Assembly: GCF_022869865.1 (NCBI RefSeq)
Contig: NZ_CP094984.1
Coordinates: 2,170,001-2,234,000 of the forward strand
DNA: 64,000 nt
Origin: Arthrobacter zhangbolii
Lineage (GTDB): Bacteria; Actinomycetota; Actinomycetes; Actinomycetales; Micrococcaceae
Direction: 5' to 3'
This document shows positions 1 to 64,000 of the stretch, piece by piece. How positions within the stretch are numbered: the first letter of the stretch is position 1; every line of letters begins with the position of its first letter. The notes beneath the pieces are model-generated. The model ran no database searches. It was not told the DNA's origin and saw nothing but the letters and a program-made list of their open reading frames with translations. The position numbers and the translations under genes were made by a program.

Positions 1-132
1 CATATATCCAAGGCTAATGTGTCAGCGCCGATATATACCATTTACGCGCTCAGGGACGGGATTTCCCCGGCCCGCGACAGCCGGCGCACACGCAGTTCAA
101 GTGCGGTGGTTCGGGACCTGCCGGTCCGGAGG
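1..132. other. window edge, no gene seen
   Basis: No convincing coding frame, RNA gene or hairpin is visible here. The stretch is slightly more AT-rich at its left end and presumably lies downstream of a gene outside the window, next to the 3' end of the lipoprotein gene on the minus strand. Confidence 0.4.
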
Positions 133-591
133 CTAGTCTCCGATGAAGCACCGGCCGCTGGAAAGGACCGGCAGAACGGTCACGGTGACCGTGCCATCCC
201 GCACCTCCCCGAAAATGCACTGCGAGTCACTAACAACCGCGGCCCGCATTGCGTCCACCTCGAGTCCGGTGGGGGTTCGGTCCGCAGAGACTTCCACCGT
301 AGCGGGGTCAAACCCTGCGGCGGCGAAGGCACCGGTCATACCGGCAGAATCCGGCTCGGGGTCCAGGCCGGCCAGTTTCCGCAGTTCAGTTTCCACTGCT
401 CCCACAGCCGGATCCCCGCTCACCGCAGGCGCGGAAGCCTCCGTGCCGGGGGCCGTTGCACCGGCGCCGGTAGCGGGCACGCCCGCGTCCCCCTCCGGCG
501 TCACGCTGCAGCCGGCCAGGCCCACGGCGAGCGCCAGCCCGGCCACAAATGTGACAGGGGCGGCCGGGCTGGCATTACGCAGGAGTCTCAC
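133..591 (-). CDS. putative lipoprotein, DUF6993-like
   Basis: A small secreted lipoprotein of 152 residues if it starts at the GTG at 591. An upstream in-frame start at 687 would put about 32 non-signal residues before the signal peptide, so the GTG is preferred. Residues 1-27 form a typical lipoprotein signal (basic start, Ala/Val/Leu core, lipobox L-A-G-C). A Gly/Ala/Pro/Thr linker follows, then a compact C-terminal domain of about 80 residues with two cysteines near the end (CIFGEV and GRCFIGD), probably a disulfide. I associate this C-terminal pattern with DUF6993 of Micrococcaceae from memory. No function is known. It lies downstream of ssb on the same strand with a 128-bp gap. Confidence 0.6.
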   Translation of the reverse strand: MRLLRNASPAAPVTFVAGLALAVGLAGCSVTPEGDAGVPATGAGATAPGTEASAPAVSGDPAVGAVETELRKLAGLDPEPDSAGMTGAFAAAGFDPATVEVSADRTPTGLEVDAMRAAVVSDSQCIFGEVRDGTVTVTVLPVLSSGRCFIGD

Positions 592-719
592 CCCGCGATT
601 GTGCCACGCACAGGACAGCCCGCCAAAGGCCGTGCCCGGCCGGGCGTCCAATGCTCCGAAAGGTACCGGGCATCCGGGCAGACGCATCCGAGACGCGGTT
701 GCCCCTCACTCAGCTATCC

Positions 720-1295
720 CTAATATGGCGCCGCTGCGGCCATCCGCGTGGTATCTCCATTGGAGGACTCGACAGTGCTCTCCTCGCCGGCGTCCGGGAG
801 CTCCCCCGTCAGCGGGTCGGCCAGCCTGTCCAGGGCGTCGGACAGGTCCGGGTCAGCGCCGGCGCCATGATCCGTTTCCCCGGTGTTCGTTGCATGGGCC
901 ATGCCCGCGCTGCCTGACGCACCCTCCCCCGTTCCGGAAACGGTGCGTCGAAAACTCGCCGTGCCCCACATCAGGTCATGGCCCACGGTATCCGCATCAA
1001 TGTCAGCGCTCGTGCCGCTGCGGCCATCCTCGGTGGCCCACTGCCGAAGCCTCAGCCTGCCCGTAACCACAACCCGGTCACCCTTATGAATACTGAAGGC
1101 CGCATTGGTGGCGAGTTGCCGAAACAGGCTCACGGCGTACCAGTTGGTCTGCCCGTCAGTCCACCCGCCGGTATCCCGGTCATACCGGCGCTCGGTGGTG
1201 CACATCCGAAAGCTGGCGACAGCCAGCCCTTGATCAGTGGTGTTCTGGCGGAGTTCGGTGGCCACATAGCCCCGGAGCGTAATGGTGTCACTCAT
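720..1295 (-). CDS. ssb: single-stranded DNA-binding protein
   Basis: An SSB/OB-fold protein of 191 residues that coats single-stranded DNA during replication, repair and recombination. The N-terminal 110 residues show the OB fold: start MSDTITLRGYVATEL, a central VASFRMCTTERRYDR strand pair, TNWYAVSLFRQLA, and the GDRVVVTGRLRLRQW strand. The C-terminal tail is Gly/Asp/Ser-rich but ends in MAAAAPY and lacks the acidic DDIPF-like tip that recruits partner proteins. With no rpsF or rplI next to it, this points to an accessory SSB paralogue rather than the replicative one. The ATG at 1295 is chosen because AGGCAGGA lies just upstream and the alignment starts there. Confidence 0.85.
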   Translation of the reverse strand: MSDTITLRGYVATELRQNTTDQGLAVASFRMCTTERRYDRDTGGWTDGQTNWYAVSLFRQLATNAAFSIHKGDRVVVTGRLRLRQWATEDGRSGTSADIDADTVGHDLMWGTASFRRTVSGTGEGASGSAGMAHATNTGETDHGAGADPDLSDALDRLADPLTGELPDAGEESTVESSNGDTTRMAAAAPY

Positions 1296-1618
1296 CATTT
1301 CCTGCCTTCGGCTCGGTGCGGCAGCGGGTCCGCGCCGTCTGCAACAGCGCAATCCCACCCGCACGGGGTCCGGCTCATCCACCGGTCCGCCCAGTTTTTA
1401 CCGTCCAGGTACGGCGTGGGGTCTGGTGGACATCAGGTGTGGATGACGGAGAGCCGGTCCCCGGGTTTCCTGTGCTGTGGAGGGAATGAGGAAGGGCTGC
1501 ACACGGTCCGGCGCTGCATCGGAGGCGTTGCAAACCGGCGGTGTCCGCGCCGCAGACGGAACGCGGCGGGCTCTTCGCGCCGGTCCAGGGAAAAGGTGCA
1601 GGTTGGGAAACCCGGAAG
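1296..1618. other. intergenic region between ssb and tRNA-Arg
   Basis: About 320 bases with no supported gene. Short open frames on both strands lack ribosome binding sites and have the composition of non-coding high-GC DNA. It should carry the ssb promoter (minus strand) and the 3' trailer of tRNA-Arg. I see no strong hairpin followed by a T-run. Confidence 0.4.
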
Positions 1619-1691
1619 TGCCCCCGGCGCGACTCGAACGCGCAACCTACGGATTAGAAGGCCGTTGCTCTATCCATTGAGCTACGGGGGC
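1619..1691 (-). tRNA. tRNA-Arg (anticodon TCT)
   Basis: The minus strand reads as a full cloverleaf. The acceptor GCCCCCG pairs with CGGGGGC, the D-arm contains AGCTCAATGGATAGAGC, the anticodon loop CTTCTAA holds TCT, and the T-arm contains GTTCGAGTC. The discriminator base is A and CCA is not encoded. It reads AGA codons, which are rare in this GC-rich genome. Confidence 0.95.
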
Positions 1692-1909
1692 AACCAGTCG
1701 ATGATACTACGGACCCCGCTCCCCACCGTTCAGGGCCCCTCCGCGCCCGCGCTCCAATGCCGCCCAGCGGGTGCCCGCCACACCCGATTCCGGCCGTTCC
1801 AAAAAAGTTTTCATGTTTTTGCATCCAAAACGCCGGCACCGGAAGTAGTAGGGGTGTAAGTCAAACGAAACCCGTACCGGTGGGTGCGGCAACTGAAGGA
1901 GCACAGATC

Positions 1910-2761
1910 ATGCGTAAGACCGCTTCCGCCCTCGCGGCCCTCGGAGTAGGCGCCGCCGCAGTTCTCTCGGCAATGCCGGCGCAGGCCGCTGACACCGATA
2001 TGGCAAAGCTTTCGGTGCTGCACGGCGTCCCGGACACCCCCGTGGATGTCTACGTCAACGGCACGCTCACCCTGGATGACTTCATGCCCGGCGAACTCGC
2101 AGGGCCGCTGGACCTTCCGGGCGGCAGTTACGAGCTCGCCATTACCGCTGCAGATGCCGCGGACGCTTCCGCACCCATCATCGGCCCGATCTCCGCCGAT
2201 CTGGCAGCCGGCGGGAATTACACTGCCGCCGCTAACCTGGATGCCTCCGGCAAACCCACGGCAAACCTCTTCACCAACGACACCTCCGCCATCGAAGCCG
2301 GCAAGGCACGCCTGACCGTCCGGCACGTGGCAGCGGCGCCGGCCGTGGATGTCCTGGCCAACGGGTCCCCTGTCATCGAAGGGCTGACCAACCCCAACGA
2401 GAAGATGCTGATGGTTGACCCGGGTACCGTATCTGCATCTGTTGCTGCAGCCGGCACCACGGACCCGGTGATCGGCCCGGCCGATCTGGCACTGATGGAA
2501 GGAACCAACACCATCGTGTACGCATGGGGCTCCCTTGAGGCCGGAAACCTGGCCCTGGCCACCCAGACCATTGAGGGTATGCACTCCAACCCTGCAGCGG
2601 TTCCCGGTGCACTGGAGCAGGTCGGCCAGTCCTCCAACCAGGGCATGATTGCAGCCGCCGCCACGGGTTCTGCTGCCGTCCTCGCCCTGGGCGCGTTTAT
2701 GCTTCGCCGCCGTTCCGTCGCCGCCTCCGCAGGGAGCCGGTCCGAGGATAACCGCAGCTAG
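1910..2761 (+). CDS. secreted DUF4397 domain protein, C-terminally membrane-anchored
   Basis: A 283-residue surface protein. Residues 1-26 are a Sec signal peptide ending A-Q-A. The mature part has two DUF4397-type repeats (LSVLHGVPDTPVDVYVNG near residue 33 and LTVRHVAAAPAVDVLANG near 135), giving a two-module beta-sandwich. A C-terminal hydrophobic helix (about 245-263) ends in an RRR stop and a short Ser-rich tail. It resembles a sortase substrate tail but no LPxTG or LAxTG motif precedes the helix. The ATG at 1910 follows AAGGAG by 8 bases. It leads a module with a class F sortase, an ECF sigma factor and an anti-sigma factor, so it may be a substrate or regulatory target, but this is inference. 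Confidence 0.85.
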   Translation: MRKTASALAALGVGAAAVLSAMPAQAADTDMAKLSVLHGVPDTPVDVYVNGTLTLDDFMPGELAGPLDLPGGSYELAITAADAADASAPIIGPISADLAAGGNYTAAANLDASGKPTANLFTNDTSAIEAGKARLTVRHVAAAPAVDVLANGSPVIEGLTNPNEKMLMVDPGTVSASVAAAGTTDPVIGPADLALMEGTNTIVYAWGSLEAGNLALATQTIEGMHSNPAAVPGALEQVGQSSNQGMIAAAATGSAAVLALGAFMLRRRSVAASAGSRSEDNRS

Positions 2762-2782
2762 CAGTTCCGCCACCCCTTGATC

Positions 2783-2832
2783 CCCCGGGGCTGCAGCGCG
2801 TTCCCGCCCCTTTGAACGCTGCAGCCCCGGGG
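2783..2832. repeat. 16-bp perfect inverted repeat between DUF4397 gene and sortase
   Basis: The arms at 2783-2798 and 2817-2832 (CCCCGGGGCTGCAGCG and its reverse complement) form a 16-bp perfect stem with an 18-base loop, starting 21 bases after the DUF4397 stop. No T-run follows, so it is not a classical intrinsic terminator. It may be an attenuator or an mRNA 3'-end stabiliser that lets the first gene be expressed above the downstream sortase/sigma genes. Confidence 0.75.
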
Positions 2833-2858
2833 TCACCCCGTCCCGGAGGTTCCGCACC

Positions 2859-3530
2859 ATGTCCGTCAAACCGTTCCGCAGGCTAGCCGCAGCAGTATGT
2901 CTTTCCGCCGCGGCCGCCATGGGGACCGCAGCTTGCGGTGGAACCGCAATGCAGCCCGGGCCTGCACCCGAATCCATACCCGCTACAGCCACCGAGCAGC
3001 CCCCAGCTGCTCCGGCCCCCGGCGCTACTGCACCGTCAACGCCCGTGCCGGTCCGCCCCGCAACGCAGGAACCCGTTGAATCGGTTCCCGATCCGGTGAG
3101 TGTAAGTGTGGAGGGCACTGGAATTGACTTGGAAGTAATCCCCGTGGGCCAGGAAGACAACGGTGCAATGACCTTGCCGGATAACCACTACCAGGCAGGG
3201 TGGTACCGGTTCGGGCCCGCACCGGGATCGACGAGTGGATCCGCCGTACTCGCGGCCCACGTTGATTCACGGACCGAACAGCTTCCTATTGCAGACCTGG
3301 ACGAGGTTCCTGCCGGAACACCGCTGACGGTGACACGCAGCGACGGCTCGGTGCTGCGCTACACCACGGAGAAAGTAGAGAACATCCCGAAGGCGTCCCT
3401 GGGCGACTTCGATCTGTTCAACCGCGAGGGGGAAGCCCGTTTGAAACTGGTGACCTGTGGCGGCGAATGGCTCGATTCCGTGGGCGACTACGAAGATAAC
3501 GTCGTACTCACTGCGGTTCCCGTACCATAG
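2859..3530 (+). CDS. class F sortase
   Basis: A transpeptidase-family protein of 223 residues. Residues 1-26 form a signal with a possible weak lipobox (T-A-A-C26). A Pro/Ala/Thr linker runs to about residue 75, and the sortase barrel follows. It shows the family landmarks GWYRFGPAPGSTSGSAVLAAHVD (His134) and LVTCGG (Cys200). After Cys200 the protein reads GGEWLDSVGDYEDNVVLTAV and contains no arginine, although sortases normally need one on the strand after the cysteine. Activity is therefore uncertain. The TAG stop overlaps the GTG of the sigma factor gene by one base, suggesting translational coupling. Confidence 0.85.
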   Translation: MSVKPFRRLAAAVCLSAAAAMGTAACGGTAMQPGPAPESIPATATEQPPAAPAPGATAPSTPVPVRPATQEPVESVPDPVSVSVEGTGIDLEVIPVGQEDNGAMTLPDNHYQAGWYRFGPAPGSTSGSAVLAAHVDSRTEQLPIADLDEVPAGTPLTVTRSDGSVLRYTTEKVENIPKASLGDFDLFNREGEARLKLVTCGGEWLDSVGDYEDNVVLTAVPVP

Positions 3531-4177
3531 TGTCATTCCCAGACAGCTGCCGGGTTCCTGAGGCAGCCGTTCCTGAGTACGGCAGGAGTACGGCACTGAT
3601 ATCACCGGGCGGAAACCACCCAGATACCGCGATGGACCATGCCTTCGCGGCGGGGGACGAGGTGGCGCTGGCGGAGGCTTACCGCCGTTTCTCCCCGCTG
3701 ATACGTTCCCTCGCCCAGCGGAAGCTGCTGGACGGCGGCGCGGCCGACGACGCCGTGCAGGAGGTCTTCATCCGGGCCTGGAAGTACCGCGAAAGCTATG
3801 CTCCCGATAAATCCACGCTTGCCGCGTGGCTGGTCGGAATCACCCGGAACGTGGCCGCAGGCATGGCCTCGTCCGCCGTACGTACTCCTGAAACACTGGT
3901 GGACAGCCCGGTCCAGCAGGGATCCCGTGCCGGTCAGGCCGGTAGCTCTCCGCACCCCGACCATGTGGCAGACCGCGTGGTACTCGATGCCGAGCTGGAT
4001 CGTCTGGGCGAACCCCAGGGATCCATCCTGCGTCTTGCTTTCCACGAAGACCTCACACACCAACAGATTTCGGAGACACTGAAACTACCGTTGGGCACTG
4101 TCAAAAGCCATATTCGAAGAAGCCTGGTCCAGCTACGCGAGCGATTGGAGGTCAGCGATGCAGCATCTGCCATCTGA
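3530..4177 (+). CDS. ECF-type RNA polymerase sigma factor (SigK-like)
   Basis: A group 4 sigma factor that directs RNA polymerase to a stress or envelope regulon. Region 2 is seen at about residues 40-95 (FSPLIRSLAQRKL, then ADDAVQEVFIRAWKYR). Region 4 is at about 155-206, with the helix-turn-helix HQQISETLKLPLGTVKSHI. The GTG at 3530 overlaps the sortase stop. An ATG at 3632 is a possible alternative that would remove a 34-residue poorly structured leader. Its last 20 bases overlap the anti-sigma gene, the usual layout for sigma/anti-sigma pairs. SigK-type assignment rests on the RskA-like partner. Confidence 0.88.
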   Translation: MSFPDSCRVPEAAVPEYGRSTALISPGGNHPDTAMDHAFAAGDEVALAEAYRRFSPLIRSLAQRKLLDGGAADDAVQEVFIRAWKYRESYAPDKSTLAAWLVGITRNVAAGMASSAVRTPETLVDSPVQQGSRAGQAGSSPHPDHVADRVVLDAELDRLGEPQGSILRLAFHEDLTHQQISETLKLPLGTVKSHIRRSLVQLRERLEVSDAASAI

Positions 4178-5009
4178 GACGCTGGCCCTGAATGCCTTGG
4201 GCGAGGCCAGTCCTGAGGAAACCGCCCACCTTGAGCAGTGTGCTCAATGCTCCGCCGAGGTGGCCGCCATGCAGCGTGTCGTCCATGCCGGGCGCATCCC
4301 CTCAGGTCCCGACGTGCTGCCCAGGCCGCCGTCGTCGGTCTGGGAGGGAATCCATTCCAGCCTTGGCCTAAGCGACGCCGTCCGCAGGGATCCTTTCGAG
4401 TCCGAACCCGGGCGCGACGACGACGCCGCCGGACTACGGGACACGCCGGAAGGTTCGCGCGCCCCTGAGCATGAGGCCGCTCCCCCGGCAGGGAAGGAGC
4501 GTTCCGACGCAGCTGCCACCTCCAATGCCCCTTCGTCTCCGGTTACGCTAAGTACCTTCCGGGACCGCCGGAACCGGCGCCGCACCCGTTTGCCGCAGAT
4601 CCTGGGCGCAGCGGCAGCAGCTGTAGTGCTCGCCGCCGCAGGGACGTGGGGAATCTCCCGGATTCTCACCGACCGCTCAGAGGTGGTTGCCGCCGTGGAC
4701 CTGACGCCGCTTCCCGCCTATGAGGACACCGGCCGTGCGGAGGTGGACCAGCGCCCGGACGGCGCACGGGAACTGGTGGTAACTGCCACCGGGTCAGACG
4801 CGCAGGGCTTCCGTGAGGTGTGGCTGATCGCTCCGGACATCACTCGCATGGTCAGCCTCGGCACAATGGAGGGCACCGAGGGAAGATTCACCATCCCGGC
4901 TAACCTTGACCTCGATGAGTATCCAATTGTTGACATTTCAGACGAGCCGTTCGACGGCGATCCCACGCACTCGGGCGACTCGATCCTCCGGGGCGTGCTG
5001 GAGCTCTAG
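4158..5009 (+). CDS. RskA-like anti-sigma factor
   Basis: A single-pass membrane anti-sigma factor of 283 residues that should hold the upstream sigma factor at the membrane. The N-terminus has the zinc anti-sigma signature H24-x3-C28-x2-C31. An acidic, disordered cytoplasmic linker runs from about 75 to 135, then a basic stretch RDRRNRRRTR and one transmembrane helix (about 147-165). The outer domain matches the RskA type (LVVTATGSDAQGFREVWLIA, IVDISDEPFDGDPTHSGDSI). RskA proteins are cleaved by regulated proteolysis in mycobacteria. An M50-family protease gene lies about 50 bases downstream, which is suggestive but unproven. Confidence 0.88.
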   Translation: MQHLPSETLALNALGEASPEETAHLEQCAQCSAEVAAMQRVVHAGRIPSGPDVLPRPPSSVWEGIHSSLGLSDAVRRDPFESEPGRDDDAAGLRDTPEGSRAPEHEAAPPAGKERSDAAATSNAPSSPVTLSTFRDRRNRRRTRLPQILGAAAAAVVLAAAGTWGISRILTDRSEVVAAVDLTPLPAYEDTGRAEVDQRPDGARELVVTATGSDAQGFREVWLIAPDITRMVSLGTMEGTEGRFTIPANLDLDEYPIVDISDEPFDGDPTHSGDSILRGVLEL

Positions 5010-5058
5010 CGGAGCGGGCCCGGTGCTGATGCCGGCAAACCCGAGCCGTGGCTAACCG

Positions 5059-5808
5059 GTGGAGCTGTTATCCGGCATCGGTGCCGAATGGTGGTCTCGG
5101 GTGCTGGCGGGATTCAGCCGGGTGCCGGCCGTGGAACCGGACCCCGCCGTGCTCCTGGCCGTGGCGGCTGGCGCGGCGCTGCTGAGCATCCCGCGGGCCA
5201 CCTGGCGCTGGTTCGGGTTGTTCGTAACCTTCGTCCATGAACTCGGACATGCCTTTGCCGCTCTGATGACCGGACAAATGGTCAAGGGAATCCGGCTCCG
5301 CTTTGACCACTCCGGTGAAATGCGCTCCCTGGGCCGCGGCGGGTTCCCTGCCGCCTGGGCCGGCTTCTGGGGTTACCCGGTGCCGGCGGTCGTGGGAGCG
5401 GCGCTGATACTGGCCGCGTTCAACGGCTGGGCAGGTGCCGCACTGTCAGTCGGCGCGCTGATCCTGCTGACGGCACTGGTGTTCATCCGCAACGGGCAGG
5501 GATTCCTTATCGCCATCGCCTGTGCCGCTGTGTCGGTGCTGCTTGTCTGGTTCGCCGCCCCGAAAGTGGCAGGTTATGTTGCCATGTGTATGGGCACTGC
5601 CCTGCTGGTGGGTGCGGCGCGGGACTGGCTGAACGTCCTTGCGGTGCACACAAAGCGACGCCGTAACCTGGAGAGTTCCGACGCCTACATCCTCTACCGG
5701 CGCACCGGGGTTCCTTCTGCCGTTTGGCTCACGGGATTTGCACTGGTGATAGCAGCATCCCTGGCCGCGGTCCTCCTGGCCGCCGTGGCGGGCTACTCGG
5801 GACCCTGA
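5059..5808 (+). CDS. M50-family membrane metallopeptidase
   Basis: A polytopic membrane protein of 249 residues with a zinc protease motif HELGH at residues 60-64 inside a hydrophobic helix, followed by a Gly-rich FWGYPVPAVVGAAL segment and about five more membrane helices. A possible third metal ligand is the Asp of AARDWLN near residue 195. The start is a GTG at 5059 with a weak ribosome binding site. There is no PDZ domain, so it is closer to the small M50B-like proteins of actinobacteria than to full Rip1. It is co-oriented with, and close to, the anti-sigma gene, so a role in regulated proteolysis is possible. Confidence 0.78.
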   Translation: MELLSGIGAEWWSRVLAGFSRVPAVEPDPAVLLAVAAGAALLSIPRATWRWFGLFVTFVHELGHAFAALMTGQMVKGIRLRFDHSGEMRSLGRGGFPAAWAGFWGYPVPAVVGAALILAAFNGWAGAALSVGALILLTALVFIRNGQGFLIAIACAAVSVLLVWFAAPKVAGYVAMCMGTALLVGAARDWLNVLAVHTKRRRNLESSDAYILYRRTGVPSAVWLTGFALVIAASLAAVLLAAVAGYSGP

Positions 5809-5833
5809 ATCCGGGGCCGCTGCGGGGTACGCC

Positions 5834-6250
5834 TCAGGCCTGTGCCGGGAAGGTCACGCGCAGCTCGAGCCGGTGCTGGCCGTCCTCTTCCTGAGTGTAA
5901 ATCGCCTTGCCGGAGATTCCGGCCAGGTCATCTGTGCCGGATCCGGGAATGATGTGACCGGAGCTTGCCGTGGCCGTCCCTTCGGCCAGACCCCAGTGCT
6001 GGATGACCATGGTGCCCGTGCGGCCGGCGACGGTGCCGGCGAACACCTCGGATCCCACGTAGCCGGCGCCCACGGAATTCCCGGCCATAATCAGGTCTGC
6101 GACGCTGGTGCCGGTGATGTCGCCTTCAAAGATCTTCACTGCCCGGACAGTGGAGAGTTCGCTGTTGGTGCCCTCCACCTGGTAGGGGGTCGGTTCCCAC
6201 TCCGAGACGTCAAAATCGGCCACGATCACTTCTTCAGTTAGGTCGGTCAT
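5834..6250 (-). CDS. DUF3224 domain protein
   Basis: A 138-residue cytoplasmic protein with no signal or membrane segment. It resembles the DUF3224 family, whose members form a small beta-barrel: VADFDVSEWEPTPYQ at the N-terminus, VGSEVFAGTVAGRTGTMVIQH in the middle and LAGISGKAIY near the end. These positions correspond to the allene-oxide-cyclase-like pattern seen in family members. The ATG at 6250 is preferred over upstream starts because the conserved domain begins there. Its function is not established. It converges with the M50 gene and diverges from the glycosyltransferase gene. Confidence 0.75.
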   Translation of the reverse strand: MTDLTEEVIVADFDVSEWEPTPYQVEGTNSELSTVRAVKIFEGDITGTSVADLIMAGNSVGAGYVGSEVFAGTVAGRTGTMVIQHWGLAEGTATASSGHIIPGSGTDDLAGISGKAIYTQEEDGQHRLELRVTFPAQA

Positions 6251-6368
6251 AACACCAGTATCCCGTGTCCGGCGCCGGATTGCATGCCGGGCGGTGCGCG
6301 CCGGTAGCCTTATCGCTGTGCCCGGACGCGGCACGGCAACGGTTTCAACTAAGGAGCACCACCCTCGC

Positions 6369-7631
6369 ATGTCCCGGAATTCGGCTTCCCTACAGCGGCG
6401 GGTACTCCGCCCGGCAACTCTCTGGACGTTTTTTGCGGTGGTGCATGCCGGCTTCCTGGCGGCCCTCTCGACGCGGATCCTGAACGGCGATGTCCTCAGT
6501 GATGTGTCCTTCTACCGCCAGTGGGCGTTCGACGGCCTGCGTGACGGCTACTGGGTGGGGATCGACGCCGGCTGGGTGTACCCCATCGGTGCGCTGGCAC
6601 CGATGGTCCTGGCTGCTGTCTTCGGTTACTCCGCGTACATGTTCACCTGGTTCCTCCTGTTTACCGCACTTAATGCCGCCGGCGTCGCCGTGCTCAGCCG
6701 CCGGGCCGGCACCCGCGGCATCCACGCCGCCTACTGGTGGCTCGCGGTGACGGCCCTGCTCGGCCCCGTGGCTGTCGGCCGGGTGGACGGCCTAACCGCA
6801 CCGCTGGTGATTATGGGGTTGCTGTTCCTGGCTACCCGCCCCGTTCTGGCCTCGGCGCTGCTGTCCGTGGCGACCTGGATCAAGGTCTGGCCAGCAGCCG
6901 TCATCCTTGCGGTGTTGGTGGCGTGGAAGAAGCGGCTGGTCCTGCTGTCCACCGGCGCTGCGGTGTCGGCCGTGATCGCAGTGGTGGTTGCTCTCTCCGG
7001 CGGCATCCGCCATCTGCTCAGCTTCTTTGGGGAACAGGGCGCCCGCGGCATGCAGATGGAGGCCCCGTTTACGACGCCGGGACTTTGGCAGGCGATCACC
7101 GGCACCTCAGACGCGTATATCTTCGAGGACAAAGTCATCAATACCCGCGAGGTCCGCGGCGCCCTCGGCGAGCCGGTGGCTGCGATGATGACGCCGCTGC
7201 TGGCGCTGGCCGCTCTTGCCGTCGCGCTGCTCCTGATCTGGGCCCTGCGCCGCGGCGCAGATTCACGGGCTCTGCTGATTGCCGGCTCGCTCGCCCTGGT
7301 CAGCGCCTTCATCGTCTTCAACAAGGTCGGCTCGCCGCAGTTCATGCTGTGGCTGGGCGCTGTGACCGCCGTCGGGCTGGCGTGGGAGGGCCGGGACTGG
7401 AAGGTCCCCGGCATCCTGATGGCGGCCATCGCAGCGTTGACCACCCTGGTCTATCCGATGTTCTATTCGGCGCTGTACAACGACCTGAACATTGCCGTGG
7501 CCCTGCTCCTGACCCTGCGCAACATCCTGCTGCTGGTCCTCTTCGGCTGGTCCCTGGCCCGGGTTATCAGGCTGACCAGGGCCGGCGGCGGACAGGTCAG
7601 TGCCGCAGCTCCCCCGGTGCAGGCGCCGTAA
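6369..7631 (+). CDS. GT87-family (GT-C fold) glycosyltransferase
   Basis: A 420-residue polytopic protein with about ten membrane helices. Members of this GT-C family transfer mannose or other sugars from polyprenyl-phosphate donors on the outer membrane face. Features are an early loop with acidic residues (LNGDVLSDVSFYRQWAFDGL), typical of the catalytic first loop, and VGRVDGLTAPLVIMG and SVATWIKVWPAAV, typical of family 87. The ATG at 6369 follows AAGGAG. Its last 35 bases overlap the end of the convergent MptB-like gene, so the two mannosyltransferase-like genes face each other. Confidence 0.78.
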   Translation: MSRNSASLQRRVLRPATLWTFFAVVHAGFLAALSTRILNGDVLSDVSFYRQWAFDGLRDGYWVGIDAGWVYPIGALAPMVLAAVFGYSAYMFTWFLLFTALNAAGVAVLSRRAGTRGIHAAYWWLAVTALLGPVAVGRVDGLTAPLVIMGLLFLATRPVLASALLSVATWIKVWPAAVILAVLVAWKKRLVLLSTGAAVSAVIAVVVALSGGIRHLLSFFGEQGARGMQMEAPFTTPGLWQAITGTSDAYIFEDKVINTREVRGALGEPVAAMMTPLLALAALAVALLLIWALRRGADSRALLIAGSLALVSAFIVFNKVGSPQFMLWLGAVTAVGLAWEGRDWKVPGILMAAIAALTTLVYPMFYSALYNDLNIAVALLLTLRNILLLVLFGWSLARVIRLTRAGGGQVSAAAPPVQAP

Positions 7632-9132
7632 GCTTTTTGCGGAACAGCACCTTGGTCTTCGGATCCACAAAGATCAGGTAGAGGGCGAAGCCCAGTGCGG
7701 TCACCGCCGCAATCTGCCGGGCAGCAGTGAGGCTGAACTCGAAGTACGGCCAGATGTCCAGCTGGTCGCTGATGGCGTAGACCATAAAGAAGGAGACCAG
7801 CAGGTAGAGGGTCTTGGCCTGCCAGTCATCGCGCAGCCCGGTGACGGCGAACAGGGGAATCAGCCAGACCACATACCAGGACTGGATCATCGGGGCCAGC
7901 ATCACGATGGCGGCGAAGGCCAGCGCCAGCCGGCGGATCAGCCGGCTGTACTCGCCTACGAACATCTGCCACAGCACAATGCCCACCGAGGCCAGCCGGC
8001 CGATGGTGTGCACGATGTCGGCCAGCGTCCAGCCCGGCAGCCCGAGGGCGTTGCCCAGCGTGGCCACGAGCATGCCGGCAAAGCCGACGGGCGCGTACCA
8101 GATCCATACGCTGCCGGGCGTGCTGAGGGCGCCCACCCAGCCGAAGCCGAACCCGTTGATCAGGCCCATGATCCACAGCAGCCCCAGGGAGATTCCGGCG
8201 GTCATGAACCAGTAGCCGAATTTCCGCGGCCAGGAGGCATTTTTGCCGGCCCACAGCAGGCCGATGAACGGCAGGAAGATGATGGTGATGGGCTTGATGC
8301 CCACCGAGAGTGTCACCAGCAGGATGCCGGGCAGGACCCGCTTCGTGGCGGCCAGATAAAGCCCGGCCAGCGCCAGGCCGATCATCAGGGCATCGTTGTG
8401 GATGCTCGCAATGAAGTTTGTGAGGAACAGCGGGTTGGCTGCGGTCAGCCAAAGGGCGCGGTTGGGGTTGATGCCGTGCAGTTCGGCCAGTTTCGGCACA
8501 AAGTAAATACACATCGCCACACCGACTACGGCGATGAGCCGGAACAGCAGGATGGAGGACTCCACCTGTCCCCCGGTGACGCGGACCACGAGTTCCTCAA
8601 GCCAGAGGAAGACGGGGCCGTACGGCGTCGGGCTCTGCGCCCACAGATCGTCCGCCCCGATCTGCAGATAGTTGGAGATCTGCGAATAGCCGTCCTTGTA
8701 GGGATTCAGCCCGCTCACCATCACCAGCCCCTGGGCGATGTAGGCAAAAACGTCGCGACTGAAGAGCGGCAGGGTCAGGCACATAGGCGCGGACCAGGCG
8801 ATGATGGCCCGCATCACCACCGGCCGGGAGTCGGGGCCCCAGCCCTTCATGCGCTGCCCCAGGCGAAGCCAGGAACGGACCAGCAGCATGCCGCCCGTAG
8901 CCAGCAGCAGAACCGCTGCCACCGCACCGATCGGCTGGTCGAAGCGCAGCCAGATGATAACCGGGTTGGTCCGCAGGCCGGAGGCCAGGGACAGCCATCC
9001 GACACCGAACGAACCGGCCAGCATCATCATCGAACCGATGAACCCCTGGATGATTGCGACGTTCGGGCGGTCGGCTTTCGCTGTCTCCGGGCCAGGAGAC
9101 GAAGGCTCGGTCGCAGGGACCTGGGCGGTCAT
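7597..9132 (-). CDS. mptB: polyprenol-phosphomannose-dependent alpha-1,6-mannosyltransferase, MptB-like
   Basis: A 511-residue GT-C enzyme with about 13 membrane helices, expected to extend the alpha-1,6-mannan backbone of lipomannan using polyprenyl-phosphomannose. Key segments are LPLFSRDVFAYIAQGLVMVSG (acidic residue of the first catalytic loop), GLNPYKDGYSQ, PTPYGPVFLWLEELV, ANPLFLTNFIASIHNDALM and the C-terminal MIQSWYVVWLIPLFA. All match MptA/MptB proteins of corynebacteria and micrococci. The N-terminal 25 residues are disordered. It faces the GT87 gene and overlaps it by 35 bases at the 3' ends. Confidence 0.85.
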   Translation of the reverse strand: MTAQVPATEPSSPGPETAKADRPNVAIIQGFIGSMMMLAGSFGVGWLSLASGLRTNPVIIWLRFDQPIGAVAAVLLLATGGMLLVRSWLRLGQRMKGWGPDSRPVVMRAIIAWSAPMCLTLPLFSRDVFAYIAQGLVMVSGLNPYKDGYSQISNYLQIGADDLWAQSPTPYGPVFLWLEELVVRVTGGQVESSILLFRLIAVVGVAMCIYFVPKLAELHGINPNRALWLTAANPLFLTNFIASIHNDALMIGLALAGLYLAATKRVLPGILLVTLSVGIKPITIIFLPFIGLLWAGKNASWPRKFGYWFMTAGISLGLLWIMGLINGFGFGWVGALSTPGSVWIWYAPVGFAGMLVATLGNALGLPGWTLADIVHTIGRLASVGIVLWQMFVGEYSRLIRRLALAFAAIVMLAPMIQSWYVVWLIPLFAVTGLRDDWQAKTLYLLVSFFMVYAISDQLDIWPYFEFSLTAARQIAAVTALGFALYLIFVDPKTKVLFRKKLTAPAPGELRH

Positions 9133-9383
9133 CTACATGGTTCCAATCTCTGGGGGTTTCTGGTTCTGCGGGCCCCGGGCAGTTACATTCCTGCACCGTT
9201 CCGGCACCGGTTCTGAAGACGGGCACAAGAATGCCCGGGCACCGTCAATAGGCTGATATTAGCACCGCCGCCCGCACCTTCCCCGGCCGAATGCGACGCG
9301 GCCGCACTCAATCCTGTGAGCCCCGGCACGGTCGCATAGACTGAAGGTCCAGTCGTGACTAATGAGGCAAGGCGGTATTGGCT

Positions 9384-10223
9384 GTGGGGCGCCACCGGGC
9401 AGAACCTGTAGGGAAACCTTTTTCAAAACCACCGGGGAAAAAGGTCAGTACGTCCGGGCCGGACACGGCCCGCCGAACGTCCCGGCGCGCGGCCGGGGGC
9501 ACCTCTTTGTCCGCCCGCAACCCCGAACTCATCTTCTGGGGCGCTTTCCTCACTGCGGTGGGCGCAGGGGCCATGGTGTGGGTCCAGGTCCCTCCCGGCA
9601 TTGTCGCAACGGTTTCCGGGCTGCTTCTGTTCGCTTTTGGGATCACCTGGTATTTCAGCTCCACCCAGGATCGCTCCCCCGCCGCGCGGCCGGGTGCGGC
9701 ACTGCCCGGTTCGGCACTGCCCGCTACGGCGCCACGCCCTGAAGCAGTACAGCCCTCCCCTGCGGCATCGGGACCGACGGCGGCCGACGGCGCCGCCGCA
9801 GCAACTCTGCCCGCCGCAGCAGCTCCGGCCGCCGCGGCAACTGCCCCGGATGATGCGCAGGTTTCCTCTCCGTCTCCGTCGACTACGGCAATTCCGGTAC
9901 CGAACACGCCAGTACCGGATCTTTCGACTCGGGTGCCCGGCACCCGCCGCCACGCCCGCATGGGCGCGGTTGCAGTCCCCCCGCCCTCTCCGGGCCCCGT
10001 ACGAATGGGCGCCGGGATGCCCGCAGCCGGGGGACGGCGCGCAGCGGCTGCACCGGTCTTTCACGAGATGCCGGCCGAGCCGAGCCGCTGGACCCGGACC
10101 TTTGGGCCGCCCGAGACCGGCCAGATCCCGCTGCAGCCCTATCTCTCCGGCGCTCCTGCCTCTTTTGCCACCGCAGATGCCGACCTGCCGGACAGGCGCC
10201 AGCGCAGCCACTCAAGCCTGTAG
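9384..10223 (+). CDS. hypothetical two-helix membrane protein with long Pro/Ala tail
   Basis: A protein I cannot name. From the GTG at 9384 (spaced 8 bases from AAGGCGG; a TTG at 9378 is the alternative) it has a basic head of about 45 residues and two membrane helices (IFWGAFLTAVGAGAMVW and IVATVSGLLLFAFGITWYF). A low-complexity Ala/Pro/Ser/Thr tail of about 180 residues follows, ending in a Gln/Pro/Ser-rich segment. The tail has no recognisable domain and is probably disordered. It lies just upstream of orn on the same strand (41-base gap), so the two may be co-transcribed. Confidence 0.6.
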   Translation: MGRHRAEPVGKPFSKPPGKKVSTSGPDTARRTSRRAAGGTSLSARNPELIFWGAFLTAVGAGAMVWVQVPPGIVATVSGLLLFAFGITWYFSSTQDRSPAARPGAALPGSALPATAPRPEAVQPSPAASGPTAADGAAAATLPAAAAPAAAATAPDDAQVSSPSPSTTAIPVPNTPVPDLSTRVPGTRRHARMGAVAVPPPSPGPVRMGAGMPAAGGRRAAAAPVFHEMPAEPSRWTRTFGPPETGQIPLQPYLSGAPASFATADADLPDRRQRSHSSL

Positions 10224-10264
10224 CCCCTCCGTCCCGCGGCGTACGAACGCGGTACATTGGGATT

Positions 10265-10867
10265 GTGCCGATAACTAATGAACGTATGGTCTGGATCGAT
10301 TGCGAAATGACCGGTCTGGACATTAAGAATGATGCCCTGATTGAAGTGGCCGTCCTGGTCACGGACTCCGAACTGAATATCCTCGGTGACGGAGTGGACG
10401 TGGTGATCAAGCCGGACGACGCCGCCCTGGCCCAGATGGGGGACTTCGTGTGCCAGATGCACACCACCTCCAAGCTTCTGGACGAACTCCCGAACGGCAT
10501 CACCATGGCCGAGGCCGAGGCTGCCGTCATCGAATACATCACCAAGTGGGTCCCGGAGCCGAAGAAGGCACAGCTGGCGGGCAACTCCGTCGGTACCGAC
10601 AAGATGTTCCTGGCCCGTGACATGCCCGAGGTCATCGACTATCTGCACTACCGGATCATCGACGTGTCCACCATCAAGGAACTCGCCCGCCGCTGGTACC
10701 CGCGCGCCTACTTCCAGGCTCCGGCCAAAAACGGCGGACACCGCGCCCTGGGTGATATCCGGGATTCCATCAATGAACTCCGGTACTACCGTGAGGCCGT
10801 TTTTGTCCCGGCTCCGGGGCCGGACTCGGCGACCGCCAAGAAGATTGCCGCAGGGATTCAGGGTTAG
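10265..10867 (+). CDS. orn: oligoribonuclease
   Basis: A DEDDh 3'-5' exonuclease of 200 residues that degrades di- to penta-nucleotides, including pGpG, at the end of RNA turnover. The motifs are in order: WIDCEMTGLD (Exo I, Asp and Glu), LAGNSVGTDKMFLAR (Exo II) and KNGGHRALGDIRDSINEL (Exo III, His and Asp). The length is typical of the family. The start is a GTG at 10265. A tRNA-His gene follows on the same strand. Confidence 0.96.
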   Translation: MPITNERMVWIDCEMTGLDIKNDALIEVAVLVTDSELNILGDGVDVVIKPDDAALAQMGDFVCQMHTTSKLLDELPNGITMAEAEAAVIEYITKWVPEPKKAQLAGNSVGTDKMFLARDMPEVIDYLHYRIIDVSTIKELARRWYPRAYFQAPAKNGGHRALGDIRDSINELRYYREAVFVPAPGPDSATAKKIAAGIQG

Positions 10868-11007
10868 CTCCGTCACAAAAGGCCCCTTGGAGGGCCAACG
10901 TGTCAGAAGCACTCAAAAAACCGTGTAAGCTTGATTCCGCTGCCTCAGATAAATGAGTCCGCAAGACCACTCGCCTGGACTTCGCGGATGAACGTTTGAG
11001 GCACATG

Positions 11008-11083
11008 GTGGGTATAGCTCAGTTGGCAGAGCGCCTGGTTGTGGTCCAGGAGGTCGCGGGTTCAACCCCCGTTACTCACCCCA
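11008..11083 (+). tRNA. tRNA-His (anticodon GTG)
   Basis: The acceptor GTGGGTA pairs with TACTCAC (one G-T). The D-arm is AGCTCAGTTGGCAGAGC, the anticodon loop TTGTGGT holds GTG, and the T-arm is GGGTTCAACCCCC. Base 11007 is a G that can be the G-1 residue paired with discriminator C at 11080, the identity element for HisRS. CCA follows directly in the DNA (11081-11083), unlike the other two tRNAs in the window. Confidence 0.96.
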
Positions 11084-11107
11084 ATGAGGCTGGCGGTTAC
11101 AGCTTCG

Positions 11108-11150
11108 AAAGGCCGCCTCGGATGATTCCGGGGCGGCCTTTGCTGTTTGT
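11108..11150 (+). terminator. intrinsic terminator after tRNA-His
   Basis: A 10-bp stem (AAAGGCCGCC at 11108-11117 with GGCGGCCTTT at 11132-11141) with a 14-base loop is followed by TGCTGTTTGTGTTT. It probably ends the orn/tRNA-His transcript. Confidence 0.8.
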
Positions 11151-11265
11151 GTTTCACTGTTAGCGGCTGGCGTTCGCCTGACGCAGCCGTCGTGTTCCGG
11201 GCCCCGAGCCGGAACCGTCAGAACCACTACGCCTATGCGTGGCTTATCAATGAGGAGGCGCCGCC

Positions 11266-12423
11266 TTGGAGCGCAGACTGTTCGAAGAGGACCATGAGCT
11301 GTTCCGGGACGTCGTCCGGGAATTCGATGCACGCGAGGTCGCCGCCGGTTACGCGGAATGGGATGCGGCGCACATGATGCCGCGCCGCATGTGGAAGGCG
11401 GCCGGTGAGCAGGGCCTGCTGGGCCTGGCGGTTCCTGAAGAGTTCGGCGGAGCCGGAATGCCGGACTACCGTTTCCGCGCTGTTATGGACGAGGAATTTG
11501 CCCGGTCCAGCCACCTGGCCGTAGCCTTGGCGTTCCACCTGCATGATGATCTGGTCCTCCCCCACCTGCTGGCCTACGGGTCCGAGGATCTGAAGCAGCG
11601 CTGGCTGCCGGACATGGTTTCCGGTGACAAAGTCACCTCCGTGGCGTGGACCGAGCCAGGGGCCGGCAGCGACCTTCGCGGCATCCGCACCAAGGCGGTC
11701 CGTACCGACGACGGCGACTGGGTGATCAACGGCCAGAAGACCTTCATCGGCAACGGGATCTCCGGCGACGCGTCACTGGTCCTGGCCCGCACCGACGGCG
11801 GTGCCGGGCGCGGACAGCGGGATTCCTTCAGCATGTTCATGGTGGAGAAGACCGAGGGGTACAGCACCGGCCGCCAGCTGGACAAAATGGGCCTGAAGGC
11901 GTCGGACACCGCTGAACTGTTCTTCGACAACGTCCGCGTTCCCGCCGGCAATCTTGTCGGTGAAGTCGGACGCGGCCTGGAATACGCTGCCGGCCAGCTT
12001 CCGCAGGGTCGGCTGGCTATCGCTGTTGCGTCCTCCGCCGTGTCCCGCGCGGTTTACCAGGCAACCCTTGAGTACACCCGGGAGCGCAACGCCTTCGACA
12101 GCCGGGTGGCGGACTTCCAAAACACCCGCTTCGCGCTGGCGGACATTGCCACCGAAGTCGAGGTCACCGAAGCCTACGTCGACTCAGCCATCACGGCCTT
12201 CAACGAGGGCAAGCTTGACGCCGTCTCCGCCGCGAAAGCCAAGCTGTGGGCCAGCGAACGCGCCAAGTCCATTACCGACCGCTGTCTGCAGCTCCATGGA
12301 GGCTACGGCTACATCATGGAATACCCCGTGGCACAGGCGTTCCTGGCCGCACGGCTGCTGACCATTTTCGGCGGCACCAGTGAAATCATGCGGGACGTCA
12401 TCGGACGCGACATCGCCCGCTAA
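11266..12423 (+). CDS. acyl-CoA dehydrogenase family protein
   Basis: A flavoprotein-fold enzyme of 385 residues resembling long-chain acyl-CoA dehydrogenases. The N-terminal helical domain spans residues 1-120. The FAD-binding middle domain has SVAWTEPGAGSDLRGI and INGQKTFIGNG. The C-terminal helical domain has DRCLQLHGGYGYIMEYPVAQ and TIFGGTSEIMRDVIGR. Two positions that hold the catalytic Glu in different subfamilies are both Gly here: G248 in LPQGRL (usually QERL) and G369 in IFGGT (YEGT in the medium-chain type). The TTG start at 11266 is 7 bases from GAGGAGG. It is monocistronic or leads def, which begins 42 bases downstream. Confidence 0.88.
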   Translation: MERRLFEEDHELFRDVVREFDAREVAAGYAEWDAAHMMPRRMWKAAGEQGLLGLAVPEEFGGAGMPDYRFRAVMDEEFARSSHLAVALAFHLHDDLVLPHLLAYGSEDLKQRWLPDMVSGDKVTSVAWTEPGAGSDLRGIRTKAVRTDDGDWVINGQKTFIGNGISGDASLVLARTDGGAGRGQRDSFSMFMVEKTEGYSTGRQLDKMGLKASDTAELFFDNVRVPAGNLVGEVGRGLEYAAGQLPQGRLAIAVASSAVSRAVYQATLEYTRERNAFDSRVADFQNTRFALADIATEVEVTEAYVDSAITAFNEGKLDAVSAAKAKLWASERAKSITDRCLQLHGGYGYIMEYPVAQAFLAARLLTIFGGTSEIMRDVIGRDIAR

Positions 12424-12465
12424 GCCGAGCTCCTCCCGTTCAAACCATACGAAAGAAAGACAGCA

Positions 12466-13038
12466 ATGACCGTTCGTCCCATCGTCATCCACGGAGAACC
12501 CGTCCTGCACCGCCGGGCGGCCGAAGTGGAAGAGTTCAATGACGAACTGCGTGCCCTGGTCGCAGACATGTACGAAACCATGGACGTTGCCAACGGCGTG
12601 GGCCTGGCGGCACCGCAGATCGGCGTCGGACTGCGTCTGTTTACCTTTGCCTACGAGAACGACGACGACGCCCCGGACCGCGGCGTCGTCATCAATCCGG
12701 TGCTCATCACCTCCAAGGTGCCCGGTTCGGCGCCGGACCCGGACGAGACCTCCGAAGGCTGCCTGTCCGTGCCGGGTGAGAATTTCCCCGTCAACCGGGC
12801 GGAGTGGGCCAAGATCAAGGGCTTCGACGAACACGGCTCCCCCGTGGAGTTTGAGGCGACCGACTGGTTCGCCCGCGTCATCCAGCACGAGTATGACCAC
12901 CTTGACGGCAAGCTCTACGTGGACCGGCTGACGGACCGCTGGAGCCGGAAGGCACGCAAGGCCATCAAGGCGCAGGGCTGGACCGTTCCGGGCAACACCT
13001 GGATGCCGGGTGTTGATCCGGATCCTTTCGGCCACTGA
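12466..13038 (+). CDS. def: peptide deformylase
   Basis: Removes the N-formyl group from nascent proteins using a metal ion. All three signatures are present: [10 protein letters not shown] (motif 1), EGCLSVPG (motif 2, Cys ligand) and QHEYDHLDG (motif 3, two His ligands and the catalytic Glu). At 190 residues the length is normal. The C-terminal segment ([14 protein letters not shown]) is typical of actinobacterial type I enzymes. No fmt is adjacent. Confidence 0.97.
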
Positions 13039-13067
13039 TCCGCGGGGGTGTCCCGACCCTAAGCCAG

Positions 13068-13110
13068 CTGCACCAAAAGCCGGGTGCACCAAAATCCGGC
13101 TGCACCACAA
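13068..13110. repeat. 16-bp tandem repeat, about 2.7 copies
   Basis: Three head-to-tail units (13068-13083, 13084-13099, 13100-13110) are built on C/G-TGCACCAAAA-G/T-CCGG. They sit between the def stop and the terminator, inside the 3' untranslated region. Confidence 0.8.
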
Positions 13111-13146
13111 TGAAAGGCCCGCAGGTTTCCCTGCGGGCCTTTCATT
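13111..13146. terminator. bidirectional terminator between def and gap
   Basis: A near-perfect stem of about 14 bp (TGAAAGGCCCGCAGG with CCTGCGGGCCTTTCA) around a short T-rich loop. T/A tracts on both sides serve the converging def (+) and GAPDH (-) transcripts. Confidence 0.85.
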
Positions 13147-13164
13147 TCCAGTGCTCTGCTGCAG

Positions 13165-14628
13165 CTAGCCGGCGATGGAGGCCAGCGACTGGGCCTTCGG
13201 GTAGGCCGGCGGATTCACTTGTGCCATTTCCTCCAGCACACGGACCACCTGGCAGCTGTAGCCGAACTCGTTGTCATACCAGACGTACAGCACCAGGTTC
13301 GTGCCGTTGGAAATGGTAGCGAGGCCGTCCACGATGCCCGCACGCTTGGAGCCCACGAAGTCGCTGGACACCACTTCGGGCGAGTCGATGTAATCGATCT
13401 GCTTGTGCAGGGGCGAGTTCAGCGAGGTTTCGCGCAGGAAGGCGTTGACCTCATCCTTGTCCGTGGCCGTTTCGAGGTTCAGGTTCAGGATGGCCATGGA
13501 GACATCGGGGGTGGGCACCCGGATGGCATTGCCGCTGAGCTTTCCGGCCAGTTCGGGCAGCGCCTTGGCCACAGCCTTGGCGGCGCCGGTCTCGGTGATG
13601 ACCATATTCAGGGCAGCGGAGCGTCCGCGCCGGTCCCCGTTGTGGAAGTTATCGATGAGGTTCTGGTCATTGGTGAAGGAATGCACGGTTTCCACGTGCC
13701 CGTTCACGATCCCGTACTTGTCGTTCAGGACCTTCAGCACCGGCGTGATGGCATTGGTGGTGCAGGACGCGGCCGTGATAATCCGGTCTTCATCGGTAAT
13801 GGACCCGTGGTTGATGCCGTGGACGATGTTCTTCAGGTTTCCCTTGCCCGGCGCGGTCAGCAGCACCCGGGAGACGCCCTTGGCGGCCAGGTGCTGGGAA
13901 AGTCCTTCTTCATCGCGCCAGCGCCCGGTGTTGTCCACCACGACGGCGTTGCTGATGCCGTAGGAGGTGTAGTCCACCGTTGCGGGGTCGTTGGAGTAGA
14001 TCACCTGGATCAGGGTGCCGTTGGCGAGGATGGTGTTCTTTTCCTCGTCTACGGTGATGGTTCCGTTGAACGCCCCGTGGACGGAATCCCGGCGCAGCAG
14101 GCTCGCCCGCTTGACGAGGTCATTCTCGGAGCCCTTCCGCACCACGATGGCCCGCAGCCGCAGTCCCTGACCACCTCCGGCCTTTTCCACGAGGATCCGG
14201 GCCAGCAGGCGCCCGATGCGGCCGAAGCCGTAGAGGACAACGTCAGTGCTGGTCCGCGCATCCGCCCCGCGCCGGCCGGCGACGTCAGCGAGTTCGGTGC
14301 GCAGGAATTCGACCAGGTCTCCGCCCTGTTCCTTGTATTTGTTGCTCATGCGGGCCAGGTCAATGGATGCCGCGCCGAGATCGAGCTCGGTCAGTGCCTT
14401 CAGCAGCGGGTAGGTCTCGGAAACCGGAAGTTCCGTCTCATCGATCTGGCGGGCGAAGCGGTGGGCCTTGAGGATATCGATGACCGATTTGTTGACGAGC
14501 GGGCGCCCGTGGACCGAAGTAACCACGCTGTTCTCCCGGTAGAGCCGCCCGATCAGCGGGATCATCGCCTCGGCGAGGGCCTCCCGATCCATCCAGGAAT
14601 CAAGGCACGTATCGGAATTGGAGCTCAC
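13165..14628 (-). CDS. glyceraldehyde-3-phosphate dehydrogenase, long form (GapB-like)
   Basis: Interconverts glyceraldehyde-3-phosphate and 1,3-bisphosphoglycerate. The protein has 487 residues, about 150 more than classical GAPDH, because of an N-terminal helical extension (residues 1-125). The catalytic core has the nucleotide-binding GFGRIGR (134-140) and ITAASCTTNAI with Cys289, and ends with WYDNEFGYSCQVVRVL. This long class resembles GapB of corynebacteria, reported as the gluconeogenic NADP-using isozyme; cofactor use here is inferred only. The GTG at 14628 lies 11 bases after AAAGGA. The gene is convergent with def and downstream of an MFS gene on the same strand. Confidence 0.9.
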   Translation of the reverse strand: MSSNSDTCLDSWMDREALAEAMIPLIGRLYRENSVVTSVHGRPLVNKSVIDILKAHRFARQIDETELPVSETYPLLKALTELDLGAASIDLARMSNKYKEQGGDLVEFLRTELADVAGRRGADARTSTDVVLYGFGRIGRLLARILVEKAGGGQGLRLRAIVVRKGSENDLVKRASLLRRDSVHGAFNGTITVDEEKNTILANGTLIQVIYSNDPATVDYTSYGISNAVVVDNTGRWRDEEGLSQHLAAKGVSRVLLTAPGKGNLKNIVHGINHGSITDEDRIITAASCTTNAITPVLKVLNDKYGIVNGHVETVHSFTNDQNLIDNFHNGDRRGRSAALNMVITETGAAKAVAKALPELAGKLSGNAIRVPTPDVSMAILNLNLETATDKDEVNAFLRETSLNSPLHKQIDYIDSPEVVSSDFVGSKRAGIVDGLATISNGTNLVLYVWYDNEFGYSCQVVRVLEEMAQVNPPAYPKAQSLASIAG

Positions 14629-14738
14629 AGATCTTCACATCCTTTTCTCAGCCGGCACTGCGTTGTGCCGGTTGGCGGTATTCCCTACAAGTGTATTAGG
14701 ACACATCAACCCCGCCGGACAGCCAGACGAGACGTTTG

Positions 14739-16046
14739 TCACAATGCGGAGGGACGGATCTGGCTGGACTGTCCCGTTGCCTTGTCCGCGGGCTCCAGGT
14801 CAGCCAGCTCGCGAACGCGTCGCAGCGGCCCGAACGCGGCAATCAGCGGCGCGAGGGCGGCAACCAGGACGCCGGTGAGGATTGCCCCCCGGATTCCGAC
14901 GAGGTCCACCAGGAGCCCGGCGGCGAATGCGGCGATGGCGAGCATGCCCCACGTGACCATACGCAGGGCCGAGCCGAGCCGTCCGAGCATCTGCGGCGGG
15001 CACACCCGTTGGCGGAAGGTCGTGGAGACAACAATGTTGAGGGAAATGGAAAAACCGGCGATAAACAATCCGATAAAGCCTGCGGCCATGCCCCACCCCG
15101 GCGATATAAGAAGCACGCTCGCATAACCTGCCACGGCGGGAAACATGGAATAGCGCCATACCCGGCCGGAGCCGAAACGCCCGGCAATCCATCGCACGGA
15201 AAGTCCGCCGACAGTTCCGCCCACCGCTGTTGCTGCCGTCAGCAGTCCCAGCATGGCGGGGGTTTCCCCGAGGGACCGGATCACCAGCAGGACCAGCAGG
15301 GAAACCACTATGTTTCCGCCGAGGTTCCACAGCGCACCGGTGAACAGCAGCATCCGCAGGGCCACCGTGCTGAAGATGTACCTCAGGCCCTCCCCCATCT
15401 CCCGCAGGACGCGGTACTCCTTCGAGCGGGCGGGTTCCGGTTCGGAGAGGTCCAGCCGGATGATCGCTGCCAGCGAGGCCAGTGAGGCCGCCACCTGCAG
15501 CAGCATCGCGTTGGATGCTCCCCAGGCTGCGGTCACCCAGCCGCCCAGGGCCCGTCCGCCGGCGTCGCCCATGGCGCCGGAGCCGGTCATCAGGCCGTTG
15601 CCTTCAACCAGTTCCTCGCGGTCCACTGCAGCGGGGATAAGTGCCTGCTCGGCCAGGGTAAAGAAGACGGCGGCCAGTCCGGCGAGGAAGGATACCGTAA
15701 AGAGCTGAGTCACGGTCAGCACGTCCAGCCACCAGGCCACCGGCAGGCTGGCCAGCAGCAGCGTCCGCAGGGCCAGCGAGAAAACTATTATCGGCCGCCT
15801 CCGGTAGCGGTCCACCAGCACACCGATGGGAAGGCCGAACAGCAGCCATGGCAGGAAAGGCATACCGGCCAGGATTGCCACTGTCGCATTTGAGGCGTCC
15901 AATTCAGTGACCGCAATAACGGGCAGCGCGACACTTGTCACTGCGACACCGAATATGCCGGCCGTCGATGAAATCCACAACCGCCGGAAATTGGCGTTGC
16001 GGAATACCAACGGCCTGCGTGCCTCCGCGGTATTGGACATTGCCAC
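14739..16046 (-). CDS. MFS transporter (exporter type)
   Basis: A 12-helix major facilitator protein of 435 residues, likely a proton-driven exporter. The loop 2-3 signature LPIGVLVDRYRRRPIIVFS (MFS motif A) is clear, and the two six-helix halves are separated by a basic/acidic loop LSEPEPARSKEYRVLREMGEGLRY. This pattern matches the drug-efflux or enterobactin-exporter-like MFS_3 group. The start may be the GTG at 16046 or the ATG two codons later at 16040; neither has a strong ribosome binding site. The substrate cannot be told from sequence. Confidence 0.82.
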   Translation of the reverse strand: MAMSNTAEARRPLVFRNANFRRLWISSTAGIFGVAVTSVALPVIAVTELDASNATVAILAGMPFLPWLLFGLPIGVLVDRYRRRPIIVFSLALRTLLLASLPVAWWLDVLTVTQLFTVSFLAGLAAVFFTLAEQALIPAAVDREELVEGNGLMTGSGAMGDAGGRALGGWVTAAWGASNAMLLQVAASLASLAAIIRLDLSEPEPARSKEYRVLREMGEGLRYIFSTVALRMLLFTGALWNLGGNIVVSLLVLLVIRSLGETPAMLGLLTAATAVGGTVGGLSVRWIAGRFGSGRVWRYSMFPAVAGYASVLLISPGWGMAAGFIGLFIAGFSISLNIVVSTTFRQRVCPPQMLGRLGSALRMVTWGMLAIAAFAAGLLVDLVGIRGAILTGVLVAALAPLIAAFGPLRRVRELADLEPADKATGQSSQIRPSAL

Positions 16047-16183
16047 AGAATAGCGGAGCGATGAGGAAAACCAGCCAGTCTGCGCCGGCGAATCGGCACA
16101 TTGGCTGAAAGCCGCGGGAAAAAAGCCCGTTTTCGGCGATTACCCTTGCGCAGCCGGGCTTCCTGCTCCGAAAGGCACGGAGG

Positions 16184-16591
16184 GTGGACGGGTTGGCCGG
16201 TAAGCCGGGTTTTGTACACCGGATCCGTTACCGGAAAGGGTGCGGCAATCATCCATCTAGGACCGCCGTTGCCGGCGGCCTCAAGCGGCCTACCCGGACA
16301 CATCGGGCGGGCAGCCCTCAAACGTGTCCTGTATGGCCTTGCTCCGGGTGGGGTTTACCTAGCCGTCCCGGTCACCCGGGACGCTGGTGGTCTCTTACAC
16401 CGCCTTTTCACCCTTACCTGCAGACCTGCAAAACAGGCCGCGGGCGGTTTGTTTTCTGTGGCACTGGCCTGCGGGTTTCCCCGAGTGGGCGTTACCCACC
16501 ACCCTGCCCTGCGGAGCCCGGACTTTCCTCGGCGGCAGCGGTACCCGTAAAGGCAGCCGCGCCAACGCGATTGCCTGGCCAACCCGTCCAC
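16184..16591 (-). ncRNA. rnpB: RNase P RNA, class A
   Basis: The catalytic RNA of RNase P, which trims the 5' leader of tRNAs. On the minus strand the ends pair as a 15-bp P1 helix (16591-16577 with 16198-16184). The universal core motif GAGGAAAGTCCGGGCTCC lies at 16530-16513, and the ACAGAAA element at 16459-16453. The 3' region repeats the expected pairing with P4. The length of about 408 nt is normal for an actinobacterium. The ends are set by P1 and could be off by a few bases. Confidence 0.95.
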
Positions 16592-16662
16592 GGTCAACTC
16601 TACCGTCCCGCAGCGGTTGCCCCGGACAGGGGCGCGTGCGCCCACTCGCGTACGATTAACCG

Positions 16663-17433
16663 GTGCTTATTCTGCTGCCGCCCTCCGAAGGAAAAACGCC
16701 CGCCGAAGCGGGGCCTGCCCTTGACCTGTCCCGGCTGCGCTTTCCGGTGTTGTCCGAGCCCCGGAGCCAGGTACTGAAAGCCCTGGCGGAAACCAGCCGC
16801 TCCGAAGACGCCCTTGCCGTCCTCGGCGTCGGAGCCACGCTTGCCGCCGAGGTGCAGCGCAACACGGTCCTTGACAGCGAACCCTGCGCTCCCGCCCACC
16901 GGGTGTACACCGGCGTGCTCTATGACGCCCTCGGCTACGACTCGCTTTCCGAGGAAGGCCGGCGTCGGGCTGATGAGGCTGTCCTGGTCGTGTCCGCACT
17001 GTGGGGAGCCATTGGCTTTGCCGATCCCATCCCTGCCTACCGTCTCTCGATGTCCGCCCGGCTCCCGGATACCGGACGGCTGGCGGCGTTCTGGAAGCAG
17101 CACCTGAGCGGGGTACTGGGCGGATATGCAGCCGACTCGCTGGTGGTGGACTGCCGCTCCAGCACCTACGCCGCAGCCTGGACACCGGCTCCGGAGGACA
17201 CGGCAGCAGTAAACGTGTTCCAGGTCCGCGACGGGAAACGCAAGGTGGTTTCCCACTTCGCCAAGCACACTCGCGGCGAGCTGGCCCGCCACCTGCTGCT
17301 GCGAGGGGGAACCGAGCCGGCCACCCCGGAGCAGCTGCTGCAGGCAGCACAGGAAAAGTGGGAGGCCGAGCTGGTGGCTCCTGCCGGGCGGAAGCCCTAC
17401 CAGCTCAACATCATTCTTCCGGAACAGCCTTAA
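16663..17433 (+). CDS. yaaA: peroxide stress protein YaaA
   Basis: A DUF328/UPF0246 protein of 256 residues. The E. coli homologue lowers free intracellular iron under peroxide stress and binds DNA. Family marks are MLILLPPSEGKTP at the N-terminus, RVYTGVLYDALGYDSL in the middle and the C-terminal KVVSHFAKHTRGELARHLL with the conserved His and Arg. The GTG at 16663 directly follows the rnpB promoter region. The TAA stop shares the palindrome TTAA with the stop of the convergent RNase H-VOC gene. Confidence 0.92.
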   Translation: MLILLPPSEGKTPAEAGPALDLSRLRFPVLSEPRSQVLKALAETSRSEDALAVLGVGATLAAEVQRNTVLDSEPCAPAHRVYTGVLYDALGYDSLSEEGRRRADEAVLVVSALWGAIGFADPIPAYRLSMSARLPDTGRLAAFWKQHLSGVLGGYAADSLVVDCRSSTYAAAWTPAPEDTAAVNVFQVRDGKRKVVSHFAKHTRGELARHLLLRGGTEPATPEQLLQAAQEKWEAELVAPAGRKPYQLNIILPEQP

Positions 17434-18404
17434 CCGGCAACCAGCTCCACTTCGAAGCCCTCTTCGTTCTCCAAATAGGCGGCATAGTGTTCCGCCCCGC
17501 CGGCGTGCGGGTGGCGGTCAGCGAACAGCAGGGTCCAGCCGTGGCTTGCGGCGCGCCTGGCCAGGAGCTCGACGTCGGCCTCCGAGCCCGCGCTGAAGGC
17601 CAGATGGTTCAACCCGGCCCGGCGGCGGGAGTACGGACCGGGCTCGACGTCGGAGCCCGATTCCAGGACGATATAACCCTCTGCACCCTGCCAGCTGGCG
17701 CCGGTGGACCAGGTGTCCCTGCGGACGTAGCCGAGGCGTTCCAGCAGCCAGCCCAGGGACTTTTCGGCTGCAGGAAAGTCGTTGACCCAGATCTCGGTGT
17801 GGTGCAGGCGTCCAGTGGGAGACGGCGCCGGGTCCGGAACCGGCGTCGCAGGCACCTCTGACAATGCCTGTTTCTGTGTCTGTGCCTGTGTCTGTGCGGC
17901 GCCCCGCGGCTTCCAGGGTACCCCCGCCGTCCCGGCGTCCATGGCCTCGTTGGAGAGCCTGTCCGCGTCCTTGTTCAGTTCGCGGGGAATCCACTCGTAT
18001 TTCACCCGCCGCGGATTGACCACGGACCGGGCTTTGGCGGCGAGCTTCTGCATGTCCGCGTGCTTGATTTTCCAGCGCCCGCTCATCTGCTCCACTACGA
18101 GCTTTGAATCCATCTTGGCCAGGATCCAGCAGTCGGGGTCAATCTCGTGGGCCAGTTCCAGCGCGGCAATCAGACCGGAATACTCGGCGACGTTGTTGGA
18201 CACCTTGCCAACGTAGGCGGCTTTCTCCGCCAGGATCTCCCCGGTCCCTGGGTCGCGGACGAGGGCTCCGTAACCGGCAATGCCGGGATTGCCGCGGGAG
18301 CCTCCGTCGGCCTCGACAATCAGGGTGCGCCGGGTCCCCGCGGCGGGTTCCCGGGCGGTGTCCTTTTCCCCGCCGGAAGCAGGCTCCGGGTCAAACAGTG
18401 TCAC
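17430..18404 (-). CDS. RNase HI fused to a VOC (glyoxalase-like) domain
   Basis: A 324-residue two-domain protein. Residues 25-160 are an RNase HI that should cut the RNA strand of RNA-DNA hybrids. The catalytic set D33 (VEADGGSRGNPG), E74 (NVAEYSGLIAAL), D99 (KMDSKLVVEQMSGRW) and D148 (RELNKDADRLSNEAM) is complete. A Gln/Thr/Pro linker (168-198) leads to a VOC domain (199-324) with likely metal ligands in LHHTEIWVND, LNHLAFSAG and FEVELVAG. The mycobacterial counterpart fuses the RNase H to a phosphatase-like domain instead. The GTG starts 3 bases after the upstream gene's stop, and the gene ends the Nif3 operon. Confidence 0.88.
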   Translation of the reverse strand: MTLFDPEPASGGEKDTAREPAAGTRRTLIVEADGGSRGNPGIAGYGALVRDPGTGEILAEKAAYVGKVSNNVAEYSGLIAALELAHEIDPDCWILAKMDSKLVVEQMSGRWKIKHADMQKLAAKARSVVNPRRVKYEWIPRELNKDADRLSNEAMDAGTAGVPWKPRGAAQTQAQTQKQALSEVPATPVPDPAPSPTGRLHHTEIWVNDFPAAEKSLGWLLERLGYVRRDTWSTGASWQGAEGYIVLESGSDVEPGPYSRRRAGLNHLAFSAGSEADVELLARRAASHGWTLLFADRHPHAGGAEHYAAYLENEEGFEVELVAG

Positions 18405-18407
18405 TTC

Positions 18408-19148
18408 CTAGCTGCCCCACTCATCGGAGCGAACGAGGATGCAGCCGGAATCGGGGCAGTACACAATCTCGTCATCGGCTGCCTTGCGGATGTCCGCCAG
18501 GTCGCCCGGGCTCAGCTGCATCCCGGAACCCTCGGAGGTGCCGTGGAACAGCCGTGCGGCGCCGATGCCGTGCTTGGACAGCGTCTTTTCGTAGGCAGCA
18601 AGCAGCGCCGGGTCAAAGCTGGACGCGAGCTCTTCGCGGCGTGCCTCGGTATCGGCCTGCTCAGCCCCGATGACTGACAGTTCGGCGTCGCGCTTTTCCT
18701 CGAGCTCCCGTCGCTTCCCGTGCAGGGTTTCCAGCTCTGCCGCGGCTTCGGACTGCCGTGTCCGGGCTGTTTCGAGGCGCTCCATGACTTCGAGTTCAAC
18801 GTCTTCCAGGTCCGAGCGGCGACGCTGCAGCGAGACAATCTCGGCCTGCAGGGCGGTGAGCTCCTTCGAGCCGACCTTGCCGCTGTCCAGGTGCTGCTGG
18901 TCCCGTGTCATGCGGGCCACCACGGAGGCAACATCGGCTTCCGCGCGGGCGAGCTCGCGTTCGACGTCGGCTACCTCTGTGCCCGCGCTCACGCGTGCGC
19001 TCTCGGCGGCGGCAACGGCGTCGGCAAGTGAGGCGATTTCAGGATTGTTGCTTATGGTGCGGGCCTGGTTGCGCAGGGCCTTGATCCTGCTGTCCAGGGC
19101 CTGCAGATCCAGCAGCCTCAGCTGCTCCGCGGGCGATGCTTTTGCCAC
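18408..19148 (-). CDS. coiled-coil protein with degenerate C4-type zinc ribbon
   Basis: A 246-residue cytoplasmic protein of the family represented by mycobacterial Rv2229c. Residues 8-175 are an antiparallel coiled coil with heptads rich in Leu, Glu, Ala and Arg. The C-terminus normally carries two CxxC knuckles. Here the first pair is absent (the segment reads EGSGMQLSPGDL) and only C231 and C236 remain, spaced by four residues (CPDSGC). Zinc binding is therefore doubtful. The GTG at 19148 follows GGAGGT. The conserved neighbours Nif3 (upstream) and RNase H (downstream) point to a shared role, possibly in RNA metabolism. Confidence 0.82.
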   Translation of the reverse strand: MAKASPAEQLRLLDLQALDSRIKALRNQARTISNNPEIASLADAVAAAESARVSAGTEVADVERELARAEADVASVVARMTRDQQHLDSGKVGSKELTALQAEIVSLQRRRSDLEDVELEVMERLETARTRQSEAAAELETLHGKRRELEEKRDAELSVIGAEQADTEARREELASSFDPALLAAYEKTLSKHGIGAARLFHGTSEGSGMQLSPGDLADIRKAADDEIVYCPDSGCILVRSDEWGS

Positions 19149-19215
19149 CGATTACCTCCGTGTATATCCGGACCGACCTGGCCCGGCACTCCTAAGCCTA
19201 TGCCACGCAGCCGCA

Positions 19216-20145
19216 TCACTTCAGTCCGGGAGTCAGGACAAAGTCCCAGGGATCGGTGTTCACCCCGCTGACGCGCACGTCAGCGACGAACCCCTGGTCC
19301 GTCAGGACGTTCTCCAGTGCCCCGGCGGCCGGGGTCAGCCACAGCCATTCGCTCCCGAAGTGGGAGACATCAATGAGGTAGGGGCGCCCGTTTCCGGTGA
19401 GTGCACGTTCACGCAGTTCCGACGCCGGATGGTGGCGCAGATCGGCCGTGACGTAGACGTCGGCACGCTGGGCACGCACTGCGTCGAAGAGGCTGTCGCC
19501 GGCACCGCCGCACACTGCGACGCGCCGCACCAGCCCGTGCGGGTCTCCTGCCACCCGCACGCCGCCGGCGACCGCGGGAAGAATGCCGAACACCCGCTCG
19601 GCGAAGTCCGCCAGGCTCATCACGTCGGGAAGCTCGCCCACCCGGCCGATTCCCTCCTCGGGCAGTCCCTCCGGTGCCGGTACCAGCGGAGCCACATCGC
19701 GCAGGCCAAAGGCGTCCGCAAGGACGTCGGAAACACCGCCGACCGCGCTGTCCCCATTGGTGTGCACGGTCAGCAGCGCGCATCCACCTTCTATCAGGCG
19801 GTGCACGGCGTCACCCTTGAACGTGGTGGCCGCGACGGAGGTCACCGGCTTCAGCAGCAGGGGGTGGTGGGTGATCAGCAGGTCCGCACCCCAGTCCAGG
19901 GCTTCGTCTATAACCTCGCTGGTGGGATCCACGGCGAACAGGATCCGCCGGACCTCACGGTCGGCCCGTCCGGCAACCAGGCCGGGGGCGTCCCAGTTCT
20001 CGGCCAGGGATTCGGGCCACAGCTCCTCCGCGGCCAGCAGCACATCCCCCAGCGTGGGTATGCTCCCGCTGCCGGCCTCTGCCGGCTGGATATCTTGATC
20101 GGCGGTATCCGCGCCGGCCCGCTCGTTGGGGTGATCCGCTTCCAT
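19216..20145 (-). CDS. Nif3-like dinuclear metal-centre protein
   Basis: A 309-residue protein of the Nif3/YbgI family (GTP cyclohydrolase I type 2 superfamily), which forms hexameric rings with two metal ions per subunit. Metal-site motifs are LLITHHPLLLKP (two His), TVHTNGDSAVGGVSD and VSHFGSEWLWL (His, Glu). The middle NIF3-inserted domain lies at about 140-235. The first about 28 residues are an acidic disordered leader. The biochemical role is not settled. It is first gene of a three-gene operon and diverges from msrA across 129 bases. Confidence 0.9.
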   Translation of the reverse strand: MEADHPNERAGADTADQDIQPAEAGSGSIPTLGDVLLAAEELWPESLAENWDAPGLVAGRADREVRRILFAVDPTSEVIDEALDWGADLLITHHPLLLKPVTSVAATTFKGDAVHRLIEGGCALLTVHTNGDSAVGGVSDVLADAFGLRDVAPLVPAPEGLPEEGIGRVGELPDVMSLADFAERVFGILPAVAGGVRVAGDPHGLVRRVAVCGGAGDSLFDAVRAQRADVYVTADLRHHPASELRERALTGNGRPYLIDVSHFGSEWLWLTPAAGALENVLTDQGFVADVRVSGVNTDPWDFVLTPGLK

Positions 20146-20274
20146 AGGTTTAGTTCTACCCCGATGCGCGGGCGGTGCTCAATTCCGCCGCACCCGCGGT
20201 GATGGACTGCACACCGCGGAATCCCGCTCCCGGGATTCGGGAATCAATACGCCGCGCACCGCATTGTTAAAGGC

Positions 20275-20799
20275 ATGAAGACGTACGTACTCGGCGGAGG
20301 CTGCTTTTGGTGCCTCGACGCCCTCTACCGCAAGGTCCGCGGAGTCACCGATGTGGTTTCCGGCTATACCGGCGGTTCAATCCCCGACCCCGACTATGAC
20401 AGTGTCTGCACCGGCACCACCGGCCATGCTGAAGTGGTGGCCGTAACCTTTGATGAAGAGGTAGTGCCCGGAGAGGTGCTTCTGGATATGTTCTTCTCCC
20501 AGCACGATCCCACCACGCTGAACCGGCAGGGATACGACGTGGGCACGCAGTACCGCTCATCCATGTTCTACCGTGATGAGGACCAGCGCAGGGAATTCGA
20601 GTCCGCGCTGGAGCGGGCACGCGGTAACTGGAAGGATCCGATCGTCACCGAGATCACTCCCCTGCCGAGGTTCTACCCGGCGGAGGATATCCATCAGGAC
20701 TTTTATGCCAAGCGTCCGGGCACCGGGTACTGCCAGGTCATTATCAATCCGAAGCTGGCCAAGGCCCGCAAGTATTACTCCGAATGGCTTCAGGACTAA
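20275..20799 (+). CDS. msrA: peptide-methionine (S)-S-oxide reductase
   Basis: Repairs the S-epimer of oxidised methionine. The active-site motif GGGCFWCLDA at residues 7-16 contains the catalytic Cys10. Downstream conserved blocks are GYTGG, TTGHAEVVAVTFDEE, FFSQHDPTTLNRQGYDVGTQYRS and the C-terminal AEDIHQDFYAKRPGTGYCQ with a resolving Cys candidate. At 174 residues it is the normal short form with no MsrB fusion. Confidence 0.97.
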   Translation: MKTYVLGGGCFWCLDALYRKVRGVTDVVSGYTGGSIPDPDYDSVCTGTTGHAEVVAVTFDEEVVPGEVLLDMFFSQHDPTTLNRQGYDVGTQYRSSMFYRDEDQRREFESALERARGNWKDPIVTEITPLPRFYPAEDIHQDFYAKRPGTGYCQVIINPKLAKARKYYSEWLQD

Positions 20800-20881
20800 G
20801 GGCTCCACAGGCCGCCGATAGGCTTGGACGGGCAGATGTCCGTCCGGCATTTCGAAGAACGTTTGAGGAACAGAGGAAAAC

Positions 20882-21817
20882 ATGGCTCGTATATATGACG
20901 ATGTAACCCAGCTTGTGGGCGGAACCCCGCTGGTCCGGTTGAACCGGCTCGCGGCCGGGCTGCCCGCCCAGGTGGCAGTGAAGCTGGAGTTCTACAACCC
21001 GGCCAACAGCGTCAAGGACCGGATCGGTGTGGCGATTGTTGACGCCGCCGAGAAGGCCGGCGCCCTGAAGCCGGGCGGAACCATCGTGGAGGGCACCTCG
21101 GGCAACACGGGTATCGCCCTGGCCATGGTGGGCGCTGCCCGCGGTTACAAGGTGATCCTGACGATGCCCGAGACCATGTCCACCGAGCGCCGCGTTATGC
21201 TGCGTGCCTACGGCGCCGAGATTGTCCTGACCCCCGGTGCCGAAGGCATGCGCGGTGCGGTGGAGAAGGCCAAGGAGATTGTTGCCACCACTGACAACGC
21301 CATCTGGGCCCAGCAGTTCGCCAACGAAGCCAACCCGGCGATGCACCGGGCCACCACTGCCGAGGAAATCTGGGCAGACACCGACGGCCAGGTGGACATC
21401 TTCGTCGCCGGCATCGGCACCGGCGGCACCGTTACCGGCGTCGGACAGGTGCTGAAGGAACGCAAGCCGGGCGTACAGATTGTTGCCGTGGAGCCCAAGG
21501 ACTCCCCCATCCTCAACGGCGGCTCCCCCGGGCCGCACAAGATCCAGGGCATCGGCGCGAACTTTGTCCCTGAGATCCTGGACACCACCATTTACGACGA
21601 GGTTTTCGACGCCTCCATTGAAGACTCCGTTGCCACCGCCCGCGCACTGGGCACCCAGGAAGGCATCCTCGGCGGCATTTCCTCCGGTGCCATCGTCTGG
21701 GCCGCCCTGGAACTGGCCAAGAGGGAAGAGAACGCCGGTAAGCTGATTGTCGCCACGGTCTGCGACTTCGGCGAACGCTACATCTCCACCGTGCTGTACG
21801 ACGACATCCGCGGCTAG
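20882..21817 (+). CDS. cysK: cysteine synthase A (O-acetylserine sulfhydrylase)
   Basis: A PLP enzyme of 311 residues that makes cysteine from O-acetylserine and sulfide. The PLP lysine lies in [11 protein letters not shown], the substrate loop is [10 protein letters not shown], and the phosphate-binding Gly/Thr loop is [20 protein letters not shown] and [11 protein letters not shown] follow as in the family. The ATG at 20882 has AGAGGA upstream. cysE begins 50 bases downstream, giving the complete serine-to-cysteine branch. Confidence 0.97.
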
Positions 21818-21866
21818 AGCATGTCCGCCCCGACGGGGCACTGAAAAACCGAGCAGAAAGTTCTCT

Positions 21867-22451
21867 GTGAGTCTGTTAGCCCGACTGCGCGAAGACCTCG
21901 CCGCCGCCGCATCCCATGATCCGGCGGCACGGGGCTCGCTCGAAAACCTCGTTGTCTATTCCGGCCTGCATGCCATTTGGATGCACCGGCTGACACACCG
22001 CATGTGGTCCCGTCCGGGCCTGCAGTTCCCCGCCCGTGTCCTCTCGCAGATCACCCGCTTCGCCACCGGCATCGAGATCCATCCCGGTGCCACCATCGGC
22101 CGGCGGTTCTTTATCGACCACGGCATGGGAGTGGTCATCGGCGAAACCGCCGAAATCGGTGACGATGTCATGCTTTACCACGGCGTCACCCTCGGAGGAC
22201 GCTCACTGGCGAAGGTCAAGCGGCATCCGACGATCTGTGACGGCGTCACCGTGGGCGCCGGCGCCAAGATCCTGGGGCCGGTAACCATCGGGGCCCGCAG
22301 TGCCGTGGGAGCCAACGCCGTGGTGGTCAAGGACGCTCCGGCGGATTCGATTATCACCGGCATTCCCGCCAAATGGCGGCACCGGGACACCAAGATGACG
22401 CAGCCCGCGGTGGATCCGGCCGAATACGTGGATCCTGCGATCTACATCTAG
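21867..22451 (+). CDS. cysE: serine O-acetyltransferase
   Basis: Transfers acetyl from acetyl-CoA to serine, the first step of cysteine synthesis. It is a 194-residue short form with an N-terminal helical domain ([22 protein letters not shown]) and a left-handed beta-helix of hexapeptide repeats, including [26 protein letters not shown] and YHGVTLGG. The C-terminus ends YVDPAIYI; CysE proteins that dock in CysK usually end in Ile, as here. The GTG at 21867 is chosen because upstream starts would overlap cysK without homology. Confidence 0.95.
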
Positions 22452-22499
22452 CCGAATTCCCGGCTGTCCCCGGATCCTCCCGGACACTCAGGACAAAGC

Positions 22500-22535
22500 A
22501 AAGGCCCGCAGCAGATGCTGCGGGCCTTTCCTTTG
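22500..22535. terminator. bidirectional terminator between cysE and gnd
   Basis: A 14-bp perfect stem (22500-22513 with 22516-22529) is flanked by an A-rich left side and TTTCCTTTG on the right. It serves converging cysE (+) and gnd (-). Confidence 0.88.
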
Positions 22536-22543
22536 TAACCTGC

Positions 22544-23980
22544 CTAGTGCGTGTCCACTGCCTCTACTTCGGCGCGGTCCTCGCCCCACATGGTGTGGAA
22601 GGTGCCCTCGGCATCCACGCGGTGGTAGGTGTGCGCACCGAAGAGGTCGCGCAGCCCCTGGGTCAGGGCCGCGGGAAGACGCTTGCGGCGCAGGCCGTCG
22701 TAGTAGGCCAGCGAGGAGGAGAACACCGGGACGGGGATGCCCAGCTGCACGGCCACGGAGACCACCCGGCGCCAGGCCGGAACGGCGGCGGCAATGGATT
22801 CGGCGAAGGCCGGCGCGAACAGCAGGTTGGCAGGGGCTGCGCCGTCTGCGTAGGCCTTCATGATGTCATCCAGCAGTTCCGCGCGGATGATGCAGCCGGC
22901 CCGCCAGAGCGAGGCGATTTCATCGAGCTTCAGGTCCCAGCCGTACTCCTTCGCGGCTGCGCCCAGCATGTCGATGCCCTGCGCGTAGCTGACCAGCTTG
23001 GACGCGTAGAGGGCCTGCCGGACGTCCTCCACGAACGTCTCGGGCAGCTCGACGGCGGTTTCCTCGCCCTTGAGCGTTTCCTGCGCAATCCCGCGCTGGC
23101 CGCGCTGGGAGGACAGTGCGCGGGCGAAAACGGACTCGGCGATGGCGGAGACCGGCGAACCGAGATCCAGGCCGGAGACGACCGTCCAGCGGCCGGTGCC
23201 CTTCTGCCCTGCGGAGTCCACAACCACGTCCACGAACGGCTTGCCCGTCTTCGCGTCCACATGGCCCAGGACCTCGGCCGTGATCTCGATCAGGAAGGAG
23301 CTGAGCTGGCCGGTGTTCCACTCGGTGAAGATCTGCGCCTGTTCGGCCGGTTCGATGCCTGCGGCCGAACGCAGCAGGTCATAGGCCTCTCCGATAACCT
23401 GCATGTCGGCGTATTCAATGCCGTTGTGCACCATTTTGACGAAGTGTCCGGCGCCGTCGGTGCCGATCCAGGTGCAGCAGGGCTCGCCGTCGTACTTCGC
23501 TGCGATTTTCTCCAGCATGGGCCCCAGGGAGTCGTAGGACTCGCGGGAGCCGCCGGGCATGATGGACGGACCCAGGAGTGCGCCCTCCTCGCCGCCGGAC
23601 ACGCCCACACCCACGAAGTGGAGGTCCTTTTCCGCCAGCGCGGCTTCGCGGCGGCGGGTGTCCTCATAGTGTGAGTTGCCGGCATCGATCACAATGTCGC
23701 CGGGTTCCAGCAGCGGCACCAGCTGGTCAATCACCGAGTCCACGGGTGCGCCGGCCTTCACCATGATCAGGACGCGGCGGGGCTTTTCCAGCGAGTCAAC
23801 CAGTTCCTGCAGCGACTCGGTGCGGATGAAGTTTCCTTCATCGCCGTGCGCGGAAAGCAGGGCATCGGTTTTCTGGACGGATCGGTTGTGCAGGGCCACC
23901 GTGTAACCGTTGCGGGCAAGGTTGCGGGCAAGGTTTGCGCCCATGACGGCAAGGCCGGTTACACCAATTTGTGCACTCAA
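22544..23980 (-). CDS. gnd: 6-phosphogluconate dehydrogenase, decarboxylating
   Basis: Oxidises 6-phosphogluconate to ribulose-5-phosphate and CO2 with NADP+ in the pentose phosphate pathway. The 478-residue protein has the dinucleotide fold IGVTGLAVMGANLARN with HNRS at the end of the second strand (NADP type). It has substrate motifs VGVGVSGGEEGALLGPS and HFVKMVHNGIEY (Lys and Asn), and the C-terminal YFGAHTYHR-type segment (DLFGAHTYHRVD). The TTG at 23980 is 7 bases after GGAGAG and fits the family start. Confidence 0.96.
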   Translation of the reverse strand: MSAQIGVTGLAVMGANLARNLARNGYTVALHNRSVQKTDALLSAHGDEGNFIRTESLQELVDSLEKPRRVLIMVKAGAPVDSVIDQLVPLLEPGDIVIDAGNSHYEDTRRREAALAEKDLHFVGVGVSGGEEGALLGPSIMPGGSRESYDSLGPMLEKIAAKYDGEPCCTWIGTDGAGHFVKMVHNGIEYADMQVIGEAYDLLRSAAGIEPAEQAQIFTEWNTGQLSSFLIEITAEVLGHVDAKTGKPFVDVVVDSAGQKGTGRWTVVSGLDLGSPVSAIAESVFARALSSQRGQRGIAQETLKGEETAVELPETFVEDVRQALYASKLVSYAQGIDMLGAAAKEYGWDLKLDEIASLWRAGCIIRAELLDDIMKAYADGAAPANLLFAPAFAESIAAAVPAWRRVVSVAVQLGIPVPVFSSSLAYYDGLRRKRLPAALTQGLRDLFGAHTYHRVDAEGTFHTMWGEDRAEVEAVDTH

Positions 23981-24098
23981 GTTCTCTCCAAGGATCTTTG
24001 GGGTGCCCCAGCGGGCACGGGCCGGCGCGGGCTCATCGCGCCGCGTTTCAGGCTCCAGCCTATGCTTCCGGGCCGCCTCGCCGCCACACGGCGCCGGA

Positions 24099-24995
24099 TC
24101 AGCTGCCGCCGGTATACCCGTTGACGGTGGATGCCACACTCTCGACGACGTCGATGCCGTCAGCCAGGGTGGGGTTGCGTGCGCTCAGCACAACAATGCT
24201 GTAGTCATTCCCGCCGGCCCGTATGAAGCCGGCGCTGCCCACGTTCCACGCGGCCTCGTCATCCTGCAGCCAGCCGTTCTTCAGGCCAATCTGCGCGTCG
24301 GGGGCGCCCACTCCGGCCGTGATGCCCCATGACTGCTCCGGGCAGACGTTTTCCATTAGCGCGACGCCGAACGCGAGGAGGTCCGGGTCCAGCCAGTCGG
24401 CGCCTTCGGCCACGGTCCGGGAAATGCGCAGCTGGTCCTCGGCAGTGGTCTCACTGGCGCCCCACATTTCGCCCGCTTCAGTGGCCTCCACCCCAATGAG
24501 TTCGTAGGTGCGCTGCAGCTCGGGCCTGCCGCCCAGGCCGTCATACAGCGCGCTGGTCGCCTCGTTGTCGCTGTACTCGATCATCAGCGTGGCCAGGTTT
24601 ACTTCCTCGGCGGTGAGGTCCCGCCCTTCCGCAGTGGCCTGGCGGATCAGGGTCAGCAGGATCGGCACCTTCACCAGGCTCGCCTCGAGGTAGCGCTGCT
24701 GTGCGTTGTACTGCCAGGATTCCCCCGAGGCGTTGTCCCGGACCGCCACGGAGAACTCGGCGTCAGTGCCGGCGGCCAGAAGGTCCAGAGCCGCAGCTAC
24801 CGGGCCGGCGGGCTGCCCTGTACCGTTTTCCGCCGCTCCCGGGCCTCCGTCGGACGGGACCGCCGCGGGCGCGTCCGCTTCGGGCAGGCCCGCCGTCGTT
24901 GCTCCCGAACAGCCCGCTGCAGCAAGAAGCAAAAATGCCGCTGCTGCCGCGCAGGTACGCTTCCTCCACCCGGATCCGTTGATCCTCACTCTCAC
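24099..24995 (-). CDS. beta-lactamase-like serine hydrolase lipoprotein
   Basis: A secreted class A beta-lactamase fold protein. After a lipoprotein signal (Ala/Leu core, A-A-A-G-C) comes an Ala/Gly/Pro linker and the catalytic domain. The three active-site elements are ASLVK (nucleophile Ser and Lys), SDN in EYSDNEATS and KNG in GLKNGW, where KTG is more usual. The start is uncertain: a GTG at 24995 gives a 298-residue protein with a normal signal, and an ATG at 25049 would add 18 residues. It may hydrolyse beta-lactams or act on peptidoglycan; the sequence cannot decide. Confidence 0.8.
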   Translation of the reverse strand: MRVRINGSGWRKRTCAAAAAFLLLAAAGCSGATTAGLPEADAPAAVPSDGGPGAAENGTGQPAGPVAAALDLLAAGTDAEFSVAVRDNASGESWQYNAQQRYLEASLVKVPILLTLIRQATAEGRDLTAEEVNLATLMIEYSDNEATSALYDGLGGRPELQRTYELIGVEATEAGEMWGASETTAEDQLRISRTVAEGADWLDPDLLAFGVALMENVCPEQSWGITAGVGAPDAQIGLKNGWLQDDEAAWNVGSAGFIRAGGNDYSIVVLSARNPTLADGIDVVESVASTVNGYTGGS

Positions 24996-25075
24996 CGTCC
25001 TGTCCCGGTTCCTCTCGTTGTGTCTGTCCTTTTCGGGGCGTACCCCCATTCGTAGCAGCGGACTTAAACGAAAAC

Positions 25076-25117
25076 GGCCGCCGTTGCCTTCCGCATCTGC
25101 GGAAGGCAACGGCGGCC
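25076..25117 (-). terminator. intrinsic terminator of tRNA-Val
   Basis: A 20-bp perfect inverted repeat (25076-25095 with 25098-25117) begins 6 bases past the tRNA 3' end. On the minus strand it is followed by GTTTTCGTTTAAG. It also separates the tRNA transcript from the downstream serine hydrolase gene. Confidence 0.9.
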
Positions 25118-25123
25118 TATCTG

Positions 25124-25196
25124 TGGGTCCTACCGGGATCGAACCGATGACATCCACGGTGTAAACGTGGCGCTCTACCAGCTGAGCTAAAGACCC
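25124..25196 (-). tRNA. tRNA-Val (anticodon TAC)
   Basis: The minus strand folds into a cloverleaf. The acceptor GGGTCTT pairs with AGGACCC, the D-arm is AGCTCAGCTGGTAGAGC, the anticodon stem CCACG/CGTGG encloses TTTACAC with TAC, and the T-arm is TCGGTTCGATCCCGG. The discriminator is A and CCA is not encoded. Confidence 0.96.
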
Positions 25197-25280
25197 TCAT
25201 CGTGCTGCCGTACCGCCCGCATAATCCGGACCGGCCCTGCATCACGAGGAACTACATTACCCCAGGGAAGCGCCCCGTAC

Positions 25281-26243
25281 CTAATCGGCACTATCCGGGG
25301 TACCGGCTGCGGCTTCTGCGGCGGAAGCCGGAAGGTCCGGCAGATGCCTGACGAGCCAGGTCAGCGCCGTACTGACTCCCATGTCGATCTTCAGGGTTGC
25401 CAGCGGATCCCCGCGGGTGGCGCCCCGGTTAATAATGACCACCGGCTTGCCCGCCTTGACCGCATAGCGGACAAACCGGAGTCCGCTCATGACGGTCAGT
25501 GAGGACCCGGCAACCAGCAGTGCGCCGGCTGCGTCCACCATGGCAAACGCCCTGGCCACGCGGTCCTTGGGTACGTTCTCTCCGAAATAGACAAAATCCG
25601 GCTTGAGCATGCCTCCGCAGACCGGACAGTCGGCCACGACAAAATCGTCTGTGTCAGCGATCTCGGCATCGGCATCCGGGGCAATCTCCCCGCCCTCGCG
25701 TACGCGGTCCAGGTATCCCGGATTCAGGTCCTGGAGCAGGTGCGCAACCTCTTCGCGGGAAAAGCCGGTGCGGCAGTCCAGGCAGATCACCCGGTCGTAG
25801 CGCCCGTGCAGGTCAATGATGTTGATACTGCCCGCATCGCTGTGCAAACGGTCGACATTCTGGGTAATCACGCCCGAGAGAAGTCCCCGGCGCTCCAGGG
25901 CGGCCACCGCTTCATGTCCGGGATTGGGCTCGGCATGACGCAGATGATGCCAGCCAACATGGTTGCGTGCCCAGTACCGCCGCCGAAGGTCGGCATCGCC
26001 AACGAACTGCTGGTAGGTCATGGGATTCCGGGGCGGGGCATCCGGCCCCCGGTAATCCGGTATCCCTGAATCGGTGCTGAGGCCCGCACCCGTGAGGAGG
26101 GCGATCCGGCGGCCGCCGAGAAGCCCTGCAGCCCGGCGGAGGAGCCGCACCTCTTCCTCAGTGGGTTCGGGGACCTGTTCCAGTGCGCCGCCGCTGGCGA
26201 AGCCTGTCAGGCCGAGCCCCGGACGCTGCCCGGTTTCACTCAT
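25281..26243 (-). CDS. SIR2-family NAD-dependent protein deacylase
   Basis: A sirtuin of 320 residues that removes acyl groups from lysines while consuming NAD+. Motifs are GAGLSTDSGIPDYRG (NAD site), TQNVDRLHSDAG, the catalytic His in IDLHGRYDRV, and a four-cysteine zinc site (CLDC and CPVC). An acidic insert (EIAPDADAEIADTDD) lies between the cysteine pairs. Its ATG overlaps the stop of the peroxiredoxin gene as ATGA, so it is the last gene of the DUF3052 / AhpE / sirtuin operon. Confidence 0.93.
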   Translation of the reverse strand: MSETGQRPGLGLTGFASGGALEQVPEPTEEEVRLLRRAAGLLGGRRIALLTGAGLSTDSGIPDYRGPDAPPRNPMTYQQFVGDADLRRRYWARNHVGWHHLRHAEPNPGHEAVAALERRGLLSGVITQNVDRLHSDAGSINIIDLHGRYDRVICLDCRTGFSREEVAHLLQDLNPGYLDRVREGGEIAPDADAEIADTDDFVVADCPVCGGMLKPDFVYFGENVPKDRVARAFAMVDAAGALLVAGSSLTVMSGLRFVRYAVKAGKPVVIINRGATRGDPLATLKIDMGVSTALTWLVRHLPDLPASAAEAAAGTPDSAD

Positions 26244-26710
26244 AGTTCCTCCAAGGCCGAACGGTACTGCTCCAGCGGACGCGGCAGGCCGGGGTCCGAG
26301 CGGATACAGCCGCGCAGGACCCCGGCGCCGTCGATAAGGAAACTTGCGCGGGCGGCCTGCCCCTGCCGGTCGTCAAAAACACCGTAGGCCCGTGAGGTGT
26401 GGCCGTGGGGCCAAAAATCCGACAACAGGTCGAAAGTGAACCCTTCGTGGTCTGCCCAGGCCCGCAAGGTGTATTTGGAATCACACGACACTGCCAGCAG
26501 GCGCACCCCTGCGTCGGTGAACATTGCCCGTTCGCGCTCCAGTTCCGCTAGCTCTCCCCGGCATACCGGAGAGAAGGCGAAGGGAAAAAAGACAAGGGCA
26601 ACACCGGACCCGCGCAGGCCTGACAGTCGGACTGCTTCACCGAACTGGTTCGGCAGGCAGAAGTCGGGTACCGCAGTACCCGCCGCCGGCAGGTCTGCGA
26701 ACAGCGTCAC
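26240..26710 (-). CDS. AhpE-like one-cysteine peroxiredoxin
   Basis: A 156-residue thioredoxin-fold peroxidase that reduces hydrogen peroxide or organic peroxides. The peroxidatic site is FFPFAFSPVC (Cys50) with the family's P-x3-T/S-x2-C pattern and the conserved Arg near WADHEGF...ARASFLIDGAGVLR. No resolving Cys with the 2-Cys position is evident. The GTG start overlaps the DUF3052 stop as GTGA and the stop overlaps the sirtuin ATG. The DUF3052-AhpE pairing also occurs in mycobacteria. Confidence 0.9.
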   Translation of the reverse strand: MTLFADLPAAGTAVPDFCLPNQFGEAVRLSGLRGSGVALVFFPFAFSPVCRGELAELERERAMFTDAGVRLLAVSCDSKYTLRAWADHEGFTFDLLSDFWPHGHTSRAYGVFDDRQGQAARASFLIDGAGVLRGCIRSDPGLPRPLEQYRSALEEL

Positions 26711-27126
26711 TTCTTGCGTCGGCTGACCAGTCGGGTGGCTGTCCAGTCATCGCATACGCCCGGCGATGTGGTGACGTGCAGTCCCGCGGTGGGGGCTGCT
26801 TCCTCAATGTCCGCCGGGGGCACGTACCCGTCCCGGCCGGATTTGGGCGTCAGGACCCAGACAACACCGCCGTCGTCGAGCGTGGTCAGGGAATCGACCA
26901 GTGCATCCACGAGATCACCGTCATCGGCCCGCCACCAGAGGATGACCCCGTCTACTACGTCGTGGTCTTCTTCGGTGAGCAGTTCACCTCCGATGAGGTC
27001 CTCAAGGTCGTCGCGGAAGTCAAAGTCCACGTCGTCGTCGTAGCCGAATTCCTGAACCAGGTCCCCGTCCTTGAAACCCAATCTGCTCGCCACGTTATCC
27101 TCGGTGACGGCCTCGGCCTCGCTCAC
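26707..27126 (-). CDS. DUF3052 family protein
   Basis: A small acidic actinobacterial protein of 139 residues. It shows the family pattern ASRLGFKDGDLVQEFGYDDDVDFDFRDDLEDLIG, then DVVDGVILWWRADDGDLVDAL and WVLTPKSGRDGYVPPADIEEAAPTAGL. The function is unknown. The GTG at 27126 follows AGGAGG by 7 bases and is better than an upstream ATG. It heads a tightly overlapping operon with a peroxiredoxin and a sirtuin and diverges from aceE. Confidence 0.88.
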   Translation of the reverse strand: MSEAEAVTEDNVASRLGFKDGDLVQEFGYDDDVDFDFRDDLEDLIGGELLTEEDHDVVDGVILWWRADDGDLVDALVDSLTTLDDGGVVWVLTPKSGRDGYVPPADIEEAAPTAGLHVTTSPGVCDDWTATRLVSRRKK

Positions 27127-27425
27127 TTCACTCCTCCTGGTTGACTGCATAAATACAAGGGAATCACACATTTGCCCGATCCGCGCGGTCCCGGACCCAA
27201 CGAAACACCTTTAACCGGCAGGCATCAAGGCCCCGCGGCTTGTCCGCCTTTAGCGATGCCTCCGGGTGCAGGCTACGCAACAGAGCCAACCCGGGACTAC
27301 AGTGGAGGAAAAGCAGATTTGGGCGCCCTGGCGCGCATCCGTGCGCAAGCGAAGATCCGGCGGACACCGGCTGGATCCCACTGAAGAATCTGGCAGACAC
27401 AATCTGTACTTAAGAGAGGTTGGCC

Positions 27426-30164
27426 GTGGCCGCAGAAGACACAACGGACATCCTGAGCGGGTTAACCAACCAGCTTCCGGACCGTGATCCTGAGGAAACC
27501 GCAGAATGGATCGAGTCGCTTGACGAACTCATCCGCTCGCAGGGCACCGAACGCGCGCAGTACATTATGCGTTCGCTGCTGCAGCGTGCCGGTTCCCAGA
27601 GCGTGGGCGTCCCGATGGTAACCACCACGGACTACGTCAATACGATCCCCGTGGACCAGGAACCCGAGTTCCCCGGCGACGAGGAAATTGAACGGCGTTA
27701 CCGCGCCTGGCTGCGTTGGAACGCGGCCATCATGGTGCACCGGGCGCAGCGCCCGGGAATCGGCGTCGGCGGGCACATTTCGACTTACGCCGGTGCCGCG
27801 ACCCTGTACGAAGTGGGCATGAACCACTTCTTCCGGGGCAAGGACCACCCGGGCGGCGGAGACCAGATTTATTTCCAGGGTCACGCCTCCCCCGGTATGT
27901 ACGCCCGCGCCTTCCTCGAGGGGCGGCTCAGCGAAGAGGACATGGACGGCTTCCGCCAGGAGAAATCCCGCGAAGGCCACGCCCTGTCCTCCTATCCGCA
28001 CCCGCGCAGCATGCCTGATTTCTGGGAGTTCCCCACCGTGTCCATGGGCATCGGGCCCATGAACGCGATCTACCAGGCGCAGTCCAACCGCTACCTGGAG
28101 AACCGGGGCATCAAGGACACCTCGGACCAGCATGTCTGGGCCTTCCTGGGCGACGGCGAAATGGACGAGCCCGAATCGCGCGGCCTGCTCCAGCTGGCCG
28201 CCAACGACAAGCTCGACAACCTGACGTTTGTGGTCAACTGCAACCTGCAGCGCCTCGACGGTCCCGTCCGCGGCAACGGCAAGATCATGCAGGAACTGGA
28301 AGCCTTCTTCCGCGGCGCCGGCTGGAACGTCATCAAGGTTGTCTGGGGCCGCGAGTGGGATGACCTGCTGCAGCGGGACAAGGACGGCTCGCTGGTGGAC
28401 ATCATGAATGCCACCCCCGATGGCGACTACCAGACCTACAAGGCCGAGTCCGGCGGGTTTGTGCGCGAACACTTCTTCGGCAAGAGCCCGGAGACCAAGG
28501 AACTCGTAGCCAACCTGACCGACGAGGAGATCTGGAACCTCAAGCGTGGCGGGCACGACTACCGCAAGGTGTACGCCGCCTACAAGGCCGCCATGGAATT
28601 CAAGGGTGCCCCCACGGTCATCCTGGCGCACACGGTCAAGGGCTACGGCCTGGGTACGCACTTCGAGGGACGCAACGCGACCCACCAGATGAAGAAGCTG
28701 ACCCTGGATGACCTCAAGGCCTTCCGCGACCACCTGCGCATCCCGATCAGCGACGAGCAGCTCGAAGCCGATCCGTACCAGCCGCCGTACTACAACCCGG
28801 GTGCAGACGCTCCGGAGATCAAGTACATGCTGGAGCGCCGCCGCGAGCTCGGCGGCAACGTGCCCGAGCGCCGGGTTCAGCACGAACCGGTACACCTGCC
28901 GGACGAGAAGGCCTACGAAGTAGCCAACCGGGGCTCCGGCAAGCAGCTGGCAGCCACCACCATGGCCTTTGTCCGCCTCCTCAAGGACCTGATGCGGGAC
29001 AAGGAATTCGGCAAGCGGATTGTGCCGATCATCCCCGACGAGGCCCGGACCTTCGGCATGGACTCCTTCTTCCCGACGGCGAAGATCTACAACCCCAAGG
29101 GCCAGAACTACCTGTCCGTGGACCGGGACCTCGTCCTGGCCTACAAGGAGTCCCCGCAGGGCCAGATTGTTCACGTAGGCATCAACGAGGCCGGCTCCAT
29201 CGCAGCGTTCACGGCCGCGGGCACCTCCTACGCCACGCACGGTGAGCCGCTGATCCCGGTCTACGTGTTCTACTCGATGTTCGGGTTCCAGCGCACGGCT
29301 GACTACATCTGGGCGGCCACCGACCAGATGGCACGCGGCTTCCTGATCTCGGCCACGGCCGGTCGCACCACGCTGACCGGTGAAGGCCTGCAGCATGCCG
29401 ACGGCCATTCGCCGATCCTGGCCTCCACCAACCCCGCGGTGAAGACCTACGATCCGGCGTACGGTTACGAGATCGGGCACATTGTGCGCCACGGGCTGGA
29501 GGAGATGTACGGACCGGATTCGAAGGATCCGAACGTCATCTACAACCTGATGGTCTACAACGAGCCCATCCAGCAGCCCAAGGCCCCCGAGGACCTTGAC
29601 GTTGAAGGCATCATCAAGGGCATCTACCTGCTCGCCCCGGCGAAGATCGACGGGCCGCGCACGCAGCTGCTGGCCTCCGGCGTCGCCGTGCCGTGGGCAC
29701 TGGAGGCGCAGAAGCTGCTCGCCGAGGACTGGGGTGTTTCGGCCGATGTCTGGTCCGTGACGTCCTGGAACGAGCTTCGCCGCGACGGCCTGGCCGCCGA
29801 GGAGGAAGCGTTCCTGAACCCGGGTTCGGAACCGCGCGTGCCGTTCGTGACCCAGCAGCTGGCCGGGGCCACCGGTCCCATCGTGGCGTCCACGGACTAC
29901 ATGAAGGCCGTGCCGGACCAGATCCGCCAGTTCCTGCCGAACGAGTTCGCCAGCCTCGGTGCTGATGACTTCGGTTTCGCTGACACCCGTGCCGCAGCAC
30001 GCCGGTACTTCAAGATCGACAGCCACTCGATGGTGGTGCGGGCACTTGAGATGCTTGCCCGCCGCGGCGAGGTCGACGCCAATGCCCCCAAGGAGGCCAT
30101 TGAGAAGTACCGCCTGCTGGACGTCAACGCCGGTACCAGCGGTAACGCCGGGGGCGACGCCTAA
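27426..30164 (+). CDS. aceE: pyruvate dehydrogenase E1 component, homodimeric type
   Basis: Decarboxylates pyruvate with thiamine diphosphate and passes the acetyl group to E2, feeding acetyl-CoA synthesis. At 912 residues it has the homodimeric E1 length. The ThDP-binding motif is [17 protein letters not shown] with [17 protein letters not shown]. The transketolase-like middle domain includes [16 protein letters not shown] and [29 protein letters not shown]. The GTG at 27426 lies 6 bases after GAGAGG; a TTG two codons earlier is possible. It precedes the fasR-fab cluster, the same order as in mycobacteria. Confidence 0.97.
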
Positions 30165-30232
30165 CCGGCACCTGCTTCGCAGCCACGGACGCCGGTGTTG
30201 GCACCGAACAGGTCCGTGACACCGGCTCCAAA

Positions 30233-30272
30233 CAGAGGAACCGCCGCACACGCGGCGGTTCCTCTGCCTTTA
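30233..30272 (+). terminator. intrinsic terminator after aceE
   Basis: A 15-bp perfect stem (30233-30247 with 30252-30266, CAGAGGAACCGCCGC) with a 4-base loop is followed by CCTTTAA. It should end the aceE transcript and so separate it from the fasR-type gene. Confidence 0.85.
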
Positions 30273-30318
30273 AGCCGTGATCCCCTGCCTCGCCGCCCCT
30301 CACCCGGCAACTAGCGAA

Positions 30319-30336
30319 CTTGTAGCCTTCGCACAA
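30319..30336. promoter_or_regulatory. operator-like motif upstream of the FasR-type gene
   Basis: CTTGTAGCCTTCGCACAA lies 38 bases upstream of the regulator's ATG. Fifteen of its 18 bases match the palindromic motif in front of fabD (31626-31643). It is a candidate binding site for the regulator itself or another fatty-acid regulator. Confidence 0.45.
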
Positions 30337-30374
30337 AATGGCCGATCATCGGCGCAGGCCGTAAGCTCGCCTGT

Positions 30375-31601
30375 ATGCCAGTGAGTTCCAGTAAGCCAGC
30401 CGCCTCCGCACAGCGGCCGGCGGCAGACGCCACCACGGTGGACCGTCTCAAAGCCAATATCGGCAGGTTGTCCACTGCCACCTTGCAGCAGCTTGATATT
30501 TCGCTGCCCTGGTATCGGGGCCTGCGCCCGGACGAGCGGTCAGCACTGGGCATGGTGGCACAAAAAGGCATCGCCTCCTTTGTCAACTGGTACCAGCGCC
30601 CGGCCTCGCCGGCCTGGGTGCTGAGCGACGTCTTCGGCACTGCGCCCACGGAACTGACCCGCTCCATCAGCCTGCAGAAGGCCCTGCAGCTGATCCGGGT
30701 GGTGGTCCAGGTGGTGGAGGACCGCGTGCCGGAGCTCGCTGCCAACGAAGTGCAGGCCTCGCTCCGTGAAGCAGTGTTGCGCTATTCCCGGGAAGTCGCT
30801 TTTGCCGCTGCCGACGTTTACGCCCGTGCGGCTGAAACCCGCGGCGCCTGGGACACCCGCCTGGAGGCACTGGTGGTGGACGCGATCCTGCGGGGCGAGA
30901 GTTCGGATGCCCTGCGCTCCCGGATCGCCGCGGTGGGGTGGACCTCGACGGCGCCGGTAACCGTAATGGTGGGCGGCTCCCCTGCCGAAGCCAACGCCTC
31001 CTTCGTCAACGAACTGCGCCGCGCCACGGGGCGGCTGGCCGAGGACACCCTGGTGGGCATCCAAGGTGAACGGCTGATCCTGGTGCTGGGCGGTCTGGAG
31101 GACAAATCCTTCTCCTACACCCGGCTGTCCGAACTGTTCGGTCCGGGACCGGTGGTCTACGGACCACCCGCAGCATCGCTCGTGGAAGCCGGGCCCTCCG
31201 CGCAGGCAGCCTTTGCCGGGCTTACGGCTGCGCGTGCCTGGCCCGCGGCTCCACGTCCCGTTGCTGCCGACGATCTCTGGCCCGAACGGGTGATGTCCGG
31301 CGACGACACGGCACGCCAGGCACTGGTGGAAAGCATCTACCGGCCCCTTCTGGGCGCATCCAACGGACTTGCCGAAACACTCGGCGCCTACCTCTCACTT
31401 GGCCACTCCCTCGAGGCCACCGCCCGGGAACTCTTTGTCCATGCCAACACCGTGCGGTACCGGCTCCGGCGCGTCTGCGACGTCACCGGATGGGATCCGA
31501 TGCTGCCGCGTGAGGCCTTCGTGCTGCAGACGGCCCTGGTTGTCGGGCGCCTGGCGCCAGCGGGCAAAGCGGCACCGGAAAAGCCTCCGGCACGCCTCTA
31601 A
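30375..31601 (+). CDS. fasR: PucR/CdaR-family transcriptional regulator, FasR-like
   Basis: A 408-residue regulator. The middle contains a GGDEF-derived PucR-type domain and the C-terminus a helix-turn-helix (LGAYLSLGHSLEATARELFVHANTVRYRLRRV) typical of the family. The N-terminal 150 residues include ERSALGMVAQKGIASFVNWY and LQLIRVVVQVVEDRVPELA, seen in the regulator located upstream of fabD in Streptomyces, where FasR activates the fab operon, and in Rv2242 of mycobacteria. The ATG is at 30375. Location between aceE and fabD supports control of fatty-acid synthesis. Confidence 0.85.
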   Translation: MPVSSSKPAASAQRPAADATTVDRLKANIGRLSTATLQQLDISLPWYRGLRPDERSALGMVAQKGIASFVNWYQRPASPAWVLSDVFGTAPTELTRSISLQKALQLIRVVVQVVEDRVPELAANEVQASLREAVLRYSREVAFAAADVYARAAETRGAWDTRLEALVVDAILRGESSDALRSRIAAVGWTSTAPVTVMVGGSPAEANASFVNELRRATGRLAEDTLVGIQGERLILVLGGLEDKSFSYTRLSELFGPGPVVYGPPAASLVEAGPSAQAAFAGLTAARAWPAAPRPVAADDLWPERVMSGDDTARQALVESIYRPLLGASNGLAETLGAYLSLGHSLEATARELFVHANTVRYRLRRVCDVTGWDPMLPREAFVLQTALVVGRLAPAGKAAPEKPPARL

Positions 31602-31625
31602 ACCCTGCCCGGAGCCCTACCGGAG

Positions 31626-31644
31626 CTTGTAGACTTCCTACAAG
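31626..31644. promoter_or_regulatory. palindromic operator-like motif upstream of fabD
   Basis: CTTGTAG-N5-CTACAAG is a perfect 7-bp inverted repeat with a 5-base spacer, 66 bases upstream of the fabD start. A similar sequence stands in front of the neighbouring FasR-type gene. Confidence 0.5.
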
Positions 31645-31710
31645 CCCGCCCCGGGAGCTTGGTTTACCCAAACACCCGATCCCGCCCCCTATGTTTGGAA
31701 AGCTGTATAC

Positions 31711-32664
31711 GTGCTTGCAATTGTCTGCCCCGGCCAGGGGTCCCAAACGCCAGGATTCCTCGCACCGTGGCTGGAACTGCCCGGCGTAAGGGATCACCTC
31801 ACCGCGCTCAGCGACGTCGTCGGGCTGGACCTGATTGCCCACGGCACCGTTTCCGATGAGGAAACCATCAAGGACACCGCCGTGGCGCAGCCGCTTATCG
31901 TGGCGGCCGGACTAATGGCGGGCCGGCTGCTGCTGGACCCTTCTGCCCTCACCTCGGCCACCGTCCTTGCCGGGCACTCCGTCGGTGAGATCACCGCATC
32001 CGCCATTGCCGGAGCCCTGCCGGAAAAGGATGCCCTGGTGTTCGTCAGGGAGCGGGCCAATGCCATGGCCCGGGCGGCGGCCGTGGAACCCACCGGCATG
32101 AGCGCCGTCCTGGGCGGCGACCCGGATGATGTTGCTGCCGCGCTCGAAGCAGCGGGCCTCACCGCGGCCAACGCCAACGGCGGCGGCCAGGTGGTAGCGG
32201 CCGGAACCCACAACCAGCTCGAAGTGCTCACCGCTGCCCCGCCGGCCAAGGCCAGGGTCATCCCGCTGAAGGTCGCCGGCGCCTTCCACACATCACACAT
32301 GGCCCCCGCAGTGACTGTCCTTGAAGCCCTGCGTCCGTCCCTGTCCCCCCAAGACCCCCTGCCGACCCTGCTCTCGAACCGCGACGGTGCCGCCGTGGTC
32401 TCCGGTGAAGCAAACCTCGACAGCCTGATAGCCCAGGTATCCCGGCCCGTACGCTGGGACCTTTGCATGGAAAACATGGTTGCCATGGGCGTAACCGGCA
32501 TCCTGGAACTGCCGCCGGCCGGAACCCTTACAGGACTGGCCCGCCGCGGCATGAAGGGTGTGCCGACCCTGGCCCTGAAATCCCCCGAAGACCTACCAGC
32601 TGCCCGTGAGTTCATCCTTGAACACTCAGGCACGGCAGCTACAACCGGAGAAGGTAACGCGTGA
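31711..32664 (+). CDS. fabD: malonyl-CoA:ACP transacylase
   Basis: Loads malonate from CoA onto acyl carrier protein for type II fatty-acid synthesis. The 317-residue protein has PGQGSQ at the N-terminus, the nucleophile elbow GHSVGE, the carboxylate-binding Arg in FVRERANAM and the catalytic His in VAGAFHTSHMA. The GTG at 31711 is chosen because the family begins MLAIVCPGQGSQ. Its last four bases overlap the fabH start (GTGA). Confidence 0.97.
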   Translation: MLAIVCPGQGSQTPGFLAPWLELPGVRDHLTALSDVVGLDLIAHGTVSDEETIKDTAVAQPLIVAAGLMAGRLLLDPSALTSATVLAGHSVGEITASAIAGALPEKDALVFVRERANAMARAAAVEPTGMSAVLGGDPDDVAAALEAAGLTAANANGGGQVVAAGTHNQLEVLTAAPPAKARVIPLKVAGAFHTSHMAPAVTVLEALRPSLSPQDPLPTLLSNRDGAAVVSGEANLDSLIAQVSRPVRWDLCMENMVAMGVTGILELPPAGTLTGLARRGMKGVPTLALKSPEDLPAAREFILEHSGTAATTGEGNA

Positions 32665-33716
32665 GCACGCCCACCCTGAAGCAGTCCCCCGTCAACGAGT
32701 TCAGCCGCATTCACGGCATCGGCGCGTTCCGCCCCGACGTCATTGTCAGCAACGACGATGTGTGCCAGTGGATTGAGTCCTCCGACGAATGGATCCGCCA
32801 GCGCACCGGCATCATCACCCGGCACCGTGCCGACAAGGGCACGTCGGTGATCGACATGGCCGAGGCCGCCGGCCGCGAAGCCCTGGAAAACGCCGGTATT
32901 GACGGCTCGCAGCTGGGCGCCGTCATTGTTTCCACCGTGACCCACCCCTACGCCACCCCCTCCGCCGCCACGCAGATCACCGAACGGCTCGGAGCCACCC
33001 CCGCCCCGGCCTACGACGTCTCGGCCGCCTGCGCCGGATACTGCTACGGCATTGCCCAGGCAGACGCTCTGGTGCGCTCCGGCGCCGCCAACTACGTACT
33101 GGTCATCGGTGTCGAAAAGCTCTCTGACATCATCGACAACACCGAGCGCACCATTTCGTTCCTGCTGGGCGACGGCGCCGGCGCCGTCGTTGTCGGCCCC
33201 TCAGACACACCCGGCATCGCGCCCTCGGTCTGGGGATCCGACGGCAGTAAGTCCGGGGCGATCGGCATGACCCACTCCATGCTGGACGTCCGCGAACTCT
33301 CACTTGCCGCAGAGTCCGATGGCGGCGTCAGCGCCGCGGAGCTGCGCGAAACCAAGCTCTGGCCCACCCTGCGCCAGGACGGCCAGACCGTCTTCCGCTG
33401 GGCAGTCTGGGAAATGGCCAAGGCAGCCCAGCAGGCTCTTGATGCCGCCGGCATTACCGCCGAGGACCTGTCCGCGTTTGTACCGCACCAGGCGAACATG
33501 CGCATCATCGACGAAATGGCCAAGCAGCTCAAGCTGCCCGAGTCGGTCGTCATCGCCCGCGACATCGCCGACGCCGGAAACACCTCCGCAGCGTCCATCC
33601 CGCTGGCCACCTACCGGCTGCTGAAGGAACACCCTGAACTGAGCGGCAAGCTTTCGCTGCAGATCGGTTTTGGTGCCGGCCTCGTGTTCGGCGCCCAGGT
33701 AGTGGTCCTCCCCTAG
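32661..33716 (+). CDS. fabH: beta-ketoacyl-ACP synthase III
   Basis: Starts chain elongation by condensing an acyl-CoA primer with malonyl-ACP. The catalytic triad is complete: Cys in DVSAACAGYCYG, His in FVPHQANMRII and Asn in ADAGNTSAASIPLA. Length is 351 residues. In actinobacteria this enzyme often prefers branched primers that give iso/anteiso fatty acids; that is inference here. The GTG start overlaps the fabD stop by four bases. Confidence 0.97.
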   Translation: MSTPTLKQSPVNEFSRIHGIGAFRPDVIVSNDDVCQWIESSDEWIRQRTGIITRHRADKGTSVIDMAEAAGREALENAGIDGSQLGAVIVSTVTHPYATPSAATQITERLGATPAPAYDVSAACAGYCYGIAQADALVRSGAANYVLVIGVEKLSDIIDNTERTISFLLGDGAGAVVVGPSDTPGIAPSVWGSDGSKSGAIGMTHSMLDVRELSLAAESDGGVSAAELRETKLWPTLRQDGQTVFRWAVWEMAKAAQQALDAAGITAEDLSAFVPHQANMRIIDEMAKQLKLPESVVIARDIADAGNTSAASIPLATYRLLKEHPELSGKLSLQIGFGAGLVFGAQVVVLP

Positions 33717-33828
33717 CTGCACCATCCGCCGTTGCTGCCCCGGCAGGAACGGCCCCACTAACCACACCGCTTCGGCGGCTGGAAACCCGGACCGGTCACA
33801 TACCGGCACAACAAGAAAAGGAGCCAAC

Positions 33829-34074
33829 ATGGCTAGCAACGAAGAAATCCTGGCCGGCCTCGCCGAGATCGTCAACGAAGAGACCGGCCTGGCCCCCGAG
33901 GCCGTCGAGCTGGATAAGTCCTTCACCGATGACCTGGACATCGACTCCATTTCCATGATGACCATCGTGGTCAACGCTGAAGAGAAGTTCGGCGTGCGCA
34001 TCCCTGACGAAGAGGTCAAGAACCTGAAGACCGTCGGCGACGCCGTGGACTTCATCTCCAACGCCCAGGCCTAA
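33829..34074 (+). CDS. acpP: acyl carrier protein
   Basis: An 81-residue acidic four-helix carrier that holds growing acyl chains on phosphopantetheine. The attachment serine is S40 in DDLDIDSISMM. AAAAGGAG precedes the ATG at 33829. It sits between fabH and fabF as in Streptomyces and has a 112-base gap from fabH, so it may also be transcribed from its own promoter. Confidence 0.97.
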   Translation: MASNEEILAGLAEIVNEETGLAPEAVELDKSFTDDLDIDSISMMTIVVNAEEKFGVRIPDEEVKNLKTVGDAVDFISNAQA

Positions 34075-34080
34075 CCTCCG

Positions 34081-34123
34081 GCGGCCGCTGCCACGCGGCG
34101 GCCGCTGCCACGCGGCGGCCGCC
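34081..34123. repeat. 17-bp tandem repeat, 2.5 copies, between acpP and fabF
   Basis: Two identical 17-base units (34081-34097 and 34098-34114, GCGGCCGCTGCCACGCG) and a third partial copy stand immediately after the acpP stop. Each unit contains the palindrome GCGGCCGC. This creates an all-GC intercistronic region. Confidence 0.9.
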
Positions 34124-34177
34124 CGGCACCGCCGGTACCCCGGCACCCCAACAGCAACTGTTTCAAGAGAGTGAATC

Positions 34178-35413
34178 ATGGCCCGCAAAGTAGTCATCAC
34201 AGGCCTTGGCGCGACCACGCCCATCGGCGGGGACGTCCCCACGATGTGGAAGAACGCACTGCAGGGCGTCTCCGGCGCCCGGACGCTGGAAGACGAATGG
34301 GTGGAGAAATACTCCCTGCCCGTCACCTTCGCCGCGCGGGTCACCACTCCCGCCACTGAGGTCCTCTCCCGGGTTGAAGCCAAGCGCATGGACCCGTCCA
34401 CCCAGTTCGCCGTCGTCGCCGCCCGCGAAGCGTGGGCCGACTCGGGACTGGAGGACGTAGACCAGGACCGGCTCGCCGTCACCTTCGCCACCGGCATCGG
34501 CGGTGTCTGGACCCTGCTCGATGCGTGGGACACCCTGCGTGAGAAGGGTCCGCGGCGTGTGCTGCCCATGACCGTTCCCATGCTGATGCCCAACGGTCCC
34601 GCCGCTGCCGTCTCCCTGGATCTGGGCGCCCGTGCCGGCGCACATACCCCCGTTTCCGCCTGCGCATCCGGCACCGAGGCCCTGCACCAGGGCCTGGAAC
34701 TGATCCGCTCAGGCAAGGCCGACATTGTCGTCGCCGGCGGTGCCGAGGCCTGCATCCACCCGATGCCGATGGCTTCCTTCGCCTCCATGCAGGCGCTGTC
34801 CAAACGCAACGATGATCCGCAGCATGCCTCGCGGCCTTATGACCGGGACCGTGACGGCTTTGTCATGGGCGAAGGCGCCGGCGCCCTGGTGCTGGAGAGC
34901 GAAGAGCACGCCATCGCCCGCGGTGCGCGCATCTACGCCGAACTGGCCGGCACCGCGGTGACCGCCGATGCCTACCACATCACCGCACCGGATCCGGAAG
35001 GACTGGGCGCCACCCGGGCCCTGAAGGCCGCACTCTTCGATGCCCGTGCCCAGGCCGAGGACGTAGTCCACGTCAACGCGCACGCCACGTCCACCCCGGT
35101 GGGCGACAAGCCCGAGTACACCGCTCTGAAGGCCGCCCTCGGCAGCGCCCTGGACGGCGTGGCGGTCTCCGCGACCAAGTCCCAGATGGGCCACCTGCTG
35201 GGTGCCTCGGGTGCCGTGGAAGCGGTCCTGACCGCACTGGCCGTGTACGAGCGCCAGGCCCCGGTCACGATCAACCTGGACAACCAGGACCCGGAAATCC
35301 CGCTGGACGTGGTGACTGCCGAACGCAAACTGCGCGACGGTGACATTGTTGCGCTGAGCAATTCCTTCGGCTTCGGCGGCCACAATGCCGTAGCAGTGCT
35401 CCGCAACCACTGA
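34178..35413 (+). CDS. fabF: beta-ketoacyl-ACP synthase II
   Basis: Elongates acyl-ACP chains with malonyl-ACP. The 411-residue thiolase-fold enzyme has the nucleophile Cys in PVSACASGTEAL, the first His in VNAHATSTPVGD and the second in KSQMGHLLGASGAVEA. The glycine-rich C-terminus is SFGFGGHNAVAV. Last gene of the fabD-fabH-acpP-fabF cluster, which ends in a strong terminator. No fabA/B-type desaturation genes are nearby. Confidence 0.97.
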   Translation: MARKVVITGLGATTPIGGDVPTMWKNALQGVSGARTLEDEWVEKYSLPVTFAARVTTPATEVLSRVEAKRMDPSTQFAVVAAREAWADSGLEDVDQDRLAVTFATGIGGVWTLLDAWDTLREKGPRRVLPMTVPMLMPNGPAAAVSLDLGARAGAHTPVSACASGTEALHQGLELIRSGKADIVVAGGAEACIHPMPMASFASMQALSKRNDDPQHASRPYDRDRDGFVMGEGAGALVLESEEHAIARGARIYAELAGTAVTADAYHITAPDPEGLGATRALKAALFDARAQAEDVVHVNAHATSTPVGDKPEYTALKAALGSALDGVAVSATKSQMGHLLGASGAVEAVLTALAVYERQAPVTINLDNQDPEIPLDVVTAERKLRDGDIVALSNSFGFGGHNAVAVLRNH

Positions 35414-35449
35414 TAAGGGCGTGCCGGCTACTGACCGGCAGACAAAACC

Positions 35450-35504
35450 AAAAGGAACAGGCATCCGCTTCCCTCACCGGGAAGCGGATGCCTGTTCCTT
35501 TTGC
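35450..35504. terminator. strong bidirectional terminator after fabF
   Basis: A 24-bp perfect stem (35450-35473 with 35479-35502) and a 5-base loop, with A4 and T4 at the two ends. It serves the fab operon on the plus strand and the DUF3145 gene on the minus strand. Confidence 0.93.
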
Positions 35505-35558
35505 TATGGAAGGTCTACGGGCGCCGGAACGCCCGGTCCGTCAGGTTCGTCAGGTTCG

Positions 35559-36062
35559 TTAGCCGACCTGGTGCAGCCAGCGCACCGGAGCGCCGTCGGC
35601 AGCATGACGGAACGGCTCCAGTTCCTCGTCCCAGGCTTCGCCGAGGGCCAGGGACAGCTCGTGGTAAACCGCCGAGGGGTCTCCGGCGCCGTTCTCGTAG
35701 GCGTAGCGGATGCGGTCCTCGGAAACCATGATGTTCCCGTGGACATCGGTGGCGGCGTGGAAGATCCCCAGTTCGGGGGTGTGTGCCCAGCGGCTTCCGT
35801 CGGCGCCCGGACTCTGGTCCTCGGTCACTTCATAGCGGAGGTGCGCCCAGCCGCGCAGGGCGGAAGCCAGAAGGGAGCCGGTCCCCTGCGGCCCGGACCA
35901 TGCGATCTCGGCGCGGACCATTCCGGGCGCGGCAGGCTGAGGGGTCCACTGTAGATCCGTTCGCTTTTCAACGACGGATCCAATGGCCCACTCAATATGA
36001 GGGCACAACGCGGAAGGGGCAGAGTGCACAAAGAGTACTCCGCGCGCCATCACAACAGACAT
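35559..36062 (-). CDS. DUF3145 family protein
   Basis: A 167-residue conserved actinobacterial protein without a known function. It contains GVLFVHSAPSALCPHIEWAIG, LRGWAHLRYEVTED and the Glu-rich LSLALGEAWDEELEPFRH near the C-terminus. The ATG at 36062 with GGAGGA upstream is preferred over an ATG 16 codons earlier. It has no signal peptide or membrane helix. It is a single gene between the fab terminator and xerC. Confidence 0.85.
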   Translation of the reverse strand: MSVVMARGVLFVHSAPSALCPHIEWAIGSVVEKRTDLQWTPQPAAPGMVRAEIAWSGPQGTGSLLASALRGWAHLRYEVTEDQSPGADGSRWAHTPELGIFHAATDVHGNIMVSEDRIRYAYENGAGDPSAVYHELSLALGEAWDEELEPFRHAADGAPVRWLHQVG

Positions 36063-36208
36063 TCCATCCTCCATAGCTGTAGGTACGTCTTCCCCAACGA
36101 CCTGCTGCATGGACGGATAACCGGTCCGCGTGTCCGCTGTCCATCATTGTGCCGCATGTTATCGGAATGCGCCAATGAGCCGCACGTACCGCAAGTGTCC
36201 TATGGGTC

Positions 36209-37153
36209 CTAGGCCCGCGGATGTGCCTGGCTGTAGCTTTGCCGCAGCCGGTCCACGGAGACATGCGTGTACAGCTGTGTGGTTGCCAGCGAGGAATGGC
36301 CCAGGATTTCCTGCACTGCGCGCAGGTCCGCGCCACCGTCCAGGAGATGTGTGGCCGCCGAGTGGCGCAGTGCATGCGGACCCGTGGCGGAGGTGTCCGG
36401 CAGGGCCTCCAGCAGTTCGGCGACGACGCCGCGGACCTGCCGCTGGTCCACCCGGCGTCCGCGCTTCCCGAGGAACAAGGCCGGACCGCTTTCGGGAACG
36501 GCCAGTGCCGGGCGTCCCCGGCGCAGCCAATCGTCCACGGCAAGGGCAGCCGGCAAACCGTAGGGCACCGTGCGCTCCTTGTTGCCTTTGCCCAGGACCC
36601 GCAGTGTCCTGCGATCGGGGTCCAGGTCATCGATGTCCAGGCCGGACAGCTCTCCCACACGGACTCCGGTGGCGTAGAGCAGTTCCACCATGGCCCGGTC
36701 CCTGAGGGCAACAGGCTCCCCTTCGGCAGCCGCTGCCTGCATGGTCTTGAACAGTTCCTCCACCTGGCCGCTCCGCAGCACACCGGGAAGGGTTTTTTCC
36801 TTCTTTGGCGCCCGAAGCCGCAGCGCAGGATTCTCGCTGATCAGTTCTTCGCGCAGCGCCCAGTTGGCAAAGCTGCGGGCCGTGGCTGCCCGCCGGGCCA
36901 GGGTGGAACGTGCCTGGCCGCTGCTGCTCAGTTCCCCCAGCCACCCACGCAGAACACTCAGGTCCAAATCCTTGAGCGCAACAATCCCTGACCCCAGCGC
37001 GAAGTCCAGAAGCTGGGTGACGTCCGATTCATAGGCCCGGACCGTGTGTTCGGACCGCCCCCGTTCCGACGTCAGGTACCGGCAGAAGCCCTCAAGCGCT
37101 GACCGGAATTCTGCCGGCCACGGCACGGTGTCTGCGGTTCCCTTGGTTCTCAC
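36209..37153 (-). CDS. xerC: tyrosine recombinase XerC
   Basis: A site-specific recombinase of 314 residues that resolves chromosome dimers at dif together with XerD. The N-terminal SAM-like core-binding domain covers residues 15-105. The catalytic set is complete: R165 (ATGVRVGEL), K192 (GKGNKERTVP), H260 and R263 (HALRHSAATHLL), H286 (LGHSSLATT) and Y295 (LYTHVS). It is co-oriented with dprA and comM, a conserved actinobacterial arrangement, so it is the housekeeping enzyme and not a phage integrase. Confidence 0.94.
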   Translation of the reverse strand: MRTKGTADTVPWPAEFRSALEGFCRYLTSERGRSEHTVRAYESDVTQLLDFALGSGIVALKDLDLSVLRGWLGELSSSGQARSTLARRAATARSFANWALREELISENPALRLRAPKKEKTLPGVLRSGQVEELFKTMQAAAAEGEPVALRDRAMVELLYATGVRVGELSGLDIDDLDPDRRTLRVLGKGNKERTVPYGLPAALAVDDWLRRGRPALAVPESGPALFLGKRGRRVDQRQVRGVVAELLEALPDTSATGPHALRHSAATHLLDGGADLRAVQEILGHSSLATTQLYTHVSVDRLRQSYSQAHPRA

Positions 37154-37215
37154 CCCTTTACTGTTCTCTTATTGCCCCCTTCCTTCAAGCAGGCACGCGG
37201 TCCTGAGGGGAAGTC

Positions 37216-37743
37216 CTAGGCAGGCACTTTGTCCGTGTGACTGCAGGATCGTCGGAGTGCCTCGGTGCCGGGTGACTGTTCGAGCTCCAGAAGATACTGT
37301 TTCGCTTCCAGCCCGCCGGAATATCCCGTCAGTGCTCCCCGGGAACCGAGAACTCTGTGCGTCGGTACAACGATGTTGAGCGGATTGCGGGACAACGCCG
37401 CCCCTACGCTGCGCGCCTTGGCTGCATCTCCCAAGCCCAGTGCCAGCGATTTATAAGTGGCGGTTGAGCCGTAGGTAATGCTTCCCACCCGCTCCCAGAC
37501 GCTGCGCTGGAAGTCAGTGCCCCTGGGAGCAACGCGCACTGTGAAGCAGCATCGCCTGCCGTCGAAGTACTCCGCCAGTTGCCGCTCCACGTCTTCAAAG
37601 CCCTGCTCAGCTGCCAGGCCGTAGGGTGTACCCGCTCCGGTCAGTTCAGTCGGCGGGCCCAGCCTCAACGCGGAGAGGACACCGTCGGTCGCGACGAGGC
37701 TAAGCACCCCGACGGGCGAAGTAATGATCTTGTGAGTCATCAT
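37216..37743 (-). CDS. Ogt/MGMT-family protein with Thr at the acceptor-cysteine position
   Basis: A 175-residue homologue of O6-alkylguanine-DNA alkyltransferases. The N-terminal RNase H-like domain and the DNA-binding domain are both present: FQRSVWERVGSITYGSTATYKSLA, the Arg finger region ARSVGAALSRNP and the C-terminal TGYSGGLEAKQYLLELE. The invariant acceptor motif PCHR reads PTHR, with T128 encoded by ACG, so it cannot carry out the normal suicide transfer. It may act like alkyltransferase-like proteins, which bind O6-alkylguanine and recruit repair and usually have Trp or Ala there. The start is one of two adjacent ATGs (37743/37740) after AAGGAAG. Confidence 0.85.
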   Translation of the reverse strand: MMTHKIITSPVGVLSLVATDGVLSALRLGPPTELTGAGTPYGLAAEQGFEDVERQLAEYFDGRRCCFTVRVAPRGTDFQRSVWERVGSITYGSTATYKSLALGLGDAAKARSVGAALSRNPLNIVVPTHRVLGSRGALTGYSGGLEAKQYLLELEQSPGTEALRRSCSHTDKVPA

Positions 37744-37805
37744 GATGGGTTCTTCCTTTTTTGGTTGGGACGGGTCGGACAACAAGGATGGGACGGGCTG
37801 AATCC

Positions 37806-39059
37806 CTAGCGTTTACCGCGGCGCCACCCGTCGGGTCCGGCACGGATTGCGAGGCCTTCCAGTTCCAGCCTGGCCAGCCCTGCACGCACTCCCGCCACCG
37901 GCAGCCCGGCCACCGAGGCGAGTTTGTCGATGGAGGTGTCGCTGCGTACGGGAAGGGCGTCCAGAAGGAGGAGATCTTCGACTGCCAAACCATCGTGGTC
38001 TGATCTCTTCTCCCGGGCCCGTGCGGCCGACCCGGGCCCGGACTGCGATGCGGATTCCACAGCTTGGGCCACCTCGGGTACTTCCTGCGTCAGCGGCCCG
38101 GCCAGCTCGGCGACTTCCTGGGCATCAGTTACGCAGACGGCGCTGCCGTCACGCAGCAACCGGTGGCAGCCGGCGGAGTTGGCTGAGTACACCGATCCGG
38201 GAACCGCCCCGACCTCCCGTCCCAATTCTGCCGCGTGATGTGCGGTGTTCAGTGCCCCGGAACGCCACCGTGCCTCGACCACCACTGTCACCGCACTCAG
38301 TGCGGCGATGATGCGGTTCCGCTGCAGGAACCTCCACCGTGTCGGTGCTGACCCGGGCGGTACCTCCGACAGCAGCAGCCCGTGTTCCGCAATTGCACGG
38401 AGCAGGTCTTCGTTGCCCGCCGGATAGAACCGGTCCGCACCGCAGGCCATTACCGCGATGGTAGATATCCCGGAGCCGGCTGCCTCCGGAAGTGTTGCGG
38501 CGAGCGCAGCACGGTGTGCCTGGGCATCAATGCCGTAGGCGCCTCCTGAAACAACGGTGTATCCCCGGCTGGCCAAACCCGCCGAGAGATCCCCAGTGAT
38601 GGACAGGCCGTAGCCCGTGGCGTCCCGGGATCCGACAAGAGCCACCGTACGTTTCATATCGGGGAGCCCGCCCGCCAGCTGTCCCCGGACCCACAGGCAC
38701 AGCGGCATCCCGAGCTCCAGATGGGACAGCGCCTCAGGCCAACGCGGGTCCTCCGGGATGAGCAGCTCACCACCCAGCCGCCTGATGGTTTCCAGATCTC
38801 TGTCAGGAGCCAGATCAGCAACCCGCGGACGCCAGCGTTTCAGTCCCTCTGCGAGGGCGTATCCCTTTCCGGCCACGCCCACTGAGGTCAGGATGCCGGC
38901 GGTTTTGTGTATGAGCGCTGAGGAAACCTGCCGTCCCCCGGTGGCTATCTGCAACGCCTGCTCCGGTCCGGCTGCAGACACCAGGGCAAGACCCACCATG
39001 TCCGAAGGTTCGAACAATCTGGACAGTGCGGCGCGGGCACGGAGAAGGTCGACACTCAT
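37806..39059 (-). CDS. dprA: DNA-processing protein DprA
   Basis: Loads RecA onto incoming single-stranded DNA during transformation. The 417-residue protein has an N-terminal helical/SAM-like region and the Rossmann-like core with VALVGSRDATGYG, VVSGGAYGIDAQAHRAAL, MACGADRFYP, HGLLLSEVPPG and RFLQRNRIIAALS. A C-terminal winged-helix (DLLLLDALPVRSDTSIDKLASVAGL) completes the long form. The ATG overlaps the comM stop (ATGA), so the two are translationally coupled. Confidence 0.95.
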   Translation of the reverse strand: MSVDLLRARAALSRLFEPSDMVGLALVSAAGPEQALQIATGGRQVSSALIHKTAGILTSVGVAGKGYALAEGLKRWRPRVADLAPDRDLETIRRLGGELLIPEDPRWPEALSHLELGMPLCLWVRGQLAGGLPDMKRTVALVGSRDATGYGLSITGDLSAGLASRGYTVVSGGAYGIDAQAHRAALAATLPEAAGSGISTIAVMACGADRFYPAGNEDLLRAIAEHGLLLSEVPPGSAPTRWRFLQRNRIIAALSAVTVVVEARWRSGALNTAHHAAELGREVGAVPGSVYSANSAGCHRLLRDGSAVCVTDAQEVAELAGPLTQEVPEVAQAVESASQSGPGSAARAREKRSDHDGLAVEDLLLLDALPVRSDTSIDKLASVAGLPVAGVRAGLARLELEGLAIRAGPDGWRRGKR

Positions 39060-40600
39060 GCCGCAGCCCCCTGGGTCCGGAAGCCCAACGCCTGACCGAC
39101 GTCGTCGGCGTCCGGGGTGCCATGACCGGCGAGGTCTGCGATGGTCCAGGCGACGCGGAGTACACGGTCATAGCCGCGCGCCGTCAGCAGCTGCCGCTCC
39201 ATGGCCCGGTCCAGGGCGGCGGTAGCTTTGGGCCGGGGACGCAGCGCGTCCCGGAGCAGCCCGCCGGGAACCTCGGCGTTCGTTTCGCAGTTCAACGGCC
39301 TCAGCCGTTCCTTTTGGAGGTGCCTGGCCCTGTGTACCCGCTCCGCAACAGTTGAGCTTGTTTCCGGTGTCTCAGTGGAAAAGTAATCGCCCAGCGCAAC
39401 CCTCCGCACGCTGAGCTGCAGGTCTACGCGGTCGAGCAGCGGACCGGAGAGACGGCTAAAGTACCGTCGCCGCTGCTGCGGGGTGCAGGTACATTCGATG
39501 CCTTTCCCCGTCGCCAAACCACACGGGCAGGGATTCGCTGCCAGTATCAGCTGGAAACGGGCAGGGTATACGGCAGTGCCGGCGGCCCTGTGCAGCACGA
39601 GCTGCCCGCTTTCCAACGGCTGACGCAATCCGTCCAATACCCGTCGCTCGTATTCAGGTGCCTCATCCAGGAAAAGCACACCCCTGTGGGCCCGGGACGC
39701 TGCGCCGGGGCGGGGAATGCCCGAACCGCCTCCAATCACTGCAGCAGTGGACGCCGTGTGATGCGGGCTTTGGAACGGCGGCCGGCGCAGCAACTCACGG
39801 CACGGGCGTCCCTGCCAGGCCAGTGAATGAATTGCGGTCACTTCCATCGCCTGATCGTCGGGCAGGTCCGGGAGGATACCGGGCAGCCGCTCGGCCAGCA
39901 TGGTTTTCCCCGCTCCCGGGGGTCCGGTCATCAGAAGATGGTGAGCGCCGGCGGCCGCAACCTCGATGGCGAACCGTGCCTCCTGTTGTCCGGACACATC
40001 GGAAAGATCCGGTACCGCTGGCACTCCCGGGTCCTCTTCCGCTTCGGCGCCGGCCCCGCCGGCGACCGGAGCGGGGAATGCCAGCAGTTCCGGGTCAGCT
40101 CCCAGGCCGGCAGCGACCTGTGCCAGGGAGGAGCAGCCCCGCACCCGGGCGGAGGGAACCAGTGCCGCTTCCGCTGCGTTCTCCTCGGCCACGACGAAAT
40201 CCGTATACCCGGCGGCTACCGCCGCCATCACGGCCGGAAGGACGCCGCGGATCGGCCGCAATCTGCTGTCGAGTCCCAGTTCTGCAAGAAAAACGCACCT
40301 TCCGGGGCTGCGGAGCGCACCGCCGGCGCACAGTGCGGCCACGGCTATGGCCAGATCGAAACCTGATCCGTGTTTTGGGACGTCCGCGGGCATAAGGTTC
40401 ACCGTGATACGGCGCCTGCTCAACGGCAATCCGGCATTCTTCGCGGCAGACTTCACCCGGTCGCGGGACTCGTTCAGCGACGCATCCGGCAGGCCGAGCA
40501 GAATAAACGAAGGGAGGGACTGGCCGATGTCCGCCTCGACTTCCACCATCCTGCCCTGGAGACCCACGAGTCCCACGCCATAGGTGCGGCCCAGACTCAT
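39056..40600 (-). CDS. comM: YifB/ComM-type Mg-chelatase-like AAA+ ATPase
   Basis: A 514-residue hexameric helicase-like ATPase; ComM promotes branch migration in natural transformation. The N-terminal Lon-like domain has ADIGQSLPSFILLGLPDASLNESRDRV. The Walker A is GPPGAGKT (226-233) and the Walker B is GVLFLDEAPEY. CPCG and CTCTPQQRRRYFSRLSGPLLDRVDL are followed by the C-terminal lid domain. It is part of the comM-dprA pair conserved in actinobacteria whether or not they are naturally competent. Confidence 0.94.
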   Translation of the reverse strand: MSLGRTYGVGLVGLQGRMVEVEADIGQSLPSFILLGLPDASLNESRDRVKSAAKNAGLPLSRRRITVNLMPADVPKHGSGFDLAIAVAALCAGGALRSPGRCVFLAELGLDSRLRPIRGVLPAVMAAVAAGYTDFVVAEENAAEAALVPSARVRGCSSLAQVAAGLGADPELLAFPAPVAGGAGAEAEEDPGVPAVPDLSDVSGQQEARFAIEVAAAGAHHLLMTGPPGAGKTMLAERLPGILPDLPDDQAMEVTAIHSLAWQGRPCRELLRRPPFQSPHHTASTAAVIGGGSGIPRPGAASRAHRGVLFLDEAPEYERRVLDGLRQPLESGQLVLHRAAGTAVYPARFQLILAANPCPCGLATGKGIECTCTPQQRRRYFSRLSGPLLDRVDLQLSVRRVALGDYFSTETPETSSTVAERVHRARHLQKERLRPLNCETNAEVPGGLLRDALRPRPKATAALDRAMERQLLTARGYDRVLRVAWTIADLAGHGTPDADDVGQALGFRTQGAAA

Positions 40601-40742
40601 GACGCCACCGCTGCAGGGCTGACCGTACTACCGTGTATTCGGCGTTCCTGTGCATTCATGGCACCACCCTGCCCGGGGCTGCGGTGTCAGGGGATTCCTC
40701 TGCCGGTCGCTGTGCACAAGCGGTTATGCCTGAGGGAGAAGC

Positions 40743-41267
40743 TCAGCGGTGTGGAGGAAAGGTGTCAGGGCTGGAGGAACGCCGCACACTCCGGTGATAC
40801 GTTTCGACCATCTCGACCACGGTGGTACTGCGGTGGTTGAAGAGCATCGGGGACCAGCTCAGGTCCCAGCCGGTGGTACTGCGGGTCCACTCCATGATCG
40901 CCACAGGATCCTGCCGGGGTACGGACCGGAGTGCTTTCTGACCCGGATGCCTGCCGGCCTGCAGGGCAAACCCTGCTGCCCTGCCTACCCTGGCGGCACC
41001 GCGCATGAGGCGTTGCTCCTGCGGACTCATCGTTTCCACGAGCTGTTTCTGGGATTTCACCCGGATACCGATGATCTTCGCTCCGTATGGACCGTCCGGT
41101 GTCCGGCCCACGCCGACGGCGTCGAGGTTAGCCCATGGGATAAACCCGGCAGACTGCACCCTGATCCCGGCCGGAGTAAGGGTCAGCACAGCGGGTTCCC
41201 TCAGCTTTTTCCAGACAATGAAGGCCCCGCCGGCGCCGAAAAAGACGCATCCAATGGCGCCGACCAC
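40743..41267 (-). CDS. hypothetical membrane-anchored protein (PH-like, STM3941-type)
   Basis: A 174-residue protein with one N-terminal hydrophobic helix (GAIGCVFFGAGGAFIVW) followed by a beta-rich segment (VLTLTPAGIRVQSAGFIPWANLDAVGVG, GAKIIGIRVKSQKQLVE), resembling PH-like domains behind a membrane anchor. The GTG at 41267 places the helix at the very N-terminus without the usual preceding residues, and no better start or ribosome binding site is visible upstream, so the 5' end is uncertain. It lies between yraN and comM, where many actinobacteria have no gene. Confidence 0.55.
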   Translation of the reverse strand: MVGAIGCVFFGAGGAFIVWKKLREPAVLTLTPAGIRVQSAGFIPWANLDAVGVGRTPDGPYGAKIIGIRVKSQKQLVETMSPQEQRLMRGAARVGRAAGFALQAGRHPGQKALRSVPRQDPVAIMEWTRSTTGWDLSWSPMLFNHRSTTVVEMVETYHRSVRRSSSPDTFPPHR

Positions 41268-41358
41268 TACGGCGGTGAAGCGGTCGCCCGCCGTGTCACT
41301 GTCCAGGAAGCTAGATCGTGCCGGTGCCGTGCAGCGGCGCGTCCCGGGCTCGCGGGAA

Positions 41359-41715
41359 TCAGGAAATCCCCCTCAGGTGCTCGAGCACGGGCGAACCGGT
41401 GCCGTCATCCAGCACTGCCACCGCGTCTATCCGTCGATGCGCATAATATCTGTTATGCGCCCGCACCCACGCTGCACCCAGATGGTGCAGGCGTGCCAGT
41501 TTGGCGGGGCTGATGGCTTCAAAGGGGTGGCCGAAGTTCAGGGACGAGCGCGTCTTGACCTCCACTATCACCAGGGTTGCTCCGTCCACCGCCACCAGAT
41601 CTATCTCCCCGTCCGGGCAGCGCCAGTTCCGGTCGATAACACTCAGCCCTGCCTCGGTCAGATACCGTGCCGCGAGTTCTTCGCCGCGGCTGCCTAGTAT
41701 GTCTTTGGCTCTCAT
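41359..41715 (-). CDS. yraN: YraN family (UPF0102) endonuclease-fold protein
   Basis: A 118-residue protein with a PD-(D/E)XK-like nuclease fold. The family core is LGSRGEELAARYLTEAGLSVIDRNWRCPDGEIDLVAVDGATLVIVEVKTR, with Glu, Asp and E-V-K as the predicted metal site. The ATG at 41715 is chosen because the family starts there. It belongs to the rnhB / DUF2469 / yraN / comM / dprA neighbourhood and probably acts in DNA processing, but no activity is established. Confidence 0.92.
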   Translation of the reverse strand: MRAKDILGSRGEELAARYLTEAGLSVIDRNWRCPDGEIDLVAVDGATLVIVEVKTRSSLNFGHPFEAISPAKLARLHHLGAAWVRAHNRYYAHRRIDAVAVLDDGTGSPVLEHLRGIS

Positions 41716-41825
41716 GTCATCACGCTTGCGGCTAACGGCCCGCCCTGCAGGCGTGGAGCCCGGGCATGTGGAGAGCACCGGGTGCGCGACACTTCAAGGG
41801 GTCCTGTGGAGGCACCGCGAACCGC

Positions 41826-42866
41826 TTACACGGGGAACCAGCCGTCACCGTTCGGGGAACGGCGCCAATACTGCCGTGGTTCGCCGGTTTCGCGTACCAC
41901 GTCGGTAAGCCAGATGGTCCGGTCCGGGTCCCAGCCTGCAATCACGGATCCGGTCCTCTCGTCCACGGCCAGCGCCCTACCGGCGCAGCTGAGATACCCC
42001 GGCACCGTCAAGTGGACGGCGTCCCACTCCCTTGCCACGAGTTCCCAGTCCGGAATAACCCAGCGGCCCTCACGTCCGGTGGTGCGCAGCCAGACCCAGC
42101 GCCGTGAAGCGGACACTTCCAGCGGGAACCGGCGGCACAGCAGAACCCAGTCCTCCTCGCTGCGGATTTCAAACGTCCTGCCTGCCCCGTCGACCGGAAT
42201 AGTGGTCGCGCGCTCCCAGCCCGGATAGTCCTCCACCAGGTTCAGCCCCGCCGGAATACGGCCGACTGTGCCGGTGAGGCCAAGCGGAATGGACCACCAG
42301 TCCCCCGTCCATTCCGGCCCGCGCCGACTTTCCCGCCACGTTAGCTCATCGGCACGTATGGCGCGGCCCCACTTGGCCAGTGTCTTTTCCGGGTCCCTGC
42401 CCAGCGGTGCCGGATCATCCGGTCCCCGCCAGTCGATGGCCCACTGCCGCTGCGTCCGCGAATCCGCCCGAAGCACCTCCATGACCACCGCCCGTTCTGC
42501 GACGCGCTGCAGAGCCCGGCGGATAGCCGGTATGGCAGCAAGCACATCCTCCCCCTCAGGTTCCTGCCAGTATCGGGCGCTCATCACCGACCGTTGCAGT
42601 GCATCGAGGATAAGGTCCTCGGTCAGGTCCGGTACGTCCATGGAGCCAAGCAGAGCTGCGAGTGTGTCCGCTGACGCTGCCGGGCGGGAACCGGCGTCCT
42701 TCGACAGATCGCCGAACATCACCACGGAAGTGCCCCGGCCGGGGTCGAGTTCGTAGCCCAGCTGGAACACTGCGTTCCGGACATCGGGATCCAGTTCCGC
42801 CGCCACCTCCAGACACAGGCGGCGGCCCCGCGGTCCGGCGAGCAACACCTCGGCATTGAAAGTCAT
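41826..42866 (-). CDS. hypothetical protein, Trp/Arg-rich, unrecognised
   Basis: A 346-residue cytoplasmic-looking protein that I do not recognise. The first about 140 residues (MTFNAEVLLAGPRGRRLCLEVAAELD) look like a helical domain with a regular pattern of acidic and Leu/Ala residues. The second half is rich in Trp (WTGDWWSIPLGLTG, SRRWVWLRTTGREGRWVIPDW, RTIWLTDVV) and probably beta-structured, with repeated W-x-x-P/L units. There is no signal, membrane helix or known catalytic motif. It is separated from yraN by 110 bases and diverges from the LAATG surface protein. Confidence 0.65.
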   Translation of the reverse strand: MTFNAEVLLAGPRGRRLCLEVAAELDPDVRNAVFQLGYELDPGRGTSVVMFGDLSKDAGSRPAASADTLAALLGSMDVPDLTEDLILDALQRSVMSARYWQEPEGEDVLAAIPAIRRALQRVAERAVVMEVLRADSRTQRQWAIDWRGPDDPAPLGRDPEKTLAKWGRAIRADELTWRESRRGPEWTGDWWSIPLGLTGTVGRIPAGLNLVEDYPGWERATTIPVDGAGRTFEIRSEEDWVLLCRRFPLEVSASRRWVWLRTTGREGRWVIPDWELVAREWDAVHLTVPGYLSCAGRALAVDERTGSVIAGWDPDRTIWLTDVVRETGEPRQYWRRSPNGDGWFPV

Positions 42867-43130
42867 GCCCCATCCTCACACGGGCGATTCATCAGCACAC
42901 GGGCCCGGGCCACATCGTCCAGGCATCAACAGCCGAGAGATTAGCCCTCCAGCGGGCCGGGCAACAGCGTTATTTCCGCCCAAAACTACTTGCTTTTATC
43001 TGAAAGCTACTCGGTTTCGAGTATCTTGCGCTGATCTTGCGGGCTCCCTGTGTTAATCCCCGAATACTGCGAAAGGCGCGTCACGCTGTGGCCGCAAAAG
43101 CGCCGACTTCCAAACCACGAGAAGGAAACC

Positions 43131-44048
43131 ATGCACATCCGCAAGACGCACCGAACCGCTTTCGTAACGGGGATAGCAGTGCTCGCCGGCTTATCTGTGG
43201 CCACCGGAGCCCCCGCACTGGCTACCGGAACGGGGCAGCCGAATGAACATCCCACCGCTGGCACATCGACGCCGGCCCAGGACCCGTCACCGGGTACGCC
43301 GTTTCAGGAAACGGGTATCTACCTGTACGAAAAGAAAGATAAGGACCAGCCCGCCGCCTGGGAGAATTCGGGACCGCAGACCCTCCTGGACACACAGGTG
43401 GGGCATCGCTGGTTTACCGACATCACGGCTCTCCTTCCCGCGGAGGTCTGCGGGGACGGGTGGGCGGTGCAGCAGGACCAGCTGGAGTCGCCGGGAGCCA
43501 TTGCATGGCCGGAAACGATCACTTACCCCGAGGGGTTCCCGGGCAACGTAACACTGGTGGAGGCCAAGCACCAGGAGCTCGCGGACGTGGCCCTGGTACC
43601 GGCCTGCGGGCCAACCGAGCAGCCCTCACCGTCGCCGTCAACTCCCTCCGACAAGCCCAGCGAGCCGAGCAAGCCCGGCGAGCCCGGCGAGCCCCCAACC
43701 GGGACGCCCACGCCGACAGGCTCTGCCACCCCGACGCCGACCGGCACTGCGCCCGCCCCCAAGGGCACGGCTACCCCGACACCGACCGGGTCGCCGACAA
43801 CCAACCCGGCCGCACCTCCTGCCACGAAAACCCCCGCAGGCGCCAGCACCCCGGATCCCGGAACAACTGAGCCCGGATCCTCAGGTCCCGGATCATCCGG
43901 CCCTGCAGGGACCGACACATCGGCAACCGACCCGGCACTGGCCGCCACGGGTGCGGACGGACTGTTCCCCGCACTGGCAGGAGCCGGGATCCTGGGCCTC
44001 GGCACGGCCGTTGTGCTCCTGACCCGCCGCCGCGGCAACCACAGCTAG
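43131..44048 (+). CDS. cell-wall-anchored surface protein with LAATG sorting signal
   Basis: A 305-residue secreted protein. A signal peptide ends A-L-A at residue 31. A globular domain (about 40-160) contains TGIYLYEKKDKDQPAAWENSGPQ and single Cys residues in EVCGDGW and VPACG. A long Pro/Ser/Thr/Gly-rich wall-spanning region (about 165-265) with TPTPTG-type repeats follows, then LAATG (270-274), a hydrophobic helix and an RRR tail. LAxTG is the motif recognised by class E sortases in actinobacteria, so a class E enzyme elsewhere in the genome, not the class F sortase here, probably anchors it. Confidence 0.85.
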   Translation: MHIRKTHRTAFVTGIAVLAGLSVATGAPALATGTGQPNEHPTAGTSTPAQDPSPGTPFQETGIYLYEKKDKDQPAAWENSGPQTLLDTQVGHRWFTDITALLPAEVCGDGWAVQQDQLESPGAIAWPETITYPEGFPGNVTLVEAKHQELADVALVPACGPTEQPSPSPSTPSDKPSEPSKPGEPGEPPTGTPTPTGSATPTPTGTAPAPKGTATPTPTGSPTTNPAAPPATKTPAGASTPDPGTTEPGSSGPGSSGPAGTDTSATDPALAATGADGLFPALAGAGILGLGTAVVLLTRRRGNHS

Positions 44049-44095
44049 CCCGCTGGCCGGTATCAGCCGGCGCCTCACGGTGTACCCCGGCCTGC

Positions 44096-44695
44096 TCAGC
44101 GCCCGGGGTACACCACACGCATGGGAATCAGCGTCACACGCCCCAGCTCCAGGCCCGGCGGCGGCCCGGTATAACCTCTGACCAATGTGATGTGCGGCCG
44201 GAGGGTTCGGGCAAACATAAAGTTCGGGTCACCGGCCATGAACGACGCCGTACCCGCAATTCCGCAGGCGGCCAGGAATCCCTCCAGCTCTTCCAACAGC
44301 CCTGCATGCAGCGCGGATAGCTCCGGAGTGGGCGCATACTCCACCGCGAGGGTGCGTCCGTGGGCACCGAACCCGGCGGTCCGCACCGGCTGCAAATGGA
44401 ACGCTGCAGCGGGCAGGAGCGACTCTGTCCGCTCGATATAACCTTCCAGCAGCCGGGCATAATCCGGCAGCGAGATACCCGTGGCAGCAGTGATGACCCG
44501 GTACACATCCAGCACTTTGCCGAAGTGGATGAGCGTCAGGTGCAGTTGCCGCGACGGGACCGGACGGACGCCGCGCGGCGCCGCGGCGGCGACCGCCTGT
44601 TGGAGGGCCAGCAAATGGGCCAGCGACCCGCCGTCGGGCCGCATTTGGGCATGCAGCCGCCGGTTCGCGTCGAAACCTGTACCGGATCCAGGCAT
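44096..44695 (-). CDS. 2H phosphoesterase family protein (2'-5' RNA ligase-like)
   Basis: A 199-residue member of the 2H superfamily, whose active site is built from two H-x-T/S motifs. Both are present: HLTLIHFG near residue 53 and HITLVRG near 170. These enzymes process 2',3'-cyclic or other cyclic phosphodiester ends of RNA or small nucleotides. The substrate is not clear. The protein lies next to DUF2469 and rnhB on the same strand, 20 bases from the DUF2469 gene end. Confidence 0.78.
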   Translation of the reverse strand: MPGSGTGFDANRRLHAQMRPDGGSLAHLLALQQAVAAAAPRGVRPVPSRQLHLTLIHFGKVLDVYRVITAATGISLPDYARLLEGYIERTESLLPAAAFHLQPVRTAGFGAHGRTLAVEYAPTPELSALHAGLLEELEGFLAACGIAGTASFMAGDPNFMFARTLRPHITLVRGYTGPPPGLELGRVTLIPMRVVYPGR

Positions 44696-44715
44696 GCCGG
44701 CAGTATGCCCCCGGG

Positions 44716-45036
44716 CTAGAGTTCGTCCGCCTTCGGCAGCGTGAGGTCGTCGTTGCGGGTCAGTTCCTCGACGTTGACGTCCTTGAAGGTAATCACGCGC
44801 ACGCTTTTGACGAAGCGCGCGGAACGGTAGACATCCCAGACCCAGGCGTCCTGCAGGGTGAGGTCGAAGTAGATCTCACCGTCGGCGGAACGGGCCTGGA
44901 GGTCAACATGGTTGGCCAGGTAGAACCGGCGCTCGGTTTCCACCACGTAGCTGAACAGGCCTACAACGTCCCGGTACTCCCGGTAGAGCTGAAGCTCCAT
45001 GTCCGTTTCATAGTTCTCGAGATCTTCGGCGCTCAT
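44716..45036 (-). CDS. DUF2469 family protein
   Basis: A 106-residue conserved actinobacterial protein (Rv2901c-type) starting MSAEDLENYETDMELQLYREYRDVVGLFSYVVETERRFYLAN. It has an acidic helical first half and a conserved WVWDVYRSARFVKSVRVITFKDVNVEEL second half. There is no known function. The ATG overlaps the rnhB stop (ATGA). The rnhB-DUF2469 coupling is conserved in actinobacteria. Confidence 0.9.
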   Translation of the reverse strand: MSAEDLENYETDMELQLYREYRDVVGLFSYVVETERRFYLANHVDLQARSADGEIYFDLTLQDAWVWDVYRSARFVKSVRVITFKDVNVEELTRNDDLTLPKADEL

Positions 45037-45848
45037 GGTCCTATCATCCCCCCAACTGGGCTTAGGTCGTTCCCGGATTCCAACGCGCCTGGCCGTTCCC
45101 TGGAGCCAAGGCGCCAGGACATCCGGTGCAGCGGCGTCGGTCCGTGGACATCTATGGCCGCACGATGCGAGCCGGTGGCGTAGCCCTTGTTGATCTCCCA
45201 CGAGTAGTGCGGGTGGGCAGCGGCAAACTCTACCATCATGGCGTCGCGCTCCACTTTCGCCAGAACACTGGCGGCGGCCACGCTCAGGCACTGCATGTCC
45301 GCCTTGATCCGGGTATGCACCTCGGCCGTACAGCCACCGTCGTCCGCCCCGGAAGCATCCGCGCCGTCGAGCTCGTCGAAGAGACTCCCCTGGCGCTCCG
45401 GGGAGAGCCAGTTGAAGTTGCCGTCCAGGAGCACGACGTCGGGGCGCAGGGTCAGGCACACCTGGTCCCAGGCGCGTGTCCCGGCCAGGCGCAGTGCAGC
45501 GGTGAGTCCGTGAAGATCGATTTCGGCGGCACTGGCGTGGCCGACGCCCCAGGCGAGGGCCCATTTCTTGATTTTGGGGACCAGTGCATTCCGGTCAGCG
45601 ACGGACAACAGTTTGCTGTCCCGCACGCCTTTGAGCGAACGCACCGTGGCCAGGTCCACGGCCACCAGCCCTACGGAGACCGGCCCGGCGAGTGCTCCGC
45701 GGCCCACTTCGTCGCAGCCGGCGAGGATGCGGTGCCCGCGGGCGGCGAAGGTGCGTTCATAGCGCAGGGTCGGCGCCTTGGACGCGGCCCGGCGCGCAGC
45801 AGTCCGCGCTGCTGCGTGGCTGGTCGCCGGGACGGTTTCCGTGCTCAT
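45033..45848 (-). CDS. rnhB: ribonuclease HII
   Basis: Removes ribonucleotides and RNA from RNA-DNA hybrids. The 271-residue protein has the catalytic D46-E47 in AGCDEVGRGALAGP, D142 in LLDGNFNWL and D184 in RIKADMQCLSVAAASVLAKV. An acidic insert (about 160-173) lies between the last two, and both termini carry extensions beyond the core. Its ATG overlaps the stop of lepB (ATGA) and its stop overlaps DUF2469, so the three are coupled. It complements the RNase HI fusion elsewhere in the window. Confidence 0.95.
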   Translation of the reverse strand: MSTETVPATSHAAARTAARRAASKAPTLRYERTFAARGHRILAGCDEVGRGALAGPVSVGLVAVDLATVRSLKGVRDSKLLSVADRNALVPKIKKWALAWGVGHASAAEIDLHGLTAALRLAGTRAWDQVCLTLRPDVVLLDGNFNWLSPERQGSLFDELDGADASGADDGGCTAEVHTRIKADMQCLSVAAASVLAKVERDAMMVEFAAAHPHYSWEINKGYATGSHRAAIDVHGPTPLHRMSWRLGSRERPGALESGNDLSPVGGMIGP

Positions 45849-46612
45849 TGACCACTGTTTTCGGTCGGGGCGGGTATGTCCTTGAAAACCTCTTCATAAC
45901 TGCTGACGCCGCCGATGCGGTTCAGCGGCCAGGCAGTCACAACGGCTTTGCCTTCAATGTCGTCGACGTCGACGAAGCCGCCGCCTTCGCCGTTCTGGTG
46001 TTCCCGCGAATCGGCAGAGGCGTTGCGGTGATCCCCCATCACCCAAACCTTTCCTTCCGGCACCACTACGTCAAAGGGGATGTCCGAAGGGGTTGCCCCG
46101 GGGTACAGGTAGGGCTCGTCCAGCGGTTCGCCGTTGACCGTGATCCTGCCATCGGCATCGCAGCAGACAACGTGGTCCCCTTCGGTGCCGATGACGCGTT
46201 TGACCAGGTGCTGCTGTGATTCATCGGGCAGCAGTCCCACAAAGGTGAGGGCATCACGGACCGGGTTCGATTCCTTGGCGACGGTCTCGGGCAGCCAGCC
46301 CTTGGTGTCCTTGAACACCACAACATCGCCGCGGTTCAGGTCGATCGGTTCCGGGACCAGAAGGTTCACGAAAATCCGGTCGTTGATCTCGAGCGTCTCC
46401 TCCATGGACCCTGACGGGATGTAAAAGGCCCGGAAAAGGAAGGTCTTGATAAGGAAGGACAGCAGCAGGGCGATGACCACAATCGTGAGGACTTCGCGCA
46501 ACCAGGCTCCGAGGCCGCGCTTCCTGTCCTTGGGTGCCTTATGTGCTGCGTGATCCCGCTGTTCCCCGGAGCCGGGTGTCCCGTCCTGGGACTGGTCCGG
46601 ATTCTGCGACAT
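45845..46612 (-). CDS. lepB: type I signal peptidase (first of a tandem pair)
   Basis: Cleaves Sec/Tat signal peptides on the outer membrane face. The protein of 255 residues has a disordered head, one transmembrane helix (TIVVIALLLSFLIKTFLF), the nucleophile Ser in FYIPSGSMEETL and the general-base Lys in LVKRVIGTEGDHV. MGDHRNASADSREH is the conserved box E. AGAGGAA lies before the ATG at 46612. A second complete signal peptidase gene lies directly upstream. Confidence 0.93.
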   Translation of the reverse strand: MSQNPDQSQDGTPGSGEQRDHAAHKAPKDRKRGLGAWLREVLTIVVIALLLSFLIKTFLFRAFYIPSGSMEETLEINDRIFVNLLVPEPIDLNRGDVVVFKDTKGWLPETVAKESNPVRDALTFVGLLPDESQQHLVKRVIGTEGDHVVCCDADGRITVNGEPLDEPYLYPGATPSDIPFDVVVPEGKVWVMGDHRNASADSREHQNGEGGGFVDVDDIEGKAVVTAWPLNRIGGVSSYEEVFKDIPAPTENSGQ

Positions 46613-46623
46613 TGCGTTTCCTC

Positions 46624-47334
46624 TTATTTCTCCGTGTTCCACTCGGCTCCTAAGGATAGCCGGTCAATATTGGTACTGCGTTCGAGCGGCCAGAGAATCT
46701 TCCGGGCTTCGCCGATCACCCTCTCCGTGGAGATCAGGCCGCCGCCCGGGGCTCCCAGCAGGGACCGTGAATCAGCGGACTCGGACCGGTGGTCGCCCAT
46801 CAGCCACAGCCGCCCCTCCGGTACCGTTACGTCGAACCCGTGGTCGCTGGCTGCATCTCCCTCATAAACGTACGGTTCATCCAGCGGAGTTCCGTTAACC
46901 GTGATTCTTGGATCGTCGTCGGTGCAGCAGCTGACCCGGTCCCCGGCAACTCCGATGACGCGTTTCACATAGACCGTGTCGCTGCCGGCCAGTCCGAGCC
47001 AGCGTCCTACGGTGACCGCAGCGTCGGCCAGGGCCGGGCGACCGCTGTGCAAGGGGGCCAGGGAGCCGCGGCCGTCAAAAACCACCACGTCGCCGCGGCG
47101 GATGTCCTCGGAGGAGTACGCCGTACGCGACACCAGCACCCGGTCTCCGGGTTCCAGCAGGGGCTGCATGGAGTTGGAGGGAATGTAGAAGACGTCGAAG
47201 AAGAAAGCCCGGACGACGGCGGCGAGGATCACTGCGGCGGCGAGAGCACATAGCACAAAACGCCAGCCCACAAACCGGGGCCGGCGTTTCGTGTGCTTCG
47301 CGGAGGGTTCCCCGGAGGCGGATGCTGCAGACAA
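46624..47334 (-). CDS. type I signal peptidase (second of a tandem pair)
   Basis: A 236-residue paralogue of the downstream LepB, with the same architecture: basic head, one membrane helix (FVLCALAAAVILAAVVRAFFF), nucleophile Ser in FYIPSNSMQPLL, Lys in YVKRVIGVAGDRV and MGDHRSESADSRS. The two proteins share the unusual CC pair after the Lys box (VSCCTD / VVCCDA). The start is a TTG at 47334, just 5 bases after the rplS stop, without a visible ribosome binding site. Translation by readthrough from rplS is likely. Confidence 0.88.
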   Translation of the reverse strand: MSAASASGEPSAKHTKRRPRFVGWRFVLCALAAAVILAAVVRAFFFDVFYIPSNSMQPLLEPGDRVLVSRTAYSSEDIRRGDVVVFDGRGSLAPLHSGRPALADAAVTVGRWLGLAGSDTVYVKRVIGVAGDRVSCCTDDDPRITVNGTPLDEPYVYEGDAASDHGFDVTVPEGRLWLMGDHRSESADSRSLLGAPGGGLISTERVIGEARKILWPLERSTNIDRLSLGAEWNTEK

Positions 47335-47346
47335 GTAAGTTACTTG
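47332..47346. repeat. 15-base palindrome at the rplS stop / lepB start
   Basis: CAAGTAA-G-TTACTTG is a perfect 7-bp inverted repeat with a one-base centre. It covers both the rplS stop codon (47340-47342) and the TTG start of the signal peptidase gene (47332-47334). Confidence 0.7.
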
Positions 47347-47699
47347 GCGGGACGGAAGTCGCGCTTTTCCTTGATCTTGGCTGCCTTGCCGCGCAGATCG
47401 CGCATGTAGTACAGCTTGGCGCGACGCACGTCACCCTTGGAGACAACCTCGATCTTGTCGATGACCGGGGAGTGTACCGGGAAGGTACGCTCAACGCCGA
47501 CACCGAAGGAGACCTTGCGGACCGTGAAGGTCGCGCGGAGGCCATCACCCTGGCGCTTCAGAACGAAGCCCTGGAAGACCTGAACACGGGTGTTCTTGCC
47601 TTCGATGATGTTTACGTGAACCTTGACGGTGTCACCGGCGCGGAACTCGGGGATGTCCGTACGCAGGGAAGCTGCGTCAACAGAATCTAGGATGTGCAT
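47340..47699 (-). CDS. rplS: 50S ribosomal protein L19
   Basis: A 119-residue large-subunit protein at the 30S-50S interface. It begins [44 protein letters not shown] and has the conserved [21 protein letters not shown] and [20 protein letters not shown]. It starts a transcription unit that continues into the two signal peptidases, rnhB and DUF2469. Confidence 0.98.
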
Positions 47700-47892
47700 T
47701 GTTTATCACTCCTGGTGAACGCCACAGGTCATCCACTTTGGTAACGGCAGCAAGAATGCGGCCCGGACGGGCGGCACGGATGCTGTCGAAGTTAGAAAGA
47801 CCGACTGGACCCGAGGATGGGTTGCCGGTGTGTCATGGCTGTTGGCCGCGCTCCCCCTGTGGCAGGTACGGGCCCAGATGACACAGTGTCTT

Positions 47893-47922
47893 ATTTTGCC
47901 ACATCGGCATCCCCGGCACCAA
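47893..47922 (-). promoter_or_regulatory. candidate housekeeping promoter for rplS
   Basis: On the minus strand TTGGTG (47922-47917) and CAAAAT (47898-47893) are separated by 18 bases, close to the sigma-A consensus. They sit about 195 bases upstream of rplS in the 238-base gap after trmD. The rest of this gap is non-coding and may serve as an rplS leader. Confidence 0.35.
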
Positions 47923-47937
47923 TCACCGGTACCGGGT

Positions 47938-48717
47938 TCAGGCTCCGCGGCTGATCCTGCCGTCACGGACCTCGTAGCCGAGCGAAGCCAGCGTGGCACG
48001 GTCGGCTTTATCCAGGCTCGCGGCGTCGAACTTTTCGATCAGGTCGGGACGCCGCGCAGCGGTGCGCCGCAGCTGCTCATCCCGGCGGAAACGGGCAATC
48101 TTCGCGTGGTTGCCGCTGAGCAGAACCTCGGGCACCGGACGCTCGCGCCAGGCGGAGGGCTTGGTGTAGACGGGGTATTCGAGCAGTCCGTCGGAATGGG
48201 ATTCCTCCACCAGGGATTCCGGATTGCCTACGACGCCGGGCACGAGGCGGCCCACGGCCTCCACCATCGCCAGCACGGCCACTTCCCCGCCGTTGAGCAC
48301 ATAGTCACCCAGGCTGACCGGCCGGACGTCGAAACGCTCGCCGGCCCATTCCAGCACCCGCTCGTCGATGCCTTCGTAACGTCCGCAGGCGAAGACCAGG
48401 TGCTTTTCCTCGGCCAGCTCGTACGCCATGGCCTGCGTGAAAACGGCTCCGGCGGGTGAGGGAACAATCAGCACGGGACGGTTTTCCCCCTCACCGGCCA
48501 CGGACTCAAGTGCCTGTGCCCACGGCTCGGGCTTCATCACCATGCCGGCGCCGCCACCGTACGGGGTGTCATCCACGGTCCGGTGACGGTCGGTGGTGAA
48601 GTCGCGCAGATCGTGCACGGCCAGATCCAGCAGTCCGTCCTGACGGGCCTTGCCGATCAGGGACAGCTCCAGGGCCGCCAGGTACTCGGGGAAAATGCTG
48701 ACAACGTCGATGCGCAC
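47938..48717 (-). CDS. trmD: tRNA (guanine-N1)-methyltransferase
   Basis: Methylates G37 next to the anticodon to prevent frameshifting. The SPOUT-knot protein of 259 residues has [44 protein letters not shown] and the S-adenosylmethionine knot [31 protein letters not shown]. The GTG start directly follows the rimM TAA stop. Confidence 0.97.
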
Positions 48718-49284
48718 TTACTGTCCGGCTTCCTTCGGATCGGCCTTCTTCTCTTCAGGCTTCTTCTCTTCGGAGGTGTTCAGCTCGAAGAGCCCCTCCG
48801 GCGGCGTCAGCAGCACGTATCCGCCATCCACGTTGACCTCGGGAACGATTGCCTCGACAAACGGCACCAGGATTTCCTCTCCACCGGTGCCCTCGACCAC
48901 CAGCAGGTCCTGCACCGTCAGGGTGCGCAGCCCGCTGACGGTGCCCACGACGTCGTCCCCCACGCGCGCCTGCAGGCCCACCAGCTCGTGTTCATACCAG
49001 CCCTCGTCGTCACCATCCTCATCCACCGTTTCGGTGTCGATGAACAGCTTGGCTCCGCGGAGCTCCTCGGCACCGTTGCGGTCCGCGACCTCCTCGAACC
49101 CGAGCAGCAGGATGTCCTTGTTCCAGCGTGCGCTGAGGACGGTCAGCGGCCCTTTGGAGGCCGGTTCCACCGTGAGTTCGGTGCCCGGGACAAAGCGGTC
49201 CCCGGGGGCGTCGGTCAGGACCTGGACGGTCACTTCGCCGCGAATGCCGTGCGGCTTACCGATACGTGCCACCTGCAACTGCAT
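48718..49284 (-). CDS. rimM: ribosome maturation factor RimM
   Basis: Assists 30S assembly at the S19/head domain. The 188-residue protein has the N-terminal domain (QVARIGKPHGIRGEVTVQVLTD) and the PRC-barrel C-terminal domain (WYEHELVGLQARVGDDVVGTVSGL, PFVEAIVPEVNVDGGYVLLTPPEGL). A Lys/Glu-rich tail of about 20 residues is an extra compared with the usual form. It is coupled to trmD but separated from khpA by a terminator-like hairpin. Confidence 0.95.
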   Translation of the reverse strand: MQLQVARIGKPHGIRGEVTVQVLTDAPGDRFVPGTELTVEPASKGPLTVLSARWNKDILLLGFEEVADRNGAEELRGAKLFIDTETVDEDGDDEGWYEHELVGLQARVGDDVVGTVSGLRTLTVQDLLVVEGTGGEEILVPFVEAIVPEVNVDGGYVLLTPPEGLFELNTSEEKKPEEKKADPKEAGQ

Positions 49285-49331
49285 GGTTTCTCCTCTGTCA
49301 GGGATAGGGTGCCGGCGGGAGCCCGCCTCAC

Positions 49332-49375
49332 AAAAAATCCGGCCCCTGCACCATTATCTGGTGTCGGGGCCGGAT
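49332..49375 (-). terminator. terminator-like hairpin between khpA and rimM
   Basis: A 10-bp stem (49337-49346 with 49366-49375) is extended by an inner GCACCA/TGGTGT pairing. On the minus strand it is followed directly by TTTTTTGTG. It looks like an intrinsic terminator or attenuator inside the rpsP-trmD cluster. Confidence 0.82.
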
Positions 49376-49447
49376 CCTGTGTACTGCTTTTACTGCTGGT
49401 ACTGCAAGGAAGAACTGTTCGCTTCCGCAGCGCCGGTAATCATCAGA

Positions 49448-49690
49448 TCAGCGGCGCCGGTCGGTATCCACAACGTCAACCCGGACCTGCTCACCGTTGG
49501 CCAGGGCGGCGATGACCGTGCGCAGTGCGCGGGCCGTCCGTCCCTGCCGGCCGATGACCCGGCCCAGATCGTCCTGGTGAACCCGAACCTCGAGGGTTTC
49601 CCCCCGGCGGTTGCTCTTGGCGGAAACCTTGACGTCCTCAGGACTGTCAACGATGCCGCGCACGAGGTGCTCCAGTGCTTCAGCGAGCAA
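49448..49690 (-). CDS. khpA: KH-domain RNA-binding protein KhpA
   Basis: An 80-residue single KH domain protein (UPF0109) with the RNA-contacting loop GRVIGRQGRTARALRTVI. It starts LLAEALEHLVRGIVDSPEDVKV. In other Gram-positives KhpA/KhpB bind RNAs and influence cell division and growth. The TTG start at 49690 immediately follows the rpsP TAA stop, so the two are translationally coupled. Confidence 0.93.
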   Translation of the reverse strand: MLAEALEHLVRGIVDSPEDVKVSAKSNRRGETLEVRVHQDDLGRVIGRQGRTARALRTVIAALANGEQVRVDVVDTDRRR

Positions 49691-49691
49691 G

Positions 49692-50099
49692 TTACTCAGC
49701 CTCAGCCTCGGCGGGAGCCTCGGGGGCTTCCTCCTTCTTGGCCTTGGGAGTGATGGCCTCGGGGACAATCACCGACTTCTTTTCGGGAGCCACGAAGGGC
49801 TCCTTCGGGGCCTTGGTACGCAGGGTACCTTCCTGGCCTTCGATGTTCTTGAACTTCTGCCAGTCACCGGTGATCTTCAGCAGTGCTGCGACCTGCTCGG
49901 TGGGCTGGGCGCCGACGCCGAGCCAGTACTGGGCGCGGTCGGACTTGATGTCGATGTACGACGGCTCTTCGGTCGGACGGTACAGTCCGATTTCCTCGAT
50001 GGCACGGCCATCGCGCTTGGCACGGGAATCCATGACAACAACGCGGTAGTGTGCTGAGAACTTCTTGCCGAGGCGCTTAAGGCGAATCTTTACGGCCAC
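49692..50099 (-). CDS. rpsP: 30S ribosomal protein S16
   Basis: A small-subunit protein of 135 residues. The core is [46 protein letters not shown] and [26 protein letters not shown]-terminal extension (about 80-135) rich in Lys, Glu and Ala is typical of high-GC actinobacteria. The GTG at 50099 is the start seen in homologues. It heads the rpsP-khpA unit. Confidence 0.97.
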
Positions 50100-50306
50100 T
50101 TTTGTGGTCACTCCTGATCTGAAATGGGGCGAACCCGTACTTCTGCTCCCGTGGGGCGGGCCATAACGTTGGGGTTCAAAAGGACAAGATGCATGCACGG
50201 AGAGAGGGGCCGCGCAGATCGAGTACCTGACCATTGTGCCAGATGACTCCGCCTTTTGCGACTTGCCGACCCGCCGGGCCGGCAAGTATCTCCCGCGGGG
50301 ACCGGA

Positions 50307-51188
50307 TCAGCGCACTGCAACCCGCAGGCGGTTGCGCCAGGGATCCTCAAACACGAGCTCCGCACCCGTGTGGTGACTGGATACGCCGGCAACCTTCAGC
50401 CGGTCCGCCAGCGCCGCGACGTCGTCGGCCGAGGGTACGCCGATGAGCACCTCGCCCAAGCCCAGGGTGTCCCGCCGGGGGCCCGCTCCGCGACTGTTCC
50501 ACACATTCATGGCCATGTGATGGTGATAGCCGCCGGCGGAGACAAACAGTGCCTGGCCATGGAAACCCGCTGTGCGCTCGAAGCCCAGCGTCTCCACATA
50601 GAACGCCCGGGCTGTCGCCGTATCCCCCACCTGCAGGTGCACGTGTCCGACGCCGGCGGCTGTTTCGCTGAGCCGGTCCGGTTCCGCTTCGGCCAGGTGG
50701 TCCCGGAGATAGGCCTGCGGGGACAGGGCGAGGGAAGCCATCTTCACCTCGCGGCCGGCGGCCGTAGTGGCCCACTCCCAGTCCTCGCGGGGCTTGTCGT
50801 AGTACAGCTCGATGCCGTTGCCCTCGGGGTCGGTGAAGTAGAACGCCTCGCTGACAAGATGGTCGGCGGATCCGACAAAGGCCGCGGGATCATACCGGGC
50901 GGCAGAGGCAACCGTAGCGGCCAGGGATGCCTGGTCCTCAAACAGAATGGCGGTATGGAACAGTCCGGCTTCACCCCGCGAGGCAACCTGCAGGCCGGGG
51001 GCCGGGGCCAGATGCACCAGCGGGACGGCGCCCCTGCCCAGGTACAGGCCGGCGTCAGCTTCGGCGACCACCTCCAGACCCAGGGCGCCGCGATAATAGG
51101 CGGACACCTTGGCCATGTCCCCGACCTTGAGCATTACCGTCCCCATGGACAGGTCGGACGGCAGCAGGTCATTTACTTGAAGGTTCAT
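50307..51188 (-). CDS. two-domain VOC-family protein (catechol dioxygenase-like)
   Basis: A 293-residue protein with two vicinal-oxygen-chelate modules, of the CatE/extradiol dioxygenase type. The first is LSMGTVMLKVGDMAKVSAYYRGALGLEVV. The second is GVGHVHLQVGDTATARAFYVETLGFERT, with the metal-ligand region HVHLQVGD, GGYHHHMAMNVWNSRG and the final Glu of TGAELVFEDPWRNRL. Such proteins detoxify quinones or catechols in bacilli. Two 20-bp operator-like repeats lie over the start codon and just upstream, so repression by a MarR-type regulator is likely. Confidence 0.82.
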   Translation of the reverse strand: MNLQVNDLLPSDLSMGTVMLKVGDMAKVSAYYRGALGLEVVAEADAGLYLGRGAVPLVHLAPAPGLQVASRGEAGLFHTAILFEDQASLAATVASAARYDPAAFVGSADHLVSEAFYFTDPEGNGIELYYDKPREDWEWATTAAGREVKMASLALSPQAYLRDHLAEAEPDRLSETAAGVGHVHLQVGDTATARAFYVETLGFERTAGFHGQALFVSAGGYHHHMAMNVWNSRGAGPRRDTLGLGEVLIGVPSADDVAALADRLKVAGVSSHHTGAELVFEDPWRNRLRVAVR

Positions 51189-51217
51189 GTAAACAGCTTA
51201 CTTGAAGCTTCATCTAA
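51173..51217. promoter_or_regulatory. double 20-bp operator-like repeat over the VOC gene start
   Basis: Two copies (51173-51192 and 51198-51217) of TTACTTGAAG-G/C-TTCAT-G/C-TAA match at 18 of 20 bases and are 5 bases apart. Each is itself an imperfect palindrome (8 of 10 pairs). Copy 1 covers the ATG at 51188 and copy 2 ends on the stop of the upstream gene. The layout suits a MarR-family dimer. Confidence 0.6.
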
Positions 51218-51732
51218 TAGCGAGCTGTCGGTTGTTCATCCGTCATACCGGCCAGCAGTTCGCTGACCACCGGCGTTTTCGCCTGGGTGTAGGCGTCCCA
51301 GCCTGACGATCCGTCCGCTGCGTCTCGCTTGGCTGCCAGATACCGCTCCCGCGCCTGCGGATCACTTCGGAGCAGGTTCCGGAAAGCGAGGCGCCGCTGC
51401 CAGGGCCTGCCGCCGAATTCGACCACGTGCAGCACATATCTTCGTTCTGCACGGACGGGATAACTGAGCCAGCAGTGCCCGGGAAGAGTGCCCTCCAGAT
51501 CGAACCCGGCAGCTGCCAGTTCCGCGGCGACGGCCGGAATCCGGTCCTTCCCAACACCAACCAGCAGGTCCACCACATCCTTGGCCGCGAGATCCGGCAC
51601 GGCGGTGGAACCGATGTGCTCCACCTGTGACGCCGGTGCCAGCCGGTGGATCCTGCGTGCCATCCCGGCTGCCATGGCGGCCCAATCGGCGTATCTGCTG
51701 GGAACCAGGACCACTGGTTGCTGTTCGCTCAT
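51214..51732 (-). CDS. GrpB family protein (nucleotidyltransferase fold)
   Basis: A 172-residue UPF0157/GrpB protein of the nucleotidyltransferase superfamily. The family motif EHIGSTAVPDLAAKDVVDLLVGV is clear, with its GS and D-x-D-like pair, and a C-terminal half FRNLLRSDPQARERYLAAKRDAA. Its substrate is unknown. The ATG at 51732 is chosen because the family starts there. It lies 7 bases downstream of the GNAT gene stop and upstream of the VOC gene. Confidence 0.82.
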   Translation of the reverse strand: MSEQQPVVLVPSRYADWAAMAAGMARRIHRLAPASQVEHIGSTAVPDLAAKDVVDLLVGVGKDRIPAVAAELAAAGFDLEGTLPGHCWLSYPVRAERRYVLHVVEFGGRPWQRRLAFRNLLRSDPQARERYLAAKRDAADGSSGWDAYTQAKTPVVSELLAGMTDEQPTARY

Positions 51733-51739
51733 AAGCGCG

Positions 51740-52285
51740 TCATTCCCCCGCGGAGGCGGGCAGCAGGCGCACCCGCATTGCCACCCGCTTCCCCATGGCA
51801 TCGAGCCCGAGTGCCGCTTCGTGTTGTCGCAGTGCCCCCAGTTCTGCCTGAGGGTCCTGCACAACCTCGAAACCGCAGCTGGCATAGAACGGCGCGTTGA
51901 AGGGCACGCCGGCAAACGTGCAAAGCGTCATGGTGGCATAGCCCTGCTCCCGGGCCCATTCCAGGGCCGCTTCCACCAGTGCCCGCCCCAGCCCGGCACC
52001 GGCGGCGTCAGGATGGGCCGAAAGCTGTTCCAAATGTGCCTGCCCGTCGATTTCCTCCAGCCGGGCGAACCCGGCGGGCGGACGTCCGGCTACCAGGACC
52101 CGGCGGGCAGCAATGAACTCGGGCAGAGTGGCCACCGGCGGGAGTGCCGCCTGCGAGGCCCGCACACCCGGCGCCGCGGCCAGCAGAGTGTCGGAAGCGG
52201 CCTCCAGGGCCGGCAACAGCGGATAATCACGGGCGTCCGCCGGCCGCACATGGACTCCCCGCCCAGATGAAGGTTCCCGCTTCAT
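51740..52285 (-). CDS. GNAT-family N-acetyltransferase
   Basis: A 181-residue GNAT-fold protein. The acetyl-CoA pyrophosphate loop lies at LEQLSAHPDAAGAGLGRALVEAAL (pattern Q/R-x-x-G-x-G/A), with the conserved beta-strand ATMTLCTFAGVPFNAPFYASCGFEVV. The N-terminal about 60 residues differ from simple GNATs. The ATG at 52285 overlaps the NUDIX gene's stop (ATGA), so the two are coupled. The substrate is unknown. Confidence 0.8.
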   Translation of the reverse strand: MKREPSSGRGVHVRPADARDYPLLPALEAASDTLLAAAPGVRASQAALPPVATLPEFIAARRVLVAGRPPAGFARLEEIDGQAHLEQLSAHPDAAGAGLGRALVEAALEWAREQGYATMTLCTFAGVPFNAPFYASCGFEVVQDPQAELGALRQHEAALGLDAMGKRVAMRVRLLPASAGE

Positions 52286-52845
52286 GTCCGCTCCCGGTGT
52301 TCGAGAACCGCGGAAAAGTCCTCCAGCGGCGGCATCATCCTGCGCAGCGGTGGCGGGCATACCGCTTCCGTCGGCACCTGCACCCCGTCCACCAGTTCCA
52401 CCGTCGTACCCAGTTCCAGCCCCAGCAGCGCACCGGCCAGCTGCTTACCAGTGACGCCGTCGAGCATCTGGCGGCACTCAGCCGCAGGAAGGAACCGCGC
52501 TTCAAACCCGCCGCCGGCACCGGTGAAGGCCGCCACCGTGGTCGCCAGGGTTCCGCCGTCGAAGAGGAACGCGATGGAATCGCCCCGGCCCGGGCCTCCC
52601 TGCAGATAATCCACGGCCAGGACCCGGCCGACGTCGAACCCGGGATCCAGCGTTTCCCGGGCGATGCGGCGGGCGGCGGTGCGTGGATCCTCACCTGCCT
52701 TGACCACGCCCGCCGGCAGCTGCCACGGGCCGGTCCCGTAGCGCAGGAGGAGGATCCCGCCGCCCACGGTGCGGATGACGGCACCGGCCGTGGTGCTCCG
52801 CTTGAAGATTGAACCGTAGTATCCGCTCAGTCCCGGTGCTGCCAT
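52282..52845 (-). CDS. NUDIX-fold protein with degenerate NUDIX box
   Basis: A 187-residue protein starting MAAPGLSGYYGSIF, with a beta-grasp core like NUDIX hydrolases. The NUDIX box begins G46-x5-E52 and keeps R60 and E64, but I61 replaces the first Glu of REUXEE, T65 the last, and D67 the Gly. Hydrolysis of a nucleoside diphosphate derivative is therefore uncertain. AGAGGA lies 6 bases before the ATG at 52845. It is first in a GNAT/GrpB operon. Confidence 0.68.
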   Translation of the reverse strand: MAAPGLSGYYGSIFKRSTTAGAVIRTVGGGILLLRYGTGPWQLPAGVVKAGEDPRTAARRIARETLDPGFDVGRVLAVDYLQGGPGRGDSIAFLFDGGTLATTVAAFTGAGGGFEARFLPAAECRQMLDGVTGKQLAGALLGLELGTTVELVDGVQVPTEAVCPPPLRRMMPPLEDFSAVLEHRERT

Positions 52846-52947
52846 AGTGTCCTCTTTCCGTGGTGCCGGACTGCTGCAATGGAACCATGCAGGACGGTTA
52901 AACACGCAACGCCGGACAGGTAGTCCGGCGTTGCGTGCATGGCGGAG

Positions 52948-54531
52948 TTACTTGCCGAGGAACTTATCAAAGCCCTTGGGCAGGTTCAGCGATGACGGAT
53001 CGAAGTCCGTGTCCTGGGCGCCGAAGGCGCTGCCGGTGGGCAGTGCCTTGCGGGCGCCGGACCGCCGGGCCTCCGCTTCGGCGCGTTCCTGCGCTGCCTT
53101 GGCGGGGTTGCCGGACTTGGCCTTCTTCTTGCCCTTGGCAGCCTGCTGTTTCTTGCGTGCGCCGCCGAAACCGCCGGGGCCGGCCATGCCTGGCATCCCC
53201 GGGATGCCGCCGCCCTGGGCCATCTTCTTCATCATCTTCTGGGCCTGGACAAAGCGCTCCAGGAGGCCGTTGACCTCGGAGACGTGCACGCCGGAACCGC
53301 GGGCAATGCGGGCGCGGCGGGAGCCGTTGATGATCTTCGGGGCCACGCGCTCGTGCGGCGTCATGGAGCGGACAATGGCTTCGACCCGGTCGATCTCGCG
53401 CTCGTCGAAGTTCTCCAGCTGCTCACGCATGCCGGCAGCGCCGGGCATCATCATGAGCATCTTCTTCATGGAGCCCATCTTGCGGATCTGCTGCATCTGG
53501 GCGAGGAAGTCGTCGAGGGTGAAGTCTTCCTGGTCGGCGAACTTCTTCGCCATCCGGTTGGCTTCGTCCTTGTCCCAGCTCTGTTCGGCCTGCTCGATCA
53601 GGGTCAGGACGTCGCCGAGGTCCAGGATACGGCTGGCCATGCGGTCCGGGTGGAAGACCTCGAAGTCGGTCAGCGCCTCACCGGTGGAGGCGAACATGAT
53701 CGGCTTGCCGGTAACCGAGGCCACCGAGAGGGCGGCACCGCCGCGGGCATCGCCGTCGAGCTTCGTCAGCACGACGCCGGTGAAATTCACGCCTTCGTTG
53801 AAGGCCTGGGCCGTGTTGACGGCATCCTGTCCGATCATGGCGTCGATGACGAAGAGAACTTCGTCCGGGTTGATGGCGGCGCGGATGTCCGCGGCCTGCT
53901 GCATCAGTTCCGCGTCCACGCCCAGGCGGCCGGCGGTGTCCACGATGACGACGTCGTGCAGCTTGGTGCGTGCTTCCTCGACACCCTGGCGGGCAACGGC
54001 TACCGGATCACCGGTGGCGGCTTCGAATTCGGAGGAGACGCCGGGGTGCGGTGCGTAGACCGGTACGCCGGCACGTTCGCCGTTGACCTGGAGCTGGCGG
54101 ACGGCGTTGGGCCGCTGGAGATCCGCTGCCACGAGCAGGGGGCTGTGGCCCTGGGACTTCAGGTGCTTGGACAGCTTGCCTGCGAGGGTGGTCTTACCGG
54201 CACCCTGGAGGCCTGCCAGCATGATGACCGTCGGAGGGTTCTTGGCCAGACGCAGCCGGCGGGTCTCGCCGCCGAGGATGCTCTTGAGCTCCTCGTTGAC
54301 AATCTTGACCACCTGCTGGCCCGGGTTCAGGGCCTGGGAAACTTCCAGTCCCAGGGCGCGTTCCTTGACCGACGCTGTGAAGGCGCGCACTACCGGAACG
54401 GCGACATCGGCGTCCAGCAGGGCGCGGCGGATCTCGCGTACGGTGGCGTCGACATCGGCCTCGGTGAGCCGGCCCTTGCCTCGCAGGTTTTTGAAGGTTG
54501 AAGTCAACCGGTCAGACAGTGAATTGAACAC
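52948..54531 (-). CDS. ffh: signal recognition particle protein Ffh
   Basis: The SRP GTPase that binds signal sequences and targets ribosomes to FtsY. The 527-residue protein has the N domain, G domain with GLQGAGKTTLAGKL (G1), DLQRPNAVRQLQ, DTAGRLGVD (G3) and TKLDGDARGGAALSV (G4 and insertion), and a Met-rich M domain (KMGSMKKMLMMMPG, FVQAQKMMKKMAQGGGIPGMPGM). The tail after about residue 440 is Lys/Ala-rich. The GTG at 54531 fits the family start VFNSLSDRLTSTF. Diverges from the zwf-like gene. Confidence 0.96.
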   Translation of the reverse strand: MFNSLSDRLTSTFKNLRGKGRLTEADVDATVREIRRALLDADVAVPVVRAFTASVKERALGLEVSQALNPGQQVVKIVNEELKSILGGETRRLRLAKNPPTVIMLAGLQGAGKTTLAGKLSKHLKSQGHSPLLVAADLQRPNAVRQLQVNGERAGVPVYAPHPGVSSEFEAATGDPVAVARQGVEEARTKLHDVVIVDTAGRLGVDAELMQQAADIRAAINPDEVLFVIDAMIGQDAVNTAQAFNEGVNFTGVVLTKLDGDARGGAALSVASVTGKPIMFASTGEALTDFEVFHPDRMASRILDLGDVLTLIEQAEQSWDKDEANRMAKKFADQEDFTLDDFLAQMQQIRKMGSMKKMLMMMPGAAGMREQLENFDEREIDRVEAIVRSMTPHERVAPKIINGSRRARIARGSGVHVSEVNGLLERFVQAQKMMKKMAQGGGIPGMPGMAGPGGFGGARKKQQAAKGKKKAKSGNPAKAAQERAEAEARRSGARKALPTGSAFGAQDTDFDPSSLNLPKGFDKFLGK

Positions 54532-54660
54532 GTGCCGCGCACTTCTTTCGTCAGTTTCTTCGCCTTGTTTGGCAGGCCCAGCTGTTAAGGGTACCAAGCC
54601 GGTCCGGCAAATTGCCGCCACAGCCTTACTCGGAAGCGGATGCAGTGGGAGGCTGGATAA

Positions 54661-56055
54661 ATGCCGGATCCTGAGCACGTGCGCACCCTGCTGATCCTTG
54701 GCGGCACCGGAGACCTTTCCGGCCGGCTGCTGCTTCCCGGGCTGGCCCGGGTGGTCGGCCAGGGCCGGGCACCGGGAATCACGGTGATCGGTTCAGGGTC
54801 CCGGGACTGGACCCGTGAGCAGTGGCAGGACCGGATGCGCTCCAGCTTCGACTCTGCCTACGAGGCAGCGGACAGTGCCGGGCGGGAGCAACTGCGCGAA
54901 ACAGTGGACCGTTCCCGCTACCTGAGGCTGGATCTCTCCTCCGGAACCGAAGTGAACGAGCGCATCCGGGAGCTGCCCGGCCCGCTGGCCGTCTACTTCG
55001 CGCTTCCCCCGGCACTCACCGCGCAAACGGTGGACCGCCTGCGGGACCTGCCACCGGGTACCCGCCTGGTCTTGGAGAAACCCTTCGGCAGTGACCGGGA
55101 TTCGGCCGTTGCCCTCAACCAGGCGCTGTCCCGCCTGGTCCCGGAGGCGGACGTCTTCCGGGTGGACCATTTCCTGGGCATGACCACGGTGATGGACATC
55201 CTGGGGCTCAGGTTCACCAACCGGCTGCTGGAGCCTGCGTGGAACAACCTGCACATCGAAAAAGTGGAAGTGGTATTTGATGAGCAGCTGGGGCTGGAAG
55301 GACGGGCAAAGTACTACGACAACGCCGGTGCCTTGAAAGACATGATCCAAAGCCACCTGCTGCATGTGATGGCTTTTATGGCCATCGGCGTGCCGGCCAC
55401 CCTCGGCGAGCGCGATCTGCGTGACCTCGTGGCCGCCACCCTGCGGGCAGCAACCATCGATCCGGCGACCGGCAGCCGCCGTGCCCGCTACACTGCCGGA
55501 GCCGTGGACGGCGAGGAACTGCAGGCCTATGCAGACTCCCCCGGCGTCGATCCGTCCAGGGGCACCGAGACCCTGGCCGAGGTGGTGGTCCACATCAGCA
55601 ATGACCGCTGGGCAGGCGTCCCGTTCATCCTGCGTTCCGGGAAAGCGATGAACCGGACGCGCAAGGAGGTGCTGGTGACGTTCCGGCCCGTGAGCCATCT
55701 GCCGGCCGGATTCACGGGGGTGACGGATCTGCCCTCCCGGCTGCGGATATCCTTCGGCCCGGCGGAAATTGAACTCGAGCTGAACGTCAACGGCCCCGAG
55801 AATGTCTTCCGGCTCGAGCGCACCGGGCTGAAAGGACCGACCCACGTGTCGCACCTGACTCCGTACGGCGAGGTAATTGAATCCGTACTGGACGGAGACC
55901 CCCTGCTCTCCGTGCGTGCCGACATTGCGGAGGAATGCTGGCGGATAGTGGATCCGGTGGTGCGGGCCTGGGCCGCGGATGAGGTGCCGCTGGAGGAATA
56001 CCGGGCCGGAACGCAGGGACCGCCCGGCTGGGATACCAGCCGGGCGGACCTGTAG
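54661..56055 (+). CDS. glucose-6-phosphate dehydrogenase paralogue, active-site variant
   Basis: A 464-residue G6PD-family protein with the nucleotide fold LLILGGTGDLSGRLLLPGL, the EKPFGSD motif (139-144) and the catalytic His232 (QSHLLH). The substrate motif RVDHFLGM has Met174 where family members have Lys that binds the G6P phosphate, and Phe for Tyr. Lys328 of LRSGKAMNRT is kept. It may use another sugar phosphate or be inactive toward G6P. GGGAGG precedes the ATG by 8 bases. No opcA is adjacent. It is 5 bases from the convergent glnB stop. Confidence 0.85.
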   Translation: MPDPEHVRTLLILGGTGDLSGRLLLPGLARVVGQGRAPGITVIGSGSRDWTREQWQDRMRSSFDSAYEAADSAGREQLRETVDRSRYLRLDLSSGTEVNERIRELPGPLAVYFALPPALTAQTVDRLRDLPPGTRLVLEKPFGSDRDSAVALNQALSRLVPEADVFRVDHFLGMTTVMDILGLRFTNRLLEPAWNNLHIEKVEVVFDEQLGLEGRAKYYDNAGALKDMIQSHLLHVMAFMAIGVPATLGERDLRDLVAATLRAATIDPATGSRRARYTAGAVDGEELQAYADSPGVDPSRGTETLAEVVVHISNDRWAGVPFILRSGKAMNRTRKEVLVTFRPVSHLPAGFTGVTDLPSRLRISFGPAEIELELNVNGPENVFRLERTGLKGPTHVSHLTPYGEVIESVLDGDPLLSVRADIAEECWRIVDPVVRAWAADEVPLEEYRAGTQGPPGWDTSRADL

Positions 56056-56060
56056 CGGTA

Positions 56061-57691
<1,631 letters not shown>

Positions 57692-57864
57692 CTTCACGTC
57701 CCTTCACCTGTGGCGGGTCTTTCCCGCCTGGAAAGAACTTTGCCGGGGCCAGATTTCCGGGTGTGCCTGATGGTGTTGCCGGGAGGTTACAAAGCCGCCG
57801 CTCCGGTAAAAGGCCCGTGTCGGAACGGTTTCGGGCAGGTTTCCGCCACCGGGTACCGGACAGC

Positions 57865-57903
57865 ACAATGCCCCGCCCTCCTGATCGGAGGGCGGGGCAT
57901 TGT
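57865..57903. terminator. inverted repeat downstream of ftsY
   Basis: A 17-bp perfect stem (57865-57881 with 57887-57903, ACAATGCCCCGCCCTCC) with a 5-base loop lies 32 bases after the ftsY stop. It lacks a clear T-run on the ftsY side, so it may work as an L-shaped or Rho-assisted terminator. Confidence 0.7.
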
Positions 57904-57935
57904 CTTTGGCTGGCTGCGTCGTCGGCCGGCCGGAC

Positions 57936-59123
57936 CTAGCTCAGCAGTGCGTCCACGAAGCTCTCGGCTTCGAAGGGTGCCAGGTCATCTGCGCCTTCAC
58001 CCAGGCCCACCAGCTTCACGGGGACACCCAGGGTGCGCTGGATGGCGACGACGATGCCGCCCTTGGCGGTGCCGTCCAGCTTCGTCAGGACAATGCCGGA
58101 GATGTTGACCACCTCGGCGAAGACCTTCGCCTGGGTCAGGCCGTTCTGGCCGGTGGTGGCGTCCAGGACCAGCAGGACCTCGTCCACGGCGGCCTGCTTC
58201 TCGATGACGCGCTTGACCTTGCCGAGCTCGTCCATCAGGCCGACCTTGTTCTGCAGCCGTCCGGCGGTGTCGATAAGGACCACGTCCACTTCGCCGTCGA
58301 TGCCGGCCTTGACCGCTTCGAAGGCCACCGATGCCGGGTCCGCACCGTCAACGTCGGAGCGCACCGTGGGGACACCCACGCGCTGGCCCCACGTGGCCAG
58401 CTGTTCGGCCGCTGCGGCACGGAAGGTATCCGCGGCGCCCAGCAGCACATCCTTGTCCTCGGCCACAAGAACGCGGGCCAGCTTGCCCACGGTGGTGGTT
58501 TTGCCGACGCCGTTGACGCCGACCACCATCACCACGGCCGGAGTCTCGGCGTGGCGCTCGACGGCGAGGGAACGGTCCATGGTCGGATCAACCAGCTTGA
58601 TCAGTTCCTCGCGCAGCATCGCGTGGACTTCCTGCGGATCCTGGCTGCCGGAAACCTTGACCCGCGAGCGCAGCGCGTCCACCAGTTCCATGGTGGGCTC
58701 GGTGCCGAGGTCTGCCAGGAGAAGGGTTTCCTCAATCTCGTCCCAGACGTCTTCATCGATCTTGTCGCTGGAGAGCAGGGCCAGCAGCGCCTTGCCCAGG
58801 GCATTGTTGGATTTGGCCAGCCGGGCCCGCAGCCGGGCCAGACGGCCCTGTACCGGTTCCGGGGTTTCAATGGTCCGGGCCGGCGGGGCGGGGGTTTCCT
58901 CCAGGTCGCGGAGGTCGTCGGGAACAACGACGTCGGTCTCCCCCGGCGGCGCTTCCAGCGTGTCGGTGCCGGCGGCGGATCCGGTCACCGGATCATTGGC
59001 GTCGCGCCGGGTGGGATACATGCTCTTGGGTGTGCGCCGGGTCCTTACCAGCAGCGCAGCCACAGAGCCGACCACCGCCAGGGCGACGAGGACGTAGATC
59101 ACTATCGATAGGGTCTCATTCAC
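57936..59123 (-). CDS. ftsY: signal recognition particle receptor FtsY
   Basis: The membrane-side GTPase partner of Ffh. The 395-residue protein has an N-terminal membrane helix (IVIYVLVALAVVGSVAALLV), an acidic linker, the N domain and the G domain with GVNGVGKTTTVGKLA (G1), DTFRAAAAEQLATW, DTAGRLQNK (G3) and TKLDGTAKGGIV (G4). The start is a GTG at 59123. Ffh lies about 3.4 kb away on the same strand. Confidence 0.96.
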   Translation of the reverse strand: MNETLSIVIYVLVALAVVGSVAALLVRTRRTPKSMYPTRRDANDPVTGSAAGTDTLEAPPGETDVVVPDDLRDLEETPAPPARTIETPEPVQGRLARLRARLAKSNNALGKALLALLSSDKIDEDVWDEIEETLLLADLGTEPTMELVDALRSRVKVSGSQDPQEVHAMLREELIKLVDPTMDRSLAVERHAETPAVVMVVGVNGVGKTTTVGKLARVLVAEDKDVLLGAADTFRAAAAEQLATWGQRVGVPTVRSDVDGADPASVAFEAVKAGIDGEVDVVLIDTAGRLQNKVGLMDELGKVKRVIEKQAAVDEVLLVLDATTGQNGLTQAKVFAEVVNISGIVLTKLDGTAKGGIVVAIQRTLGVPVKLVGLGEGADDLAPFEAESFVDALLS

Positions 59124-59185
59124 GCTTCCAAGCTTCTCATATGCCGCTCACGGGCCACCCGGGCATCTGAGAGAATCAGCTTATT

Positions 59186-60415
59186 ATGGTGCGCACTCCC
59201 CGAATCCGAATCCCGCAGGAAATCAAGGTCCTTATCGCGGCCGCCTTCGTCATTGCCCTCGGCTTCGGCATAGTGGCCCCTGTCCTGCCGCAGTTCGCGC
59301 TGAGTTTCGACGTCGGCGTCACGGCATCGTCGGTGATCGTCAGCGCCTTTGCCTTCACCCGGCTGGTGTTCGCCCCGGCCGGCGGCGTGCTGCTGGAAAA
59401 ACTCGGTGAACGCCCGGTGTATATCGCCGGCCTGCTGATCGTGGCGCTGTCCACGGCCGCCTGCGCTTTCGCCCAGAGCTACTGGCAGCTGCTGATTTTC
59501 CGCGGCCTCGGCGGCATCGGCTCGACGATGTTCACCATTTCCGCCATGGCGCTCATCATCAGGCTGGCTCCTCCTGAAGTCCGCGGCCGGGTGTCCAGCG
59601 CCTATGCCTCGTCCTTCCTGCTCGGCAATATCGGCGGGCCGCTGCTCGGCGGCCTGCTGGCCGGTTTTGGCCTGCGCGTTCCGTTCCTGGTGTATGCCGG
59701 CGCCCTGGTAGTGGCGGCCGGCGTGGTGTTCCTGCGCCTCAAGGACGCCCGGCCCGCCCCCGGCGCGGAGGAGACCAAGCCTGCCGCCCTGCCGGCGCTG
59801 ACCGTGCGGGAAGCGCTGCGCGATTCGGCCTACCGGGGCGCCCTGGTCTCCTCCTTCGCCAACGGCTGGTCCTCTTTCGGCGTCCGAAACGCCCTGGTGC
59901 CGCTGTTCGCCGCTGCTGCCCTGTCCGCCGGCCCCGAGGTGGCCGGCATTTCCCTGACCGCCTTTGCCGTGGGCACCGCCGTCGTCCTGACCTTCTCCGG
60001 ACGGCTGGCCGACAGCTGGGGCCGCCGCCCGCTGCTGCTGATCGGGCTGGCGGTGAACGCCGTGGCCACCGCGATGATCGGTTTCAGCTCCAGCGTGACC
60101 GAGTTCCTGATCATCTCCGTCATTGCCGGTATGGGCACCGGCCTGCTCAACCCCGCCCAGCAGGCCGCGGTCGGTGACATCATCGGCAACGGACGCAGCG
60201 GCGGCAAGGTCCTGGCCACCTTCCAGATGGCCAGCGATACCGGAGCCATTGCCGGGCCGGTGCTGGCCGGTATGCTGGCGGATTCGCTGGGCTACTCATG
60301 GGCGTTCGGGGTGACCGGCGGCATCGTGGCCATGGCCTTCGTGGCCTGGCTGGCGGCGCGGGAAACCCTGCCTTCGCGTAAGGCAGCCGAGGCCCGCACT
60401 ACCATCGAGGAATGA
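59186..60415 (+). CDS. MFS transporter
   Basis: A 409-residue 12-helix transporter. Motif A-like GGVLLEKLGERPVYIAG and ADSWGRRPLLLIG mark both halves, and the proline/glycine motif C-like region GNIGGPLLGGLLAGFG fits drug:H+ antiporters. The ATG is at 59186. The last four bases (ATGA) overlap a glutamine-amidotransferase-like gene, so the two are coupled and may act on the same compound. Confidence 0.84.
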   Translation: MVRTPRIRIPQEIKVLIAAAFVIALGFGIVAPVLPQFALSFDVGVTASSVIVSAFAFTRLVFAPAGGVLLEKLGERPVYIAGLLIVALSTAACAFAQSYWQLLIFRGLGGIGSTMFTISAMALIIRLAPPEVRGRVSSAYASSFLLGNIGGPLLGGLLAGFGLRVPFLVYAGALVVAAGVVFLRLKDARPAPGAEETKPAALPALTVREALRDSAYRGALVSSFANGWSSFGVRNALVPLFAAAALSAGPEVAGISLTAFAVGTAVVLTFSGRLADSWGRRPLLLIGLAVNAVATAMIGFSSSVTEFLIISVIAGMGTGLLNPAQQAAVGDIIGNGRSGGKVLATFQMASDTGAIAGPVLAGMLADSLGYSWAFGVTGGIVAMAFVAWLAARETLPSRKAAEARTTIEE

Positions 60416-61143
60416 AGCCTTTCCTGCTTGTTGCCACCCGCGCCGAAGACGACGCCGCGGATGAGGAGTATGCCTCCTTCCTGCGCTTCGGCGGCCTCGC
60501 GGAAGAGCAGCTGCACCGGGTCCGGCTGGAGAAGGAACCGATGCCCCCGGTGAACCTGGCGGACTACAGCGGCATCATTGTCGGCGGCAGCCCGTTCAAT
60601 TCAAGTGATCCGGAGGAGTCCAAGTCCGCTGTCCAGCTGCGGGTGGAGGCCGAACTCGGACAGCTGCTGGACGACGTCGTGGCCCGCGACTTTCCGTTCT
60701 TCGGCGCCTGTTACGGGGTGGGAACGCTGGGCCGCCACCAGGGCGGGACGGTGGACCGCACCTACGGCGAGCCCATTGGACCGGTGGAAATCCGACTGAC
60801 CGCCGAGGGCCGGCGGGACCCGCTGCTGGACGGGGTGCCGGAGCGTTTCTCCGCGTATGTGGGGCATAAGGAAGCGGTGGCCCAGCTGCCGCCGCATGCG
60901 GTGAACCTGGCGGGATCGGCCACCTGCCCGGTCCAGATGTTCCGGATCAAGTCCAACCTGTACGCCACCCAGTTCCATCCGGAACTGGATGTGGCCGGTC
61001 TGCTGACCCGGATTTCCGTGTACCGGCACGCCGGATATTTCCCGCCGGAGGAAGCGGAGACCGTCATGGAGGCCGTCCGCGGCTCGGCGGTGCACGTGCC
61101 TCCGCAGGTGCTGGCCAACTTCACCGCCCGGTACGCCCGCTAG
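60412..61143 (+). CDS. class I glutamine amidotransferase-like protein
   Basis: A 243-residue GMP synthase-like GATase domain protein. The nucleophile elbow is FFGACYGVG (Cys), and the His-x-Glu pair is in ATQFHPELD. The IIVGGSPFNSSD strand and the IEIRLT-type segment match family members that stand alone. They usually transfer ammonia from glutamine or hydrolyse gamma-glutamyl bonds. No synthase partner is fused or adjacent. It is coupled to the MFS gene. Confidence 0.88.
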   Translation: MKPFLLVATRAEDDAADEEYASFLRFGGLAEEQLHRVRLEKEPMPPVNLADYSGIIVGGSPFNSSDPEESKSAVQLRVEAELGQLLDDVVARDFPFFGACYGVGTLGRHQGGTVDRTYGEPIGPVEIRLTAEGRRDPLLDGVPERFSAYVGHKEAVAQLPPHAVNLAGSATCPVQMFRIKSNLYATQFHPELDVAGLLTRISVYRHAGYFPPEEAETVMEAVRGSAVHVPPQVLANFTARYAR

Positions 61144-61176
61144 CTAGCGCGGCCAGGCGCGGCCCGCCGTACCGGG

Positions 61177-61214
61177 GTCAGCTGCCGGTCCCGCGGTCAG
61201 CTGCCGGTCCCGCG
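61177..61214. repeat. perfect 19-bp tandem duplication at the smc stop codon
   Basis: Copies at 61177-61195 and 61196-61214 are identical (GTCAGCTGCCGGTCCCGCG). Copy 2 contains the last codons and stop of smc; copy 1 lies just beyond it. Confidence 0.9.
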
Positions 61215-64000
61215 TTCGATCCGCTGGCTGATGACGGTCGAAACGCCGTCGCCGCGCATCGTCACGCCGTAGAGGGCGTCCGCCACCTCCATGGTGCGTT
61301 TCTGGTGGGTGATCACAATCAGCTGGCTGGATTCGCGCAGCTCTTCGAAGATGCCGATCAGCCGGCCAAGGTTCGTATCATCCAGTGCCGCCTCGACCTC
61401 ATCCATCACGTAAAACGGTGAGGGGCGGGCCTTGAAAATGGCCACTAGCAGCGCCACGGCGGTCAGCGACCTCTCTCCCCCGGACAGCAGCGAAAGCCGC
61501 TTGATCTTTTTGCCGGCCGGCCGCGCCTGCACTTCGATGCCGGTGGTCAGCATGTTCTCCGGTTCGGTGAGCACCAGGCGGCCCTCGCCGCCCGGGAACA
61601 GCCGCGCAAACACGTGTTCAAACTGTTCGGCGGTGTCGCGGTAGGCGGCCGTGAAGACTTCCTCCACCCGGCGGTCGACGTCCGCAATGATGTCCAGCAG
61701 GCCCCGGCGGGTGGCTTTCAGATCCTCCAGCTGGGTGGAGAGGAACTGGTGGCGTTCCTCCAACGCGGCGAATTCCTCCAGGGCGAGCGGGTTGACCTTG
61801 CCCAGGGCGGCCAGGTCCCGCTGCGCCCGTTTCAGCCGCTTTTCCTGTTCGGCCCGCACATAGGGGACGCCCTGCATGAGTGGATTGCCGTCCTCGTCCA
61901 CCGGGATGTGCAGTGCCGCCCATTTGTCCGTTCCGGCGCCTTCGGCTTCCGCCGGCACCGGAACCGGCTGGTCGGGGCCGAAATGGGCCAGCAGGTGCTC
62001 GGCGGTGACGCCCAGCTCTTCCAGTGCGCGGGCTTCCAGTGCCTCGATCCGCAGGGCGTGCTGGGCACGGTTGAGTTCATCCCGGTGCACGGAGTCGGTG
62101 AGCCCGGCAAGCTCGGCTGCGGCTTCAACGTTGGCTGCGCGCACGGACGAGAGTTCGGCGTCGCGCGCGGCTCGGTTCTCCTCGGCGCGGTCCCTTTCCT
62201 CCGCCGCGAGCGACAACGAGTGCTGCAGGCGGGCAAGCACAGTCTCGGCCGCCGCGGCCACGGCTTCAGCCCGGGCCTGCTGCCGGGCACGGTGCCGGGC
62301 GCGTTCAACTGCTGCCGCCCTTGCCCGCTGTTCTGCCGCTGCCGCCCGTTCCAGCGATTCTGCCCGCCCGGACACTGCCTTCAGCTGCTCCTCCGCTGAC
62401 CGCAGCGCCAGCCGGGCATCCATTTCCGCCCGGCGGGCCGAGGCCGCCCGCAGCGCCAGTGCGTCGCGCTCGGCGGCGGACGGTTCCGCGTCGGGCAGCT
62501 GTTCCTGCCCGGCGGCGGCAAGCCTGCCGGACACCGTTGCCAGGTGCTCTTCCGCGTCCGCCACATTTGCCTCCGCAGTGGCCACCAGCGCGGCAAGGCG
62601 TTCGGCTTCGCCCGTGGCGGCCCTGACCGCGGAGGCCAGTGTGCCAAGGCGCTCGGCAACGGCGGCCAGCCGGGCATCGGACTCGTGCAGTGCGGACAGC
62701 GCTGCTTTGCTGCGGGCCCGGCAGGCGTCGACCTGGGCTTCCGCCTCGGCCATGCCTGCACCGGCCTGCTCCGCCCGGGTCCGCGCAGCGGCCAGCCGGG
62801 CATCGGTCTCCTCCACCGCGGCCTGGATCGCGATGAGCCCCGGCGCCGAGGCTGATCCGCCGCGGGCCCTGAACACGGACAGCACGTCCCCGTCGGATGT
62901 CACGGCGGTGACCCCGGGCCGGGCGGATACCAGTGCCGCGGCATCATCCAGACTCTCCACTGCCACGGTGTCTGCCAGCAGCTGGTTCAGCGCTGCCTGG
63001 ATCCTGGCATCGGCACTGATCAGGGACAGTAGCGGCACTGCCCCTGGCACAAGGTCAGGGCCGTCGGCGGCGGACAGGACCGTGTGCCCGGCCGGAAGTC
63101 CGCCCAGCAACAGCTCGACCTGCCCGTCGCCGGTGTCCTTGAGGTGGCGCAGCGCCCGGGCAGCGGCTGCCAGGTCATCCACCGCGAGCGCTTCCGCGGA
63201 AGCACCCAGGGCCGCCTCGACTGCCCTCTCATACCCCGGCTTGACGCTGATCAGATCGGCCAGCGGCGCCAGCACTCCCGCAACGCCGGCCTCACGCAGT
63301 GCCCCGCTGCCGTCGCGCCGGTCCAGCCCCACGGCGAGCGCGTCCCTGCGCGCCGAGAGGGTCTCCATTTCACGCACCGCTTCATTGCGGGTGTCCAGCA
63401 ACTGCTCCAACGCATCCCGGGCGGCCGCCAGTTCTGCCTCGGCCGCCTCATAGCCGGCGTCGAGGTCCGCTTCGCCGGCTTCGTCACCGGCAACGGACAC
63501 CTCAAGCTGCTCAAACTCCGCCTGCGCGGTTGCCCGGCGCTCCCCCGCTGCCGTGATTGATCCCTGCAGCCGCTCCAGTTCGGCCTGCGCGGAAGCCAGC
63601 CGGGAGCGGGCAGCATCTTCCTGCCCGGACAGCCGGGCCAGCCCTTCGCGGCGGTCCGCCGCCGCACGGAGCACGGCCGCGAGGCGTTTCTCCTCGGCAG
63701 CCGCCTCCTCCTCGGCGTCCTCACGGATTTCGACGGCGTCCTCCAGCCGTGCCTGCCGGTCGCGGATGTCCGCTTCAAGTGCGGCGGCCTCCGCCCGTAC
63801 CCGCTCCGCGGAGGCCAGCAGCTGCTCCGGGTCCCGTCCGGAACCGGCTGCGGGCTCTTCGGTCCCCAGCAGCCGGGCACGTTCAGAGGCCAGTGCGCTG
63901 AGGGAACGGAACCGTTCCTGCAGCGAAGAGAGCTCATACCAGGTCTCCCGGGCGGCGTTCAGCGCCGGAGCCGCCTGGGCGGCCAGTGTCTCCAGCTCCG
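61197..64000 (-). CDS. smc: chromosome segregation protein SMC (C-terminal part, runs off the window)
   Basis: The condensin ATPase; its N-terminal head lies beyond position 64000. From the right edge the protein reads as coiled coil, then the hinge (about 62600-63350, VAGVLAPLADLISVKPGYERAVEAALG), then long Ala/Glu/Arg coiled coil. The C-terminal head has the signature LSLLSGGERSLTAVALLVAIF and the Walker B FYVMDEVEAALDD, followed by ITHQKRTMEVADALYGVTM. The reading frame is open without stops to the edge. The stop codon is within a 19-bp tandem duplication. Confidence 0.97.
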   Translation of the reverse strand, partial: ELETLAAQAAPALNAARETWYELSSLQERFRSLSALASERARLLGTEEPAAGSGRDPEQLLASAERVRAEAAALEADIRDRQARLEDAVEIREDAEEEAAAEEKRLAAVLRAAADRREGLARLSGQEDAARSRLASAQAELERLQGSITAAGERRATAQAEFEQLEVSVAGDEAGEADLDAGYEAAEAELAAARDALEQLLDTRNEAVREMETLSARRDALAVGLDRRDGSGALREAGVAGVLAPLADLISVKPGYERAVEAALGASAEALAVDDLAAAARALRHLKDTGDGQVELLLGGLPAGHTVLSAADGPDLVPGAVPLLSLISADARIQAALNQLLADTVAVESLDDAAALVSARPGVTAVTSDGDVLSVFRARGGSASAPGLIAIQAAVEETDARLAAARTRAEQAGAGMAEAEAQVDACRARSKAALSALHESDARLAAVAERLGTLASAVRAATGEAERLAALVATAEANVADAEEHLATVSGRLAAAGQEQLPDAEPSAAERDALALRAASARRAEMDARLALRSAEEQLKAVSGRAESLERAAAAEQRARAAAVERARHRARQQARAEAVAAAAETVLARLQHSLSLAAEERDRAEENRAARDAELSSVRAANVEAAAELAGLTDSVHRDELNRAQHALRIEALEARALEELGVTAEHLLAHFGPDQPVPVPAEAEGAGTDKWAALHIPVDEDGNPLMQGVPYVRAEQEKRLKRAQRDLAALGKVNPLALEEFAALEERHQFLSTQLEDLKATRRGLLDIIADVDRRVEEVFTAAYRDTAEQFEHVFARLFPGGEGRLVLTEPENMLTTGIEVQARPAGKKIKRLSLLSGGERSLTAVALLVAIFKARPSPFYVMDEVEAALDDTNLGRLIGIFEELRESSQLIVITHQKRTMEVADALYGVTMRGDGVSTVISQRIERGTGS

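Follow-up and report, generated by a model that had tools for sequence, protein, structure and literature searches.

INTRODUCTION

Members of the Ogt/MGMT/AGT superfamily combine the PF02870 and PF01035 domains and are covered by TIGR00589, the NCBI superfamily model of cysteine S-methyltransferases. The enzymes carry an acceptor cysteine within a PCHR motif, and according to the excerpted text of a review this cysteine is activated in Ogt by a glutamate (PMC10779285). Alkyltransferase-like proteins (ATLs) are described in section 10 of this review as having no N-terminal domain and mostly Trp at the acceptor position; their Asn hinge is missing, having turned into a capping loop. The acceptor cysteine has also been replaced in the laboratory. 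In the available excerpts, the human AGT mutant C145S has no detectable transfer and still binds DNA (PMC4150771), and SsOGT C119A has been crystallized on O6-methylguanine DNA (PMC4605297).

Here we analyze ogtT, a gene for a full-length Ogt homolog without the acceptor cysteine, located next to dprA in a 64,000-nucleotide stretch of the Arthrobacter zhangbolii genome (hereafter, the window). Among the matches listed in the literature search, titles and opening lines of abstracts mention neither a full-length Ogt with Thr or Gly at the acceptor position nor a dprA-linked one. This two-domain, acceptor-less, dprA-linked form of the alkyltransferase family is conserved and was not encountered in the literature searched to this extent.

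RESULTS

An Ogt homolog with threonine at the acceptor position

The initial annotation reported an Ogt homolog with PTHR in place of PCHR. Upon re-reading the ORF, both its coordinates and its letters turned out to be correct, as did the Thr codon at the acceptor position (Table 1). The translated minus-strand ORF contains NIVVPTHRVLGSRGALTGYSGG. Both domains score above their Pfam cut-offs (95.9 bits for PF01035 and 25.8 bits for PF02870), which places the protein in the Ogt/MGMT superfamily, and the TIGR00589 score of 95.1 exceeds the cut-off of 46.4. The N-terminal domain is present, as judged from both the PF02870 match and the predicted model. By the defining feature of the enzyme, an acceptor Cys in PCHR, ogtT does not qualify as an Ogt/MGMT alkyltransferase. 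Since the protein nevertheless matches the NCBI model of cysteine methyltransferases, it would be misnamed as an enzyme, and its relatives probably would be too.

Table 1. Features of the ogtT locus (positions in the window)
Feature	Position	Strand	Basis
ogtT, two-domain Ogt homolog, 175 aa, PTHR replaces PCHR	37216..37743	-	ORF reading, domain matches, relatives
ogtT start codon, ATG	37741-37743	-	
ogtT stop codon, TAG	37216-37218	-	
Likely ribosome-binding site of ogtT, AAGGAAG	37752..37758	-	Direct reading
Acceptor-position codon, ACG (Thr128)	37360..37362	-	Sequence and alignment
His129 codon, active-site His retained	37357..37359	-	61/61 aligned dprA-linked proteins
Glu155 codon, taken as the Cys-activating Glu of Ogt	37279..37281	-	61/61; equivalence by alignment
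Arg111 codon, Arg finger	37411..37413	-	61/61 dprA-linked proteins
Tyr97-Lys98 codons, base-flipping Tyr followed by lineage-typical basic residue	37450..37455	-	Alignment
Cys65-Cys66 codons, pair only in Arthrobacter	37546..37551	-	Alignment
C-terminal tail, LRxxC, usually ends VPA, Arthrobacter-only	37219..37278	-	Alignment
dprA, directly upstream of ogtT	37806..39059	-	Name from ORF reading and synteny
xerC, directly downstream of ogtT	36209..37153	-	Name from ORF reading and synteny
comM/yifB-type ATPase gene, upstream of dprA	39056..40600	-	Syntenic in relatives

Conservation of ogtT and its locus in Arthrobacter

Genes in the window follow the order yraN-comM-dprA-ogt-xerC, all on one strand. 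The location beside dprA is shared by all of the 29 Arthrobacter genomes examined, each having a PTHR copy that adjoins dprA, while xerC flanks the other side in 28 of the 29 fetched stretches (all but L017). A consensus scan gave no sigma-70-type promoter match in the ogtT region, a consensus that actinobacterial promoters need not fit. A single weak terminator-like match lies just before ogtT; there are three such matches in the region versus 2.0 expected by chance.

Whether Thr is kept in close relatives had been put forward as a check. It occupies the acceptor position in 29/29 genomes, encoded by ACC, ACG or ACT. The ω values (NG86) of ogtT are 0.035-0.106 in 13 of 16 chosen Arthrobacter pairs, those with dS ≥ 0.15; the three pairs with dS ≤ 0.03 gave 0, 0.265 and 0.354. 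The same pairs yielded 0.069-0.338 for dprA and 0-0.097 (15 pairs) for xerC. The presence of Thr in every genome, the three different codons and the low dN/dS bear out the earlier opinion that a sequencing error is unlikely, and conservation together with dN/dS rules out a pseudogene as well. Judged by these sequence data, ogtT is on the whole a maintained gene and not an error. In Arthrobacter sp. ATA002 (L031/L045), the 5' end of the ogtT copy seems to be out of frame and dprA matches in two pieces.

To see how widespread the Thr form is, we scanned one genome per species (84,980 species) for PTHR in the Ogt context. The pattern, which recovers 29/29 known Arthrobacter loci, addresses this motif form only, and records of the window's own genome were possibly left out. 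Of the 19 stretches found, one is from a Planctomycetota MAG, and in two no Ogt homolog was found. The other 16 belong to Arthrobacter, with A. gandavensis, A. koreensis, A. citreus and A. luteolus among the named species. The scan and the 29 genomes rule out that Thr is limited to this one strain. The Planctomycetota contig (L035:1708-1971) encodes an Ogt-like protein reading PTHRV, with no match to dprA or xerC nearby in the 8 kb locus. A phage origin of ogtT was considered and rejected, since a scan of viral contigs with the pattern gave 0 matches.

Glycine forms in two further genera

We surveyed the dprA loci of 35 non-Arthrobacter genomes of the family Micrococcaceae, drawn from two sample sets (G056 is in both). 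A dprA match was found in 34 of them, and two (G053 and G059) have an Ogt homolog between dprA and xerC, in both cases reading PGHR. The other surveyed dprA loci show no Ogt homolog in the fetched flanks; one of them (L138) has another gene there. Genus g26 (G053 and G099) has PGHR in 2/2 genomes. In genus g32 the dprA-linked homolog was matched in 36 of 38 genomes, the two exceptions being 68% and 83% complete; it was matched in 34/34 g32 genomes that are ≥90% complete and ≤5% contaminated. Each of the 36 g32 loci read has PGHR and adjoins dprA; in 35 of them xerC is visible as well. All four Gly codons are used at the acceptor position (30 loci). With Thr in 29 copies and Gly in 38, all 67 dprA-linked copies read therefore lack the acceptor Cys. 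Thus, the Thr version, previously regarded as unusual, is real and conserved, but it belongs to a wider dprA-linked lineage in which two genera have Gly instead. The g32 copies evolve faster than dprA (ω of 0.17-0.61 versus 0.08-0.23 in the 25 lowest-dS of 117 pairs).

Profile searches of 297 genomes of the order and 394 of the class ranked the known dprA-linked copies first. Among the best 30 (order) and 15 (class) loci, every locus read besides the dprA-linked ones has Cys. Conceivably, there are dprA-linked acceptor-less copies in genera beyond these three. The best match carries Cys in 50/50 unlinked loci (46 distinct places), although in some of them it may be a neighboring paralog; 48 were assigned PCHR by script, L152 reads GCHR, and L253 reads PCHR on re-reading. 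PCHR is also found in each of the eleven unlinked loci that came from the class search.

Coexistence with a cysteine-containing Ogt and a short ATL

The genome of the window encodes two other PF01035 proteins, namely, a PCHR Ogt and a short ATL that has Trp at the acceptor position. A true Ogt elsewhere in the genome, named earlier as a sign of a non-catalytic role, is thus present. Its gene lies between sigma-factor-like and AlkB-like genes (L001:809-2584; names from ORF reading), surroundings that resemble an alkylation-response cluster. The PCHR paralog occurs in 29/29 Arthrobacter genomes (the match in G010 being short and weak) and in 10/10 g32 genomes scanned. An ATL-type protein is likewise found in 29/29 Arthrobacter genomes; 28 of these proteins have Trp, that of G010 has Leu (PLHR, L109), and the ATL loci read in the other genera, four of g32 and one of g26, all have Trp. 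As both are present, we can rule out that ogtT replaces a missing ATL or Ogt. The short Trp ATL in the same genome means that the Thr protein is not simply filling an empty ATL role; the Arthrobacter dprA-linked protein is a third PF01035 member, not a substitute.

Residues kept and lost

The alignment includes 61 dprA-linked proteins (29 with Thr, 30 from g32 and two from g26); six further g32 loci lie outside it. The counts leave out two extra PF01035 loci, L112 (a PCHR fragment, G004) and L130 (a weak match, G009). His129, Arg130, Glu155 and Arg111 are each found in 61/61 proteins, Tyr97 in 60, Tyr141 in 59 and Asn120 in 58. Neither g26 copy has Tyr141 or Asn120, and one of them is also without Tyr97; the remaining absence of Asn120 is in one Arthrobacter copy. 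Within Arthrobacter and g32, six residues (Tyr97, Arg111, His129, Arg130, Tyr141 and Glu155) are invariant (59/59). The claim that the remaining active-site surroundings are intact thus agrees with the alignment, in which Tyr97, Arg111, His129, Arg130 and Glu155 are present in 60-61 of 61 proteins. With no acceptor Cys but DNA-binding and flipping residues retained, the proteins fit the description of ATLs in this respect, those of g26 only in part. Residue 98 is Lys or Arg in 60/61 dprA-linked proteins versus Gly or Ala in 22/22 standalone Cys Ogts. In the 22 standalone Cys Ogts of the order (L053-L072, L131 and L132), the Arg-finger position holds Arg in 10 and Gln in 12.

Arthrobacter copies have cysteines of their own. 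Cys65 is present in 29/29 and Cys66 in 28/29, with no Cys at these columns in the 32 other dprA-linked rows or in the 29 Cys-Ogt rows. Cys167 of the tail occurs in 28/29 Arthrobacter copies and in no other aligned row; the G010 copy lacks Cys66 and the tail Cys alike. The Cys-Cys pair and the LRxxC tail could possibly make up a metal or disulfide site. In g32, 18 of 30 proteins are free of cysteine and the other 12 have one to five (extended ORFs with guessed starts); the matched stretch is Cys-free in 19/30 and also in 6/6 further loci. Because Cys65, Cys66 and Cys167 are confined to Arthrobacter and 18/30 g32 proteins have no Cys, a relocated acceptor Cys common to the lineage is ruled out. 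By alignment, there is no replacement cysteine that the lineage shares.

Origin of the lineage

In a tree built with the acceptor masked (53 rows, including 12/29 Thr rows and 14/30 g32 rows), a branch with support of 99/98 separates the dprA-linked proteins that have Thr or Gly from the Cys proteins. When only g26 was added to Thr (38 rows, 12/29 Thr rows), the dprA-linked group was supported at 98/94, and the Thr group alone received 95/92 in the unmasked tree (59 rows). These trees place the dprA-linked proteins, Thr and Gly forms alike, in a single clade. Inside it, g26 and Arthrobacter are joined with weak support (82/50 in the 53-row tree), and the branch leading to g26 is long. The simplest history would have the gene enter the dprA-xerC gap once and lose the acceptor once; independent losses in the dprA-linked genera are conceivable. 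A standalone catalytic Ogt would have been copied into this gap in the common ancestor of three or more genera within one family. The copy would then have lost the acceptor cysteine, a single event on the stem shared by these genera being the simplest assumption, and the position would since have held Gly in g26 and g32 and Thr in Arthrobacter. The helix-turn-helix, the base-flipping Tyr, the Arg finger and the base pocket would have been retained after this loss.

DISCUSSION

We consider it probable (about 0.6) that the dprA-linked proteins represent a lineage of two-domain, non-transferase Ogt paralogs, a kind of 'long ATL', that bind and flag O6-alkylguanine. The parts of this reading differ in strength. 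Loss of cysteine transfer is strongly supported by the sequences, and it is very probable that the protein is not a classical transferase; on the same grounds, transfer to the usual cysteine is excluded, as is transfer to a cysteine of any kind in those g32 proteins that contain none. That the protein senses lesions is rather likely. The behavior of AGT C145S and SsOGT C119A makes lesion binding and flipping the most likely remaining activity. An ogtT-type protein would bind to DNA and flip out a guanine that is O6-alkylated (or modified in some other way), retaining this base while leaving its alkyl group in place. The held lesion would serve as a mark that brings in another repair pathway, with excision repair the most likely candidate. 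We infer this hand-over by analogy with ATLs (PMC10779285), from which the protein would differ in having retained the N-terminal domain. The conserved Thr, the retained active-site residues and the Cys Ogt elsewhere in the genome all support the initial proposal of a non-catalytic Ogt homolog, as far as sequences can tell. Retention at the same spot in three related genera likewise suggests that the protein may recognize damaged DNA rather than repair it. Several observations speak against lesion sensing: the g32 copies evolve faster than dprA, 29/29 Arthrobacter genomes already have an ATL, so that a further sensor would require a niche of its own, and the g26 proteins, having lost Asn120, Tyr141 and in one case Tyr97, may have a pocket that no longer holds the lesion.

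Another possibility, which we consider rather unlikely, is that lesion recognition is no longer used and that the protein serves the comM-dprA-xerC cluster as a partner or as a general DNA-binding protein, with a role in natural transformation, RecA loading or dimer resolution. The position of 67/67 copies read beside dprA, the basic residue 98 in 60/61 and the loss of Asn120 and Tyr141 from the g26 pocket would all agree with such a role. However, pure DNA binding would not need the six active-site residues that are invariant in Arthrobacter and g32, where Asn120 too is missing from one copy only. Moreover, in most other genera examined dprA and xerC do without the gene, so that linkage alone proves nothing and may be inertia. 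The locus does suggest a link with DprA. In a bolder reading of the sequence data, the protein would be a dedicated reader of the DprA/ComM cluster: it would inspect transformation or recombination DNA for O6-alkylguanine and, with no repair of its own, steer it through DprA to excision, rejection or RecA loading. We regard this as doubtful. To our knowledge, no alkyltransferase-fold protein is tied to natural transformation, and none is described in the titles and abstract openings among the matches of the literature search; such a reader would be the first.

An alkyltransferase that uses another acceptor, be it Thr128 or Cys65, Cys66 or Cys167 of Arthrobacter, could explain why His129 and Glu155 persist in 61/61 proteins and why Arthrobacter has gained conserved cysteines. 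It is improbable nonetheless, as the Gly of 38/38 copies in g26 and g32 has no accepting side chain, 18/30 g32 proteins are cysteine-free and human AGT C145S has no detectable transfer in the excerpt available (PMC4150771). Gain of an alternative acceptor Cys in Arthrobacter alone is conceivable. We see hardly any chance that ogtT is a decaying duplicate or a sequencing artifact: the Cys paralog could make it dispensable and the ATA002 copy may be disrupted along with dprA, yet the gene is present in 29/29 Arthrobacter and 36/38 g32 genomes, ω is low in all 13 Arthrobacter pairs with dS ≥ 0.15, and three Thr and four Gly codons are in use at the acceptor site.

Acceptor-less members of the family covered in the available part of the review (PMC10779285) are short ATLs, whereas here a full two-domain lineage spans three genera. 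In Arthrobacter, a cell has three coexisting PF01035 proteins, namely, the Cys Ogt, the short ATL and the dprA-linked protein. The dprA-linked lineage offers a natural case for testing how a cell might benefit from lesion binding that is not followed by transfer. Compared with Ogt/MGMT/AGT, the dprA-linked proteins are without the acceptor cysteine, share the dprA-xerC locus and have a basic residue after the base-flipping Tyr (60/61). They resemble ATLs such as E. coli ATL and S. pombe Atl1 in that the acceptor is replaced while DNA-binding and base-flipping residues are retained; unlike ATLs, as these are characterized in the review excerpt (PMC10779285), they keep the N-terminal domain, have Thr or Gly, and retain the Asn in 58/61 proteins. 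The altered site is also that of the laboratory mutants hAGT C145A/S and SsOGT C119A, which are inactive yet bind DNA according to the excerpts cited above. In contrast to these mutants, the dprA-linked proteins carry a change that has become fixed naturally, in a gene lineage of its own.
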